64,000 nt of DNA from Hexactinellida sp. DTS-2022 (lineage: Eukaryota > Porifera > Hexactinellida), in NCBI GenBank assembly GCA_028753945.1, contig JAPNXP010000001.1, forward strand, positions 3,214,501 through 3,278,500, read 5' to 3'. Each line of letters opens with the position of its first letter. Within the stretch, counting starts at the first letter, position 1. A model generated the notes under the pieces. That model saw only the letters and a list, made by a program, of their open reading frames with translations, searched no databases and had not been told where the DNA came from. A program made the position numbers and the translations under genes. Below, in pieces: positions 1 through 64,000 of this stretch.

Positions 1-1015
1 ACAAAGAGGCCAGTTTCTAATTTTGAAAATGGAGAATTGATCTTTATTCGAATTATTAGCAATGATTGAGCTGAAAAGTGTATAATAACTATATAGGAAT
101 ATGGAATCCATGTATACATAGCACCCTCCAGAATGTGATATGTCATCATCTGATGACGTTATGGTTATTTTGGTTGCGAATTATCTTGTTTTTCTAGCAT
201 ACTTGTAACATAGTTAAACGCGTTATAAATGTTCAAAATTGGAACATGGTTATATCCAGAAGTAGTAGAATAAAATATATCGAAATTATAAATGGAATGT
301 TGACACATTCCTCGGTTGCCATGGAAAATGTATATTTCCTAAAATGTGCCATAACTCAAAAACTATGAATGTTATGTAAACTAGACTGGTACTGATCTGT
401 CCGGAATAGGTAACTTCCTATTCATCAATAATACATTTTATATGCCTAACTTCAATAATTTTTGAGATAATGAGATAATTAACACTTAATTCATTATTAA
501 GTAATGACTCACTATCTCAAAAATTATTGAAGTTAGGCATATAAAATGTATTATCATTCCGGACAGATCAGTACCAGTCTAGTTTACATAACATTCATAG
601 TTCTTGAGTTATGGCACAAATAGGGAAAATACATTTTCCATGGCAACCGAGGAATGTGTCAGCATTCCATTTATAATTTCGATATATTTTATTCTACTAC
701 TTCTGGGTATAACCATGTTCCAATTTTGAACATTTATAACGCGTTTAACTATGTTAAAAGTATGCTAGAAAAACAAGATAATTCGCAACAAAAATAACCA
801 TAACGTCATCAGATGATGACATATCACAATTCTGGAGGGTGCGATGTATACCTGGATACCTTATTCCTATATAGTTATAATACACTTTTCAGCTCTATCA
901 TTGTTAATTATTCGAATAAAGATCAATTCTCCATTTTGAAAATTAGAAACTGGCCTCTTTGTTTTATCGCCTTCTCGGCGACATATATAGCCGTATATTA
1001 AGTAGGCCATGGGAT
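1..1015. repeat. Tail-to-tail inverted repeat (about 0.5 kb arms)
   Basis: The left arm (1 to about 475) is the reverse complement of the right arm (about 512 to 1015), around a short AT-rich centre with ATAATGAGATAATTA-like sequence. The left arm is cut by the window edge. The same arm occurs singly at 62577-63040 and, more diverged, at 50180-50505. At 62577 the arm joins the 3' end of the Transib/RAG1-like relic, so this palindrome looks like two 3' ends of that element family facing each other. A reading frame of 82 codons on the minus strand (867-1115) runs through the outer part of the right arm and matches the coding-like sequence before 62600. Confidence 0.8.
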
Positions 1016-1097
1016 AGAGTGAATCCAGTTTGGTTAATGATTCTGCTATGGTGGCGAGATTCTTGTGTAGCGTAGATAAATAGGTTTGGTTGCAAGG

Positions 1098-1248
1098 CAG
1101 GGGCGTAGACAACATTTTTATTTTGGGGGGCTGAGGTGTGGGATTACTTTAAATTATGACCAAACTTAAATTAGTATGATCAATTTTAATTATTGAAAAT
1201 TTTTTTGGGGGACTTAAGCCCCCCAAGCCCCCCTTGTCTACGGCTATG
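1098..1248. repeat. Short MITE with CAGGGGCGTAGACAA ends
   Basis: The left end CAGGGGCGTAGACAA is mirrored at the right by TTGTCTACGGCTATG. G-rich and C-rich stretches lie inside. CAAGG occurs directly before (1093-1097) and after (1249-1253), which suggests a 5-bp target duplication, although a longer imperfect duplication is possible. No coding capacity. Confidence 0.65.
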
Positions 1249-1719
1249 CAAGGGATGGTAATATTTGAGGCTTCAAGATGGATAGCGAGTGGTTTCGTGT
1301 TTCTTCTTCTTCTTGACATTTTCTTACTTCATTGGGGTAAATCTTAAATACACCTATCTCCATGTCTTCATATGGTTCTATACAAAATAAGTATAGCGGT
1401 ATAAAACAATTACGCGCAATAGAGATTTAGTTAGCAAGACTATGCGTCAATTATAAACAGATCAGAGTATTATAAATAGCTTGTGTTAACTTGTTCTATG
1501 CTTTATTCTTGTAGACGCATTCAATTGTTACTATTCTGTTAATTGATTGATATCATTGATCTTCACGTTATTAGATAGATACATAGATAGCTAACAAATA
1601 GAGCAGGGTTATAATTTAACTAACTTCTGGCTAGTGCATCGTTTTCGTCAGTTGATGTCAAGTTGGTGGTAGTTTTCCTGTTTATTCAAATTGTACATAA
1701 ATTACTCCAGCATACAGTA
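1249..1719. other. Non-coding gap, nothing recognised
   Basis: AT-rich sequence without a convincing reading frame, repeat or RNA gene. Confidence 0.5.
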
Positions 1720-1721
1720 TA

Positions 1722-2080
1722 CCTTATTATAGGAAATTAACGCGAAGGAAATTAACGCTCCAAGAAATTAACGCGAATTGGAGATGAATATTTTCAAATA
1801 CATGAAATTAACGCGAATAAATTTTAGGATTATTAATCTCCTGATTAAATACTATTTATTGTGCCCAAATAGGCTTCCAAACATGGTATATCCTTTCAAC
1901 CTAATTGCAGATCTGAAAATATGTAGCTCGGAAGTTTGTCCATCCATTGTATAATTTTGCTAAATAGCAGGAAATTAAATTCATGGAAATTAACGCTCCA
2001 TGAAATTATCGCGAAGGAAATTAACGCGATTTGGACAAATTCGCCTTAATTTCATGGCGCGTTAATTTCCTATAATAAGG
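1722..2080. repeat. MITE, CCTTATTATAGG family, full copy
   Basis: Both termini read CCTTATTATAGGAAATTAACGC facing inwards, with TA on each side (1720-1721 and 2081-2082), typical of a TA-inserting family. Internal copies of GAAATTAACGCG occur in both orientations. Other copies are at 60091-60416 (full, inverted), 34604-34750 and 35740-35975 (each a half). Confidence 0.85.
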
Positions 2081-2082
2081 TA

Positions 2083-2339
2083 GACTACTGAATTAATGAA
2101 TAATTAATTACCAACAATTAACTTACATACTGTTTGCATTCATGATAAACTCAATATAGGTGAATTGGTATCTTGGTATTCTGGGTTGTATTCTTTCATG
2201 CAATTATGTGGCTTTGCGTTACCTTTTCTACCAAATAAGGCCCTAAGTATTTCTTTGCATTACTCTCCATTCTAACCTATTCTTCATTTCAATATATATT
2301 AGATATTTTTTGGTTCATATATCTACATCGAATGAGAGT
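2083..2339. other. Presumed P-element 5' leader remnant
   Basis: AT-rich sequence between a MITE and the THAP fragment. By position it would be the 5' leader of the relic P element, but no P terminus could be seen here. Confidence 0.3.
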
Positions 2340-2592
2340 ATGCCAAACAAATGCTGTGCTCCTGGATAAAAAAGCAACTATTATCCGAATGATGCCTATA
2401 CACCCGTGTTCAAATCTCCTGAGGATCCAGAATTACGTCAAGCTTGGCTAAACGCGTTAAACAGAGAACATCTTAACCTAGGACATTCAATGTGTGTATA
2501 AAGCATTTCCCCAAACAAGACATTGACTTTACGTTTAGAATTAATGACGGCGTAGAAATCAAGTACCTCAACGAGAAAGAGAGGATTCTCCT
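2340..2592 (+). pseudogene. THAP-domain remnant of a P-element transposase
   Basis: From the ATG at 2340 the translation starts MPNKCCAPG, hits a TAA exactly where the second THAP cysteine is expected, then continues KSNYYPNDAYTPVFK, followed by the LRQAWLNAL helix. After a frameshift near 2490 it resumes with a C-I-K-H-F stretch, the Cys-His end of the C2CH zinc finger. It matches the N termini of the transposases starting at 7649 and 33766. The rest of the gene is missing and a GC-rich MITE follows. It is a dead fragment on the opposite strand to the other P copies. Confidence 0.8.
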
Positions 2593-2594
2593 TG

Positions 2595-3021
2595 CGGGTC
2601 AAGATTCTTTCTGCGGGTTGATGCCAGTGTTCTCGCTAAGTATAATTTGGGCGGCACAGTGCCCCCCCCCCCCCCCCCCCTATTGTAACAATGTCCCCTC
2701 TATAGTTTCTAAACATAGTTAATAATCAATATATTGCGATTGAAAGAATTGTACAGAAAAACATCCCGTAAATAAACTCAGAATTCGTTGTTCAAGTGTC
2801 CACCCAAACAAGTATTGCCTTCTTCTCTATTCCTTATGGCTGTAAATATTTTTGTGCAAGCATTGCGTGCCGAGAGTTTTACCTATCATAAAATCCAGGC
2901 AAGATTATTGTGAGTTAGGTGCGGGTTCATTTCATTATAGCACTGAGGCTTGCGGGGCGGGTCAATCACCAATAGACGCGGGGCGGGTGCGGGAATCGCA
3001 TACGACCCCCGCAGTGGTCTA
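2595..3021. repeat. Partial copy of the GCGGG-rich hAT MITE family
   Basis: The sequence parallels 48774-49318: the GCGGGTTGATG block, TTGTAACAATGT, a segment with TTGCCTTCTTC, and a closing GCGGGGCGGGTGCGGG block. It contains a long poly-C run near 2660. The right terminus GCAGTGGTCTA is present but the left terminus is missing or fused to the THAP remnant, so this copy is truncated. Confidence 0.7.
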
Positions 3022-3369
3022 TGCGGTATACCAGTAATGCATCTCACCATCATTTGATTGTATTCTCTTACATTCCTGTCATTAGACGAGGTGTTCCACT
3101 AGCACCTACAATCAAGTCGCTCATTTAGGATGTATCAGAGATACCTTTGGCCTGTTAGTGTATGTACTAAAACTTAAGTTCTCAAACCTAGTTGAACTAC
3201 TAGTCAGAACACTTCATCAACTTAATTCTAAGATCTTTGACTGATGCCTTTATATAACCCTATTTATGTTATGATTCGGATATTTAAATATAATACATAA
3301 AAATATATTACAAATGTAAAATATATCCTCACAATTCGTAATTTCCAAGAAGGGGGGTGGATTATAATG
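3022..3369. other. Non-coding gap, nothing recognised
   Basis: AT-rich sequence with no supported gene or repeat. Confidence 0.45.
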
Positions 3370-3370
3370 A

Positions 3371-3900
3371 CTAGCGCGGTTCGTTTGCTAAGCCGCTTCG
3401 CGGCAGAACGCAACAAAAGACCAACCGCGAAGCGGTTGGTGTGTGGTTTATGCTTCTAACATAAATTATATAGCATAAATAGGCATAAAAAAAGTCAAAT
3501 TTTTACAAAGTGTAATTTAATAATCACGTCATCATTCAATAATGAGTTAGCATAATGCTAATCTGGTGTAACCAACATGTCCGAATCATTAGTGCACTGT
3601 GTGTGCACATGTTCTAATAAAAAAATTATCTCTAGAGGGTATGAATTATGTTCGAATAAGTGAATTTTTACGCTTCTCAAAATGTGAGAATCACGTCATA
3701 ACTAGGCGAGGTGTTGGAAATTTGGAGTGGAAACCTATACTTGTTGTCGAGAGCCAAAGTTACTCCCATATGACAAAAATCAAAATTGGAAACCGTCTAG
3801 ATTCTTCAATCAACTCGGAACATACAAACAAATACATACACAAAGGTTCGTGTTTTAATAGTATAGATTTTCCTTCACATCGAAAGTTGCAATAAATTTA
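3371..3900. repeat. CTAGCGCG repeat family, copy 1
   Basis: It begins with CTAGCGCGGTTCGTTTGCTA and a GCTTCGCGGC hairpin block, followed by an ACCAACCGC...GCGGTTGGT stem and GTGTGTGGTTTAT. The body shares segments with the copies at 16512-16982 and 38486-39000, including the 'caatcaactcggaacatacaaac' stretch. The right terminus present in copy 2 is not seen here. Confidence 0.65.
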
Positions 3901-3912
3901 GAGTTGTAGTAC

Positions 3913-4212
3913 CAGTGCTCGACAAATTAGGTGGTTTGGTCGCGTTAGCCACCAAAAATCTTATTTAAGCCACCAAATTTTGCCTTTGGTGGTTTAACTA
4001 TTCTACCATAAATTGTGTATAATTTGACTCTGTGTAGATAATATTTTTCGTTATATTATTTGTTATTAACATTAGTGTTGTTTTACGGCATCAGAACTTT
4101 GATAAGTCATCAGTGGTTTGTTATACCGGCAGTTGTTTATCCTTTAGCCACCAGAAAAAGTGAGGTGGTGGCTTAATTAGCCACCATCAAAATTTCATTT
4201 TGTCGAGCACTG
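3913..4212. repeat. MITE with CAGTGCTCGACAAA ends
   Basis: Terminal inverted repeats CAGTGCTCGACAAA / TTTTGTCGAGCACTG enclose a 300-bp element that is rich in GGTGG and CCACC blocks able to pair. The ends look hAT-like, but no exact 8-bp target duplication was found. Confidence 0.75.
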
Positions 4213-4257
4213 ACTGTTGTACTGTGATTTAGATCTAAAAGTAAAGTAACTGACCAA

Positions 4258-4317
4258 ATAAATCCCTGGTCCAAGTCCATAAATCAGTGCCTTAGGCTTA
4301 TGCATAAAATTCTATGA
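4258..4317. mobile_element. Solitary P-element terminus (relic)
   Basis: Read on the minus strand it starts CATAGAATTTTATGCATAAG and goes on to GGACCAGGGATT. This parallels the termini of P element D (CATAGCATTCTATACATAAG, then GGACCAGGGATT) and B. It faces left, so it would be the right end of the relic P element whose THAP fragment begins at 2340. Later insertions and deletions removed what lay between. Confidence 0.65.
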
Positions 4318-4791
4318 ATTAAGACATCTTTGGAAAAATGGTTGCGATGGATATCGCTGATTTGATTACACGAAGGCGAGCAAAATTCTTTTTAGGCCGA
4401 CCCAATAACCCGACTATGCGTCTAAACCAATTTATATGAAAGACTATATTAAAACAGCAAATCTAGCTTGATCAAAATTCAAACGAAAAAGGACAAAAAA
4501 ATAACATGAGCCGTGGACTACGAAATAATGACGGAGTACTGAAATGAAAAAACGGACCATGGATTTGTTAGAAGTGCCATATTGAAATTCATGATTTCCT
4601 CCATGAATCAATCATTTTGTTATATAAAAAATGGTATTTAAGTTCTATCATAATTCCAGTCCTAATTGGAATTTATTATCAACAATATAAATGAAAAAGC
4701 TTTGATGATTGCAATTGTAGACACGATACATAATAAGGTAATAAACTGAGGAGAAGTACATAATGTTTGTAAAAATTGAGTTATTAATTCA

Positions 4792-7649
4792 TTAATCTTT
4801 AAACTTTTTGAGTTTGCGAGTGTGCATATTTTTTTGTTGTACTCGTAGAGCGGAATTGACATTGCGTACTTTATTGGCCAAAATAACGTTCGCTGTGATT
4901 GTAGTTATCTTTCGGAGGATAGTCCACCCTTGCACATTGCAAAAACTACATGTATTTCTCGAGTTTATGCTCTGGCTTTCTTCGATTAAAATAATTCTCA
5001 GCTGAATTAGGATTTGTCTAGAGGGCTCTGTTAAAAATCGTCGCATTAAGGTTTCGTCATTTTCGATTGTAATAAAGATCTTTAACACTATAATAATGGC
5101 ATCTATAACAATATGAGATGGTCATTTGAGAGCACCTCGGTCAATAAGTTGAATTAGTTTATAAGTATCTTCCGTACCAACGATTTCGAGTTCTTTATCC
5201 TGTGTAATCAATGACATACAAGTATCACACTTGACAGATTGCTTCAAATATGAGTGTACAGCATATCCACCGACAAAGGCAACTGATTGAAGAAGTGAAC
5301 TATCAAAAGTAATGGTCGAAAAGGATTGCAATGCTATGAGGTATGTATCTAGGTTTAAATCTTAATTGGAAGGTTCGTTAGATAAGGAGGAACAGGAATC
5401 GATCATATCCTTTAAACTGACGTAATCTGATTGTTCCTTTTTCGAGAATATTTTGAGGATGCTTGATAGCTTGATCCGTCGTTCACTTTCAATTATTTGA
5501 GAATAACTAACATGATAATGTGCACCAGACATCATACGATACAAACCAAAATGATGTTCGATTGGGTCATTTTGGAATCGTGATGTGAGCACGTAATCAA
5601 TTCCACAATTTCGAGAGAGATGTTCTACTATTTCAATCAGGGCAAGGCATGAGTGAGAGAAGCTTGTGAAGGTTTGGGGACTCAATTTACCGTGTTTATT
5701 TTCACGAGATCGCCATCGTGCAAGCCAATTAACAAATGAGCCGTAGAAAAATAAAACGATAATCATCACACGTAAGAGGTTTGGAAAAATCATCATTAAG
5801 TCTGATATGCTTATGTATTGTATTGACATTGAAGATTTTCCAAACTTTTATAATAATGTCAAGAAACTCGATTGTTTGGGTTTCGGAATTTGTTCGTGCG
5901 GAGTTATAAATAGATAATGCAGCGAGTGTTGATATGTCGAAAATCTTTAAGCTAGGCTGACATTTTCCCGCTCTAAACTTGTGGGCCAGCAAGCTTTAGC
6001 TGTTAAACGATGACCCTGTTTGATGATTAAACTCTGCTCGTTTTTGTAAAGCATTCGAATATCTTGAAATTTCGCAATACTTATATGTTGGCTATTTTCA
6101 TAGTTTGGATAAGAAAATGTATGTTCATAATCTTTCAAATTGATCCAGTTGTTTCTTACTGATTTTACAATATGAACGAAATCGAAAATTAAGAAGATTT
6201 TTCTTTCTGGATCAATGGGATGAATAGCAATAGGTGTCAGAGTCTTTTTATCAGAGGGAAAAAGTTTGAAAAAGTTCACATTTAGAGGATAGTTATCAGT
6301 ACAGATAACTTGCACCTTTAGACCACAGCGTTCAATGTCACCAATGACAGACTTGACCACTGTATAAATCTCCTTAGCAGAATTAGAAGAGCATGGAAGC
6401 AAGCGGACAATTTCTGACCACTTCTTATAAAGACTTGATGCCATTATGGCGAAAACAGTTTTAATCGGGTGATCAGGTTGCAATGAGTAGCCAAAAATTT
6501 TCCTCCCTCATAATCGACGTTAGATTTTAGATGTATCTCATCCAGTTGAAGAATAAGAATATTTTCCTTTTCGCTAAACTCAGAGGTAGCTTGCATAAGA
6601 AATGCTGATAAATCATTCTCGAGCCCAAAATTTGAACAGAGTTTTTGAAGAGTTTTAGGATGTGGTAGAGAGAGGCATTCGAGTGACTGTATCTGTAACA
6701 AGCTGGAGAGATCAGGTGAGATTTTAAAGCCAATACCTGAGTAAGAACATTATATCTACGCCTAAATTTACTCGGGAGAATATTATCTAATTGGCATTCG
6801 ATGAATTGAAGCTGTGAAAGATAGGAAGCCGTTTCTGGACTATCATCTGAGTTTGAAGAATTAGAAATGAGCCTTTCCTTTGTCAAATTAACGTGCTTAA
6901 TGGCCTGATTAATATGAAAAACAAGCTGGTCCGGGTTTGTAGAATTTTTGTCATTCATGTAAAATCTTCAGTCTGTCGGATAATTTCTTCGATCTGCGTA
7001 TATCAGATAAAACATCCAACGCCAACGGAATACTGAGGTTATCGTGAAACGAAAAGATTCTTAGGTTGCGAGATACCTTCAAACATACTTGAATCTTCAT
7101 TCCCTGAGCTGAGAACTCGGGTTTATATATAAGAAGGGAATCATAGTCAGAATGACAAACCATCCACTTATTTGGTAAAATAAGAACTGGAATTTTCTCA
7201 ATTAGGTCTTGAAAACTGTTCACCATAAATGCATCGTTATCTCTTTCATGTTGCTGCAGGCTTAAGTCAAGAGCTCGTGCAAATTGTTCTGTTTCTTTCG
7301 ACTCGCGTGTAAATCGAGTAGGTCTCCCAACTTGTTCAGCTGAAAGATAGGCCGGACATCCAGGTAAGAGCATAGGAACGGCTGTAGAACGAAGCTTGGG
7401 CCTTTCGCGTAATTTCTCGGTGAACTTTCCGTCTGCTTGCATTATTCTGTCCACGGTGATAATATCTTCAGGCATAAAATGATGGAGACATACGTAAATA
7501 TGCTTTAGATTTTCTATGTTCACTCGATGAAGAGATTTTAACCACTGCTCACGAAGTTCAGGGGGTGTATTTGGAAGTTTGAACACTGGTGTATATGGTT
7601 CACCTCGATAATTACTCCTACACCCAGGTGCAGAACACTGATTAGGCAT
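4792..7649 (-). pseudogene. P-element transposase A (THAP family), frameshifted
   Basis: The family cuts and pastes P-type DNA transposons. The N terminus (MPNQCSAPGC, then VFKLP, LREQWLKSL, VCLHHF, and a late AVP motif) is a C2CH THAP zinc finger, the DNA-binding domain. Further blocks fit the P-element RNase H-like core: LQLDEIHLKS near 6550, CTDNYPLN near 6310, FDFVHIVKSVRNNW near 6160, and NDPIEHHFGLYRMMSG near 5560. These supply the expected acidic residues. The C-terminal VGGYAVHSYL ... CDTC ... LIDRGALK block also fits. The coding sequence is broken into at least seven frames by indels between 6960 and 5330. The start at 7649 aligns with copy B. Dead copy. Confidence 0.88.
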
Positions 7650-7796
7650 CTTTACGTATAGCACAATAAAATAAATAAACTAGAAAACAAAATGTTAAAA
7701 AAAAAAAGATTAACCGATAGACCAATAGACAACAAAATAATATAACCAATCGACAAAAAGTCAACCTTTAGAGTTTAGACAATAGACAACAAAGGT

Positions 7797-8273
7797 TAAC
7801 GCTACCTACGACTACTATTTTCCCATTTTTCCAGAAAAAAAAATCTTTTGTTCTAAAGTTAACTTTTTGTTTATAGACACCTCTGCCAATTCCTAAGAAA
7901 CTGGCAAAATCAGATTTATCATATTTGAATTTTTTGGCCACATAACTAGTCATAAACTCCAACCAGTTTATTAGTAAATTTATTGAAAAAAAAAATTATT
8001 TCTATTGATTTGTCGTTTCAAAATACGATGTCAAATACGTTCAAATAATACATTACAAATAGATTTATTACGTCAATTTAAAATATTGCAATGTCAGATT
8101 ACCTAAGTTTATTTTTTGGTTTTCTGGAATGTTTCTAATCTATTATTAGATGAGTATTGCTTTACAGTATTACATCAGCAGAAATTCTAAATTTGTTTTT
8201 TATATTATATTTATTGCTTTAGTCATATTACATATGATATCTTTTTGCCGATTTAACGCTACCTACGACTACT
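7797..8273. repeat. 21-bp direct repeats 456 bp apart
   Basis: TTAACGCTACCTACGACTACT occurs at 7797-7817 and again at 8253-8273 in the same orientation. The stretch lies between the P transposase start and the nested PHD transposase gene. It may mark the edge of the nested insertion or a local duplication. A 64-codon frame inside (7768-7962, minus, with MTSYVAKKF) resembles nothing I can name with confidence. Confidence 0.5.
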
Positions 8274-8870
8274 CGAGAATGCTTGTGATGGGTAAAAAAA
8301 AAGGACTTGACGGACTCAATTCAATTAGTGCTTCAGTTCCTATAACATACTATATAGTAATTATTTTATAAAAAAAATCATAGATTTTCAAAATAGTTTT
8401 GACACAAATATGTAAATACATACTTTCCGTTGCTATAGTAACTAAGCAAGAGATTTTCCTAGTAGAAAATGACGAGAGCATGAATTACTTTGCTTTTAAC
8501 TCGCAACGCGTCAAATCAATATGCGTTCGATACGGGTACCCGCCAAAATCTCCAATTTTGTCAAAATTAATTTAGTTAATTAGAATATTAATATATTAGG
8601 TCCAATTACGTATGGAATTTGTACTTTTTTGGGATTCTTGGCCTTATAACAATTTGAATTAATAAAAAAGTTAGAAAACGCTCTGCTATTGTTTTACATA
8701 TATATGTATACTACATAACCCCCAAATTTATAGTTTCTATTATAAATACTTTCGGAGTTCACTAGATTCTCTCATATTCAGTATTGCAATAAATTTATTT
8801 GGAGATAATGAGGAAGAAAGACAAATTCAAGACAAATACATGCAATCTAAGGTTACTAACACAAATATAT
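8274..8870. other. Non-coding 3' flank of the nested transposase gene
   Basis: AT-rich sequence with no supported gene. It should contain the 3' end and one terminus of the nested element, but no matching inverted repeat could be identified by eye in 11221-11550. Confidence 0.4.
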
Positions 8871-11220
8871 CTAAGGATCTTGCTCTTCACAGTCGAAACA
8901 CTGGAATGGTTCATCTCCTACTTCCTTCAGGGTCACTTTCATGCACCTAGCGTGATACCACTGGTCGCAGAATTCGCAAAACACCCAGTCATCGGTCTTC
9001 CGCTTTCTTCCGATCGGACAATTTCGCAACTGGCACTCTTCGCAAACGGTGTCTGATCCGTCACCAGTGGACGCTTTTGCAACGGCTTTCTTCGCAGGGG
9101 TACTCGATGAAGCTTCACTACCAAAGGCTTTGGACTTATACTTTGCCCCAGCCTTTTCCCGCCTGCGTCTGGAAGATTCTGCGGTCAGAAACTGGGACTG
9201 GAGTAACCTTCGTCTCCTCTTCTGGGTTTCAGAGACAGCTTTGATACGACACCGGTTGCGTTCTTTGTCCTTTCTCGCGAAATAGAGCAAGGTCTTATGT
9301 GAACAGGCTACTCCTAAGTTGGTAAGCACGCTAGCCAGAGACATAGAGCCCTCGTTGAAAGTGGTGACCGCCAGCGCTGCAGAGGCTTGGAGGGACTTCT
9401 GGCCGACACGCTTGATTTTCGGCGCGTTATGCCATAGGACGGAGTGCAGAGATTCATTCGCGTTCTGCGTCTTGCCAAGGGTTACGGCGGAACATAAAGC
9501 AATGCTCGCGAACTTCTGAAAGACATCCAAGAGGCGAGCCAGTTCTGGTGCCGTGAGGTATGGGGCCCGGAGATTCACCGGTGAAATTGTGTCGTCATCC
9601 TTTACTTCAGCAATATTCTTCCCCATATAGCACCACGAATCTCTGGTATGAGGACAGTTATCATGGTTCTCAACAAGGTGATCGGCAAGGACGTAGAGAG
9701 CTTTCTGTATTTCTTCAGGACTCTTTCCCCTGTTCTGTACAATAACCAGCCCATAGAGATGCGCGACTCGCTCAAGCTTAGTAGGTCCAATAGGTTTCGA
9801 TACTAGTTGTTTGGTGCTAGGCTTCTTCAGTTGTCCCTTTAGGCGCTTTTGTGTATGGCCTAAGCACTCTTCCTTGCGAACTAGCTCTAGAGAATCGTAG
9901 GGATTGCTCTCCGATAGTCGTTTGTAAGAAGAAGAGTCCCCATCACCAATGTATGTTGTGTAGGCCAGCTGATTCTTGGAAACGGATCTTGCCCAGATGT
10001 GCAATGCACCTGCAGATTCCATTGATTGGCTGCTTCCTTTGAAGTTAGCTGGACATTCGGATTGATGCGTCTCCCAGAATGCCTCATAATCCTCTGGTTG
10101 CTCACCCTTTTTCTCCTCAGTCCATCTGATACATTTATTGCAGACGCGCTCGTACAGCTGATAGTCCAACACCAAGCCTGTATCAATCTCAATAGCCGCA
10201 CAAAAGCCTTGGTTTGAATAATGCCCACGTGTGTGCCAGGAGCCATCAAAGCTGACAGAGCAATTTCCACAATCAGGAATATTAGAAATTGGAGAGAAAG
10301 ATCGCACCTTCTGAGCTGCCAATGACATGGACCGCTCGCAGATATCAGCTGTCGCCGCAACAAAATTTCGGAGATAATTTCGAGGTAGATCTCTCCAGCT
10401 GTTTTGGATTCCAAGAATGTGACACGTTTGAACAAAGTCCGTCCAGCTTGAAGAAGAGGTATGAACTGCCAAGATCGCTCTATAGTTCACCTCTGACTTC
10501 TTATGTGTCAACATATGTGGATCGTTCAAAGCCTGGGCTGGTTGGTGTTGAGCCAATGGGGATTGAGTTTGGAAACTCCGCAATAATCAGGTGACAACGT
10601 AGGCATTTGAGTAAGAAGTATGACTGCATCCCTTCGCGATAGCTATATTCATAAAGAGCCAAGTTTCCTGGACAGTCGTTTGTTGTACATTTCAGTAGAT
10701 TGAAGACTTTGCCGAGTATAGACATGTCCATCACTTGAGAACCTTGAGCAATATATAGGTCACGATACTGGACGTCGTCTTCTTTTCGGCACTGAATAGA
10801 AAACCTCTCAGGTTTACGAGGAAATGCGACGTCGTCAAAAAGCCTAGACTTGGGCTTTGTTAGTTGAAAAAGTACCCGCTTCTTAGGAGATGGACTGAAC
10901 GATAATTTCCTCTTCACGTCAGCGCCCTTCTGAAATCGTCCAGAGTGTACACGCTTCCTCCTGGTGTGTCCCTTAGGTTTGGGAGTTTCTGAATCCGTAG
11001 AGGCTTGAGAGGAGATTCCAAATTCTGAGAAACACTCTCCCAAACCTGTAGGCGTTGCTGGAGGCGGAGAAATAGGAGTTGCAAAAGTGAAGGATGAAGA
11101 GGGAGACTGAGGGGGAGGCGTACCAGTATCGGTGGTAGATTCGAGGTCTGAAAGTATTGCGAGTAGAGGCAGATCGCGGCTGCTAAAGCGAGATATTTGT
11201 TCCGGTTCGGAAGAAGACAT
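8871..11220 (-). pseudogene. 'Mutator-like' transposase with C-terminal PHD finger, one frameshift
   Basis: Two overlapping frames make one gene: 11220-10501 (239 residues from ATG) and 10589-8871. The first is Ser/Pro-rich with basic patches and ends in a C-x4-C / C-x2-C zinc-binding segment. The second carries the transposase core: SVSFDGSWHTRGHYSNQG, a C-x2-C pair, IGDGDSSSYKRL, ECLGHTQKRL, and NANESLH, which give a D-D-E set as in animal proteins with the Pfam 'Mutator-like transposase' domain. A C4HC3 PHD finger (CEEC ... FCEFCDQWYHARC ... CFDC) closes the protein. The frames differ by one base in the 10589-10501 overlap, where the second frame has no ATG. A single-base insertion or a programmed shift would explain it. 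GC content is higher than the surroundings. Confidence 0.75.
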
Positions 11221-11551
11221 CTTTTGATTGTAGTAAGGTTGGTATAAATAAATTCTCTTTTTTGCTCGTATTTATATGTAATAATATTTTACAAAGTTCC
11301 AAAATTAGCGACTGGAATCTATAAAAAGATTCAAAAATAGACTAATTTAGACATAAAACGGCAGCTGTAATATGACATAAGCAATAAGATTGTAATTAAT
11401 CAATAAGCAAAAGGTTAGCCAAATGTTCTTAATTAACAATTTGGTTGGCTATTATATTTAGTGACAAATTATTATACACCCATGATTAAATGAACAATAA
11501 AAATAACATAGTTAATAATTTCGTCTCTAAATTGGACCAATAACCAATGCA
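11221..11551. other. Promoter-side leader, nested element and P element A
   Basis: The part after about 11400 resembles the 5' leader of P copy B (a TTTGGTTGGCTATTATA-like stretch is shared), so the boundary of the nested element should lie between 11221 and 11400. No gene. Confidence 0.45.
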
Positions 11552-11663
11552 CTTCTAACATATCTATGGTCCGTTTTATCAATTCAGCACTCCGTCCTTA
11601 TTATTTCGTAGTCCACGCAGGAGCCTATTAACTAGCACAGTTTATTGTAGGATACTGTATATA

Positions 11664-13607
11664 CACTAACCGGCCAAAAGTATTTGAACAGCAATAATTT
11701 GTATTCAGACTTTCCTTATTAGAAACTGATAATTCACTACAGAACATCTCTATAGATTCTCTAAATACTTCTAAGTAACCTCAGAACTTAGCCAGCCTAA
11801 AAATAGATAAGAATTTATTCATTCAAGTGCATATTGAATTGTTTTGTCAAGATATGCATATGGATTCTCTTAATATACAGTTATGCGCGTCTATTCAATA
11901 TAACATAGACATTGTCAAGCATCTACTTAGTTTCTAATTGTTCTAGAATGTTCTCTAGCTCAATTCAACTATATAAAAGCATAATCTTTCGAAGCGGAAA
12001 ACGATATATTATGATTTCGAAATTACATCAACGAATATGAAGGGGAGAACGTCTGAGGTAGGGATTTTTGAATATTTATTTTAGTTTTGAGATTCTTTCT
12101 CCATTATTAGAATAAGTTTGGTGTTTTTTGCTTATTCCTTCACTGCATTTTAAATCTTAGTGGTATAGAACTTGTAGTAAAATTTGAGCTCTTAACCTAT
12201 CTTGATTTCGTCACACTCCGTGACATTAGCCCCCAAATACCGGCATTTATATTATATTGAGAAAAACGCCGCAGAGAATCCCCACACGATTAAATTTACG
12301 AAGTAGTATTCGATAACTATACCATATAACTTAAAATGGATTAATGATGTTACTAGGAAGTTGGAGCTAAGCTCTAGCTTATTTTTTAATTACAAAGTTC
12401 ATGGTTTCATTTCTGAAATGACACCACCATATATGGGTATGTAAATTTATAGAAGAGTAACCATTTGGTTACAGGTCTCATTTGTTCTTCCAATGAGTTT
12501 GTAGTGGGATATTGATGTGAATAGATGGTTAGAGCTAAGCTCTAGACTCGAGTTTATACTTTCGTTGATATAAATTTTGTTGTGTCATCAAAAATGGGCA
12601 CATTACATGCCCATATAGGGATCATTTTGAAAACGGTGCGTGCTGGGGTCCCAAAATGTATTATGAACGAAGAGAAAGTCGGGTATTGCGAGCATTTTGA
12701 GATATATATATTGATTCTAGCTGCTCGGGTGTTTGAGAAAAAAAATGGACAAGAAAACGTACCCTCGAATGAGATTATAGACCGTAAATGTTAAAATTTT
12801 CACTTTTTGCGTTATAAAAAAAATCAATTGTTGTTTATTTTCGTCAGTGATAGCTAGGATAGAGTAATGATACCACCAATCCTACCATTGTTGAGGAATA
12901 CAGTCTGATAATAGTTCAAAGTGGAGAAACCAGTGATCCGCTGTACAAAATAGCTCATAAATCTGAAAATACGCGTGGACGAGACTAAAAACCATATACA
13001 AACGTTAGTTATGGTCCTTCGGCAGTGTTTGATACAAAAAAGGGTTATGTTGTCTTTTGGAGCGAAATTTCGGATTTTTTCCCTATAAGGAACACCGTTA
13101 TACCAGCATAATAACATTAGTAGATGCTACAAAATGGCTATTTACATGAAACTATATGTAAAATAGATTAAAACAGCAAAATCTTCGATTTCATAATTTT
13201 TATGGAGACGTTAAACTCATTAAATATATAATTAGCTAATTAAATAATTAATTTGTGATCATTAAGATGCAATGAGATTATATTAATTCCGATATCAGAT
13301 CTGAATTCCACATGGTTAAATTACTCTAACTGCATAATTTCAGATCAATCCGAATATGTTCTACTGTGATACAGCCACATTTCCATTTGTGCCACTTAAG
13401 GCACAAGTGGCACGTTGGCAGAAACACTTGTGCCACTCCATGGATATTTGCTGAATTGAATGGAAATCATAATATTTTGTAATGTTTATCTATAATAAGA
13501 TATTTATTTTCATTTCAGAGTTGTTTAGAGAGCCGTAATAAGTTACCAGACTAGTATTGTGTGTGTATTAAAATCCCTATTGTTCAAATACTTTTGGCTG
13601 GTTAGTG
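11664..13607. mobile_element. Tc1/mariner-like non-autonomous element
   Basis: Terminal inverted repeats read CACTAACCGGCCAAAAGTAT at the left and CACTAACCAGCCAAAAGTAT (reverse complement) at the right, with TA at both flanks (11662-11663 and 13608-13609). Inside there is no transposase frame; two GCTAAGCTCTAG motifs (12368, 12532) and a GTGCCACTT-type hairpin near 13390 are visible. A related terminus occurs near 58328. Confidence 0.75.
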
Positions 13608-13612
13608 TAAAT

Positions 13613-13887
13613 CAGGGGTTCGCAAACTTTTGTAGCATACCGGCCACACTTAGGTAAGGACATATCATTACCGGCCGCATCTAAAAAAATTATTTTGATG
13701 ATTTTTTCGTATGAAACCTTTGTAAAAATATATCAAATTTCCAGCAGTAAAGAATGTTAAAAAATCCTTAAAATCTACCCAAAATCAAAATTGTCCTCGT
13801 AGAACATTTAGGCATTGCTGCTACCGGCCGCACCAAAGAAGCAATCAGGCCGCATGCGGCCTAAAAAGGCGAGTTTGCGAACCCCTG
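13613..13887. mobile_element. hAT MITE with 8-bp target duplication
   Basis: The ends CAGGGGTTCGCAAAC / GTTTGCGAACCCCTG are flanked by GTGTAAAT on both sides (13605-13612 and 13888-13895), the 8-bp duplication of hAT transposition. It is 275 bp and non-coding. The duplicated bases include the last bases of the Tc1/mariner-like element, so this insertion is the younger of the two. Confidence 0.92.
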
Positions 13888-14009
13888 GTGTAAATATATT
13901 TAATGACACATAAATTCAAATAGAGTAATTTAGCAAAGCAATAACTCTATAAAAGGAGGTAATACAGACAGGTAATGAACTAATCATTCGACAAAAAACT
14001 AAGATTATT

Positions 14010-14813
14010 TCACTCTTTTGAAACTGTTTGCTTAACCTCATCATCTTCAATTTTGGGAGCTAAATAGTACTTCAAATAACCAATTTCTTGGATTTGATAT
14101 TCAACAACAAGGGGATTACCCGCTTTAAATGAGAGAATTACAATTGATGACAATGCTGTAGCTTTAGTAAAGAAATTTAAATACCTGAGAGCAAAGGTCA
14201 GGAGGACAGCTTCATGAAGTTCAATTTTCACATTTTCATCAATATTCTCACCTGTATTGTTAGGTCTTAGACTAATCTTTCCTGTACCAATAGACCCTGA
14301 TGATGAAAATTGTACTCCCTCCTTAGTACAAGCAATTTGCACTGATTCACCAAGAAGAGACAAGTCTCTACATATGCGCTGGAATTCAGTAGCAGGTAAT
14401 GTAACAACACAATCGTACTCCATATCAGGTATTCCCAGGTGTTCGCTATCAATATTCATCAGCTTTAAATCAAACTGTGATACCTTTTCAGAGTTTGAAC
14501 TCTCGAATACAAATGAAACATTATCACTAGTTTCACTTGCACGAATCGTGACTGAATCATCATTTGAAGAGCATTTAAGTATTTTTGAAAGGTTACTTGA
14601 ACTAAGACCGAGTGATATATTACGATCACATCTATAAGGATCGAATCCATCAGATTTGAGGTATAAAGAAACCAAAGCAACATGACTACTATCCATACCT
14701 TGAAGACTAATACCTGATCCAGAACACTCCCAATTAGCATCTTCAACAACATCTTTTATTGATTCTATTATCTTTTTCCAAAGTGTCCCATGTAGTAACC
14801 GTGCTTCAAACAT
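14010..14813 (-). CDS. PCNA: Proliferating cell nuclear antigen (sliding clamp)
   Basis: This protein forms a trimeric ring around DNA and tethers DNA polymerases, ligase and repair proteins in the nucleus. The 267-residue product starts MFEARLLHG, as family members do, and has the DSSHVALVSL strand, the interdomain connector (about 117-135, with LGIPD-type sequence), ICRDLS, and the C-terminal YYLAPKIEDDE that binds PIP-box partners. The lysine corresponding to the ubiquitin/SUMO acceptor is at residue 164 (ACTKEG). Length is close to the usual 258-262, with a short extra tail. There is a single uninterrupted exon. An ATTAAA polyadenylation-like signal lies about 105 bases past the stop on this strand. 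It has no disruptions and looks functional. Confidence 0.96.
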   Translation of the reverse strand: MFEARLLHGTLWKKIIESIKDVVEDANWECSGSGISLQGMDSSHVALVSLYLKSDGFDPYRCDRNISLGLSSSNLSKILKCSSNDDSVTIRASETSDNVSFVFESSNSEKVSQFDLKLMNIDSEHLGIPDMEYDCVVTLPATEFQRICRDLSLLGESVQIACTKEGVQFSSSGSIGTGKISLRPNNTGENIDENVKIELHEAVLLTFALRYLNFFTKATALSSIVILSFKAGNPLVVEYQIQEIGYLKYYLAPKIEDDEVKQTVSKE

Positions 14814-16284
14814 AATGAATCCAATAATATTAATCCAGTTCCCTTGAATGGATACAGTACACTCCTAGAATATACAAGGCAACAAAATCCAATGAAATAA
14901 GGGGATACAATACATCCATGAGCCAGTAAAAGACATAGTGGGCGAAAGAGAAATAGTTATGTTTATGAGGATTTGTACAATAGTCCCATGGTATTTATTG
15001 TGACATAATTTTAAGATGCAAATTGGAAGTAATTAAAGCTATTACGTCTCAGAGTTCAATTTGGAATACATTTTCTCTCAACAAAATGGTACATTCTAAG
15101 AGAAATTGAGTCATTCCATGTACTTAAAGTTCAATTTTAACTTTCCCAAATTAAAAAAAAATGCCAATTATGAGGAAGAGAAATTAAGGTCTGTGTATCC
15201 AGCAGTTACCCAAATTTTAAACAAAATTTTACAAACCAATAATTACGGATCAAATCTATACTTATACGTTCTTCAGCAAATTTTCTATATAATATACAAT
15301 TATCATTTGAATTTCTCAAAAAAACGTTTTTCCCACAAAATTTTATGGTCCACACCCACATTCAAATTATCAATAAAGAATCAATAGAAACAAAAAATAT
15401 TGTCCGAAATTATGAAAAACAGATCAAATGATACATTTAGCATCAACGATAATTTCAAATAGTTTGGGTTGGGTGAATCGATCTATATTTAAAAATGCTT
15501 TAGTGTGGAAGCATAATTTTGGTCCCCTTTGGTACTCAAACAATATAGGTGCTAGAGACAAATTCAAAAGTTTCTGAACAAGCGCCCTGAGATATAAGTA
15601 TTCGCGAAATTTGATATCCTAAATAAACTTTGATATATTTTGAAGCAAAGATATCTTGAGACTTGATTAATATTGAATACAACACATTTAAAACAAAATC
15701 CATCTAGCGGTTTGCAATAACATCGGTAAGAGTGTTTTAACAAAATTTTATAAATTGCCAGTACCGGAAAATATACTCTAGATCAAAATAGTTCGTTGAA
15801 TTTAATTATATTTGATAAAGGGATTCCTTATAGATCATCCAAGAATGTCATTAATTTTTTTTAGCATCCGATCAGAAAATATTTCTTCCAAATACACCCT
15901 ACCTCAAAACATAAAATTGACCCTTCCCCCCAAATCTTGAGACTCATGGGATTTTTTGGACCTCAAATTATAACTTTATATCAGAAAATCTCCCCTCGGA
16001 GTACACCTAATTCGTTCCCATATCTCGGTACCAAAGATTTTGCATTACAAACTCAATATTATCTGAACCACTAGACAGAATAACGAAAAAATGGTTTGGA
16101 TAGATCTCCATTAGGTGGAACTATTATATTAAAATAGAAATTGAATTAAAGATGTTTTTCAAAAATGAGTTTTACAGGTTTATATATAGAAATTGAACAC
16201 TAAATGAAATATATGTTCAATACAATACGTAGTTTGTTTTATGGACAGACAGTGTAGAATTTTGATGATTTAGAATTTTCGTTC
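14814..16284. other. Non-coding gap upstream of PCNA
   Basis: AT-rich sequence that would include the PCNA promoter. A 93-codon frame at 15106-15387 has no recognisable motif and is probably chance. Nothing else was identified. Confidence 0.5.
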
Positions 16285-16435
16285 AATTTGTTACCTATTT
16301 TGTGTAAATAACAACAACTAATATTCATAATAGAAATTTATAAACGTGAAATTCGAATTCAGCATACTTGTTTACTTATTATAACTTTTGTTTACCTATT
16401 ATAATATTTGGAACTTAGACTATATCTCAATTATA
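16285..16435. repeat. Single inverted unit of the ~145-bp satellite
   Basis: The sequence from TTACCTATTTTGTGTAAATAAC to TTGTTTACCTATTATAA is the reverse complement of one unit of the tandem array at 46740-47815 (TTGTTGTTTACACAAAATAGG and CAGCATACTTG-type segments are shared). It is an isolated copy. Confidence 0.75.
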
Positions 16436-16511
16436 AATGCGGTTTATATTCCCCCATCACTTTAATACAATCCTGACAAAACACAAACAACAATGAAGAT
16501 TTAATAATATA

Positions 16512-16982
16512 CTAGCGCGTTTGGCTTGCTAGGTCGCTTCGTGACAGAACACAATCACACACCAACCGCTTCGCGATTGGTGTGTGGTTTATAAACTTCT
16601 AACATTGATTATAAAGCGTAAATAGGCCTAAATAGTCGAATTAAAAATGTGAAAATTTAGTGATTACGTCATCGTTCGATAATGAGTAAGCATATTGGCA
16701 ATCTGGTGTGACCAACGTGTCCGCATCATTAATGTACGTGTTTTATTAAATTTTCAGATTATTATCTCTTAGAGGGTCCAGTTTCTTCAATCAACTCGGA
16801 ACATACAAACAAATACATATAGGAGTAACTTTTGGCACCCGCCAACAAGTTGAGGTTTCCACTCAAAATCTCTCACACCTCGACAAGTTATGACGTAATT
16901 GTCACATTCGAATAACCCTGAAAATTCACTTGTGTGTGGTTGTGTTCTGCCGCGAAGCGACCTAGCAAGCGAAGCGCGCTAG
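16512..16982. repeat. CTAGCGCG MITE, copy 2 with both ends
   Basis: The terminal inverted repeat is about 50 bp: CTAGCGCG ... GCTTGCTAGGTCGCTTCG ... CAGAACACAA at the left, mirrored at the right by TTGTGTTCTGCCGCGAAGCG ... CGCGCTAG. An ACCAACCGC stem-loop follows the left end. AATATA precedes and follows, but the AT-rich context makes this weak as a target duplication. It shows that copies 1 (3371) and 3 (38486) are incomplete. Confidence 0.8.
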
Positions 16983-16992
16983 AATATATATA

Positions 16993-17165
16993 CAGTAGTG
17001 TTCGCCTAATAGCAATTGCTCTAATAGCAATATTGCTCTATTAGCAAGTTACTTTTTGTCCCCAAGCGAGCATTTAATGTTAAATTTGTTCCTCTAATAG
17101 CAAGTTCGCCTATTAGCAAGGAAATTTCGTGCAAAATGCGACTTGCTATTAGGCGAACACCACTG
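16993..17165. mobile_element. pogo/Tigger-like MITE
   Basis: The ends CAGTAGTGTTCGCCTAATAG / CTATTAGGCGAACACCACTG have TA on both sides (16991-16992, 17166-17167). It is a 173-bp non-coding element with several further GCTATTAGCAA-type repeats inside. Confidence 0.85.
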
Positions 17166-17252
17166 TATATCCAAATAAAGTCCCCAATCCAGCTAAGCTT
17201 TTAAAAGTGTAGATGTTTTGTTATCAAATACGTAGATGTTGTGTTATAAAGG

Positions 17253-17678
17253 CTAATCCAATGCAGATAATACTTTCTTGTTGAAATTACATACTACAGA
17301 TTGTGAGACAATGTCAATGAGTTCATGTACACACTGAGAAATGGTAAACTCTTTAAAATCTCTGCACCAATTAAAGACTGATTCTAATCCTTGTACTTCC
17401 TCCATCTCTCCAATTATAACCCACCATAGTAAACCACCAAAGTGCTTTGTATTTTTTAAGATTGAAAGGTTTCCAGAATTTAGAAGATGTCTGCATATAG
17501 AATAATGAAGATTAATATATTCTTCCGAATCCATTGTTAAGTGTAGAAGAATAACCTCTAATAAATACAAATGAAGATATGAATCAAGCATTATTTCGAA
17601 GTTACCATCTTTCGCATCCTCAAAATAATCTAGAGATGTATAGATGATCTCATAATAAATAGCAAAAAACAAGTGCAT
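17253..17678 (-). CDS. Unrecognised 141-codon ORF
   Basis: An open frame from ATG at 17678 encodes a leucine- and acid-rich, probably all-helical protein with no family motif that I recognise. It ends in VLSALD just before a stop. It could be the last exon of a host gene on this strand. I see no matching transposase block and no repeat copy of it in the window. No signal peptide or clear membrane segment is evident. Confidence 0.3.
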   Translation of the reverse strand: MHLFFAIYYEIIYTSLDYFEDAKDGNFEIMLDSYLHLYLLEVILLHLTMDSEEYINLHYSICRHLLNSGNLSILKNTKHFGGLLWWVIIGEMEEVQGLESVFNWCRDFKEFTISQCVHELIDIVSQSVVCNFNKKVLSALD

Positions 17679-17894
17679 TATGTCAAGGTATGCATAAAGA
17701 ATTATAACAACATTTAGTATATCATATTACCAAAATATATGCGAAGTAAAATAAATTGGGATACAATACAAAGCGAACAATTCTCACAAAACGCCATTAT
17801 TAAATAAATGTGTAATATTTCTGAATTACCACTCACCACAGTTAATACCATTAATATGAAAATCGTATGGAGTAGATGAAAATATAATTATAAG
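17679..17894. other. Non-coding, nothing recognised
   Basis: Short AT-rich gap upstream of the unrecognised ORF; no splice acceptor could be assigned with confidence. Confidence 0.35.
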
Positions 17895-18044
17895 CTAGGG
17901 CGCTGGCGGCACGGGTGCACCGGGTGCACTCGTTGCTCCGGTCAATTTTGAATGAGGTGCAGGGGCTTTGCCCCCCCCCCCCCGGTTTTGGTTTATCATT
18001 TCTACTTGTGCACCCGTTGCTCCGGCGGATCGCCGGCGCCCCAG
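17895..18044. repeat. GC-rich MITE (CTAGGGCGC ... CGCCCCAG)
   Basis: The ends CTAGGGCGCTGGCGGCACG and CTGGGGCGCCGGCGATCCG (right end, reversed) match the copies at 48050-48198 and 48247-48486. The flanks ATAAG and TTAAG fit a 5-bp target duplication with one mismatch. It contains a poly-C tract and GTGCACCCGTTGCTCCGG-type sequence. Confidence 0.75.
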
Positions 18045-18049
18045 TTAAG

Positions 18050-19847
18050 CAATTATTACACAGCGGTAAAAGGTTAATCAACCGTTAATAAGAAGAAAAA
18101 AAACGGATTTGCTCACTAGTCACCTCGCGACAGGACGCAGGCATACAACAACATCAAACGGTTGTAGACTTGTAGTGTGATATACGCTCGGCGCTTCTTG
18201 TCTCGTGGAGTAGCAAATAGTATTTCACGGAAATCCCCTACAGTACCGCATCCCTCAAATCATTAATGATTAATCATCTTGAGATAACGAGTGGGTATAA
18301 AGAAATTTTTGCCAGAATTGAAAAATCTTTTGTTTAAGATTTGCAACGGCGAGATCTATCCTAAAATGCAATAATATTCGATCAATGTGACATAGAAAAG
18401 AATTGATTTTATAAATAAAATAATGTGTCAGAGCTATTTTTATAATGAAAATGATTATATTGAGACTTGATTCTTTTTTTTAATACATCGAGAAGCTGCT
18501 AATCTATCAAATTAAAGTACAACTTCATTTTAACACTTATGAGCCCAATTTTTCATCAAAAAGTGTGAGATGACTTTGGTTTTCATTAAAAATAATATTA
18601 AAATAATAATGAATGTAATAAATGAAATCCCTACAACATTGATATGATAGAGCTCTCTGAGAGCTGTCCAAAACAGTTGATTTTTTGGTGGTATATGATG
18701 TAAAATGTGTCAGACACAACGACACAATTTGTTAAATTGACGGGTAACTAATAAAGTAATTAATCAAGAAATAATTGTAGAAGAGAACTAAATTGTAGAA
18801 GAGAATAAAAATTCAAGAAATATAGGAAGAAATAGAAGTAGATGAAGAAAAGTGAAAAGATTGAAAAAAATATAAAAAAATGAAAGCAAAATAATGTTCG
18901 AAATCTATTTTCTACTCTGAGTAAAACTTAAATATTCTAAGAATAGCCTATATGCGGAACACCAAAATCCCTTTTAAAATGTGTAAGTGGAACTAACGAT
19001 TGTGCGACGTGAATTCGACTTGTAATAAATTACTGTTTAGGGGGTAGGTGTATAGTTATTACTGAGCTTGCCACTTACAATTTGTAGCAAGAAAATTTAG
19101 TTAATTAATGATTTCCACGAAAAATTCTGAAAGAAATTAGCAGCGAGTCCTGTTATTTTTCGGGGAATTGAATTTTAATATATCAGGGAAAATACCTGGA
19201 AAGTTTGAATCGATTCTGATTCTATTTTATCTCGGAAAATTGAACTCAAAGTATGAACAATAAAAATTGAGATGTACGCTATTTTTAAAGAATTATTGTC
19301 TGTTATATAGAGAATATTCGAGAATATAATGGCATTGAGGTAAACCTCCGTGTCTCCTCTAACGAATGATACCAATTAAAATAGATTCAGTTTGGATAGG
19401 AATTGACACTTTGAACTAACCCTACTCAATGGACTCTTCAAAATTCTACTTCCACTCTTTTTCCCAACTTCAAGTTTCAATGTTTATAACTCCAAAATTA
19501 TTGGCATATTTTATATAAAAATTAAATCACAAAACCTCCCCTTCATCTCTCCAAAGTAGGATTACAAAATTTCAGAATTGTAAACTAATTTTGAGAGTGT
19601 GATTTTTGATGAAATACCAACCCTACATTGTATGATAAAAATAACCAAATGAAAGCAATTTTTTTTAGAATAAATCATATAACGGAATACCTCCTTATCT
19701 CCTCTGTCGAATGATATTAAATTTATTCAAATCTGTTAGCTGAAAGTGAGTCAAATATCTGACTGAAGTGACCCTGGTCGAACACTAGACAACTTAACAC
19801 TCATATTAACGAACTAAATAATAAACACAATTAAATTCGTCAGGAAA
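18050..19847. other. Non-coding gap with a purine-rich tract
   Basis: No supported gene. From about 18776 to 18895 one strand is almost all A and G (repeated AGAAGAGAA and GAAATAGAAG-like words). Otherwise unremarkable AT-rich sequence. Confidence 0.45.
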
Positions 19848-19975
19848 AATCCAAAATTGGAGCTGTGCCGACAAATGCTCCTTTGGTGGCACTATATTTT
19901 GGTGGTGGTTTATTGATAGTGCCTCCAAAGGAACATGCTGTCGGTACAGGCTGCAATTTTTGGATTTTTTTCGCC
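19848..19975. repeat. Long perfect-style hairpin / foldback
   Basis: AAAATCCAAAATTG ... GCCGACA ... TGCTCCTTTGGTGGCACTAT is followed after a short loop (TTTTGGTGGTGGTTTATTG) by its near reverse complement, giving arms of about 55 bases. It is probably a tiny palindromic MITE. Confidence 0.7.
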
Positions 19976-20212
19976 AAGTCATCAACGCGGCTCAAGGTTT
20001 CAAAAACTTTTTGTTAATTGATCCGAGGCTCAAGGAATGGTAGATAAATTTGAAGTTTGTTTCTATCAGAAACCATCTAGAGTTTAATGCCATATGTATT
20101 GATAATAAATTATAATATAATGTTTAATTAATTTAGCAATGTTATCCACGGTGATTTGAGTAGAGTCAACAAATTCCTTATATTATTATATTTAAACCAT
20201 TGTATAGTAATA

Positions 20213-20386
20213 CAGTCGAAGCCGTTTATTTGGGAGACGGTTAATCGGGAAATTCGGTTAATCGGGACGAGGCTTTGGAAACTAATTCGTATCAAATTGT
20301 ACAATGCATATCGGTTAATCGGGAGAATCGGATAAACGGGACTAAATGCCTACTCCCGAGGCGTCCCGATTAAGCGGCTTCCACTG
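20213..20386. mobile_element. pogo/Tigger-like MITE
   Basis: The ends CAGTCGAAGCCGTTTAT / CGGCTTCCACTG are flanked by TA (20211-20212, 20387-20388). The body has repeated CGGTTAATCGGGA words in both orientations. 174 bp, non-coding. Confidence 0.85.
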
Positions 20387-20388
20387 TA

Positions 20389-23250
20389 CTAGAATTAAAT
20401 AGAAGCCAGCTGAAATTTATAAGATGAATCAATATAATTATCGCAAGTTGAAACAATAGAGTAAGATATAACAAGTCAAATGAATATAATTATTAGAATT
20501 TGAAACAAACGAATTAGATTTAACACTTTTACTAAAACTAAAGTGCGAGTAAACAAAGAAAATTCAACCCGCATTTAAGTCAGAAATTAATCCCTTTATT
20601 GAAAATTTTCTTCTACCATAAGACGCAGAATTATATGGTGAATCCAAATGTGAAATAAAATTTGGGGGTTTAGTAAAACATTTTTTGAATTATGGACCTG
20701 ACAAAAGTTGTATTAAAAAATAGTTTTTCGAAAATTTGGCTTGAGATCGCATCTGTAACATGTGAGACACCGATGCTAAAAATTTGAGCTCCGGAAAAAT
20801 CTAACTCTGGCCTGTAGAGCGGATACGGACTAAAAACAAAAACAAAAAACAAACAAACCAAGGCAGTCATTTCAATACTGGGCCACTATACTATAGTATA
20901 GTCGGCACAGTTTAAAAAAAAGGATAAATAACTCGGGTTCAACTGTATGTCCAGAATTATTTCAGGGCTTATTTTTGGAAATCAGGGGTATTCTTGAATT
21001 CACACCTAACATGGTGTTATGACGTAATGCCACATCTTCGAAAGTGTGAAGTAAACTTAAATCATAATAATAAAAGGAACGATAGTTAATCGGACGAAGA
21101 TTCAATGCAGGAAAAACATTAGGCTCTTCACTTTCAGACTCATGTATAAACTAAGAAGCTCTATGATTCCTGTGGAATTATTCAATAAGAATTAAGTTCG
21201 TACATAAGTTTGAAAACAATGAAGCACTTAAGCAAGCTAGGGAAGTGGCTCAAAAATTAATATATAAGGATTATTAATGCAACTAATTTCATAATTTAAA
21301 TGGATTAGTCACAGGTAATATTTATACCAAACAAACAATAATAAGAAATAAATACGGCAGATTTCGATGTATTTATTAAGTTTCTAACATAATTTTCACT
21401 TTCAAGTTGCTAATAAGCATAATTCTCAAAAAGTATGATCGTCAAGAAGTCAGTCTAGTTATTCTGATCTCAAAAATATTTTATTTGCAATCAAGGAATT
21501 ATCCAGGAGCGCGAGACGCTCCTTTTGGTGCATAATTTTTGGAAAATTTTAATTTAGGAGCGTGGAAATTTGGAATCTTTTCCTATACCCTTGACATCAA
21601 TTTGTGATTTAGGCATATGAAAATTGGATCAGACCAGGATTAGGAGAGTAATGACAAACGGCTATATAATACACTGTTTGTATTTCATATTCCTGACTGA
21701 AATACTACATCAACTATATCTGCACTAAATATTCTTGGGAGATAAACAACAAATTTTCATTAAAAATTTTTAATATCTATGACTATAGTAAGTATATCCA
21801 CCCTAAATGATGAAGACCAAATTGATTTATGTAGTGATCGCACCCCAATGACAACTTTCTCAAATCAGGAGGGTCAAAATTTGTCAAAATGTTTCATATT
21901 GATATTTCTCGAAGTGTTAGTCTCATCAACAAAATAATTACGAATTAAATGTATTCTGGCCCATCGAAATCAAATCCAAGTTTAGGTTCACACCCGTCCG
22001 TCTTACTCCCGCAGTCAATCTAAAGGAATGCAGTGAAGAATAACCTAATTATATTAGACCCGAAGTCAAATATAAAAACATAGTTTCGGAAATCAACATA
22101 AGATAATCACATAATGAGTAAATCAGACAATGATAGACAAGTGGTAGTCTAGATATAAGGAGGCGTTAAAATGTATTAATCTAAACATTGATAAATGTAA
22201 GCTATAACTTAACACAAAGTTTTAGGAATGAATAGGGAATAATTTATAAGATAGTGTAGTCAACGTATTTATGAATAGAAATAGGCACAGTGGTATTAGT
22301 AAGCCGCATTATGTACGAAATTTGCATGATAATTAGACGAACAGAATAAACATTAAATGCACGCTTGGGGAATGAATATAACTTGCAAATAGAGCAATAT
22401 TGCAATTAGAGCTGCTATTAGGCAAACACAAATGTATTTTCATAAATAATTAAAATTAGAATAGGTTAGATAAAATAACAATTGAAACAATTTAATATAT
22501 AAATGATTCTAATACCTTTTTTAGGATGTGGGTCAGAATACAACTCATTTTGAGATACAAGCATTTTTGGAATTCCGTTAGACCACTTCGGAGAAAAGAA
22601 AGCCTAAAAGATAAGACGCATTATAGGGGACTTGGTGGACGGGATCTGCCAGTTTGGCCTCAAGGATGTATATGTAATTGTAAATTTACATATTTGATTT
22701 CAAACAGGGTTCAAATTATGTGGGATTATATATTCATATAAATTACCGCAAACAATAAAGCTGGCCTAACATGTATATTAATACTAGATATAGAGATAAA
22801 GATAAATTACTTATTTTGAAAGGCTTTCAAGAAATATATGGAAAGAAATGGTACTAAGGCCTAATATAACCAAGTTCGCGGCTCACATTATACAGCAACA
22901 GTGCATAAGCCAACGAATCTGTTCAGTATTTATGAAGTTAAACAACTAAAGGTTAAAATATTCTATAAAATCTTCTATTCGTCGGTTCTATTATGTGTCA
23001 GCATTTATACAAAGTCAATTTTGACCTTTGAGGACAAAATCCCACTTAAATATAATGACACAAGGTAACATTACAGATGACCAAATCATTTTTACGAAAA
23101 CCGAAGAGAATGTTATTGAAGAAATAGCTTACGGGTTAAAATAAAATCAGAAATAAGAGACGAAAACATAACATATTTACACCATTTCTTCCGAACTTCA
23201 AAATATTGACCAAGTATAGTGTAATTACGAAGTATAGTATGCAGGGGAAA
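20389..23250. other. Non-coding gap, about 2.9 kb
   Basis: AT-rich sequence with only short chance frames (for example 20670-20870 and 22526-22741). A fragment near 22385-22430 resembles the inner words of the pogo-like MITE at 16993 (GCAATATTGC, GCTATTAGGC). Nothing else recognised. Confidence 0.45.
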
Positions 23251-23258
23251 GCTGAATC

Positions 23259-23409
23259 CAGGGGCGTGCTGGCCATACATGGCAGGCGGGATTCCCGCCC
23301 GGTTTACCCGGAAAGTTGCTTACCGTGGGCCCGTAGGGCCCCCGAAAAAATTCGGAGTAGTAGTAAGGCCTTAATCCCGCCTGGGCCCCTTGGACCCAGC
23401 ACGCCTCTG
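23259..23409. mobile_element. hAT MITE with 8-bp target duplication
   Basis: The ends CAGGGGCGTGCTGG / CCAGCACGCCTCTG are flanked by GCTGAATC on both sides (23251-23258, 23410-23417). The 151-bp, GC-rich element inserted beside or inside the outer end of the MULE. Confidence 0.9.
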
Positions 23410-23582
23410 GCTGAATCTGTCCTACACCTGAGTTCGGAATCTGTCCTACGCCTGAGTTCTGAATCTGTCCTACGCCTGATTTCGGAATCTGTCCTACGAG
23501 TATTTCGAGTTCGGAATCTGTCCTACGCCTGATTTCGGAATCTGTACTACGAGTATTTCGAGTTCGGAATCTGTCCTACGGT
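23410..23582. repeat. Left terminal array of the MULE
   Basis: About six units of GAATCTGTCCTACG separated by CCTGAGTTCG or AGTATTTCGAGTTCG. Spacing alternates, so it is not an even tandem repeat. Confidence 0.85.
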
Positions 23583-23868
23583 AAATTAGATTCCATAGAA
23601 ATGTCTATATAGTGAGTTGCTTATTATTACCAATATCAGTCCTATGAAAAATTAATTTGTTGTTTCTTAACAATAATTTATGTCTTCATTCAGAAATGAG
23701 TTTGTTGTTTGTTATGATTGTGCAATTTCAATGCTAACCGCAATATAAGTTCTACTTATACACACACATATATATATTACCTTGTATGTCGTTTGTCAGT
23801 ATTTTGAATCATATTTGCTACAATTTTCTTGTTTCTTAATGGAATATTCTATTGTCTAAGGGAAAATA

Positions 23869-25450
23869 TTGAACTCAAAGAATTACGAGTGTCAAGCATA
23901 CCGGTATGTTAAAGTTCGAGAATCTCCAAATTCAATCTTTCTCAAGTGTGCATTATTTCGGACACCTAGCTGTGAGTCCTTTGGCAAAATAGACAAACTG
24001 ACAGATCTGTTTGAAGTAACAAATCTACATAATCACTCTGTCGAATCTCATAATAAAGAGAAAATTATCCTTTGTAACCAAATAAAGCGGAGGGCAGAAA
24101 CGACGACTTGCGAACTTAGAGAAATATTTAATGAATGCTGCCGAGATTCTATTGGTGCATCATCTGTGACTTTTAAGAAATTGGAAAGCAGTATGTTTAA
24201 GAGAAGGAGGAAAATTCAACCGAGCGCACAAGAATTTGGAGTACTGTTACTTGAATCAGGCTATTCTACTAATCATTTGAAAACCGTTATTCAAGAGGAT
24301 GATGTAGCTTTAATCTTTGGCTCAGATAGCATGGTAAACAAGCTCCCAGATTTTGCTTATATTCAGTTTGATGGCACCTTCAAACTCATCCCTCGAATAT
24401 TCTTACAACTCTTCACGATATTTGTTGAATTTAATGGTCACACCCTTCCAGCACTACACATCCTAATGACCATAAAAACTGAGCAATTATACACAGCTGT
24501 ACTCTCTTCAATTCGCGAATTGATACCATGTTTTATTCCAGTGTTCGCGATTGGTGATTTTGAAATCGCTCCAAGAAATGCTTTGAAAGGAATTTACCCC
24601 ACAGTAACGATCATTGGATGCTGGTTTCACTACACCAAAGCGCTTTATGAAAAGGTTCAGAAACTGGGCTTGACATTATTGTACAAGAAAAATCACTCTT
24701 TTCGAAAATGGATCCTTCGATCAATGAATGGCACTACCTTAGTTACCTGGAGAAGAGATATACCCTGTCTACTTATTGTTAGAATTACCAACCACTGATT
24801 TACTTGAGGCTGAAAAGAATCTGGTGAAGGCATTTAGAACATATTTTAACAGGACATGGCTAAGTGGAAATAACAATTTATCAGTGTTTTATTATGAACA
24901 AGCCACAAATAATGGAGTTGAATCGTATCACAAAACACTCAAGTCCTACATGAAGATTACTCATCCTAATATTTGGAGATTTATGGAAAGTTTGAATAAC
25001 ATAATTACAGAATATGATATTGAATTTCAAAGGTTAACCAATCGTCTGGCTACTACAAGAGGAACTAACTACAATACAAGGACGAAATTAATTCGCAGAA
25101 AAGAACTAAGAGAAAATCATATTAATCATACCTGCACTTCTCTACAATATCTTGATGCAATGGCATCGACAATTGGTAAGGAGAACCTTAATCCAGCAGA
25201 ACCGTTAACAGTGCCCATTGATAGTGCTATATCTCACGCCGTACTGGATTCTTTTGAAAGTGAGGATGACCTCACTGATGATCAGTGTCATGTATGTTTA
25301 CAAGCCAGATCAGAAAACTTTGCTCTATTACATGACCATTGTGTACATGCAGGATTTTGCGAATCTTGTGCCAACCATGTATTTGAACTTCAGGCCGACT
25401 GTCCAATTTGCAGGAGCAAAATAAATGGAGTTTTGAAAGTTTTCCAATAA
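23869..25450 (+). pseudogene. MULE transposase with FLYWCH-like finger and C-terminal RING, one frameshift
   Basis: Residues 1-65 resemble a FLYWCH/WRKY-GCM zinc finger (FLKC ... SC ... LHNH). The DDE core follows: FDGTFK (D168), GDFE (D230), then GCWFHY with the C-x2-H pair (251-254). The frame breaks near 24780, one base out, and continues in a second frame to 25450 with TNNGVESYH, which supplies the catalytic glutamate. The C terminus has a RING-type pattern (CHVC ... HDHCVHAGFCESC ... CPICRSKI) that is unusual for a transposase and suggests an E3-ligase-like or structural role. If the single frameshift is a real mutation this copy is dead; otherwise the gene is nearly whole. Confidence 0.85.
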
Positions 25451-25954
25451 TTATAGTCAAGTCAGATTTCTTCTTCACTCTTTTTCACTAATTTACATCT
25501 TCAATTTCACTATTTACAGTAATTTTATTCATCTCCTTGTGTTTCGTTTACTCTCCATTAAACTTCTTAATTATTTTATTCCATTAAGTATTTATCTAGT
25601 ATACTATTAAGAAATTTCAATTTGTGTGCATGTCACGCTCTGATAATTGTATACGTTATGTTTATACAATATCCAATAATAAACCATACTTAAGTACAAA
25701 GCACAACAACAATATTATTCTGGGGTAATCGAGTATGCTGATTCCGAAAATGATACTGTTGGAATCACATGATTAATAATTGTCATAGTTTAGGTATACG
25801 TACAAATTAAACAAAGATATAGACATATTAGAGAGAATCTGAATACAGATTTGAAATCAACTCAAGAATCTAGTCTAGAAAAGTATTCATTTATGCTTGA
25901 TGAGATCAAAAGTGAAAATCTGTTGACTCGAGTAAATTACCTCATGACAAATTT

Positions 25955-26178
25955 CGGATTCGAAATACTCGTAGGACAGATTCCGAACTCAGGCGTAGGA
26001 CAGATTCCTATCTCGAAATACTCGTAGAACAGATTCCGAACTCAGGCGTAGGACAGATTCCTATCTCGAAATACTCGTAGGACAGATTCCGAACTTAGGA
26101 GTAGGACATATTCCGAACTCGGAATAATCGTAGGACAGATTCCGAACAGTTTGGTCGTAGGACAGATTCCGGTAATAT
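25955..26178. repeat. Right terminal array of the MULE (inverted)
   Basis: About seven units of CGTAGGACAGATTCCGAA, the reverse complement of the left array, separated by CTCAGG or TCTCGAAATACT. The last unit before 26180 degenerates. Confidence 0.85.
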
Positions 26179-26211
26179 CGTTGTACAGAATCAGGCGACT
26201 CGTATGCAGGC

Positions 26212-26540
26212 TGGTTTGATTTAAATCAATGATTTTTATAATAAAAATCAAGATTTAAAGCAAAAATCTGATTAAATTGAAAAAAATCGGATTTTTTTGA
26301 TTTAAATCCGACTTTTTTGATTTAAATGAGATTTTTTATGTCTATTTTTTTTGCGAAAAGAAAAGAAATACATTGATAATGAGCCAAATTACAATGATAA
26401 TGAGTCATTATCAATGTAATTAATCTATTAGCCAAATAATATACGCCAGTGTGATATAGATTGCAAAAAACAATTAAAATCAAAACTCCGATTTAAATCA
26501 AAAAATCTGATTTTTTTGATTTTTTTTTAAAAATCATATA
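26212..26540. repeat. GATTTAAATC-rich palindromic repeat
   Basis: CTGGTTTGATTTAAATCAATGATTTTTAT at the left is partly mirrored by ATTTAAATCAAAAAATCTGATT at the right. Many GATTTAAATC self-palindromes occur in between, and ACATTGATAATGAG occurs inverted in the middle. It is probably a low-complexity MITE. Confidence 0.6.
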
Positions 26541-27541
26541 GCGGGAAGCTGAAATGCGATATAATTATGGGAAAATATGTTATCAAGGCATTGATTTTTC
26601 AGAAGAGTGACAGTGGGAAGTCACGGGAAATAGAGTCAAATTTAAATCAGTTTGAATGTAATGCAAAATATGATCATCGTAACCTTAGCAAACTGAGCGA
26701 TCGATGCTAGGTAGCATCGAATTATTAGACACTTTGCTGAATTCCTAAAGATTAACCTAATCATAGCCTACTATACATAAGGCCTAACATCAAAATGTGG
26801 ATTTTGGACCAGGGATGTGTTAGCCGATATAAACGATAAAATACAGGCAATAGCAAATTTAGAGATGTATATTTTAGTCAGTTAAACCTTTCTAAAAGCT
26901 TTAGAACCATCATATCACTGATAATACGGTTTCCACCCCATAAGCATACTAAAATTGAATACAACTGATTTAATATTAATATATAATTCAACATATATTT
27001 AATAGTTATAGACATAATTTTACAATTACAGGTCACAAATACATGATAAGAGGCAACACGGTACATTCATCACTCATTAGTTTCAAACATCTCGCAACAG
27101 CATCGAACTTCTCATTACTATTTATTATTCTGACGGGAACATCACTAAATCTTTCTGTTACCTAGTGTAAAATGATAAAATATATTTGTGGTTCCAATTA
27201 ACAATACACAAAATCAAATCAACTAAGAATACACACATGAATACGTATGATTTAATGGAATTTTTATAACTTTCGCTTCTCAGTATTCTTGAAAATCACC
27301 ATAGAATTGTAATTTTTAACCTTATTCGCTAAGAAAAATTCCCAGCTACGAATACAAGCTTCTGAAGGACATGGGAACCATTCACACTACAAGATGAACA
27401 CTTCTCTCCCCATAATTTACAACCATCAGCATCTAATAATACATTCATAGATAAGTCAACAAGAATTTTTCTACAATGACCTTTCACAAATATCTCCATT
27501 AGTTCGCTATCATTTTCTATGCAAATAAAGATCTTCCAAAC

Positions 27542-28221
27542 CACGGTTCGTTATTCTAGGTACGGAGGGTAATCTGTGCCGCGCAACTTTTGAGCTACTA
27601 AAAAGTTTGTAGCACATGACTTAAATAATTTCTGAAATTTTAGCCGACGGGAAAAATCGTTTTCTTAACTTATGCCTCTTTGAAATTTTTTTGAATTTTT
27701 TCATATTTTTCTTGACAGTCACCCCATAAGCCTATTTATTGACATTTTGTGTAGATATTCTTGCTATTATGCCCTAAATCCATTTATAATTGACTTGTAT
27801 TAGATTTCTTTATAATATGGAGTGGGTGTGTTAGGTAGTTCTAAACCTTTGGCTGAATAACTATAAGGTGATCACCGGTGCCATTCTCAGAGCCCCCCCT
27901 ACTTCAGAACTAAATTATGAACACTTATGCATCTCCCATTGGGTTACTACTTACTAACCAGTTAGTACATATATCTATGTAATTTTATATATATATAACT
28001 ATTAGAAATGGATACTGCTTAACAGTCCTTAAACTAACTAATTGTCAGGAAGCAATACTAAATATTTCTTCCTATATTTGATAAATATAAAATTATAGAC
28101 AAAATTACAACTATTTCATTTACACGTACATAATAATACTCTAAGTCTAAGTTATGTCTCATCTATAAATTACTTTGGAAGAAACCAAAATGCAAGCTAT
28201 TGTACTTAACAACTGAGCGTA
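27542..28221 (+). repeat. Left 680-bp terminal inverted repeat of the Chapaev-like element
   Basis: It is the reverse complement of 30485-31164 over its full length. Its inner 60 bases are a reversed copy of the end of the transposase coding region (an antisense copy of the last 18 codons and stop). A run AGCCCCCCCT lies near 27890. The gene starts 192 bp beyond it. Confidence 0.95.
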
Positions 28222-28413
28222 CAAAATGTTAATTTACCATGAAATTGAAGACCTAGCTATTTTACCTATGCTTTTTGAGAAATGTAATATACTATGCATT
28301 GTATATATTCAATATATACTGAAACGCTTCTATCTATTATCACATTTCACTTTTTTTGATAACCGTGAGATTATATTCCTAATCTATTTCCAAAATATCA
28401 ATATTTCGATATT

Positions 28414-30543
28414 ATGAGTGAGTACCATTTAAAAGCTACAGGACATATTTGTCGTGTTTGTTGTAAAAAGCAAAAATCTGAAAATCTAAGACCAATCAAT
28501 CAAGACCGCCAACAATGGTTACATAATGTTTACTGTATTGACGTAATAGAGGAACAATCTCAATCATATTACCCAACTCGGATATGCAAAGGATGTGCTT
28601 CATCATTACATCGACATATTGATAACCCCAAGGTGTTCAAACCCCCTAAACTTGGTATTCTAGGAACTGGTGATAACTCTCGTCGTGTAACACGTACTCA
28701 TGACTCTGAAAATTGTTTAGTTTGCGAAATATATCGTGGGTGTCGTGGAGTTAATCGGTTAATAAAAGATTCCTGTGACTCGAAATCCTCCGAAGTAATA
28801 GACCAAATATCTTATTCAGATGATGAATCTTCAAAGTTTACTTACTTCAAGAATCACAGCACTCCTGCAAAGTGTTCAAAATGCTTAAGCACCCAACCAG
28901 TTGCTCATGAGTGCAATAGGCAGCAATCAATTCAGAATGCTGTTGAAATGTTGGAAAGGAAGGGAATTACTAACGAAGTAGTGGCCAATATTCTAAGAAA
29001 ACTTGCGAGTAATACAAAATCACCAGAAGTTGAAGTAGATTCGCTTAAAGTTAGGCTATTGAATGGACGTTACGGTAGCTTACCTGCCAACCCATCAGTA
29101 AGTACCGAAGATACTATTCAGTTGAAGATCGATCTTGCTATATCTGATAATGGTTTGAACAAAATTTGTAAATGGATGAATAATCACGGCCTCATGACAC
29201 CTAATCCTCGTAGCGCCCTGAATGCTCTTAAAATCGAAATTGGAGACCTTTTCACAGAAAATCAAATATTTCTGCAACATCGAGCCAAATTACACGAAGA
29301 AGATGAGAAATACATAGAAAAGGAGACCGAGATTGTTTATTGCAATGATATACCCGAGCTTATTCGAAGGACTGAAGGTAAACGTCTGATCAATACAGAG
29401 TATTACCGTTGGGGTGTAGATCATGGAAAAGGGTTTCTCAAAGTTGTGCTACAACTGACGTATAATTTAGATTATATTGACAGTGTTAAGGGTTGCCTTT
29501 TAGTCGCTGTTACAAATGCTCCTGAAACAAGGGAAAACTTAAGGAAAATTTTTAAGTTATTTCCGACTCTTGATCTAACTGATCCCAAGACAACGCTTAC
29601 ATCTGATCTAAAGGTCATAAGCATGATTTGTGGTTTACGTGGAGGTGCTGCAAAATACCCATGTCCTTACTGTACTTACTCGAGAACAACTGAAGAAACG
29701 GGATTCCCTAGATCAGGCATTCATTTCGAGAAAATGTGGGAAAAACTGCAGTGTGAGTATCAAGGTAATCCAAATCATGCAAAAGAATGCTATGGTGTTG
29801 AAGCACTTCCCCTCTTACATTTTCAAAATCCAGCATTATCATTTCCGATCGCTGCAGTACACGCTCAATTAGGACTAAGAGAAAAACTCATTGATAGGTT
29901 AGCAGGGAAGATTTTGGGCCCTCTGGATTTCAGAAACCTACAACTTGAGTGGATAGAGCCAGTTGCAGGTCCACCTCAACAATATCACGGTGGAAGTTAT
30001 ACAGGAAGTGCTAGTCTAAAACTCCTTGACAATGCAAATCTAATTGACCTCCAAAAATTCCAAGGTATACGACCAATTGTACCAGTTTTACAGTGCGCCT
30101 CCATACTTGTTCATAAAATCTTTGGGAGAGAACTGAAAGAAGGTTGGCAAAGCAGCATTTCTAACTTTAAAGATGCGTACCAAAAAATGCGGGAAACTTT
30201 TAAAGAAATAGCAATTGAGCAAGTAATGAAAGATAATGTAGCTAGTAGGGCTACTATAGACAAAGAAATTGAAAAGGCACTTCAGCATGTTATGGAGATC
30301 ACTAGACCAACACCTAAAATTCACTTTCTGTTGGATCACTTGGAAAAATACCTGATTAAAATTAACGAGTTTCAAGAACATCAAAAACAATTGGGGCTTG
30401 GATATTTTTCAGAACAAGTTCTTGAAAGTTGTCACCATAGTTTCAATAAATCCTTCGGTTTATTCGTTGGTAAACATAGACTTCTACGCTCAGTTGTTAA
30501 GTACAATAGCTTGCATTTTGGTTTCTTCCAAAGTAATTTATAG
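28414..30543 (+). CDS. Chapaev-like transposase with RAG1 N-terminal-type zinc module
   Basis: The protein has 709 residues and is open throughout. Residues 10-170 repeat the cysteine/histidine layout of the RAG1 N-terminal region: C13/C16, a VYCIDV segment, C58-x2-C61 with H66/H68 (ICKGCASSLHRH), then C101-x2-C104 followed by EIYRGCRGVNR, and C154/C157 with H165/C167. The catalytic part has D336 (YRWGVDHGKG), D398 (LTSDLKVI), a zinc knuckle C417-P-Y-C420, and E671 in SEQVLESCHHSF, matching the D-D-E plus C-x2-C arrangement shared by CMC, Transib and RAG1 recombinases. Its role would be cut-and-paste transposition of the enclosing element. Similar proteins with a RAG1-like N terminus were described in molluscan N-RAG-TP elements. 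Placement in Chapaev is inferred from ends, 4-bp duplication and motifs. A start at 28414 puts the first zinc ligand at residue 13. Confidence 0.88.
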   Translation: MSEYHLKATGHICRVCCKKQKSENLRPINQDRQQWLHNVYCIDVIEEQSQSYYPTRICKGCASSLHRHIDNPKVFKPPKLGILGTGDNSRRVTRTHDSENCLVCEIYRGCRGVNRLIKDSCDSKSSEVIDQISYSDDESSKFTYFKNHSTPAKCSKCLSTQPVAHECNRQQSIQNAVEMLERKGITNEVVANILRKLASNTKSPEVEVDSLKVRLLNGRYGSLPANPSVSTEDTIQLKIDLAISDNGLNKICKWMNNHGLMTPNPRSALNALKIEIGDLFTENQIFLQHRAKLHEEDEKYIEKETEIVYCNDIPELIRRTEGKRLINTEYYRWGVDHGKGFLKVVLQLTYNLDYIDSVKGCLLVAVTNAPETRENLRKIFKLFPTLDLTDPKTTLTSDLKVISMICGLRGGAAKYPCPYCTYSRTTEETGFPRSGIHFEKMWEKLQCEYQGNPNHAKECYGVEALPLLHFQNPALSFPIAAVHAQLGLREKLIDRLAGKILGPLDFRNLQLEWIEPVAGPPQQYHGGSYTGSASLKLLDNANLIDLQKFQGIRPIVPVLQCASILVHKIFGRELKEGWQSSISNFKDAYQKMRETFKEIAIEQVMKDNVASRATIDKEIEKALQHVMEITRPTPKIHFLLDHLEKYLIKINEFQEHQKQLGLGYFSEQVLESCHHSFNKSFGLFVGKHRLLRSVVKYNSLHFGFFQSNL

Positions 30544-31164
30544 ATGAGACATAACTTAGACTTAGAGTATTATTATGTACGTGTAAATGAAATAGTTGTA
30601 ATTTTGTCTATAATTTTATATTTATCAAATATAGGAAGAAATATTTAGTATTGCTTCCTGACAATTAGTTAGTTTAAGGACTGTTAAGCAGTATCCATTT
30701 CTAATAGTTATATATATATAAAATTACATAGATATATGTACTAACTGGTTAGTAAGTAGTAACCCAATGGGAGATGCATAAGTGTTCATAATTTAGTTCT
30801 GAAGTAGGGGGGGCTCTGAGAATGGCACCGGTGATCACCTTATAGTTATTCAGCCAAAGGTTTAGAACTACCTAACACACCCACTCCATATTATAAAGAA
30901 ATCTAATACAAGTCAATTATAAATGGATTTAGGGCATAATAGCAAGAATATCTACACAAAATGTCAATAAATAGGCTTATGGGGTGACTGTCAAGAAAAA
31001 TATGAAAAAATTCAAAAAAATTTCAAAGAGGCATAAGTTAAGAAAACGATTTTTCCCGTCGGCTAAAATTTCAGAAATTATTTAAGTCATGTGCTACAAA
31101 CTTTTTAGTAGCTCAAAAGTTGCGCGGCACAGATTACTCTCCGTACCTAGAATAACGAACCGTG
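30485..31164 (-). repeat. Right 680-bp terminal inverted repeat of the Chapaev-like element
   Basis: It starts inside the transposase gene (last 18 codons and the TAG at 30541-30543) and ends at CGAACCGTG. Past 31164 the AAAC duplication and the P transposase sequence resume. Confidence 0.95.
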
Positions 31165-34120
31165 AAACAGTGACAATAGATTCTAGGACTACCTCCGATG
31201 GATATTTCAAACCTCCTCGATCAGACAGTTCTAATAGTTTGAACTTAGATATAGTATCAGATTCATCGACGAGTAAATCTCTTTCAATAGTCAAAGAATT
31301 CGGCATATACGTATGACATGGTTGACTACGTTTCAAGTATTGATGTACTGAATTGCCAGCAATAAAGGCTAATGACTGAAGTACCTGAAATTTACAGTCA
31401 ATGGCTGAGAGGTCTGATATAGCGCTCAAGAAAGGATCAAGGTCAACTTCACTGGTAGAATCTGCGCTATCCGATGGTGAAAATGATTGAATGAACTCTT
31501 ACAAAGAAGTACTAGAATCATTCTGATTGGAAAATAGACGTAGTATATTGGATACTTTAAGACGACGTTCTGATTCTAAAATCTGAAGATAGGAAACATG
31601 ATAATTAGCTCCTGACATCATACGATATAGTCCAAAATGATGTTCCAATGGATCAGTCTGCAAGAAAGATGTCAAGAGGTATGAAAACCCACAGTCCTGA
31701 GTTAGAAAATTTGCTATCTGTGGCAACACGAGGCATGCATGTTTGAAGCTGGTAAACGTCTGCTTGCTTAATTTGCCACCTTTCCCAGACAGTGACTCCC
31801 AAGCTTCTAGCCAATAGACAATCCTAGTCAGTAAGAGAAAACGCTCATCGTTAAATCTTATTGGATTAGACAATGGGTCGTTCAACCTGATATGTTTATA
31901 TGGCATATTGATATTGAAAATTTTCCAGAGAGATAGGAGAATCTCAACGAAATCAGAGGTGCTGCATTTGAATGCAGGAGAACGCTGCTCATCCTGGATA
32001 GCTAGAGCAGCAATTGTAGATTCGTGTACTACTTTTAGGACCAACTTAACATTTTGACGTTCTAAATTGGATGGATAACAAGCCTTAGAAGTCAAACGAG
32101 TTTCAAGTTTAGCAAGGCTATCTCTCTCAGAATTATACAGTATACGGATATCACGGAAAGAAGCATGACAGATTTTCAATGGATAAGCGCATCGGTCAAT
32201 AGAAAAACAGTTCAAATCTGGATAAGAAAAGAGCTTATTATCAGTTTGTTGATTCAACCAATTATTGCGAATAGTTTTCAGAATATGTACGAAGTCAAAT
32301 GTAAGGAAAAGACCTCAGCGAATATCACAAGGGTGTGGTACTCGAGTCTCCAGCTTTTTATTAGGGGAAAACAATTTGAAAAGTTTCACATTAAGGGGAT
32401 AGTTGTCAGTGGAGATGATTTCAACGAACAAGCCACAATCTTCAACATCATGAATACAAGATTTGATAGTGTCGAATAACTTTTCAGCTGGTACAGAAGC
32501 ACATGGGAGTAGACGAACAATACAAGACCATTTCTTATACAGACTCGACACCATGATAGCGAAAACTGTCTTGGTAGGATTATCTGGATCGAGGTTTGAA
32601 GCAAACAATCTCCCTCCTTTATAAGAAATATCAGATTTCACGTGAATTTCATCCAAGTGAATAATGACATGCCTGTGTTCCTGAGAAAAGGAATGTGTGG
32701 ATTCCTTAAGAAACATAAAGAATTCATTTTCAAGTCCAAAGGAGGAATACAATTTTTGTAAGGTATTGGAATGAGGAAGAGAAATGCAAGACATGCTCTG
32801 TAGATAGTGATAAGAAGCAGGAGAAATGAGATGTGTTTTAAGAGCTAAGATCTGCGTCAATACGTTATACCTCCTCTTTTTTGGAACAAGACTATTTCGA
32901 AGCTGACAAAGAACAAACTGGAGCCTTGAAACTTCAGGACAAGGAACCAAGTCATCATCAGATTTACCGTAGTACATATTATCAATAACTTGTTGGACAT
33001 GACTTTCCGCAGATGCGATATGAGATGTGTTATCAAAATTAGTGGAAATATTATCAGAGATTTTGGGTGCAGATGGCGGAATAGAAATTTCAATTAGAAG
33101 CGAATCAATTTGTCGAACATCACATAGCGTTACGATAGAAATTGGAAGATTTACACCATTATGAAAAACTTTGACGGACAAGTCAAAATTTACCGATAAG
33201 TACGTATTAACTCCAATCTTACAACTATCTATACGAGGACGCATAAAAATTAATGTCTATTCTTCGGGATACCACGTAGACCATATACTAGCAATTGAGA
33301 GTAAGGGTAACTTAGCTTGTAAATCATGGAAACTGTGGATCTTGAACTTTTCATTCTCTTCGACATCTGACTCTAGACTTAGTTTGACTGCTTGATAGAG
33401 AAGTTCGTCATCCTTGTCCTCTAGAGATAGACGTGTGCGTTTGGTGGCAGTATGAGATGAATAGTACCGTGGACATCCTGGTAAAATAGTTGGCACAGCT
33501 CCATCTTTCAGCTTAGGACGGTTTCTTGGTATTTCTCGATAACTTCCGTCTCCATTGGGAACTTTGTGTGTTGTTTCGACTTCATCTTCTCTAAAATGTT
33601 TTGAGCACACGTACACGACTTTCAGTTCATCTATATCATCTCTGTGTAGCGCTCGTAACCAATCATGTCTCAGTTCATCCGGCGTCTGTGGCATCTTGAA
33701 CACAGGTATTCTGTCGGTTGGGTAATAATTGCTTTTACAACCTGGTGCAGAACAGTTGTTGGGCATGATAATAGCTAGGTAAACGGAAACAGATTGGAAA
33801 GTATCAGAAAGGTGGATTAATAAAGAGAAATAGTGAAATAACGAGTTATTAGTGGAAATACAAATTTTTAGATAAATGCTTATATATGTACATTAGTGAA
33901 TATATACATTATGGGTTATTAATAATTTCATCTTCAAAATCAACTCTGGTTGCAAATTGACCAATTTTATGGTTGGTTTGGCATATTATAGTCTATTTAG
34001 TATCAGAAATAGCCAATAAATGATATTCCCTTCGAAATCAATTCATATCGGCTAACCCATCCCTGGTCCGAAATCCACATTTTGATGTTAGGCCTTATGT
34101 ATAGTAGGCTATGACCTAAT

Positions 34121-34601
34121 ATAATTAAACTTTTAAATATTTGAGGTCAAATTCAAATCCTGATCTCTTATTTCCTGTAACTTCTTCATCATGAGAGTTA
34201 TTCTTCCAAGATTTCCAGGGATTGTATATAAGAGGTGTTCATGCTGAATATCCTTAGTTTGAAAACATTTGAAATATAATTTCGTATGGTTAGCACATTC
34301 AATTATATTACTTAATAACAAATTCGGACAACCCAGTCACCTATTGTAAAGTGTATAAACTCAAACTGTCCAGTTGTGGCCAAATCTTTTTAATGTTCCA
34401 ATAGATACATTGGTCTATTAGCGATTATTTAAATCAAATCCAGGGTTTCCTAACCTTCCCAAAAATTTATCATCACTTATAAGCTGGATAGATCAAATTC
34501 TGCATATTCCATGGGCGTATAGTAATGTATATCGCAATGCATGTATGTTTGACTACACATACTTCCTAGAATCTAAAATAAACAACAAATAGTATGCCAT
34601 A
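34121..34601. other. Non-coding gap, nothing recognised
   Basis: AT-rich sequence right of P element B. A 62-codon frame (34133-34321, minus) has no recognisable motif. Confidence 0.45.
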
Positions 34602-34603
34602 TA

Positions 34604-34750
34604 CCTTATTATAGGAAATTAACGCGCCACGAAATTAACGCGAAGGAAATTAAAGCTCCATGAAATTAACGCGAATTGGAGCTTCAAATACATGAAATTA
34701 ACGCGAATAAAATTGAAAATTTTACAGGATTATTAATCTCCTGATTAAAT
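34604..34750. repeat. CCTTATTATAGG MITE, left half
   Basis: It matches 1722-1850: CCTTATTATAGGAAATTAACGC, repeated GAAATTAACGCG words, then ATTAATCTCCTGATTAAAT, where similarity stops. TA precedes it. Truncated. Confidence 0.8.
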
Positions 34751-35737
34751 TTATATTATCGAAAATAAAATTTAAATTACAACTCATTAGTAAGTTCAAG
34801 AGCAACTGAAAAGCGAAAATTAAAGAAGTTTTAATAGATTTGTTCAGACTTGTTTATTTTTGTTTGTTTTAGATATTGTCCGCTCAGAAGTGAAGCCAGA
34901 TTGAAGTCAAGTCCAAATGTCAGAGAGAGAGAAGATGGGAAGGTGGGAGGATGTTAGGATTTACATTGGACAACTGGAGATGATTGTGTGTGTCGTTCAA
35001 ATGTATAATTGTTTGATTTGGTGCTTGTATTTATACTATGATTAAAATACGCAGATATAGTTTCTCATAGTTTCTCAAAAAGGGGTAAATAATATCAGTT
35101 CTATAGGGGTTAAATACAATATTGTTATATTGTAATATAGAAAAAGTCCACTTACTACTTCATCCTTGGTACATTTACTGTCTGGCCTTTTATAGAGTAG
35201 GCTATGAATAATGCTATTTATATTTCTTAAGGTTTACATAAATCAAATTAATCTCTTTGGAAATGACTGCAATCAGTAATTTAGTCCAAACAAAAACGCC
35301 TGAACAAATGTACTAATTCCCTGCACGCATGTACAGATCAGCTAAAATAGTTAAATCCCTGTACAGTAGGCAATTATTATTGATAATACACTTACCTAGA
35401 AGTAGTTCGAACTACGGCCCAGGATTTACTGGCCTGGAGGCCCGAAGAGCCAACCTTCATTTACGTCGCCAATGGAGACGGCCCTATATTTCAGTTCCCG
35501 GGCGGACAGAAGGTCCATTCCTCGTATTTACGACGCCTATGGCAGGATGGATGTATATTGGGTGAGATTCTCGCAAGTATAAGTACTCTTAGCATTCTTA
35601 AACAGTTTTTTATAAAATAGTTCTCTGTTTTGAATCATAGCTAGCTCACTAATTATCCTCCCAAGAACATTAAAAAAAATTATTGGAATTTCGATACCAT
35701 TCATAGGCTATTGCCTGGTTGATGATTTTCCACTTAA
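34751..35737. other. Non-coding gap, about 1 kb
   Basis: No gene supported. The 35410-35560 stretch is more GC-rich (GGCCCGAAGAGCC, GGGCGGACAGAAGG) with a 78-codon frame (35329-35565), but no family is recognised. Confidence 0.4.
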
Positions 35738-35739
35738 TA

Positions 35740-35975
35740 CCTTATTATAGGAAATTAACGCGCCATGAAATTAACGCGAATTTCTCCAAATCGCGTTAAT
35801 TTCCTTCGCGATAATTCCATGGAGCGTTAATTTCCATTACCTTAATTGCCTGCTATTTAGCAAATTTACAATAGATGGACAAACTTCCGAGCTACATATT
35901 TTCAGATGTGCAACTAGGTTGAAAGGATATACCATGTCTATCAATAGGATTGGAATCCTATTTGGGCACAACAAT
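35740..35975. repeat. CCTTATTATAGG MITE, other half inverted
   Basis: It matches the reverse complement of about 1860-2080 (including CGAGCTACATATTTTCAGATG and CTATTTGGGCACAA) and begins at a CCTTATTATAGG terminus. It runs directly into the 3' end of P transposase C. Confidence 0.8.
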
Positions 35976-35977
35976 TT

Positions 35978-37552
35978 GCTGCAGTAAATATAAGTTGGCG
36001 CACGATCTTCCACCTACAAGTATCGCAGTTAACAAATTTACATCTCCAAACATCATCGTCACTAATTTCTCCCATGAAGATCATGTGAGTTGTACAAGAA
36101 TCTCTCTAGATGAACCTTCTACAAGTTTAGTCAAGAGGTTGTCATCACTTTCAATTATAACGAATATTTTCCACAGAATAATTATAACAGAAAGAAGCGG
36201 TTCAGATGAATACTTCAGTCGACCACGATCTGTTAAATGGAGGAGCTTAAACTCCGAAGGAAAGTCAAGATCGAATAGAAACTCTTTATCAAATGTAAAG
36301 GTATCAAGGCAGACATGACAAGGTTGGTGATGGTTCAAGTATTTGTGAACTGCATAACCTGCGATAAAGGCTAAATATTGAAGAATTTGTGTACTACATT
36401 TGATGGATGATAAATTGCCTATATCTTCAAGGAACGGATCTAAGATTATATAGTCATCATGATCAGGATAAATAAAATCTGGGGTAGAAAAGGACTTGAC
36501 GAATGTCTGAATGGATAAGGAAGAGTCCGTTTGCTGAGAAAAAATATTCAAGCAGTGGATAGCTGAGACGACGTTCGGTTTCTAGAATTTGTAGATAAGA
36601 TATATGGTAATTCTTCCCCGACATCAAACGATATAGTCCATAATAATGTTGAAGCGGATCTGTTTGCAAAAAGGAAGATAGAACGTATGAAAACTCACAA
36701 TTTTGAATTAAATGGTTAGTGATTTCGGGTAGTGCAATGCATGCGTGCTTAACACTAGTAAATGATGGTTTACTCAATTTTCCTAGTTTCCCAGGTAACG
36801 CTTCCCAAGCATCTAACCAAAATGATAAACGAGTCAAGTATAAGAATCTTTCATCATTGAGGGCCAAGCGTTCGAGAGGCTATCGTTTAAACGGATAGCC
36901 TTAAACGGTGTATTGATGTTGAATATTTTCAATAATGAAAGAAGGATAAATATGAAGTCAGAAGTATTCTTACGATATTCAGGTAAACTAGATTTGTCCA
37001 GAATTCTTAGAGCAGCTAATGTTAATTCGTTAACGACCTTCATAACCAATTTGACATTTAGTCGTTCTATAGCAGAAGGAAACAAGCTTTCATGATAAGA
37101 TGGGGGGGCTAGTTTAGCTAAACTTTGACTTTGTGAGTTATAATGAAGACGTATATCTTGGAAGCAAGCTGAATGGACTTTAAGAGGATATTGGCAATAA
37201 TCAACTGCAAAATTTTCGAGATTTGGATATTGAAATGTTTTCTCAAAATCTTTCTCATTTAGCCAATTGTTACGAAAACTCTTCAATCCGTTCTATCAGA
37301 CTGGGCAGAATAAATGTGGTAAATTATGAAGGTACCATACTAACCAAATACTAGGTAAGAAACGAGAGTCAACTTATCTTTTAGATTCTGTAGAGTATTG
37401 ATCTTGTATTTACATGTTTCCTCTGTCTCAGTAATCAAACTCATCTGTATGGTTTTATTCAGCAATTCTACCTTTGAGTCATATGACAAGCGAGTCCGCT
37501 TCGTTTTCGATGTTGTTGAATAATAAGAGGGACATTCAGTAAGCAAACACAA
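35978..37552 (-). pseudogene. P-element transposase C, truncated and internally deleted
   Basis: The THAP finger is absent; the first recognisable part (37552-37340) matches the segment after the finger (CPSYYSTTSKTKRTRLS). About 1 kb of the catalytic core is then missing, and coding similarity resumes at 37286 with SFRNNWLNEKDFEK. Next come DPLQHYYGLYRLMSG near 36640, where the usual glutamate is a glutamine, and a LAFIAGYAVHKYL ... CHVC ... LTDRGRLKYSSE tail to about 35978. Frameshifts lie near 36860 and 36480. No P terminus was found on either side. It is most similar to copy B by eye. Confidence 0.85.
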
Positions 37553-38197
37553 AAACTTTTTGGGTTGCCCATTGATTTTTCGTAACTAAATAGGTCGGCA
37601 GGTATGCCTTTTACTCGGAGTTTACCCGGACCCCGGGTAAAGTCCTGGTAAGTCCTCTGGGCAGCCCGGAAATGATACCATTCAGTTCTAGCAGAGATTT
37701 ATCTAAGATTCTCTTGGCTGGTCCCATTATTATAGAAAGTTAATTTTATGACATCCTAAAAGTGCCGCCATTATACATCATCGGTGAAATTCAATGATGA
37801 GGCATCATTTGAAGGATGTAAATATGTAAATATGCACCAAATTAAGTGTCAAATCCGGCATTAATCGCAACCCAAAATGAATTTCAGGCGAGTTGTTAAG
37901 TGAGCGTGTAATTCACCAGCCACAGGCGAACTCATTATTAATATTATTGCTTTTGGCGATGGAACGGCCGAAAAGCGGCCGTTATTTGTATCGCGTTATG
38001 CTTAACACGAATGAACAAAAGTCTTGAAGCGACTTTTGTGAGGAGTGATCCGTCGCGAAGCCACCGAGACCGAAGGGCTCGTACTATTAAAACACAAACC
38101 TTCCAGTTTCTTCAGTCAATTCGAAATATACGAACATTTATACTATTAAAACACAATTAATCTTGTGAAAATGTATATATAAATATATGAGAATGAA
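37553..38197. other. Gap with a 'cgaccgagaccgaagggctcg' repeat
   Basis: 37960-38100 (CGGCCGAAAAGCGGCCG, then CGAAGCCACCGAGACCGAAG) recurs in part at 47850-47935 and 59504-59585. It is an interspersed repeat of unknown type. Otherwise no gene. Confidence 0.5.
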
Positions 38198-38356
38198 TAT
38201 ATAGAGCTGAGCTCTAGTAGAGTTCAGATTTTTTACCATACTAAAACACCAGGATTACATTCTAAAGGTCAATTTCAAACCCTGGGAATAAATGACCTTT
38301 CTCAGCGTCTGAATACACATACTGAAAAACGGAACTCTAGAGCTGAGCTCTATATA
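38198..38356. mobile_element. TATAGAGCTGAGCTC MITE, copy 1
   Basis: The ends TATAGAGCTGAGCTCTAG / CTAGAGCTGAGCTCTATA are each followed inwards by AGTTCAG- or GAACTC-type sequence. About 160 bp; a second copy in inverted body orientation is at 47522-47682. Confidence 0.85.
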
Positions 38357-38485
38357 AGTTATTTGTATATATATATTGAATGATTCGTAAAGCAATAGGA
38401 ATAATTATATTTAATAGTGTAGAAAACACAACTTTCGTATAAAGGCACATCAGATAATTACACAATAATGGTTAGTTAATATATA

Positions 38486-39000
38486 CTAGCAAGCGAAGCG
38501 CGCTAGGTCGCTTCGCTACATAACACAACCACACACCAACCGCTTCGCGGTTGGTGTGTGGTTTATATACTCCTAATATTGATTATAAAGCGTAAATAGG
38601 CCTAAATAGTCAAATTTAACAATGTGAAGTTTTAATGATTACGTCACATGCGATAATGAGTAAGCATATTGCCAATCTGGTGTGACCAACGTGTCCGCAT
38701 CATTAATGTACATGTTCTATTAAATTTTAATATTTTCTCTCTTGAAGGGCGCGAATTACGTACGATTAAGTGAATTTTCAGGGTTCTCGAAATGTGACAA
38801 TGACGTCATAACTTGTCGAGGTGTGAGAAATTTTGAGTGGAAACCTCAACTTGTTGGCGGGTGCCAAAAGCTAGCCCTATATGCCAAAAATTACATTTGG
38901 AAACCGTCCACTTTCTTCAATCAAATCGTAACATACAAACAAATATATACACATATATATATTATATACACATTACCCCCAGCCTTGTGTTTTAATATTA
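38486..39000. repeat. CTAGCAAGCG repeat family, copy 3
   Basis: It starts CTAGCAAGCGAAGCGCGCTA and has the ACCAACCGCTTCGCGGTTGG stem. The body is collinear with copies 1 and 2, and it ends with TTGTGTTTTAATATTATAC as copy 1 does. The chance frame 38742-39101 lies in it. Confidence 0.7.
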
Positions 39001-40569
39001 TACATTACGGGGATTACTCTATAATTAAGGATGTGCGGGATGCTCGCAAACTTCGAGGGGTAGCGGTGGTAAGTTATAAAAAGTGTCTATATCTTGTGTA
39101 AAAGTATACTGGGGATATCTGGCTCAAGGCGGGTGACCATTCTGGTCTCTGGTTCCGTAGCGGTACGGGTGGAGGTGATAAAGGTTGGTGATAGGAGGAG
39201 GAGGAGAATTTTCCATTTAAGGTCGGTGGTGTTGGATAAAGATACATGTTTTATGAATCTATGATTGTGGGGTAAGGGGTGAAGGGTGAGGGAAGTGCCG
39301 CCGGTTTGACCAAATTAATGGTCGAATGGTCGAGGAATGGTAAAGGTGAGAAGGGATTTAAGGGGTGCCATTGGTAAGATTGGAATGAGGCGGGAGGTGC
39401 GAAGTTCAAAAGGCTGGAGTTGGTTCATGGTTGGGCGGGTGGGAGTGTGCGTAGTTAAGAGTATCTACATTCGGAGGAGTCTTTTCGGTGCGAGAGGGAA
39501 GTAGCAGATCATAGCTATTTCTGAGATAATGACCGCTGGGTCGCGGTTAGCTAGACGGAGGGTTCCTAAATGCGAGAGAGGGAGGTATAGAGGGCTATAT
39601 TAGGAACCGAGCAAATTCGTGCTAGCCTATAAACAGTGGAGGGGTAAGATTTTAAACCATTTTTCGGTGAGGGTGGTCAAAGTGGGGGTGGATAGGAATT
39701 GAAGTTCGTATTTCAAGAGGGTTGGGGCATAATTCCTTAAGGGTGGTATGATAGCCAGCATCCTGGAATGTGTTAGGAGGTTCTTCAACGAGTGTGAAGT
39801 TGGCGCAGTATTCAACTGAGCACAGATCAAAATGAAAGTTGAGGCCCTTCCCAATATTGGATTTGGATAAAAATTGCACATATTAAAGATGAGACACGGG
39901 CGTTTATGATTTTGGATTTAAAAAATATATTTTTTATTTTTTTATATTTATATTTTTACATTATGATTGAGCATTTTAAAAAGATTATTTATGACAACAT
40001 TTTTTGGAAATTGAATTTAAAACTTTGCATACATCTTTGTGACTATGGGACGTTTCTTATGCCAAAATATTTCAAAAAAATATCAACATTCCTATGAGAT
40101 ATAGCTTGGCAAAGTTGTACATGTGTTTACTTCAGATTATATATTATTTTCTTTTATTATCGAGTGAACAGCGTTTAATTTAGTGTTTAATTAACTAGCT
40201 ATATTCATCTATTTGGTGATAATTCAATAATGGTTTATTATAGTTTTGCCTTTCCGATATGTCTTCAAGATTATCATTTATACTTATACAGGCTAGTTCT
40301 CGTATTTTATGCTCAACATGTATACTGCATTCAAAACTCCAAATTATTATTTACTGCTATTTCATACAAAGACAACTGATTTTTAATACACAATACCCTA
40401 CAGACAATACTTCATGCAGAATAAACATATAATATCAACTTTGGTATGTAAGATAGGTGTATTTGATGACAGAAGTGGAGAGAGAGAGAAAGAGAGAGAG
40501 TTTATGATTCTCTTGTTTGAAGATGTATATCGCGAATTTGGTTGGCGTAGATTAGACCTCTATGTCATA
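39001..40569. other. Gap with strong G-over-C strand asymmetry
   Basis: From about 39110 to 39720 the plus strand is G-rich and C-poor (GGTGG, GGAGGAGGAGG, GTGAGGG words). A minus-strand frame (39627-39881) has no recognisable domain. A GAGAGAGAAAGAGAGAGAG run lies near 40480. No gene is supported. Confidence 0.4.
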
Positions 40570-40890
40570 TGCGTAGAACCCGCGGGTTCTTGCGAGTCAA
40601 AGGATCTGAATATTTTGGGACGTGCGGGTTCGGGTCACGAATTTTTTTGCAGGTTGGTGTGGGTTAGCGTGGATTAGTATCAAGAGAATTACTTCAGAGG
40701 AATTTGGAGTCACTGAATCAAGTATATTACTATTTTAATTGAGCACCATCTAGGTTTTGAAATATTATAATACTCAACGTAATACCTGCGGTTGCGGATT
40801 GGTTATTGTGAGCTAGATGCGGGTTGATTTGGTTATTGCACTGTGTTTTTCGGGGCAGCAACCGCATACGACCCGCGCTGAGGACTAGTG
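40570..40890. repeat. Partial GCGGG-rich hAT MITE
   Basis: AACCCGCGGGTTCTTGCGAG ... CAAAGGATCTGAATATTT and later GGGGCAGCAACCGCATACGACC match the ends of the 48774-49318 element. The middle differs. Confidence 0.6.
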
Positions 40891-41104
40891 TAGATTTGAG
40901 GATCTAGTGTCTTGTTTGGGGGGAAATTTATCAATCTATACCAAGTCTCATTGTTTGAGTAGATAATCATAGGATGGCTATCTGTTAATGTTTGATGTTA
41001 ATGATAATGCTTCTGTGTATCTTGTATCCATAAATATTCCAGTCTGAAGATTAATGATTTTAAGGTGGTGCATTATACAATATTATTAATGTAAATAGTT
41101 ATGA

Positions 41105-41630
41105 AGATATCTTTTTGCGTTTGAAGCTTGAATGGTATTTAACATGAAGAGAAGTATTACTTGCAAATTTAGGATTGAGAAAAATTGGTGATTGATGGAA
41201 AGGGTTTTTGATGAGATGAATAGTTTGAAGAATAATCCATCTTTGGTAGTAGATGCACTATAAGCTGTGCAGGTGTTTAACAGAAAGAGAACTATTATAT
41301 TAAGGATTAAGGAGAATTGTTGATTGATGAAATGGGTTTGCATGAGCTGAACAGTTTTAAGAAAATCGATGTTGTTCATAGTAAATCAAATATAAGCTGG
41401 GCAGGTGTTTAACAGAAAGAGAACTACGTATTATATTAGGGATTGAAGGGAATTGTTGATTGATGAAATGGGTTTTGATAAGATGAATAGTTTGAAGAAT
41501 AATCCATCTTTTTGTAGTAATGGACTATAAGATGGGGATGCGTTTAACAGTAAGATAACTAATATTTTCTGGATTGAGAAGAATTGGCGATTGATGGAAA
41601 GGGTTTTTGATAAGATGGAGGCCGGCTGAA
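41105..41630. repeat. Minisatellite, four units of about 133 bp
   Basis: TTGATGGAAAGGGTTTTTGAT and its variants recur at 41192, 41323, 41459 and 41592, together with AATAATCCATCTTT and GGTGTTTAACAGAAAGAGAAC. It lies just beyond the 3' end of the OTU-type transposon gene and may be its subterminal region. Confidence 0.8.
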
Positions 41631-41925
41631 ATCCTTCAGGTAGCATTAGATCAGTATTACACTCCAATTAAATAAACTTCCTTAATCTTTAATACTGAGA
41701 AAGAATACATAGCTAATTTAATTGATGCCTATCTGACGTCATGCCAAAAAATCAGTGCCTTTAGAGAGTATATTAGTGCAGAATATAAGTAGATAACAAA
41801 TATAATAAATACCATGTCTAATGGATAAAACTTATATATAATTTTTGTAACTTTTTTCTTTTTGTACTTTTTATAGATACATTTCTATTTTTTTAATTTT
41901 TTGTGGTATTTTTATTTTTATACTA

Positions 41926-44900
41926 TTAATTTGATAAATTATCAGATGTAATATGATGATGTAATTCCAATATCGGTTCATAATGGTCCACTGTATGTTT
42001 TATATAGTATGATCCAGCATCATTAGCTGGAGGGGCATCCATTATTTGCTCCAAACTAGAACCTTTTCCTGAATATACCATCCATTTATTTTTCATTTCT
42101 GTAGTATTTACCCATATATCTGTGTTTATTAATAAAGCCATCGAAAATAATTCAATGTCTCCACCTCAAGTTTTGTCAATATGCATTTTTGATTTACTTA
42201 TATACTCCCTTGTGTGCGATAAGTGGGAATTTATTCTGTATGAACTTCAAACAAATTTGGCTTAATTTTCCCATTATGTTGTCAGTTATTATCTTGCGCA
42301 TTCTATAGTTGTAACTAGTGCTCCCTGTAATAATATATGAGAGAGTTGAGAATAAACAATTTCCATCACCTGAAATATTGAATGTTAAAGATGGAACTAA
42401 TTGATTTAAATGGATATCTTTCCTACTACAGCTACTAGCCAAATTAATCTTACAAGATATTGGATTTACAACAGGCAATTATAAGATATTACAAATATTA
42501 ATCTGACCTAAGAGTGAGAGTTGATTAAAAAGTGGTAAGATAATGTCAAGTGTACCAAGCGCAATTATATCCAAATCACTTATAATCTCAATTTCCTTTG
42601 CTTTTATCGGTAGTGGTTCTTCCAACTTAACTCTCTTTGGTCTAGGAATTAAAGGATTCCTTATTCTGGAGTTCTCAAATTTTGAATTCTGTAATTTCTC
42701 AAATACTTTAGCTACTTAACTTTTGTTCGGATTAATGTAACTATTTTTCTTATTTTTCCTCCTTCGCCAAATTTCTATAGATTCTTCCTCGTTACTAACT
42801 TCTCTAACTATTTTCTTAGCCTTAAATACTCTATGAGCCATTGGTTGAAATGCGAATTTAAAGGAAGCCAATCTATCTTCTATATGTCCAAAAATGTGAC
42901 GTACAAAATCACCAACTCTGATATTAACTTGAGATTTAAATATGGAGTGTTTTACTATTTTAAACCAATTCTCAATTTGTGCATTGCTATCAGTTGAAAC
43001 AGCATTGACTTATACTTTGCTTAGTATAATCCCACTCCAAAGAGGAAGCAATGGTATATAATAAGTTAACAAAAATTCAAGTATTTTGGGATAATAGCAT
43101 ACATTTTTATCATTTGCAAGTACTTTATGTCCTAGAAATTTGAAGGTGGCTTTTAAGTACAATTCTTCAAAGTATTTACCAAAAGGAGACATTTTCTATA
43201 AGTATCACTTTCAATATTTTTAGGGTAATCATCAATAAAATAGCATTCTGAACTATAGATTTTGAGATCTCCCTTAACTAATTCTTCTAAGTCTAATAAG
43301 CTCTTAGTAACCTGAGGCAACATTAATTCAGTGTTCAGAACAATACACAAAGATTCAAAAACAAGATTTATTTCTTCCATATTGCTACTTTTTACCATAG
43401 CACCAAATGCATGTAGGACTAAGCATTTTACCTTTTTGTCTATTTTAGACTTCTTACCGGTATACAATTTGTAGCTTATTTAATGCATAATATATGCAGA
43501 ACAGAGATGCAAAACAGTTGGAATGGTTGATTTGGTGCTAGTTTTGTCGCTTACAATATCCCAACATTTACACAAATATAGTGCTATACTCAGTTTATTA
43601 AATGCTAGACATGTGCTGTGCATTATGGCCCAACTATAGTCCATTTCAATTTGGTCTATATTTAAACCCTTAGGTATGTAGAATTGCCTTACAAGTTAAT
43701 ACCCATTTATTCAAAAAATGGGTGATCTCTGCAGTTCCATGATCACTACTGATCATTTCTGTAACAGGAAGAGGACTAGTGCAGATACAGGGTGTTGTAG
43801 TGTAAGAGCATAGTGATAGATCGACTTTTTACACACTGGTGGCCTTTTAATAATGGAACCAGTTGCATCTATATTAATAACGGAGTTGTCATTTTTGATT
43901 AATTTGGATATTTCAATCTGCTTTTTTGTATATAAATGGATTATAAATGTATCTTGTGCAATATATTGGACATAACCAGGTATCAGATTATCTGGTAATA
44001 CCGAACGGAATTACTGTTGAGTTTCCCAAATATCCACAGAATCATCATTGGAAAATCTCTCTCTAGATTTAACGTCTGACTTAATTCGTCTTAAAGTTTG
44101 CTGTGATATTAAATTAGTGAGATTCCCTCTATTGAATGCCTCTACATTGTTCTCATTTCTAAACTGCTGATGAAATATGTTACTTGCTGCGTTTTGAATC
44201 AATTTTGCACCCATGTTTTACCTTTTTGTTCAAAGTAATGTGACGTGCATGGATGGTTTTATCATCTTTGTGTTCAGATAAAAGTTCACCGTTAAATTTA
44301 TAGTGCACAGCTATTAGATCATCAGCAAATGAGGCAATATCATTATTAATTGAAAAGGTAACTGAGCAGGAGTTAGAAAACTTACACACAGCGCAAGCTT
44401 GAAAAAAAGGAGAGTTCAATTTCCTACTATCCCTTTTCTTAAACCAAAAATGTTTAAACTTCAGTACGCAAATCGAATTTATTTTAGAGAACTTATCAGC
44501 TATTACATTCAGGCTTTCATCCAGACAAAATTTCTGCGCGCCTAGATTTAGTTTGAGCTCGTTCATTTTTCATTTTGTACGCCTAGTTTGCACATTTTGT
44601 ATTAAGTCTATGGGAGCATCTCTCGATATTGTACGCCTAGACACGATTTTTGTACGCATGGATTAAAATCCATCCAAATTACGCTCCTTTAGGAGCGCCT
44701 AATACGCCTGGATAATTATCACCCTGATTACATTAGTCCAACCTGTTTTCATATGATCTACGTATATCATCCTTATCTAAATAACTTATAGCATTGGATT
44801 CAGCCTTATCTAGATAAAACTCGCCAAATGTTTGAAAATAAATTGCATCATAAGTGCTGTTTTCGTTTGCTGTAGAAATTGGACATTCTATATGACCACT

Positions 44901-45239
44901 ATCATTTTCAATTTCACCGACTTCATCTGCTGCCTCTAAAGCTAAATTTTGTGCCTTATTTTCTAGTCTACTAATATAAACTGTGTAAATTGATTCCAAA
45001 ACCTCTATACCATTTTCTTCAAAATCAATGTTTAACTTCTCTACCCAAACAACAAAATCTGTTAGTATTTTACTAGTTAATAGTACATAATTTTTGTTGA
45101 ATAAGTTATTCACTGATATATTATTTAAGTCACTAAATAGCTCTGGTGCGGATGCTAACCATACGAGTATTAACGTACATTGTTCAATGAGATTATCAGT
45201 AAACTTGAACGAATCTTCAAATCCTTTACATGCTTTCAA
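41926..45239 (-). pseudogene. MULE-like transposase with C-terminal OTU protease, degenerate
   Basis: Order of pieces: an N-terminal acidic segment (45239-44733); a zinc-finger-like segment (44566-44180, CAVCKFSNSC ... HARH); a short linker (44214-44011); a DDE region with NIDATGSIIKRPP near 43875, VTEMISSDHG near 43755 and MDYSWAIMHS near 43645; a helical segment (43467-43153); and finally an OTU-type cysteine protease (42478-41926) with GDGNCLFSTLSY as the Asp/Cys motif and a HYEPIL histidine motif. OTU domains cleave ubiquitin chains and occur in several animal DNA transposons. Frameshifts and stops separate the pieces, so this copy is dead. The superfamily is inferred from the DATG...DYSWA signature. 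A near-identical 95-bp piece occurs at 49970. Confidence 0.75.
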
Positions 45240-45762
45240 ATTGACTAGGTTAAAAATTGGAATTTCTTACACAATTAGAATAAATAGAAAACGATTAGTT
45301 ACGAAAAACTGGGATTAGAAAACCTGTTTCGACTGAATCGTTACTAGATAGATACACAGGAATTCACAATACTTAATTAAAATTCATAAGCACCCATTGA
45401 CATAAAATATAAGCAAAAGTGCTTGTACACTGGTGTACATGGATGTACACCAACTTAGCAGTGTACATGCATATACACTGCAACATATATACATAACAAG
45501 GTTAAAACCGAATACTGATATACTCGCCTAATAGTTGATAATTGGTTGCACTATTGAGATCATTTTTCGATATTCGGTTGCCAACCTGATATCACTATTC
45601 GGAATTCGGATTTCCCGCCCGAATATTATTAGTATTCGTATACGATTGAGGTACCGAATATTGACAGTATTGGTATTCGGTAGAGATAAACAAATCTATA
45701 TTATTAAATCTCGATTGTTGTTTGTTTGTGTGTTTGTCCGGATTGTATTAAAGTGACGGGGG
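45240..45762. other. Gap with short palindromes
   Basis: 45420-45485 has repeated palindromic TGTACAC/GTGTACA words (TGTACACTGGTGTACATGGA). 45530-45690 has recurring ATTCGG words. No gene recognised. Confidence 0.4.
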
Positions 45763-45770
45763 GATAGAAA

Positions 45771-46722
45771 CATGCGCGGCGCCAGGATTTTCGAACTGGG
45801 GGGGCACAGGGGGGGCAACCAATTTTTCAGGGGGGCAGCATTTCCATCTATCAGAATTTATCTTAAAACAATGGAGTTACGATGAACTTGTCATACTTTC
45901 AAACTATCCAGGGATTTTGGACTACATAGAAATTCAAGTGATTTTTTGAAATCACTTACTAGATATGCATTGTATTACAAACATGGTTGCCAATCCAATC
46001 CAATCCAATCGACAATCCAATCCAATCGAGCCATTTTTTGACAATCGGCAATCCAAATTTCGCCAATTGATTATTCGGATAACAATCCAATCGAAATCGA
46101 CAATCCAAAATATCATCGATTGTTTTTTCGATTATTTTGGATTGTTTCAATTGTTTTTGTTTAGCTTTATTACTTAGTGAAACACTATGTATACTATAGT
46201 TCATGGTCAAAAAGAAACATTCGATAAAAATCAATAAAAATTCTTCAATTGCAATCCAATCGATAACAATGGAAGCAATCCAATCGATGAAAAATGCAGC
46301 AATCCAATCGACAACACAATCGATAAAAATCGAAGCAATCCAATCGACAATCCAATCGATGAAAAATGCAGCAATCGGCAATGATAATCTTCTCGATTGG
46401 ATTGGATTGGCAACCCTGATTACAAATGATGTTATTTTTGAAGAAAATATTATCACAAATACTGTTAATAACTTTTTATTAGCTACTTTTGGGTGCGGCG
46501 ATGCTACGATACGAAATATACAATAATAATACTATGTATGTTTTTTGATGAAAATTGAGCGAGCGTAGAGAGCGAGCTAAAATTTTCAGACAATAGAGCC
46601 TCTAGAAATGTGTCCATGGGAATGAGCTTTGGGATTATCATGGGCGAATTTATCACATATAATTTTAACTTGAGAATACACTAAATCCTGCCTCCCCTGC
46701 CCAGCCTCTGGCGCCGCGCCTG
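45771..46722. mobile_element. hAT-type element containing a younger hAT MITE
   Basis: The ends CATGCGCGGCGCCAGG / CTGGCGCCGCGCCTG are flanked by GATAGAAA on both sides (45763-45770, 46723-46730). G-rich runs lie just inside. Its middle is occupied by the element at 45982-46418, so it was 507 bp before that insertion. Non-coding. Confidence 0.9.
45982..46418. mobile_element. hAT MITE made of CAATCCAATCGA repeats
   Basis: The ends CATGGTTGCCAATCCAATCC / GGATTGGATTGGCAACCCTG are flanked by ATTACAAA (45974-45981, 46419-46426), an 8-bp duplication. The body is an internal array of CAATCCAATCG and reverse words, giving long chance frames on both strands that should not be read as proteins. Confidence 0.9.
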
Positions 46723-46739
46723 GATAGAAACCGCATTAA

Positions 46740-47815
46740 TATATGAGAATAAACTAACTGTCAAAAGTTATAATAGGTAACAAATGTTATAATAGGGAAC
46801 AAGTATGCTGAACACGAATTTCGCGTTTATAAATTTGTAATATTAATATTTGTTGTTGTTGTTTACACAAAATAGGTAAACAAATTAATGAAATTCAAAA
46901 TCAACCTAGAAGTTAGCTTCCAACGGGTATTATAGGTAAACAAGTATGCTGATTTCGAATTTCGCGTTTATAAATTTATAATATGAATATTTGTTGTTGT
47001 TGTTGTTGACAAAAAATAGGTAAACAAATTAATGAAAATTCAAAATCAAACCAGAAGTTAGCTTTCAACGGGTATTATAGGTTGTTAACAAGTGTGCTGA
47101 ACACGAATTTCACATTTACAAATTTAGAATATGAATATTTGTTGTTGTTGTTGTTGACACAAAATAGGTAACAAATTAATGAAAATTCAAAATCAACCTA
47201 GAAGTTAGCTTTCAACGGGTATTATAGGTTGTTAACAAGTGTGCTGAACACGAATTTCACATTTACAAATTTAGAATATGAATATTTGTTGTTGTTGTTT
47301 ACACAAAAAGGTAAACAAATTAATGAAATTCAAAATCAACCTAGAAGTTAGCTTTTAACGGGTATTATAGGTTAACAAGTATGCTGAACACGAATTTCGC
47401 ATTTACAAATTTGTAATATGAATATTTGTTGTTGTTGTTTCACAAAAAGATAAACAAATTAATGAAAATTCAAAATCAAACCAGAAGTTAGCTTTCAACG
47501 GTATTATAAGTAGAAATTACTTATATAGAGCTCAGCTCTAGTAGAGTTCAGTTTTTCACTATGTGTATTCAGGCACTGAGAAAGGTCAGTTTTTTTCCAG
47601 AGTTTGAAATTGACCTTTAGAAATAAGCCTGGGCATTTAGTATGGGAAAAAATCTGAACTCTACAAAGCTCAGCTCTATATAAGGATTCTCTTATAAGTA
47701 AACAAGTGTGCTGAACACGAATTTCGCATTTATAAAATTATAATATAAGTATTTGTTGTTGTTGTTCTAGTTTACACAAATAGGATAACAAATTAATGAA
47801 AATTCAAAATAATAA
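46740..47815. repeat. Satellite array, about six ~145-bp units
   Basis: Each unit has AACAAGTATGCTGAACACGA, TTTATAAATTTGTAATATG, TTGTTGTTGTTTACACAAA, AATTAATGAAAATTCAAAAT and GAAGTTAGCTTTCAACGGGT. Units begin near 46797, 46930, 47080, 47230, 47375 and 47695. The last one is separated by a MITE at 47522-47682. A single inverted unit is at 16285. Confidence 0.88.
47522..47682. mobile_element. TATAGAGCTCAGCTC MITE, copy 2, inside the satellite
   Basis: The termini match copy 1 (38198-38356), with a TTCAGGCACTGAGAAAGGTC segment inverted relative to it. It interrupts the satellite array between the fifth and sixth units. Confidence 0.85.
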
Positions 47816-47849
47816 AGTCCCTTTCTACCATTTCCATGGTAGAAGTGTG

Positions 47850-47935
47850 AGGAGTAAGGCCGCACAGCGGCCGTTAACTTGAGGTGCGTAGCACCGATCT
47901 GTCGCAATGTGACCGAGACCGAAGGGCTCGTATTA
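47850..47935. repeat. Fragment of the 'gaccgagaccgaagggctcg' repeat
   Basis: GGCCGCACAGCGGCCGTTAA ... GACCGAGACCGAAGGGCTCG matches 37960-38085 in part. Confidence 0.55.
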
Positions 47936-48049
47936 TAAGTATTGGTATTCGATTGATGCAACCAATTATTATAAGTAATCGTATTCGGTTGACGTAACCG
48001 AATGTCATCAGCATTCGGATTCGGTTGAAGTAATCAAATATTATCAGTA

Positions 48050-48198
48050 CTGGTGCCCCGGCGACCCGCCGGAACAATGGGTGCACGAGTAGAAATGATA
48101 AACCAAAAAAGTGGGGTGCAAATCCCCCGCGCGCCCCATTCATGCACCATAAATTTTTTTATCGGAGCGACGGTGCACTCGTGCCGCCGGCGCCCTAA
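48050..48198. mobile_element. GC-rich MITE with 5-bp target duplication, copy 1
   Basis: The ends CTGGTGCCCCGGCGACCCGC and GCCGCCGGCGCCCTAA are flanked by CAGTA (48045-48049, 48199-48203). Related to 48247-48486 and 17895-18044. Confidence 0.8.
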
Positions 48199-48246
48199 CA
48201 GTATTTGTATTCGGCTGACGAAAGCGAATATTATAACTATCCGTAT

Positions 48247-48486
48247 CTGGGGTGCCGGCGATTCGCCGGAGCAACGGGTGCACAAGTAGAAATGATAAAC
48301 CAAAACCGGGGGGGGGCAAAGCCCCTGCACCTCCCTTCATGCACCGTTGATTCAGTTATCAATGATTTTTGAGTTGAGTTAGAGTTATTGATTATTATGG
48401 TAGTTTGTTAATTAATTTTGAGTAAGATATTTTGGGGGAAAAAATTGACCGGAGAAACGAGTGCACCCGTGCCGCCGGCGCCCTAG
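48247..48486. mobile_element. GC-rich MITE with 5-bp target duplication, copy 2
   Basis: The ends CTGGGGTGCCGGCGATTCGC and GCCGCCGGCGCCCTAG are flanked by CGTAT (48242-48246, 48487-48491). A poly-G run and an AT-rich spacer lie inside. Confidence 0.82.
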
Positions 48487-48773
48487 CGTATTCGGTCTCC
48501 TAACTGAATATTATCACTACAGTATCAAATCGTCAGTACGAACAAGGTTAGTACCACACGTCGCGGACCGGTCGAGCAAGCGTAGCCCGCTAGTACGTCA
48601 TATAAATACTTGTGTTTAAATTGTATAAATTGGTTAGTACAAATAGTTCTGGAAAGTTGGTGTATCATACCGGACAAAGCATATTTTCAAAAAAAAAGAT
48701 ACATTTAGAAACTAAATGTTCCTTCCCAATTCCCAAAATGAAATAGGACAGCATTTTGCAGCTCAATCTAGAT

Positions 48774-49318
48774 TAGAGCACTGCGCGGGGCGGGTTAATA
48801 AATGCGGGTTCTTGAGGATCAAAGGATCAGAATATTTACGGGGCGGTTCGGATGCGGGTCGGGTGGGGGTCAGAGATTCTTACTGCGGGTTGATGCGGGT
48901 TTGCGAAAGAGTTCTCGCTAAGGATTATTTGGGGGCGTAGTGTCCACTAATTGTAACAATGTACCCCTCTATAGTTCTTAAACAAAATTAATGATCAATG
49001 TCTTGCGATGGAACGAATTGTACAGTTAATTATTTCGTTATGCCGAATAATAAACTCGTATTCTATCTTCAAATTTCCGCCAAAAAGATATTGCCTTCTT
49101 CTTTATTCCTTAAGGATGTAAATATTTTTGTGTCCCCAATGTCCCCGAGCGTTTACACCCTATTATATAATCCTAGCGATAATACTTGTCATCGAGTGTT
49201 GGTGCGGTTTGGTGCGGGTTCATTTGTTTATATTGTGGGATTTGCGGGGCGGGGCCGGTCAATCACTAATAGTTGCGGGGCGGGTGCGGGTCCCGCATAT
49301 GACCCGAGCAGAGCTCTA
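48774..49318. mobile_element. GCGGG-rich hAT MITE, full copy
   Basis: The ends TAGAGCACTGCGCGG / GAGCAGAGCTCTA are flanked by the palindromic 8-mer ATCTAGAT (48766-48773, 49319-49326). Subterminal blocks are rich in GCGGGTGCGGG. It is 545 bp and is the reference for the partial copies at 2595 and 40570. Confidence 0.88.
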
Positions 49319-49326
49319 ATCTAGAT

Positions 49327-49969
49327 GCCTTGAAGCCTGCTCCGCATCAGGTTATAATCCTTCCCGAATTAACTGCATTATATATGTTGGAATTATAGTA
49401 GTGTATGATATAGAGCTTCTAAATACCACGCAACAGTACTATAAATAATGTAAAACCATAATATATCAATGACAATCCGGAATATTTCCAATAAACTCAA
49501 AACCGGAATATTTCCAATAAACTCAAATAAGGCGAGAATAATGAGAAAATGTAGTTTAATCAATTTTAAATAATTTAGTAAATAATTGAGTGAATAGTGA
49601 ATTCAAAGAATAAATACCGAATAGAAAATCAGTCCAATAAAATTAGTGAAGTAAGAAAGAGAAATGAAACAAGGATTGTGTTGGTCACCAGGTAAATTAA
49701 TTAAATTTAGGAATTTGTTCAATTTGCCCACTGGACACGGGGCATGTGTTTAGCTTGGACAGAATTAGCATTTCTTTGAGTGCAACTGTAACAAGTTTGA
49801 GCATGTCTACAATCAGGCCTTCATCTAGCCCTAAGAAATCCGCGCACCCTTGGAAATGTTTATTTTACAATCGCGCACCCAAATATACCAAAAATAGCAT
49901 ATTTACCAAAAAAAGACCAAATTTATTATTAAAAATACTCTGGGTGCGCATTGCGCGACCCAATTAATT
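49327..49969. other. Non-coding gap, nothing recognised
   Basis: AT-rich, with a local direct repeat AATATTTCCAATAAACTCAA near 49480-49525. No gene. Confidence 0.45.
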
Positions 49970-50063
49970 ACAATATCACAGCAAACTTTAAGACGAATTA
50001 AGTCAGACGTTAAATCTAGAGAGAGATTTTCCAATGATGATTCTGTGGATGTTTGGGAAAGTT
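49970..50063 (+). pseudogene. Fragment of the OTU-type MULE-like transposase
   Basis: The plus-strand translation reads ISQQTLRRIKSDVKSRERF and continues with SNDDSVDVWES, almost identical to codons at about 44110-44020 (minus). Only this ~95 bp is present, so it is a second, largely deleted copy. Confidence 0.88.
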
Positions 50064-50179
50064 ACGATTTGGACAAATGACAATATTCCAAAATACGATT
50101 CGAAAAATGCCAGTTAACGCATTCGAACAAATGACAACTAAGAAATTCGGACAAATGCAGCTCCCCCATAAATAGGTCA

Positions 50180-50505
50180 TTCATATTGAGATAATGAGAT
50201 AATTAGCTTAGAAAAATTATTTGCTAATTATCTCATTATTTCTAGAGTGAATGAAGTTAAGAATAAATTATGTATTATCAATGAATAGGAAGTTATCTAT
50301 TCCGGATAAATCAGAACCAGTACAGTTTACATAAAATTGATAGTCTGAGTTATGGTTCATTTTAGGAAATATACAATATTATACATATCCAAGGAAACCG
50401 AGCAATGGGTCAACATTCCATTTATAATTTAAATATATTTCTTTTAACAAGTCCTGGACATCATCATGTTCCAATCTTGAACATTTATAACGCGTTTAAC
50501 TATGG
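50180..50505. repeat. Diverged copy of the 1-1015 arm
   Basis: It matches the right-arm orientation of the start of the window: AATGTATTATCA-like, TCCGGA, ACATTTATAACGCGTTTAAC. It starts with a short ATTATCTCATTA palindrome, like the centre at 475-512. Confidence 0.75.
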
Positions 50506-51737
50506 TAAAAAAGCTGGTTATTCAAACACGATATTTCGCACCCAAAATTTCGATTATGTAATCATATAATGAAATAGCACAATTCTGAAGGATGATGGAT
50601 ACTATATATACCTAGATACCAACTTTCTATATAGTTATTGTAAATTTATGACGTCGATCATTACTAGTTATGGAGATATATATAAATAACCTATTTATTT
50701 ATGGACTTTAAGTAATCCATGGTTCCGAAAAATATACTTAGTGGTATGGCCTCATATATCGAAGGTCATGGTTAAACGTATTTGTATCCAAATTATATAT
50801 GGTGTAAAAACAATTGCGGCTATGGTGATTATATATAACAGCTCATTTTTTCCAGTTAGTACCAAATAGAAACAAATATCATCAGAGATAAGTGGAATGT
50901 ATTATGTACCGAACTGTCTTGTACTGAATTGTCCTTATACATAATCGTCAATACCGAATTGTCCATGTACCAAGATGTCCGTGAAAAGCCACAGAACAGA
51001 ACACAAATTTCGCTACAAAATTAGGAACAAAGAAGAAATTGAGAAATTGGGGTGCTACCTCCGGGAAATTCTATATCTCCTGCCCAAATTTGAAATTTCT
51101 ATCACCAATGGTCTAGTCAGGTGGTTCCGCACGGCCGGCAGGCCTGAATTTGGAGATAAAGATATTAGAACTGTGTATCGTATAGATTAAAACTATAGTA
51201 GGATCCTAATATAACACTTGTTGCAAGCAGGAATGGATCCAGCACAAAATATCAGGGGGGGTGCAATGCCCTGCGTTGGGCCTTAGAAGCCGTGGGAAGC
51301 GCCAGCGGGTCAACTGAGCCAGTCTGTGGACGTTTTTTTTTTAACTGCATTTGAGAAGGCATCTTTCAAGAAAGTTGAAACAAATTTAATATACGTCAAA
51401 GAAATCTATTCTAAATTCATACATAACCATAAATTAATAATTAATTAATTAAACTAACCATTAACCAACAATCACAATGAATCAACAGTTAACGAAAAGT
51501 TTTAAAAAATTCTGACATTTGATATACAACGTTCCGAAGTATTCACAGAAAAGATAGAGGATATAAATCTGATATATTTCGCTCAACCAACCTCGGAACT
51601 TGTGCCAGTCCCTATATATAATTTTGGATTATATTATAATATTCTTGGTGGGGGGGGAATGGCAGTGTCTGCTTTTCATAGTAAATCGCAATCATTTGCA
51701 AGATTTACTTTCTCAAATCAGATATAATCACCATATA
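50506..51737. other. Non-coding gap
   Basis: AT-rich. A 71-codon frame (50975-51190, plus) has no recognisable motif. A G-run with CCCTGCGTTGGGCC lies near 51260. Nothing supported. Confidence 0.45.
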
Positions 51738-51931
51738 CAGTCAGGTCTGCTTATTATGAACAAGATTTCGTCTGCTTAATATGATGATTTTATATTATGA
51801 ACAAATCCTACGGTCCCAATTTAACAACTTACATAGGGTTTGTATTAAGTGGCGTTCGCTTATTATGAAGTATCTCTATTATGAACACAATTTTTGGTCC
51901 CTTGAATGTTCATAATAAAAGAACCTGACTG
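51738..51931. mobile_element. pogo/Tigger-like MITE
   Basis: The ends CAGTCAGGTCTGCTTATTAT / GAACCTGACTG are flanked by TA (51736-51737, 51932-51933). The body has several TTATTATGAAC words. 194 bp. Confidence 0.85.
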
Positions 51932-52424
51932 TATTTTTTTTTCTCGATTTACTTTGAAATTGTAGATTTTGGGGTAAATATCGAATAATTTTTGTGTATA
52001 AATAATAATAATAATAAGTTTGTAGGAGCCGAAAGGGGTCACTGGATTGGATAATCCATAATTTGATTACCATTGTCATGACGGCATTTACAAATTTATG
52101 TATGCCCAATCGATTAGTTGATATCAATAACCCATATGTAAATAATACATAAGAGGCAATTATATACCCGGAGTTAAGGGTGCGGTGTTGACAATTATGG
52201 GTGCGGAATTTCTGCAATAGTGTTATGCTAGTGGACATTTTGGTGGGCACAAATTTTTTGGTGCGGCCTGTGCCTTGCGTCGCACCCAGAATACGCCTTT
52301 GAGAGTTAGATTAGACTAATATATGGCTATTAGGAACTTCACAAAACTCGCAATATAATTCGATTGCACAAATGCTGACACGAAGACGTGTCGTGTCGAG
52401 TTCGAAGTTTCGAATCTTAATTTA

Positions 52425-53171
52425 TTAAGTTAAATATTTAAAAAATACCTTCAATATCCTATCTATCTCCTGCCATTTAGCCAGTCGTAATTCACCATTA
52501 ATTTCTCTGTATAGTAACATTGGATACATTGAACAACATTTATTCATAGTTTCAACGAACTCTTCAATTCCAAGTTTATTCATAATTTTTGGAGATTTAT
52601 TTCCTACCCGAGAGATATTCAAAAATGTATGAGGGTAAGCATCATAGCAAAGGAGAGAGCCTGTTCTTGTGTTACCCGAATGATCTGAATTAAAAGTTAA
52701 GGGTTTGCGTGGATGAAGAATTTTCGGAATCTGAAAAATAAGTTTTATGTTATCCAATGAATTTTTTCTAGCAAGAATAAGATCTGATAGTGATAATAAA
52801 GTAAATACGGGGGACTCCATATCATTAGTATCATGTTTAAAAACACCCAAAGCCGATAAAGTATTCGGATTATTTATTACTGCATCATGTGAAAAAGAAG
52901 AATCAGAGAATGAAGCACGAAATAATAATCCTTGAATGCGCGTTTGGATGTCTTGTTCGAAATCACTTGGAACAATACGCGACAAATTAGCGTTATAAAA
53001 ATATCCTTGAATAGAGTGAGATTCAGAATACATGCAACACTGGGGCATAAAATTCAAATAATAATGAGAGTTAATCAAAAAACTATTCTTAAAGAGAGAA
53101 TATAAATTGGAAAGAACAATGCGGAAAGATTTTCTGTGAAGATAATTATGAAGAGATATATTCTGAATCAT
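52425..53171 (-). CDS. Unrecognised 248-codon ORF
   Basis: An uninterrupted frame from ATG at 53171 to a stop at 52425. The product is mixed in composition, with no signal peptide and no long membrane segment. Local features are PQCCMYSES, a TLLSLSDLILARKN helix, and LHPRKPLTFNSDHSGNTRTG. I do not recognise a family. It ends 112 bp from the left terminus of P element D and lies outside it. Its length, lack of stops and single copy in this window argue for a real gene or exon. It could equally be the remains of another mobile element. Confidence 0.5.
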   Translation of the reverse strand: MIQNISLHNYLHRKSFRIVLSNLYSLFKNSFLINSHYYLNFMPQCCMYSESHSIQGYFYNANLSRIVPSDFEQDIQTRIQGLLFRASFSDSSFSHDAVINNPNTLSALGVFKHDTNDMESPVFTLLSLSDLILARKNSLDNIKLIFQIPKILHPRKPLTFNSDHSGNTRTGSLLCYDAYPHTFLNISRVGNKSPKIMNKLGIEEFVETMNKCCSMYPMLLYREINGELRLAKWQEIDRILKVFFKYLT

Positions 53172-53283
53172 GGTCTACAACACAATAAAAATAAGAAATC
53201 AAGAGAATGAATGCATATGCTAAACAAATATCGAATTGCCCAAACTAAAAATATTAACAAATGTATATATATATATATTTATG

Positions 53284-56200
53284 CATAGCATTCTATACAT
53301 AAGGCAATGGAGGTCACTATTTTTTTTGGACCAGGGATTGGTTAGTATATTCAATTTTTTTTCCTTTATTACGTTATATAGGTTAAGCAATAATATATAT
53401 TATTAATTAAGACGTAATTAATCTTCGTAATTATTTTTATTCCGGAATAGAACAACTATGACACATTGTAAATATATACGTATAGCTCATACAGGTATAA
53501 ACACAAAATATACATTGGAGTTAAAGAACATATCGGGACAGACTTGTACTTCATGGACAGACTTGTACTTCATGGACAGACTTGTACTCATGTGGCGGAG
53601 TTGTACTGATGTGGCGGTCACTGGCGGAGTTGTGCTAATGAGACGGACTTTTACTTCGAAACATATTAAGAGTGATGTAGGCAAGCTTTGAACTAAAAGA
53701 AATAAAAACAGTATTAGTTTTTGAATTTTTTAAGTTTAGAATTGTCGTGACCTAGAACCATCGCATTATATGTCTTGACTTTATTGGAAAGTAAACAATA
53801 AGAAAGAGTCACAAATAATTTCTGCAATATATCCCAACGTGACATGCTACAATCACACCAAACCCTCCACATATTACCATACTTTGTTTCTGTCCTTATA
53901 CAAGCTAACTGAACAAGTTTTGTACCAGACGAACCAGTATAAAAGTCTCAAACAGCTGTTTTCGACAGTCGATTTTACTAAATATGTCATATATAATTTT
54001 TGCAATATCGATTACACAAGTCGATGGGTATTTCAGAGAACCTCTATCCAACAATTCTATTAGTCTAAACTGATTACCAATGTCATCGTTAACCTGTATG
54101 GATTTTTCAGTCGTAAGAAAGTCTCTACACATTGGACAGCCATTTGTTTTATTTAGGTATGAAAAAACTGCATAACCTGCCACAAATGCGAGGCACTCAA
54201 CTTGAGAAATAGATATTTCTGGAAGGGTGAACTGTTCTAAATTTGTGATAAGTTTTTCTAATTCAAAATTTGAGTCCTCGCCACTCAGTAACACTAGAAA
54301 AGGTACTCAAATATTCCATGAGTGTAGGTTTATGAATGGTATCAGATTTAGTTTTGATGTCAAATAGTTTTAGTATGTTAGAGAGTTGTAATCTGCGTTC
54401 GGATTCTAGGATTTGGCTATAGGAGATTTGATAGTGGGAACCTGACATTTGTCTATACAAACCAAAATGATGTTCTAAAGGATCGTTTTGTATCCTTGAT
54501 GTCAACAGGTACTGGAAACCATATTGGTACAAAGCATATCAACAAGCAAGGGCAGTGCGTTGCAAGTGTGTTTCAGACTTGTGAAGGTTTGAGGTGACAG
54601 TTTTCTTTTAACAGTGGGAAGGTTTTTCCAACAGTCTAACAAGTTAACTACATTTCGTAGGAACAAGATTCGAGAGTCGTCTGGAGATAGAGGTCAAGAA
54701 AAGTCGTCAATAAAACGTATACCTTTCCCGACCCAATTAGATTAAACATTTTCCAGATGTCATTAATTAACTCAGAAAATCAACAGTTTGGTTTTGACTT
54801 ATACTTTTCCTTTCAAAATTGAGAGCTAATAGGCCAGCTGAAGTTGACTCGTGAAAAATCTTAAGTGCCAAATTTACATTCTGTCTTTCCAAGCTAGATG
54901 GCCAACAAGCTTTGGAAGTTAATTTTGGAGCTCGTTTAAAAATGTTACATGTATCAGATTTGTATAAGGTCATAATGTCATCAAAAACTGAATAGCATAT
55001 TGTAGGATACAAAGATTTAGCAAAATTAGTTGTGTAAATTTTGAGGCCTGAAGTATTAACTCTCAAATGATCCTGAGATTCATCTTCAGCAGATGTATGG
55101 TTAAGAGTGATGCAATCATTAAATTTAGGAAAAATAAATACTTTCTCGTAGTCTTTCAAATTTAACCAATTATTTCGGATTGATTTTTAAATATGGGCTA
55201 TATCAAAAAATAAAATAAGGTCTCTATTTGGGTCACAAGGATGTATAACTTTAGGTAGCAGTGTTTTGTGATTTATGGAAAGAAGTTTATATAAACTGAC
55301 ATTTAGGGGGTAATTGTCGGTACAGACAGCATCTACATATAAATTACAACTTTCAATGTCCGAAATTGTCTTAATAACAATGGGTAATAGTGCAGCAGCA
55401 GAGCTATAACCAAGAGGGACTAGCCTTACAATGGTAGAGAACTTAGTCATCAAACTAGATACCATTATAGAAAATACAGTGGTGGGTGGGTCTTCCAGAT
55501 GGTCAATAGAGCCAATAATTCTACCACCTTTATAACTAGCATGGCTACGTAAATGAACTTCGTCCATCTGAAGTATAACATGCCTCTCTAAATCTTTGAA
55601 TGTAGATGAAAATTCCTTAAGTACACTTAAATATTCACTCTCTAGACCAATTGAATTTTTAATTTTGAGTAGATTACGTTCATGAGGGAGATTCAAACAA
55701 TTTTAGGATTGGATTAGCCGAAAACAAGCGGGAGAAATGCCGTGTACCTTGAGGGAAAAAACCTGCGTTGTCACGCTATAACGGCGCCCATATTTTGAAA
55801 TTACTAAATATCTCAATTGATCAAGTAGAAACATAATCCCAATTTTTGGTAATATAGGTAAGTTCTCGATTTGGGGTTTCTGAAATTCTATATCTTGATC
55901 ACTCTGCTCTATTAGTTCAATGGCACTTTGCAACTCAATAATAGCATTTCAACATGCGCTTTAACGGAGGGTTGACGTTGGTTGGGTTTGCATTTAGGAC
56001 TATTAACTGGGAATGTTCAATTTCTACTAACAATGTCTCAATCTGGCGGATGTCATTAATTTTGTTGAGAGATAAATATATTTGGCGCTTGTGTTGATCA
56101 AAACCATTAATCAATAAACATTGGTCTATTACAAGTGAACATTGAATCGAAGGTTGGTTATCTAAAGTGGTGATTTTTAGAAAAAACAAGGTGTCAGTGT

Positions 56201-57077
56201 CGGGTTTGTGGACGACCCAACTATTAGAAAGATCGATGCAACTCAGCTTATCAACAACATCACTAAGAATACTGATTGAGAACTTATCTATGGTAGATGT
56301 ATTGTCCACTATGCTCAGATTGATTGCAGTTTGAACCATTATCAGCTCTCGATCGTCTCTCGAAATTCTTTTTGTCTTCTCTGTAGTGTTTGTCAGGTAG
56401 CTGGGGCAGTTCGGGAATATAGTTAGTACAGCACTCTTCGTTAGGGACAATCGGTCTCGTGGTGCCACAACCATCTTCTGTCCATCAAAATATTCGAATG
56501 TCCTTTCGATGAATTCCTCTTTGAAGTGGAGTATACAAACCTAAGAAATGATTAAATAATTTTGAATGTGAGTTTAAAATAAGTGTATAAGAGTATTTAC
56601 CTTTATATTTATATTGTTCTGGTAATCTTCTACAGGTCTTGGAATGGCTCTAAACCATTTTTCACGAAGTTGTTCATCCTTGGGAAAACTAAATACTTTT
56701 GGGAAAACTAAATACTTTTGTGAAATGTTCTTCTCCCCGATAATTCGAGGTACATCCGGGTACGATACAACTCATCGCGTTGATATTGAAGTTAGAATAA
56801 GTGATTGTATAGTAGATAATAATAATTTCAATATCGCTTATTTATGTTGAAAAGTTAATTTAATCATTATGGGTTATTAAAAAATAAATATCATAAACAC
56901 CTAATTTGTAAATGTTTTATATGTTACAGGTTAGTTTTGCATCTCCTAGACTATTTTTATATCAGAACAGCTAATGGATGTTATATAAACGTAATGAAGG
57001 AAAAAATTTGAATATACTAATCAATCCATGGTCCAAAAAAAAAGTGACTGCCATTGCCTTATGTATAGAATGCTATG
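53284..57077 (-). mobile_element. P element D with both termini
   Basis: The terminal inverted repeats start CATAGCATTCTATACATAAG and continue through GGCAATGG to GGACCA. ATTTATG flanks both sides (53277-53283, 57078-57084), a 7-bp target duplication. It is 3794 bp and carries a degenerate transposase gene on the minus strand. A minisatellite-like GGACAGACTTGTACTTCAT pair lies near 53540-53590. Confidence 0.93.
53905..56775 (-). pseudogene. P-element transposase D with an intron in the THAP region
   Basis: Exon 1 starts at the ATG at 56775 (MSCIVPGCTSNYRGEEHF, then VFSFPK, LREKWFRAIP). A 19-bp tandem duplication (56682-56719) breaks its frame. A 60-bp GT-AG intron (56600-56541) follows. Exon 2 resumes in phase at 56540 with VCILHFKEEF, completing the C2CH THAP finger. 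Later blocks are MDEVHLRS, CTDNYPLNVS, IRNNWLN and NDPLEHHFGLYRQMSG, plus the LAFVAGYAVFSYL ... CPMC ... LLDRGSLKYPS C terminus. Frameshifts lie near 55935, 54770-54530 and 54290, with stops near 55700 and 55185. Dead copy. Confidence 0.9.
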
Positions 57078-57084
57078 ATTTATG

Positions 57085-58738
57085 ATATGCAAATAGAAAC
57101 TCTAGATCCAAAGTGTCTATTTTAGTGTGTTGTATGGACAAGTCAACTCCCGTTATAACGAAGTGCTCGGGTCCGTAGTTTCATTTCGTTATAAGCGGAG
57201 TTTGATATACCCGAGTTCGTAATAAGCGGTGTATGATCTTAATAATATAGGTATATCCATCTCAGAGAATCATACATATTAAGTAATCTATAAAATGTAT
57301 AGGTAGGAAAAGCAAAGGTTTTCTCGAGGATTCAGTGCATGCCCAATGTCCATTCTAAGTTATTCACTTGATTTTAAGGGAAATTAATATCAGTAAAAAT
57401 ATTGTTTGTAGATATCCATCTTTTTACTGTAGAACACTTATACATATAGAATGATAACACCGTCTCTCAAATTTCGATTTTACAAATATTTTTTTGATTT
57501 TTCACTATGTTAAATTCCTATGCCCTAGAAACCAAAAGTGGGTTTGCGCCAACATTCCCCCGGAATGTAATTAACCAGATATCAAGTTGAATGTTTTTCC
57601 ATCGTATAGTTAATTAATGAATAGATCTGTGATTTGTCGGGTTATATTTGGGCTCTTAGTTAAGGACACCGTTAGCTATAGTTAGGGAATTATGACTCAA
57701 AACCTCGAAAAAACGTGTTACCAAACAATTTCTACACTAGAGTCTTCTTCTGGGCCCGAATAAATATAGAAAAAAAGTTGCAAGCCCCAACACAGGAGGG
57801 AACTTTTTTATACCCCTCAAACCCGGGGACCAGGGGCCAAAAATCGCCGATATTTTTTACCTTTTTTTTCATTAAAATCAATTTATATGGTGTATTTTGG
57901 AACAAGGAATTATTTAGAACCACCCATTTTATGCTAGCATTAATAGAACCTCTCGAACTTTGAGCATTTACTCGAAGAATTCGAATATCTGAAATCTAAT
58001 ACTACAAAAGTTAGGCCCTGTCAAATAAATTACTTGTTTATTATTCCCGCCAATCCCAATTTTTACACTCCATCCGGATTCATTTGCTATTAACTAATGA
58101 ACTTAAAAGTGCAAAATAATTTTTAAGTTCTAAAATAAAGGTAATTTATTTGACTAGAATGTAGAATTTTGATCATCCATAGCCTATGTACGATTTTGAT
58201 CAACTTTTTTCGGTGTAAGATTTAGATCAACACATGTTATGAGATTTTGATTAACATCGTTATTGATGTAGGATTTGTAACAACGAAAGTAGTAGGAATT
58301 TGAAGAACGTTTTTACAATAAACGGCGAAAAGTATTTGGAACAACAATAATTTGTATTCAGACATTTAAGCTTCTAGCACAGTGCTTTTTCAGGCTCGAC
58401 GCAAACCTCAAGAAAAATTCCCAATCAAATCCAAACTTATCATAGATGCATTATACGATTATACCTTATACGTTCGGGGAGCGTATAATGGACCTTATAC
58501 ACGTTAAAATCGTTATACGTTATACGTCGAATGATGATTATACGTTCACCTATCGTATAATGGTACCATATATACGTTATACGTTACGTATAACGCAACT
58601 ATGAAACTTATATAGTCCAACGGCATAGCCAAAGAATTTCAAGATTGTTCATTTTTTTGATAAAAGCACCAAAATTTGTACACATGTACTTTGATGTATT
58701 GCGAACATTTTTGGATATTGAGGCAATTGAAAGAGTGT
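57085..58738. other. Gap with a pogo-like fragment and TACGTTATACG palindromes
   Basis: 57120-57235 has CGTTATAACGAAGTGCTCGG and ATAAGCGG words typical of pogo/Tigger MITEs, but the two ends do not match. 58325-58370 matches the Tc1/mariner-like terminus at 11664. 58455-58600 is a cluster of TATACGTTATACG palindromes. No gene. Confidence 0.5.
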
Positions 58739-59005
58739 CTATATCGGCCATGACAGCTCGTCAAATTTAACACGTCCGATAGTGTTCGCCGGACTTGTTT
58801 CCCATAAAAACTTGTTCAAATTAAGTTCTATCGTCTTTTTATTGTTGAATTCGGTTTCCAAGCAAAATTTCCGATAATTTGATATATCACATGACCATAT
58901 TCGGATTAATTTTTCCTTAGCAACGTTGGCTGTATCAGGAATGTATAAAAAGTTCCATTCTCCAATTGTGTCCTTACCCAATCGGTGACCCTCTTTCGAC
59001 TCCAT
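58739..59005 (-). pseudogene. Possible retroelement pol fragment (weak)
   Basis: This 88-codon frame contains HRLGKDTIGEWNFLYIPDTA followed by NVA, which recalls the segment of BEL/Pao polyproteins with an 'EW-x-Y/V-PS-x-x-NVAD' motif, and ends near a 'LW/SWP' motif. No reverse transcriptase, LTR or other domain is nearby. It may be chance. Confidence 0.22.
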
Positions 59006-60088
59006 TCAACTACCTGAGTATAATTATACACATACCGACCCTGTATAACTTAACTTTATATATATTGTCAGGCGGTAAACTCTTAAATAAAATATCCATA
59101 AGTGTCCATATAAATTCTTAATTCAACTATACTAGACTTTTCTCTACTCTGTAAAAACCACACGAATTTGATTAGAATATTTCATTAGTGAAATTTGCTT
59201 GACTATTGCTTCCTAAACGGAAACCAGGCATACAGGGAGGAATGGGTTCAGAAATGAAACTGAGCATCGGTTTGCTATACGAGATAGACGGCCGGATAGT
59301 GAAAATGCTCGTAACACAGAAATAATACCAGTCAAATCATTGCATTATTTCTGTTATTGATGACACTGAATCGAGCTATCATTATTCTACAGGCTGTAGC
59401 TTATAATTCTTTAAACTATTAATATGAGAATTATAATTTCCCAAACAAATTACATTGCATAGCATATTTATTTATTATGAGTGATATTTGAAGGAGGGTA
59501 AAGCGCGAAACGGACGTTATTTGTGTTGCGTAGTCTAATTCGAACGAACAAAATCGCGAAGCGACCGAGGCCGAAGGGCTTGTGCTAGGCCCTCTTTAGG
59601 GCCTGTATATATCAAATTAATTCAATATTTAAAGTACCCGCTAAAACTCATATAGCATTGTATAGCTTAGAATTTCCTGTGGCCAATAAATTATGGAACA
59701 TATTTAACATATTTATATGCACTTTGATGCGCAACTTTGAATTTATATTCAAATTCCTTTCTCTATTTTTCGTTGCTAGGCAACTCTCAATACATTTGCT
59801 ATGTTGCATTATGTTACAAACAAGTAACAACTATCTACGATCTATATAAATGTCAATGGTGAGTCATCTTTTGTTAACATTTATTCTTTCAGTATTATAA
59901 TTATATTACATACAAGTAAAATTTACCAACGGCTGAAGTGTCATTTGCACGGAACCGTCATGATTTTGCGTACATTTTGAGGAAGAATTAATTCAACATT
60001 CCTGAAGCAGTCAATGAAGTATTTATCTTTTAAATATTGAAGAAGAATTGACAGACTCCGTTACATCATATATGAGAATAATTCAAAC
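59006..60088. other. Non-coding gap
   Basis: AT-rich. 59504-59585 carries another copy of the 'cgaccgaggccgaagggct' repeat. No gene supported. Confidence 0.45.
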
Positions 60089-60090
60089 TA

Positions 60091-60416
60091 CCTCATTATA
60101 GGAAATTAACGAAAATTTCTCCAAATCGGGTAATTTCCTTTGCGTTAAATTTCATGGAGAGTTAATTTCCATGACCTTAATTTCCTGCTATTTAGCAAAA
60201 TTATACAATGGATGGACAAAGTTCCGAGCTACATATTTTCAGATGTGCAACTAGTTTGAGATTAGAAGCCTATTTGGGCATAATAATAGTATTGAATCAG
60301 GAGATTAATAATCCTGAAATTTTTTATAAAATTTATTCGCGTTAATTTCTTGTATTTGAAAATGTTCAGCTCCAATTCGCGTTAATTATATGGCGCGTTA
60401 ATTTCCTATAATAAGG
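60091..60416. mobile_element. CCTTATTATAGG MITE, inverted full copy
   Basis: It starts CCTCATTATAGGAAATTAAC, ends CCTATAATAAGG, and is flanked by TA (60089-60090, 60417-60418). The body is the reverse complement of 1722-2080. Confidence 0.88.
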
Positions 60417-60421
60417 TAATT

Positions 60422-62640
60422 TAAAGAAGGCTAAGAAATCCTTGGACCAATTAAATAATGAGTGGTGGACTTCCGAAATTCCTTGGGAAGCAAAACCTAA
60501 CAAGGTAGCCGTCAAATTTTCAGGACCATCTATCCGGATTTTTGAAAACGTCTGCACAGTCTCAGACAAGCAAGTCTCTGTTGAATGTTTCTTTGCAGCA
60601 ACACAGATAGTGACTATCCTTCATTTTGGAGCAGTTAAGAGACATTGCTGCAATTTAAAAAAATACTCTTGTAGTAATTGCAGCTCTATCATTGCTAAGT
60701 TTAGCCAATGAAGAAAACAACCGTCAGGTTTCCAATGTTGCTAAAGAAATAGTATTTAATAGTGGATTCAGTAGCAAAAAAGATAAATTTGTTACACTAG
60801 ATAATCTTCATTCGTGCTAGATTAGTTGGTGTGATGTATTAGCTGGGTATTTTTCAGAGGTGCGTGAGGCGCGTGTGAGCGAGCTCAAACTAAATCTAGT
60901 CGTGCAGAAAATTTTCCTGGATGAAAGACTGGGTAGAAGAATACACACACAAAATCGATCCCAGAGAATATTATCTTTCCTTATATAGCAAGAAACATCT
61001 TAATCTCGCGACCTTCTATACACTTGTATCTAGACCCAATACAGCCAATTGGTGTATACACTTCTTATTTCCTTCAAGTTCATTAAACCTTGGAGGGAAT
61101 TTTATTATATTATCTACCATAAATCTTCCAGATTGCGAAGAATTTCCGTTAATATTTAGAATAGTTGATGGCCTAGATGGTTCTTTTTGCCAAAACATCT
61201 AACCAGCAACACATCACAAGCACAAAGAATTTCAATCTATTTTGCTTTAAGCCAATATCCATCCACACAAAATCGAACACGGTCGTGGTTGTTTGGAGAA
61301 ATACTCTCCCAATTCACCATCTTACAGAAACCCAATTATATTTGTGCTGCGAAGGAATGTATAGATAATATCCAGAGATTTATGGAAGATATGATCAATC
61401 CTGAAACAGCAAAGCTCTGAACTGGTGTATCTCTCGATAGGGGTATAGTTGTTGTCGATATTATTGGATCCATGTTTGACGGAAAGATGGCGGCACTGCT
61501 ACACACAAAGTTTTGAAAGATAAAGTCTTTGTAGTTGATGGATCAACAGAACTATTACTGACGGTACACACTTGTTCTCAGATATTGAGATACAGATTCC
61601 TTCTTTGCATTTCCAAGTTCTGAGCGTTTCGGTTTGTCAGACATACCCATAGGCGTAAAGTTTGCCAATGTGGGGGGGGCCGGCCCCCCCCAATAGTTGA
61701 AGATGGGGGGGGCTGCCCCCCCCACTTAGTAAGCTAGGAAATATAGTCCGAAGTGTTTTTTGAAATAATGATTCAAACAGTCTAATATTGTTAATACAGT
61801 AGATGTCGGATATAAGCACCTCGTCGGGAACTGCTTTGAATGTGCTTATAACCGACATGTTCTTATAACCAACATAAATTATATAGGGGTACCGTTGGTT
61901 TAGTAGTACGTATTGACCAATATTCTATTGTTGAGAAATAAATCAAATATATCTAGTATTGCATTGGAAATACTGAAGTTATAAATTTGTGGGAGAAGGT
62001 AGCACGTTTTTTGAGGTAGAGATTGCCCCCCCCACTTTGTAAAAATACCCCCAAAACTTTACGCCTATGGACATACCTATTTCCACCATAGACATAAATT
62101 CAGCATATCAACTACACTCTTATACTTGCACCTTTCAGTGGTTTAATCTGTTGGTTTATCACCTGATTCACCTCCATATCGAAAAGTTGAGCTGGTCTCC
62201 AATTTCCCTGAGTAAAATAGTCGATGAAATTTCTTCAAACTCTAATTCAAGAAAATACTGGTTTGAAGGTTGGCCAACCACACTCAAGTGGTGGAACAAC
62301 CTCTACAGGAAACGTAGCTCGAAGGGCATTTTCTGACGAAACAAGTTTTTCAGAGTGTGTTCTATCTGCTTTTGCAATTCCCCATCGAACAGGATTAGAA
62401 ATGATAAATATTCAACTTGCTGCTATACTCAAGTATATAATTTCATTATAAAAGTGAAGACAGTGGAGTTGGGTAAAGTGTGCAAAGTTTCCTTAGACGA
62501 ATTTCACACCCACTGTCAACAAATTATTAGCCTACTCTGAGGAATTGATTCGTTAATCAATTTCTGGATTTGGCCATGGCCTACTTAATATACGGCTATA
62601 TATGTCGCCGAGAAGGCCATAAAACAAAGAGGCCAGTTTC
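60422..62640 (+). pseudogene. Transib/RAG1-core-like transposase relic
   Basis: Pieces in several frames follow each other: a coiled N-terminal part (60442-60790); 60921-61202; then VDGLDGS near 61170 and SQAQRISIYFALSQ or, in the next frame, NFNLFCFKPIS near 61230; FMEDMINPETAKL to 61420; IGSMFDGKMAALL near 61485; and after an inserted MITE SAYQLHSYTCTFQWF, KLSWSPISLSKIV, GGTTSTGNVARRAF and AAILK to 62540. The order (D in LDGS, D in FDGK followed by a zinc-knuckle region, then TTSTGN) fits animal transposases related to Transib and the RAG1 core. Many frameshifts and stops are present, and the final catalytic glutamate region is not seen. Family placement is inferred from motifs and order. 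Confidence 0.6.
61648..62069. mobile_element. hAT MITE inside the Transib/RAG1-like relic
   Basis: The ends CATAGGCGTAAAGTTT / AAACTTTACGCCTATG are flanked by GACATACC (61640-61647, 62070-62077), an 8-bp duplication. Inside are C-rich and G-rich blocks near 61670-61720 and a half pogo-like MITE near 61795-61880 (GTCGGATATAAGCAC ... GTGCTTATAACCGAC). The gene sequence continues across it. Confidence 0.92.
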
Positions 62641-63040
62641 TAATTTTCAAAATGGAGAATTGATCTTTATTCTAATAATTAGCAATGATAGAGCTGAAAA
62701 GTGTATTATAACTATATAGGAATATGGTATCCAGATATACATAGCACCCTCCAGAATTGTGATATGTCATCATCTGATGACGTTATGGTTATTTTGGTTG
62801 CGAATTATCTTGTTTTTCTAGCATACTTTACCATATTTAAACGCGTTATAAATGTTCAAAATTTGAACATGGTAATACCCAGAAGTAGTAGAATAAAATA
62901 TATCGAAATTATAAATGGAATGTTGACACATTCCTCGGTTGCGATGGAAAATGTGCCATAACTCAAAAACTATGAATGTTATGTAAACTAGACTGGTACT
63001 GATCTGTCCGGAATAGGTAAAATCCTATTCATATGAAAAC
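62577..63040. repeat. 3' terminal region of the Transib/RAG1-like element family
   Basis: It matches the left arm of 1-1015 (1-420) nearly base for base, from ACAAAGAGGCCAGTTTC to CTGATCTGTCCGGAATAGG, and extends outward through GGCCTACTTAATATACGGC, as the right arm does at 1010. Only one arm is present here. Confidence 0.85.
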
Positions 63041-63044
63041 AATA

Positions 63045-63359
63045 CAGTACACCCTCGCTAATCCGAACAGAGGTGTTCCGATTCAAAAATATTCTGTTCT
63101 GATTAGTGAATTCGATCGGATTAGTGAAGTAATGCATTTTCTATGGGCATCTATAAATGAGAATCTCGATAATCCGAACCAAACTTGTACAAACCGTGTT
63201 AATCCGCACTAAACAACTAGTGTACTCCTTAAAATACTTGCCTGAGACTTATCTTTTATACTTCCATTGCAATTTACGATTTTTCCCCACATTTATTAGA
63301 AGAATATTTTGGTTTCTCTTGTTCGGATTAGCGGGGTTCGGATTAGCGAGGGTGTACTG
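63045..63359. mobile_element. pogo/Tigger-like MITE
   Basis: The ends CAGTACACCCTCGCTAATCC / GGATTAGCGAGGGTGTACTG are flanked by TA (63043-63044, 63360-63361). 315 bp with further CGGATTAG words. It inserted at the end of the preceding arm. Confidence 0.88.
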
Positions 63360-63529
63360 TATATATAATTTTCGATGACGTCATAATATGAAACATAGAA
63401 GCCGTACATTTTTTGTTGTTGAATGGGATCGGTAACTAATATGCTAGTAATAGATTAAATATATCTAAGACGTATATAAATGCCTATTCTTCACCATATG
63501 CCATTTAGACCACTGCACCATGATGCCAC

Positions 63530-63847
63530 CAGAGGTTTATCTAGGATTTTCGTCGCTGGCACTTTATTATGGAGGTAGAAATTTTCCGGCACCCTAGAGG
63601 TATAAGCCATAATACAAAATCAATATAATACAATGATGCGGCACTATTTTAAGGAGGTAAACTGCTACGGTGCACAAACTGTTGTTAATCCAATCATTTC
63701 TGGACCAGAAAATCTGGCCATACACCCGGCACCTAATTAAGTGCCATCCCGGCACCTAAATCAAATCGAAAATCACGCACTTTTTGACCTCAACTGATGC
63801 CTGGCCGGCACCTAAAAGTGCCGGCCAGGCACCTATATACACCCCTG
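63530..63847. mobile_element. hAT MITE with 8-bp target duplication
   Basis: The ends CAGAGGTTTATCTAGG / TATATACACCCCTG are flanked by GATGCCAC (63522-63529, 63848-63855). The body has GGCACC/GGTGCC words and a CCGGCACCTAAAAGTGCCGG palindrome near 63810. 318 bp. Confidence 0.88.
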
Positions 63848-63855
63848 GATGCCAC

Positions 63856-64000
63856 CCAACCAAATTGCACGTTCTTTAGTATCCACTCTGAGAACTCGGC
63901 ATCTTTCATTCTCTTCACGTAAACTCTCCTGTCAATTGTATAGAGAAGGAACCGAGATTCGTGATAGAACACAACTATTGCACATTCTTCATTAATCCAG
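63856..64000. other. Window end, nothing recognised
   Basis: A minus-strand frame of 60 codons (63790-63972) overlaps the MITE and has no recognisable motif. Confidence 0.35.

Follow-up and report, generated by a model that had tools for sequence, protein, structure and literature searches.

Chapaev transposons, a group of the CMC superfamily, are described in the available passages of PMC4079192 as having CAC/GTG ends, target site duplications (TSDs) of 3 to 4 bp, and a D-D-E transposase that carries C(2)C, LH, and H(4)H motifs; the same passages give Chapaev3 (Merrow, Garfield, Conan) the superfamily motifs, CAC/GTG ends, and a 3-bp TWA duplication. The C(2)C and H(3-4)H motifs are common to a wider group that includes CACTA, Mirage, Transib, and RAG1 (PMC12730594, in the part available), and the N-terminal zinc finger of Chapa is held in common with RAG1 according to Kapitonov and Koonin, as cited in the accessible text of PMC4411706. 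A second system that bears on the locus described here is Galileo, a member of the P superfamily, in which 7- and 8-bp duplications are known (PMC4168063, in part). Galileo has long arms (PMC4168063, PMC3573991), and in Drosophila willistoni the arm includes 69 bp of the end of its transposase gene, and TEs that insert into one arm come to be present in both (PMC4168063). Exchange and conversion are proposed as causes, conversion between the long arms in the passages available of PMC3573991.

The present study examined a window of 64,000 nucleotides from Hexactinellida sp. DTS-2022 (contig JAPNXP010000001.1, positions 3,214,501 to 3,278,500), in which one transposon was found inside another. 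Our reading, which we hold with high confidence, is that an autonomous-looking Chapaev (CMC) transposon inserted through a staggered 4-bp cut at AAAC into the C-terminal part of a broken P transposase gene. The features of the inserted element are as follows.

27542..31164, plus strand: complete Chapaev-type DNA transposon of 3,623 bp, from its ends, arms, and open reading frame
27538..27541, no strand: left copy of the TSD AAAC, read in the sequence
31165..31168, no strand: right copy of the TSD AAAC, read in the sequence; AAAC is single in 7 of 7 aligned P paralogues
27542..28221, plus strand: left terminal inverted repeat, 680 bp, from comparison of the arms
30485..31164, minus strand: right terminal inverted repeat, 680 bp, differing from the left arm at one position
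28414..30543, plus strand: transposase gene, a single open frame of 709 amino acids with D336, D398, C417-x2-C420, H483, H637-x4-H642, and E667/E671

The element begins with CACGGTTCG at 27542 and finishes with CGAACCGTG at 31164, and AAAC stands on each side, so that the bounds and the perfect duplication claimed in an earlier note on this DNA were both read in the sequence. The 709-codon gene, which that note had called open, is the sole long frame inside the element. In seven aligned proteins, D336, D398, C417, C420, H483, H637, H642, E667, E671, and H674 were invariant (7/7), the LH motif read VH in the window protein and two relatives and LH in the other four, and N-terminal cysteine pairs were present in the transposase. 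Five relatives were recovered from a database of 5.8 billion proteins, three at 39–47% identity, one a fragment at 85%, and one distant at 21%; a pattern search of viral contigs matched 89 stretches, of which none was confirmed as a relative. Solved structures searched by sequence with the transposase returned nothing significant, including no significant overall similarity to RAG1 or Transib. The weak matches in that search were the zinc region against RAG1 chain 21wb_A (E 0.97) and chain 7po9_A (LD30467p; E 0.44), which we take to be a ZAD domain. All three young copies of the family have CAC...GTG at both ends, and the ends begin CACGG. CACTA/EnSpm transposons have CACTA ends and a 3-bp duplication, whereas the ends here are of the CACGG kind and the duplication is 4 bp.

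The element's CAC...GTG ends, 4-bp TSD, and D-D-E residues, together with its C(2)C, (L)H, and H(4)H motifs, are those of Chapaev as described (PMC4079192, in part), its N-terminal cysteine pairs would fit the Chapa zinc finger, and the "Chapaev-like" label first given to it is borne out by these ends, by a 4-bp TSD in all four copies with both ends readable, and by the D-D-E, C(2)C, and H(4)H pattern. An element from another branch (CACTA/EnSpm, Mirage, Transib, or Chapaev3) that merely resembles Chapaev could account for the Pfam result, which consisted of DUF1280 below the cut-off and a weaker mTERF row, and for motifs that occur across the whole group (PMC12730594, in the part available). 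The 4-bp duplications AAAC, AGTC, TATT, and TCTT, however, misfit both the 3-bp TWA of Chapaev3 and the 5-bp TSD of Transib in the accessible text of PMC4079192 and PMC8355894, respectively; the ends are not CACTA; and the N-terminal cysteine pairs would suit the Chapa kind, though the RAG1 match was weak. We consider such an origin quite improbable, and assignment to the Chapaev group, judged from motifs, ends, and TSD against published descriptions, is supported. The element differs from Chapaev, in a comparison made by description, in having 680-bp arms that overlap the gene end and evolve in concert. It represents a family new to a known superfamily, and the element in which it lies is likewise of a known kind.

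The same genome also contains open frames that are distantly related to this transposase, and three of them were read (L066, L067, and L068). L066 (G000:C8:1420900-1423700, 1–2801) holds a distant Chapaev-like open frame of 676 aa, and 76 of its coding nucleotides (606–681) are repeated inverted behind the gene (2631–2706) at 99% complementarity. The open frames of L067 and L068, also distantly Chapaev-like, are 722 and 728 aa long; long inverted repeats were looked for in the stretches analysed around them, and none was recognisable. These two and other such loci could be short-armed transposons or host-adopted genes.

The insertion was evaluated against P paralogues of the flanks. When the flanks are joined with one AAAC, the P-transposase frame runs unbroken across the site (...SEVVLESIVTV-WKIFICIENDSEL...). 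In flank searches for the window site and for the sites of two further young copies, on contig C15 and elsewhere on C1, 40 candidates were scored each, so the paralogue counts are lower bounds. Twenty-six of 54 left-flank matches, those ending at the junction with the window's own left out, reach the junction; 23 of them have an adjoining right-flank match and three do not, among the matches listed. On the right, 24 of 60 matches were counted after leaving out the window's own and six of a distant P family (75–78% identity), which also begin at the junction and have no left-flank partner among the matches listed. The left and right matches overlap by exactly 4 bp in 22 of the 23 P paralogues where both meet and by another length in one, again among the matches listed, and one of the three paralogues without a right-flank match, on C6, is unbroken across the joined site (L030). 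Seven P copies aligned over their length have AAAC once at the site. Exact 4-bp overlaps and a single AAAC are what a 4-bp staggered insertion predicts, and a chance AAAC duplication was ruled out by the 22 exact overlaps among the 23 paralogues listed. The empty-site junction that the earlier note had predicted was thus recovered among the P paralogues, and its claim of a Chapaev-like element inserted in a P transposase gene is shown by these paralogous empty sites. Its further claim, that adjoining P codons form a continuous frame once the element is removed, holds across the site and fails for the host frame at large, which has three private stops. The host features are given below.

26762..34113, minus strand: host P element including the insert, with 72-bp inverted repeats at 26762-26833 and 34042-34113
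26755..26761, no strand: left copy of ACCTAAT, the 7-bp duplication that flanks the host P element, read in the sequence
34114..34120, no strand: right copy of the 7-bp duplication ACCTAAT, read in the sequence
33257..33766, minus strand: host P transposase, THAP part (PF05485, E 6.4e-16), private stop at its end
32315..33244, minus strand: host P transposase, RNase H part (PF21787, E 5e-14), private stop at its end
31499..32257, minus strand: host P transposase, part with the GTP-binding insertion (PF21788; at E 0.0031 it is below gathering score), private stop at its end
31169..31498, minus strand: host P transposase, stretch between the last private stop and the insertion, from frame and alignment
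27329..27541, minus strand: host P transposase, C-terminal remainder on the far side of the insertion, running to a stop common to 5 of 7 aligned copies

The host has the THAP domain, the P-type RNase H domain, and the 7-bp duplication by which P elements are recognized. Given by their first base on the minus strand, its in-frame stops lie at 33259, 32317, and 31501, and all seven aligned copies have sense codons at these places; point changes, in addition to the insert, have therefore disrupted the host gene, and an intact host P gene is ruled out. Among the aligned P copies, one on C14 has GCTGCAC on each side, in a third copy, L027, the two sides agree at 6 of 7 positions, and the other five have an end that is missing, changed, or cut otherwise.

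The P family recurs at many sites elsewhere in the genome; its copies are about 3–4% apart and are marked by inverted repeats of 72 bp and duplications of 7 bp. The window frames at 5362–7664, 36081–37286, and 53905–56474 are P-transposase-like by eye. Elsewhere in the window, two overlapping open frames lie on the plus strand at 23869–25450, the second with a terminal RING finger (PF13920) and the remainder presumably a MULE-type transposase, and an open frame on the minus strand at 14010–14813, amid transposons, is one that we take to be PCNA, an ordinary host gene.

Copies of the Chapaev family were sought throughout the genome (112.4 Mb, 18 contigs). The further full copies on C15 and C1 have approximately 99–100% identity, carry AGTC and TATT, respectively, on both sides, and also sit in repeats. 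Read from the match tables by eye, the C15 site showed a 4-bp overlap in three of the four paralogues whose left match reaches the junction, the right match of the other beginning only 15 bases in, and the second C1 site showed it in one of two paralogues, the other having no right match among the 40 listed; both counts are among the matches listed. In addition to fragments, older broken copies were found on C2, C3, and C14 and at three C11 loci; the C2 copy retains both ends with TCTT on each side, and in the other old copies one or both ends are unreadable. Copies that lack a 4-bp duplication, named in the earlier note as evidence against its reading, were looked for, and there were none among the readable copies (AAAC, AGTC, TATT, and TCTT). 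When the 13-bp end was used as a search pattern and one mismatch was allowed, there were 77 matches against 75 for the reversed control, and the 10 exact matches are every one an end of this Chapaev family. Isolated end fragments were seen on C15 and C2.

The arms of the window copy are identical at 681 of 683 nt. In each of the three young copies the two arms disagree at position 681, for which reason the inverted repeat is given as 680 bp, and the single mismatch within those 680 bp is at position 27, in agreement with the near-identical long ends first reported. The inner 59 nt of the right arm are the end of the transposase gene, comprising its last 19 codons (the first one in part) and the stop, and the left arm holds the same 59 nt in antisense. 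The part of the arm that is conserved in distant copies lies near positions 20–70.

Comparison between copies showed that changes private to a lineage recur in both of its arms. The young copies have 10 variable arm sites, four of which (144, 305, 429, and 435) have the same state in both arms and six of which differ in a single arm. In the old C14 copy, 15 changes are common to both arms and none is confined to one (426 columns), and in the old C3 copy 12 are shared and 17 single (534 columns), whereas each of six control comparisons between arms of different copies gave one shared change. The C14 copy (L009, G000:C14:2864337-2871214) further contains, at mirrored positions of its two arms, an unrelated dispersed repeat, of which the left arm has 407 bp and the right arm 702 bp. 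From the outer arm through the 407-bp piece there is one mismatch in 844 bp, as opposed to 11 in the next 233 bp of arm (Fisher p 4e-7), and at least 38 other copies of the repeat are 83–92% like this one (40 of 161 candidates scored). The simplest reading is that the repeat inserted once in the right arm and was later partly copied to the left; a misassembly is possible as the source of the mirrored repeat.

Arms that are alike merely through a young insertion, with no conversion, could produce the one arm mismatch and few private changes of the window copy, and the old C2 copy, with no shared arm change in 117 comparable columns, would be in keeping with this. We nevertheless give this reading very little credence, given the lineage-private changes that left and right arms share (4 of 10 variable sites among the young copies, 15 of 15 changes in C14, and 12 of 29 in C3, versus one per control) and the 407-bp piece mirrored in C14 with so few mismatches relative to the arm further in. 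Judged from the copies compared, the arms of the window's family evolve in concert within a copy. Since the arms are homogenised, their likeness is no proof of youth; arm identity as such a proof is ruled out by the shared private arm changes and the mirrored repeat. The earlier note had argued for a recent insertion from the nearly identical ends, and the recent date stands on the few private substitutions reported below, whereas the argument from the ends does not.

The long arms, the end of the transposase gene inside them, and the passage of insertions from one arm into both are likenesses to Galileo, in D. willistoni for the latter two, as far as the accessible text of PMC4168063 and PMC3573991 describes it; Galileo differs in having a P-superfamily transposase rather than a CMC one and a TSD of 7 bp, at times 8. 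In the literature searched, as represented by the passages available, we found no report of gene-overlapping, concerted arms in Chapaev. On balance, we lean toward the view that Galileo's dynamics have evolved independently in this Chapaev family, with arms that reach into the gene and arm-to-arm conversion that acts even in old broken copies.

When the three young copies were compared, the window insert had two private substitutions in 3,623 bp, and when eight P copies were compared, the host P copy had 29 in 3,529 columns. At face value, the insertion would be approximately fifteen times younger than the host P copy, a ratio that rests on a small count of two, draws on sets that differ in copy number, and could be affected by inter-copy conversion that hides changes. 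Because of this age estimate, the private stops of the host gene are likely to be older than the Chapaev insertion.

The gene is open throughout only in the window and C15 copies among the copies found; their proteins differ at amino acids 115, 379, and 654, and the gene of the second C1 copy is broken, remaining open for 485 codons. With an open gene in two of three young copies, the family was probably mobile very recently and may be mobile at present. A recent relic, mobile lately and represented in the window by a copy that is now immobile, is compatible with our preferred explanation and is a serious possibility to which we assign somewhat less than even weight: there are only three young full copies, one of them has a broken gene, and the 18 matches to its first 219 bp included no recognisable short non-autonomous derivative, whereas two copies retain open 709-codon genes with only three amino acid differences and intact ends. 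Under the preferred explanation, the encoded transposase would have bound the 680-bp ends and carried out both the cutting and the joining of the DNA, a staggered 4-bp cut at AAAC would have placed the element in the C-terminal part of the P transposase gene, and arm-to-arm gene conversion or template switching, through a putative repair route, would keep the long arms alike within a copy.

The interest of these results is mainly for transposon specialists, to whom the locus offers a checkable case of recent mobility with an open gene, both ends, exact TSDs, and, for each of the three young insertions, empty sites in paralogous sequence. The insertion itself is firmly shown and ordinary in kind; less ordinary are the long ends that copy each other, and they urge caution, as the likeness of long inverted repeats, which is often taken as youth, can be upkeep by conversion. 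If the Galileo-like dynamics are true of this family, foreign insertions in its arms would turn palindromic, and arm identity would no longer be a clock.
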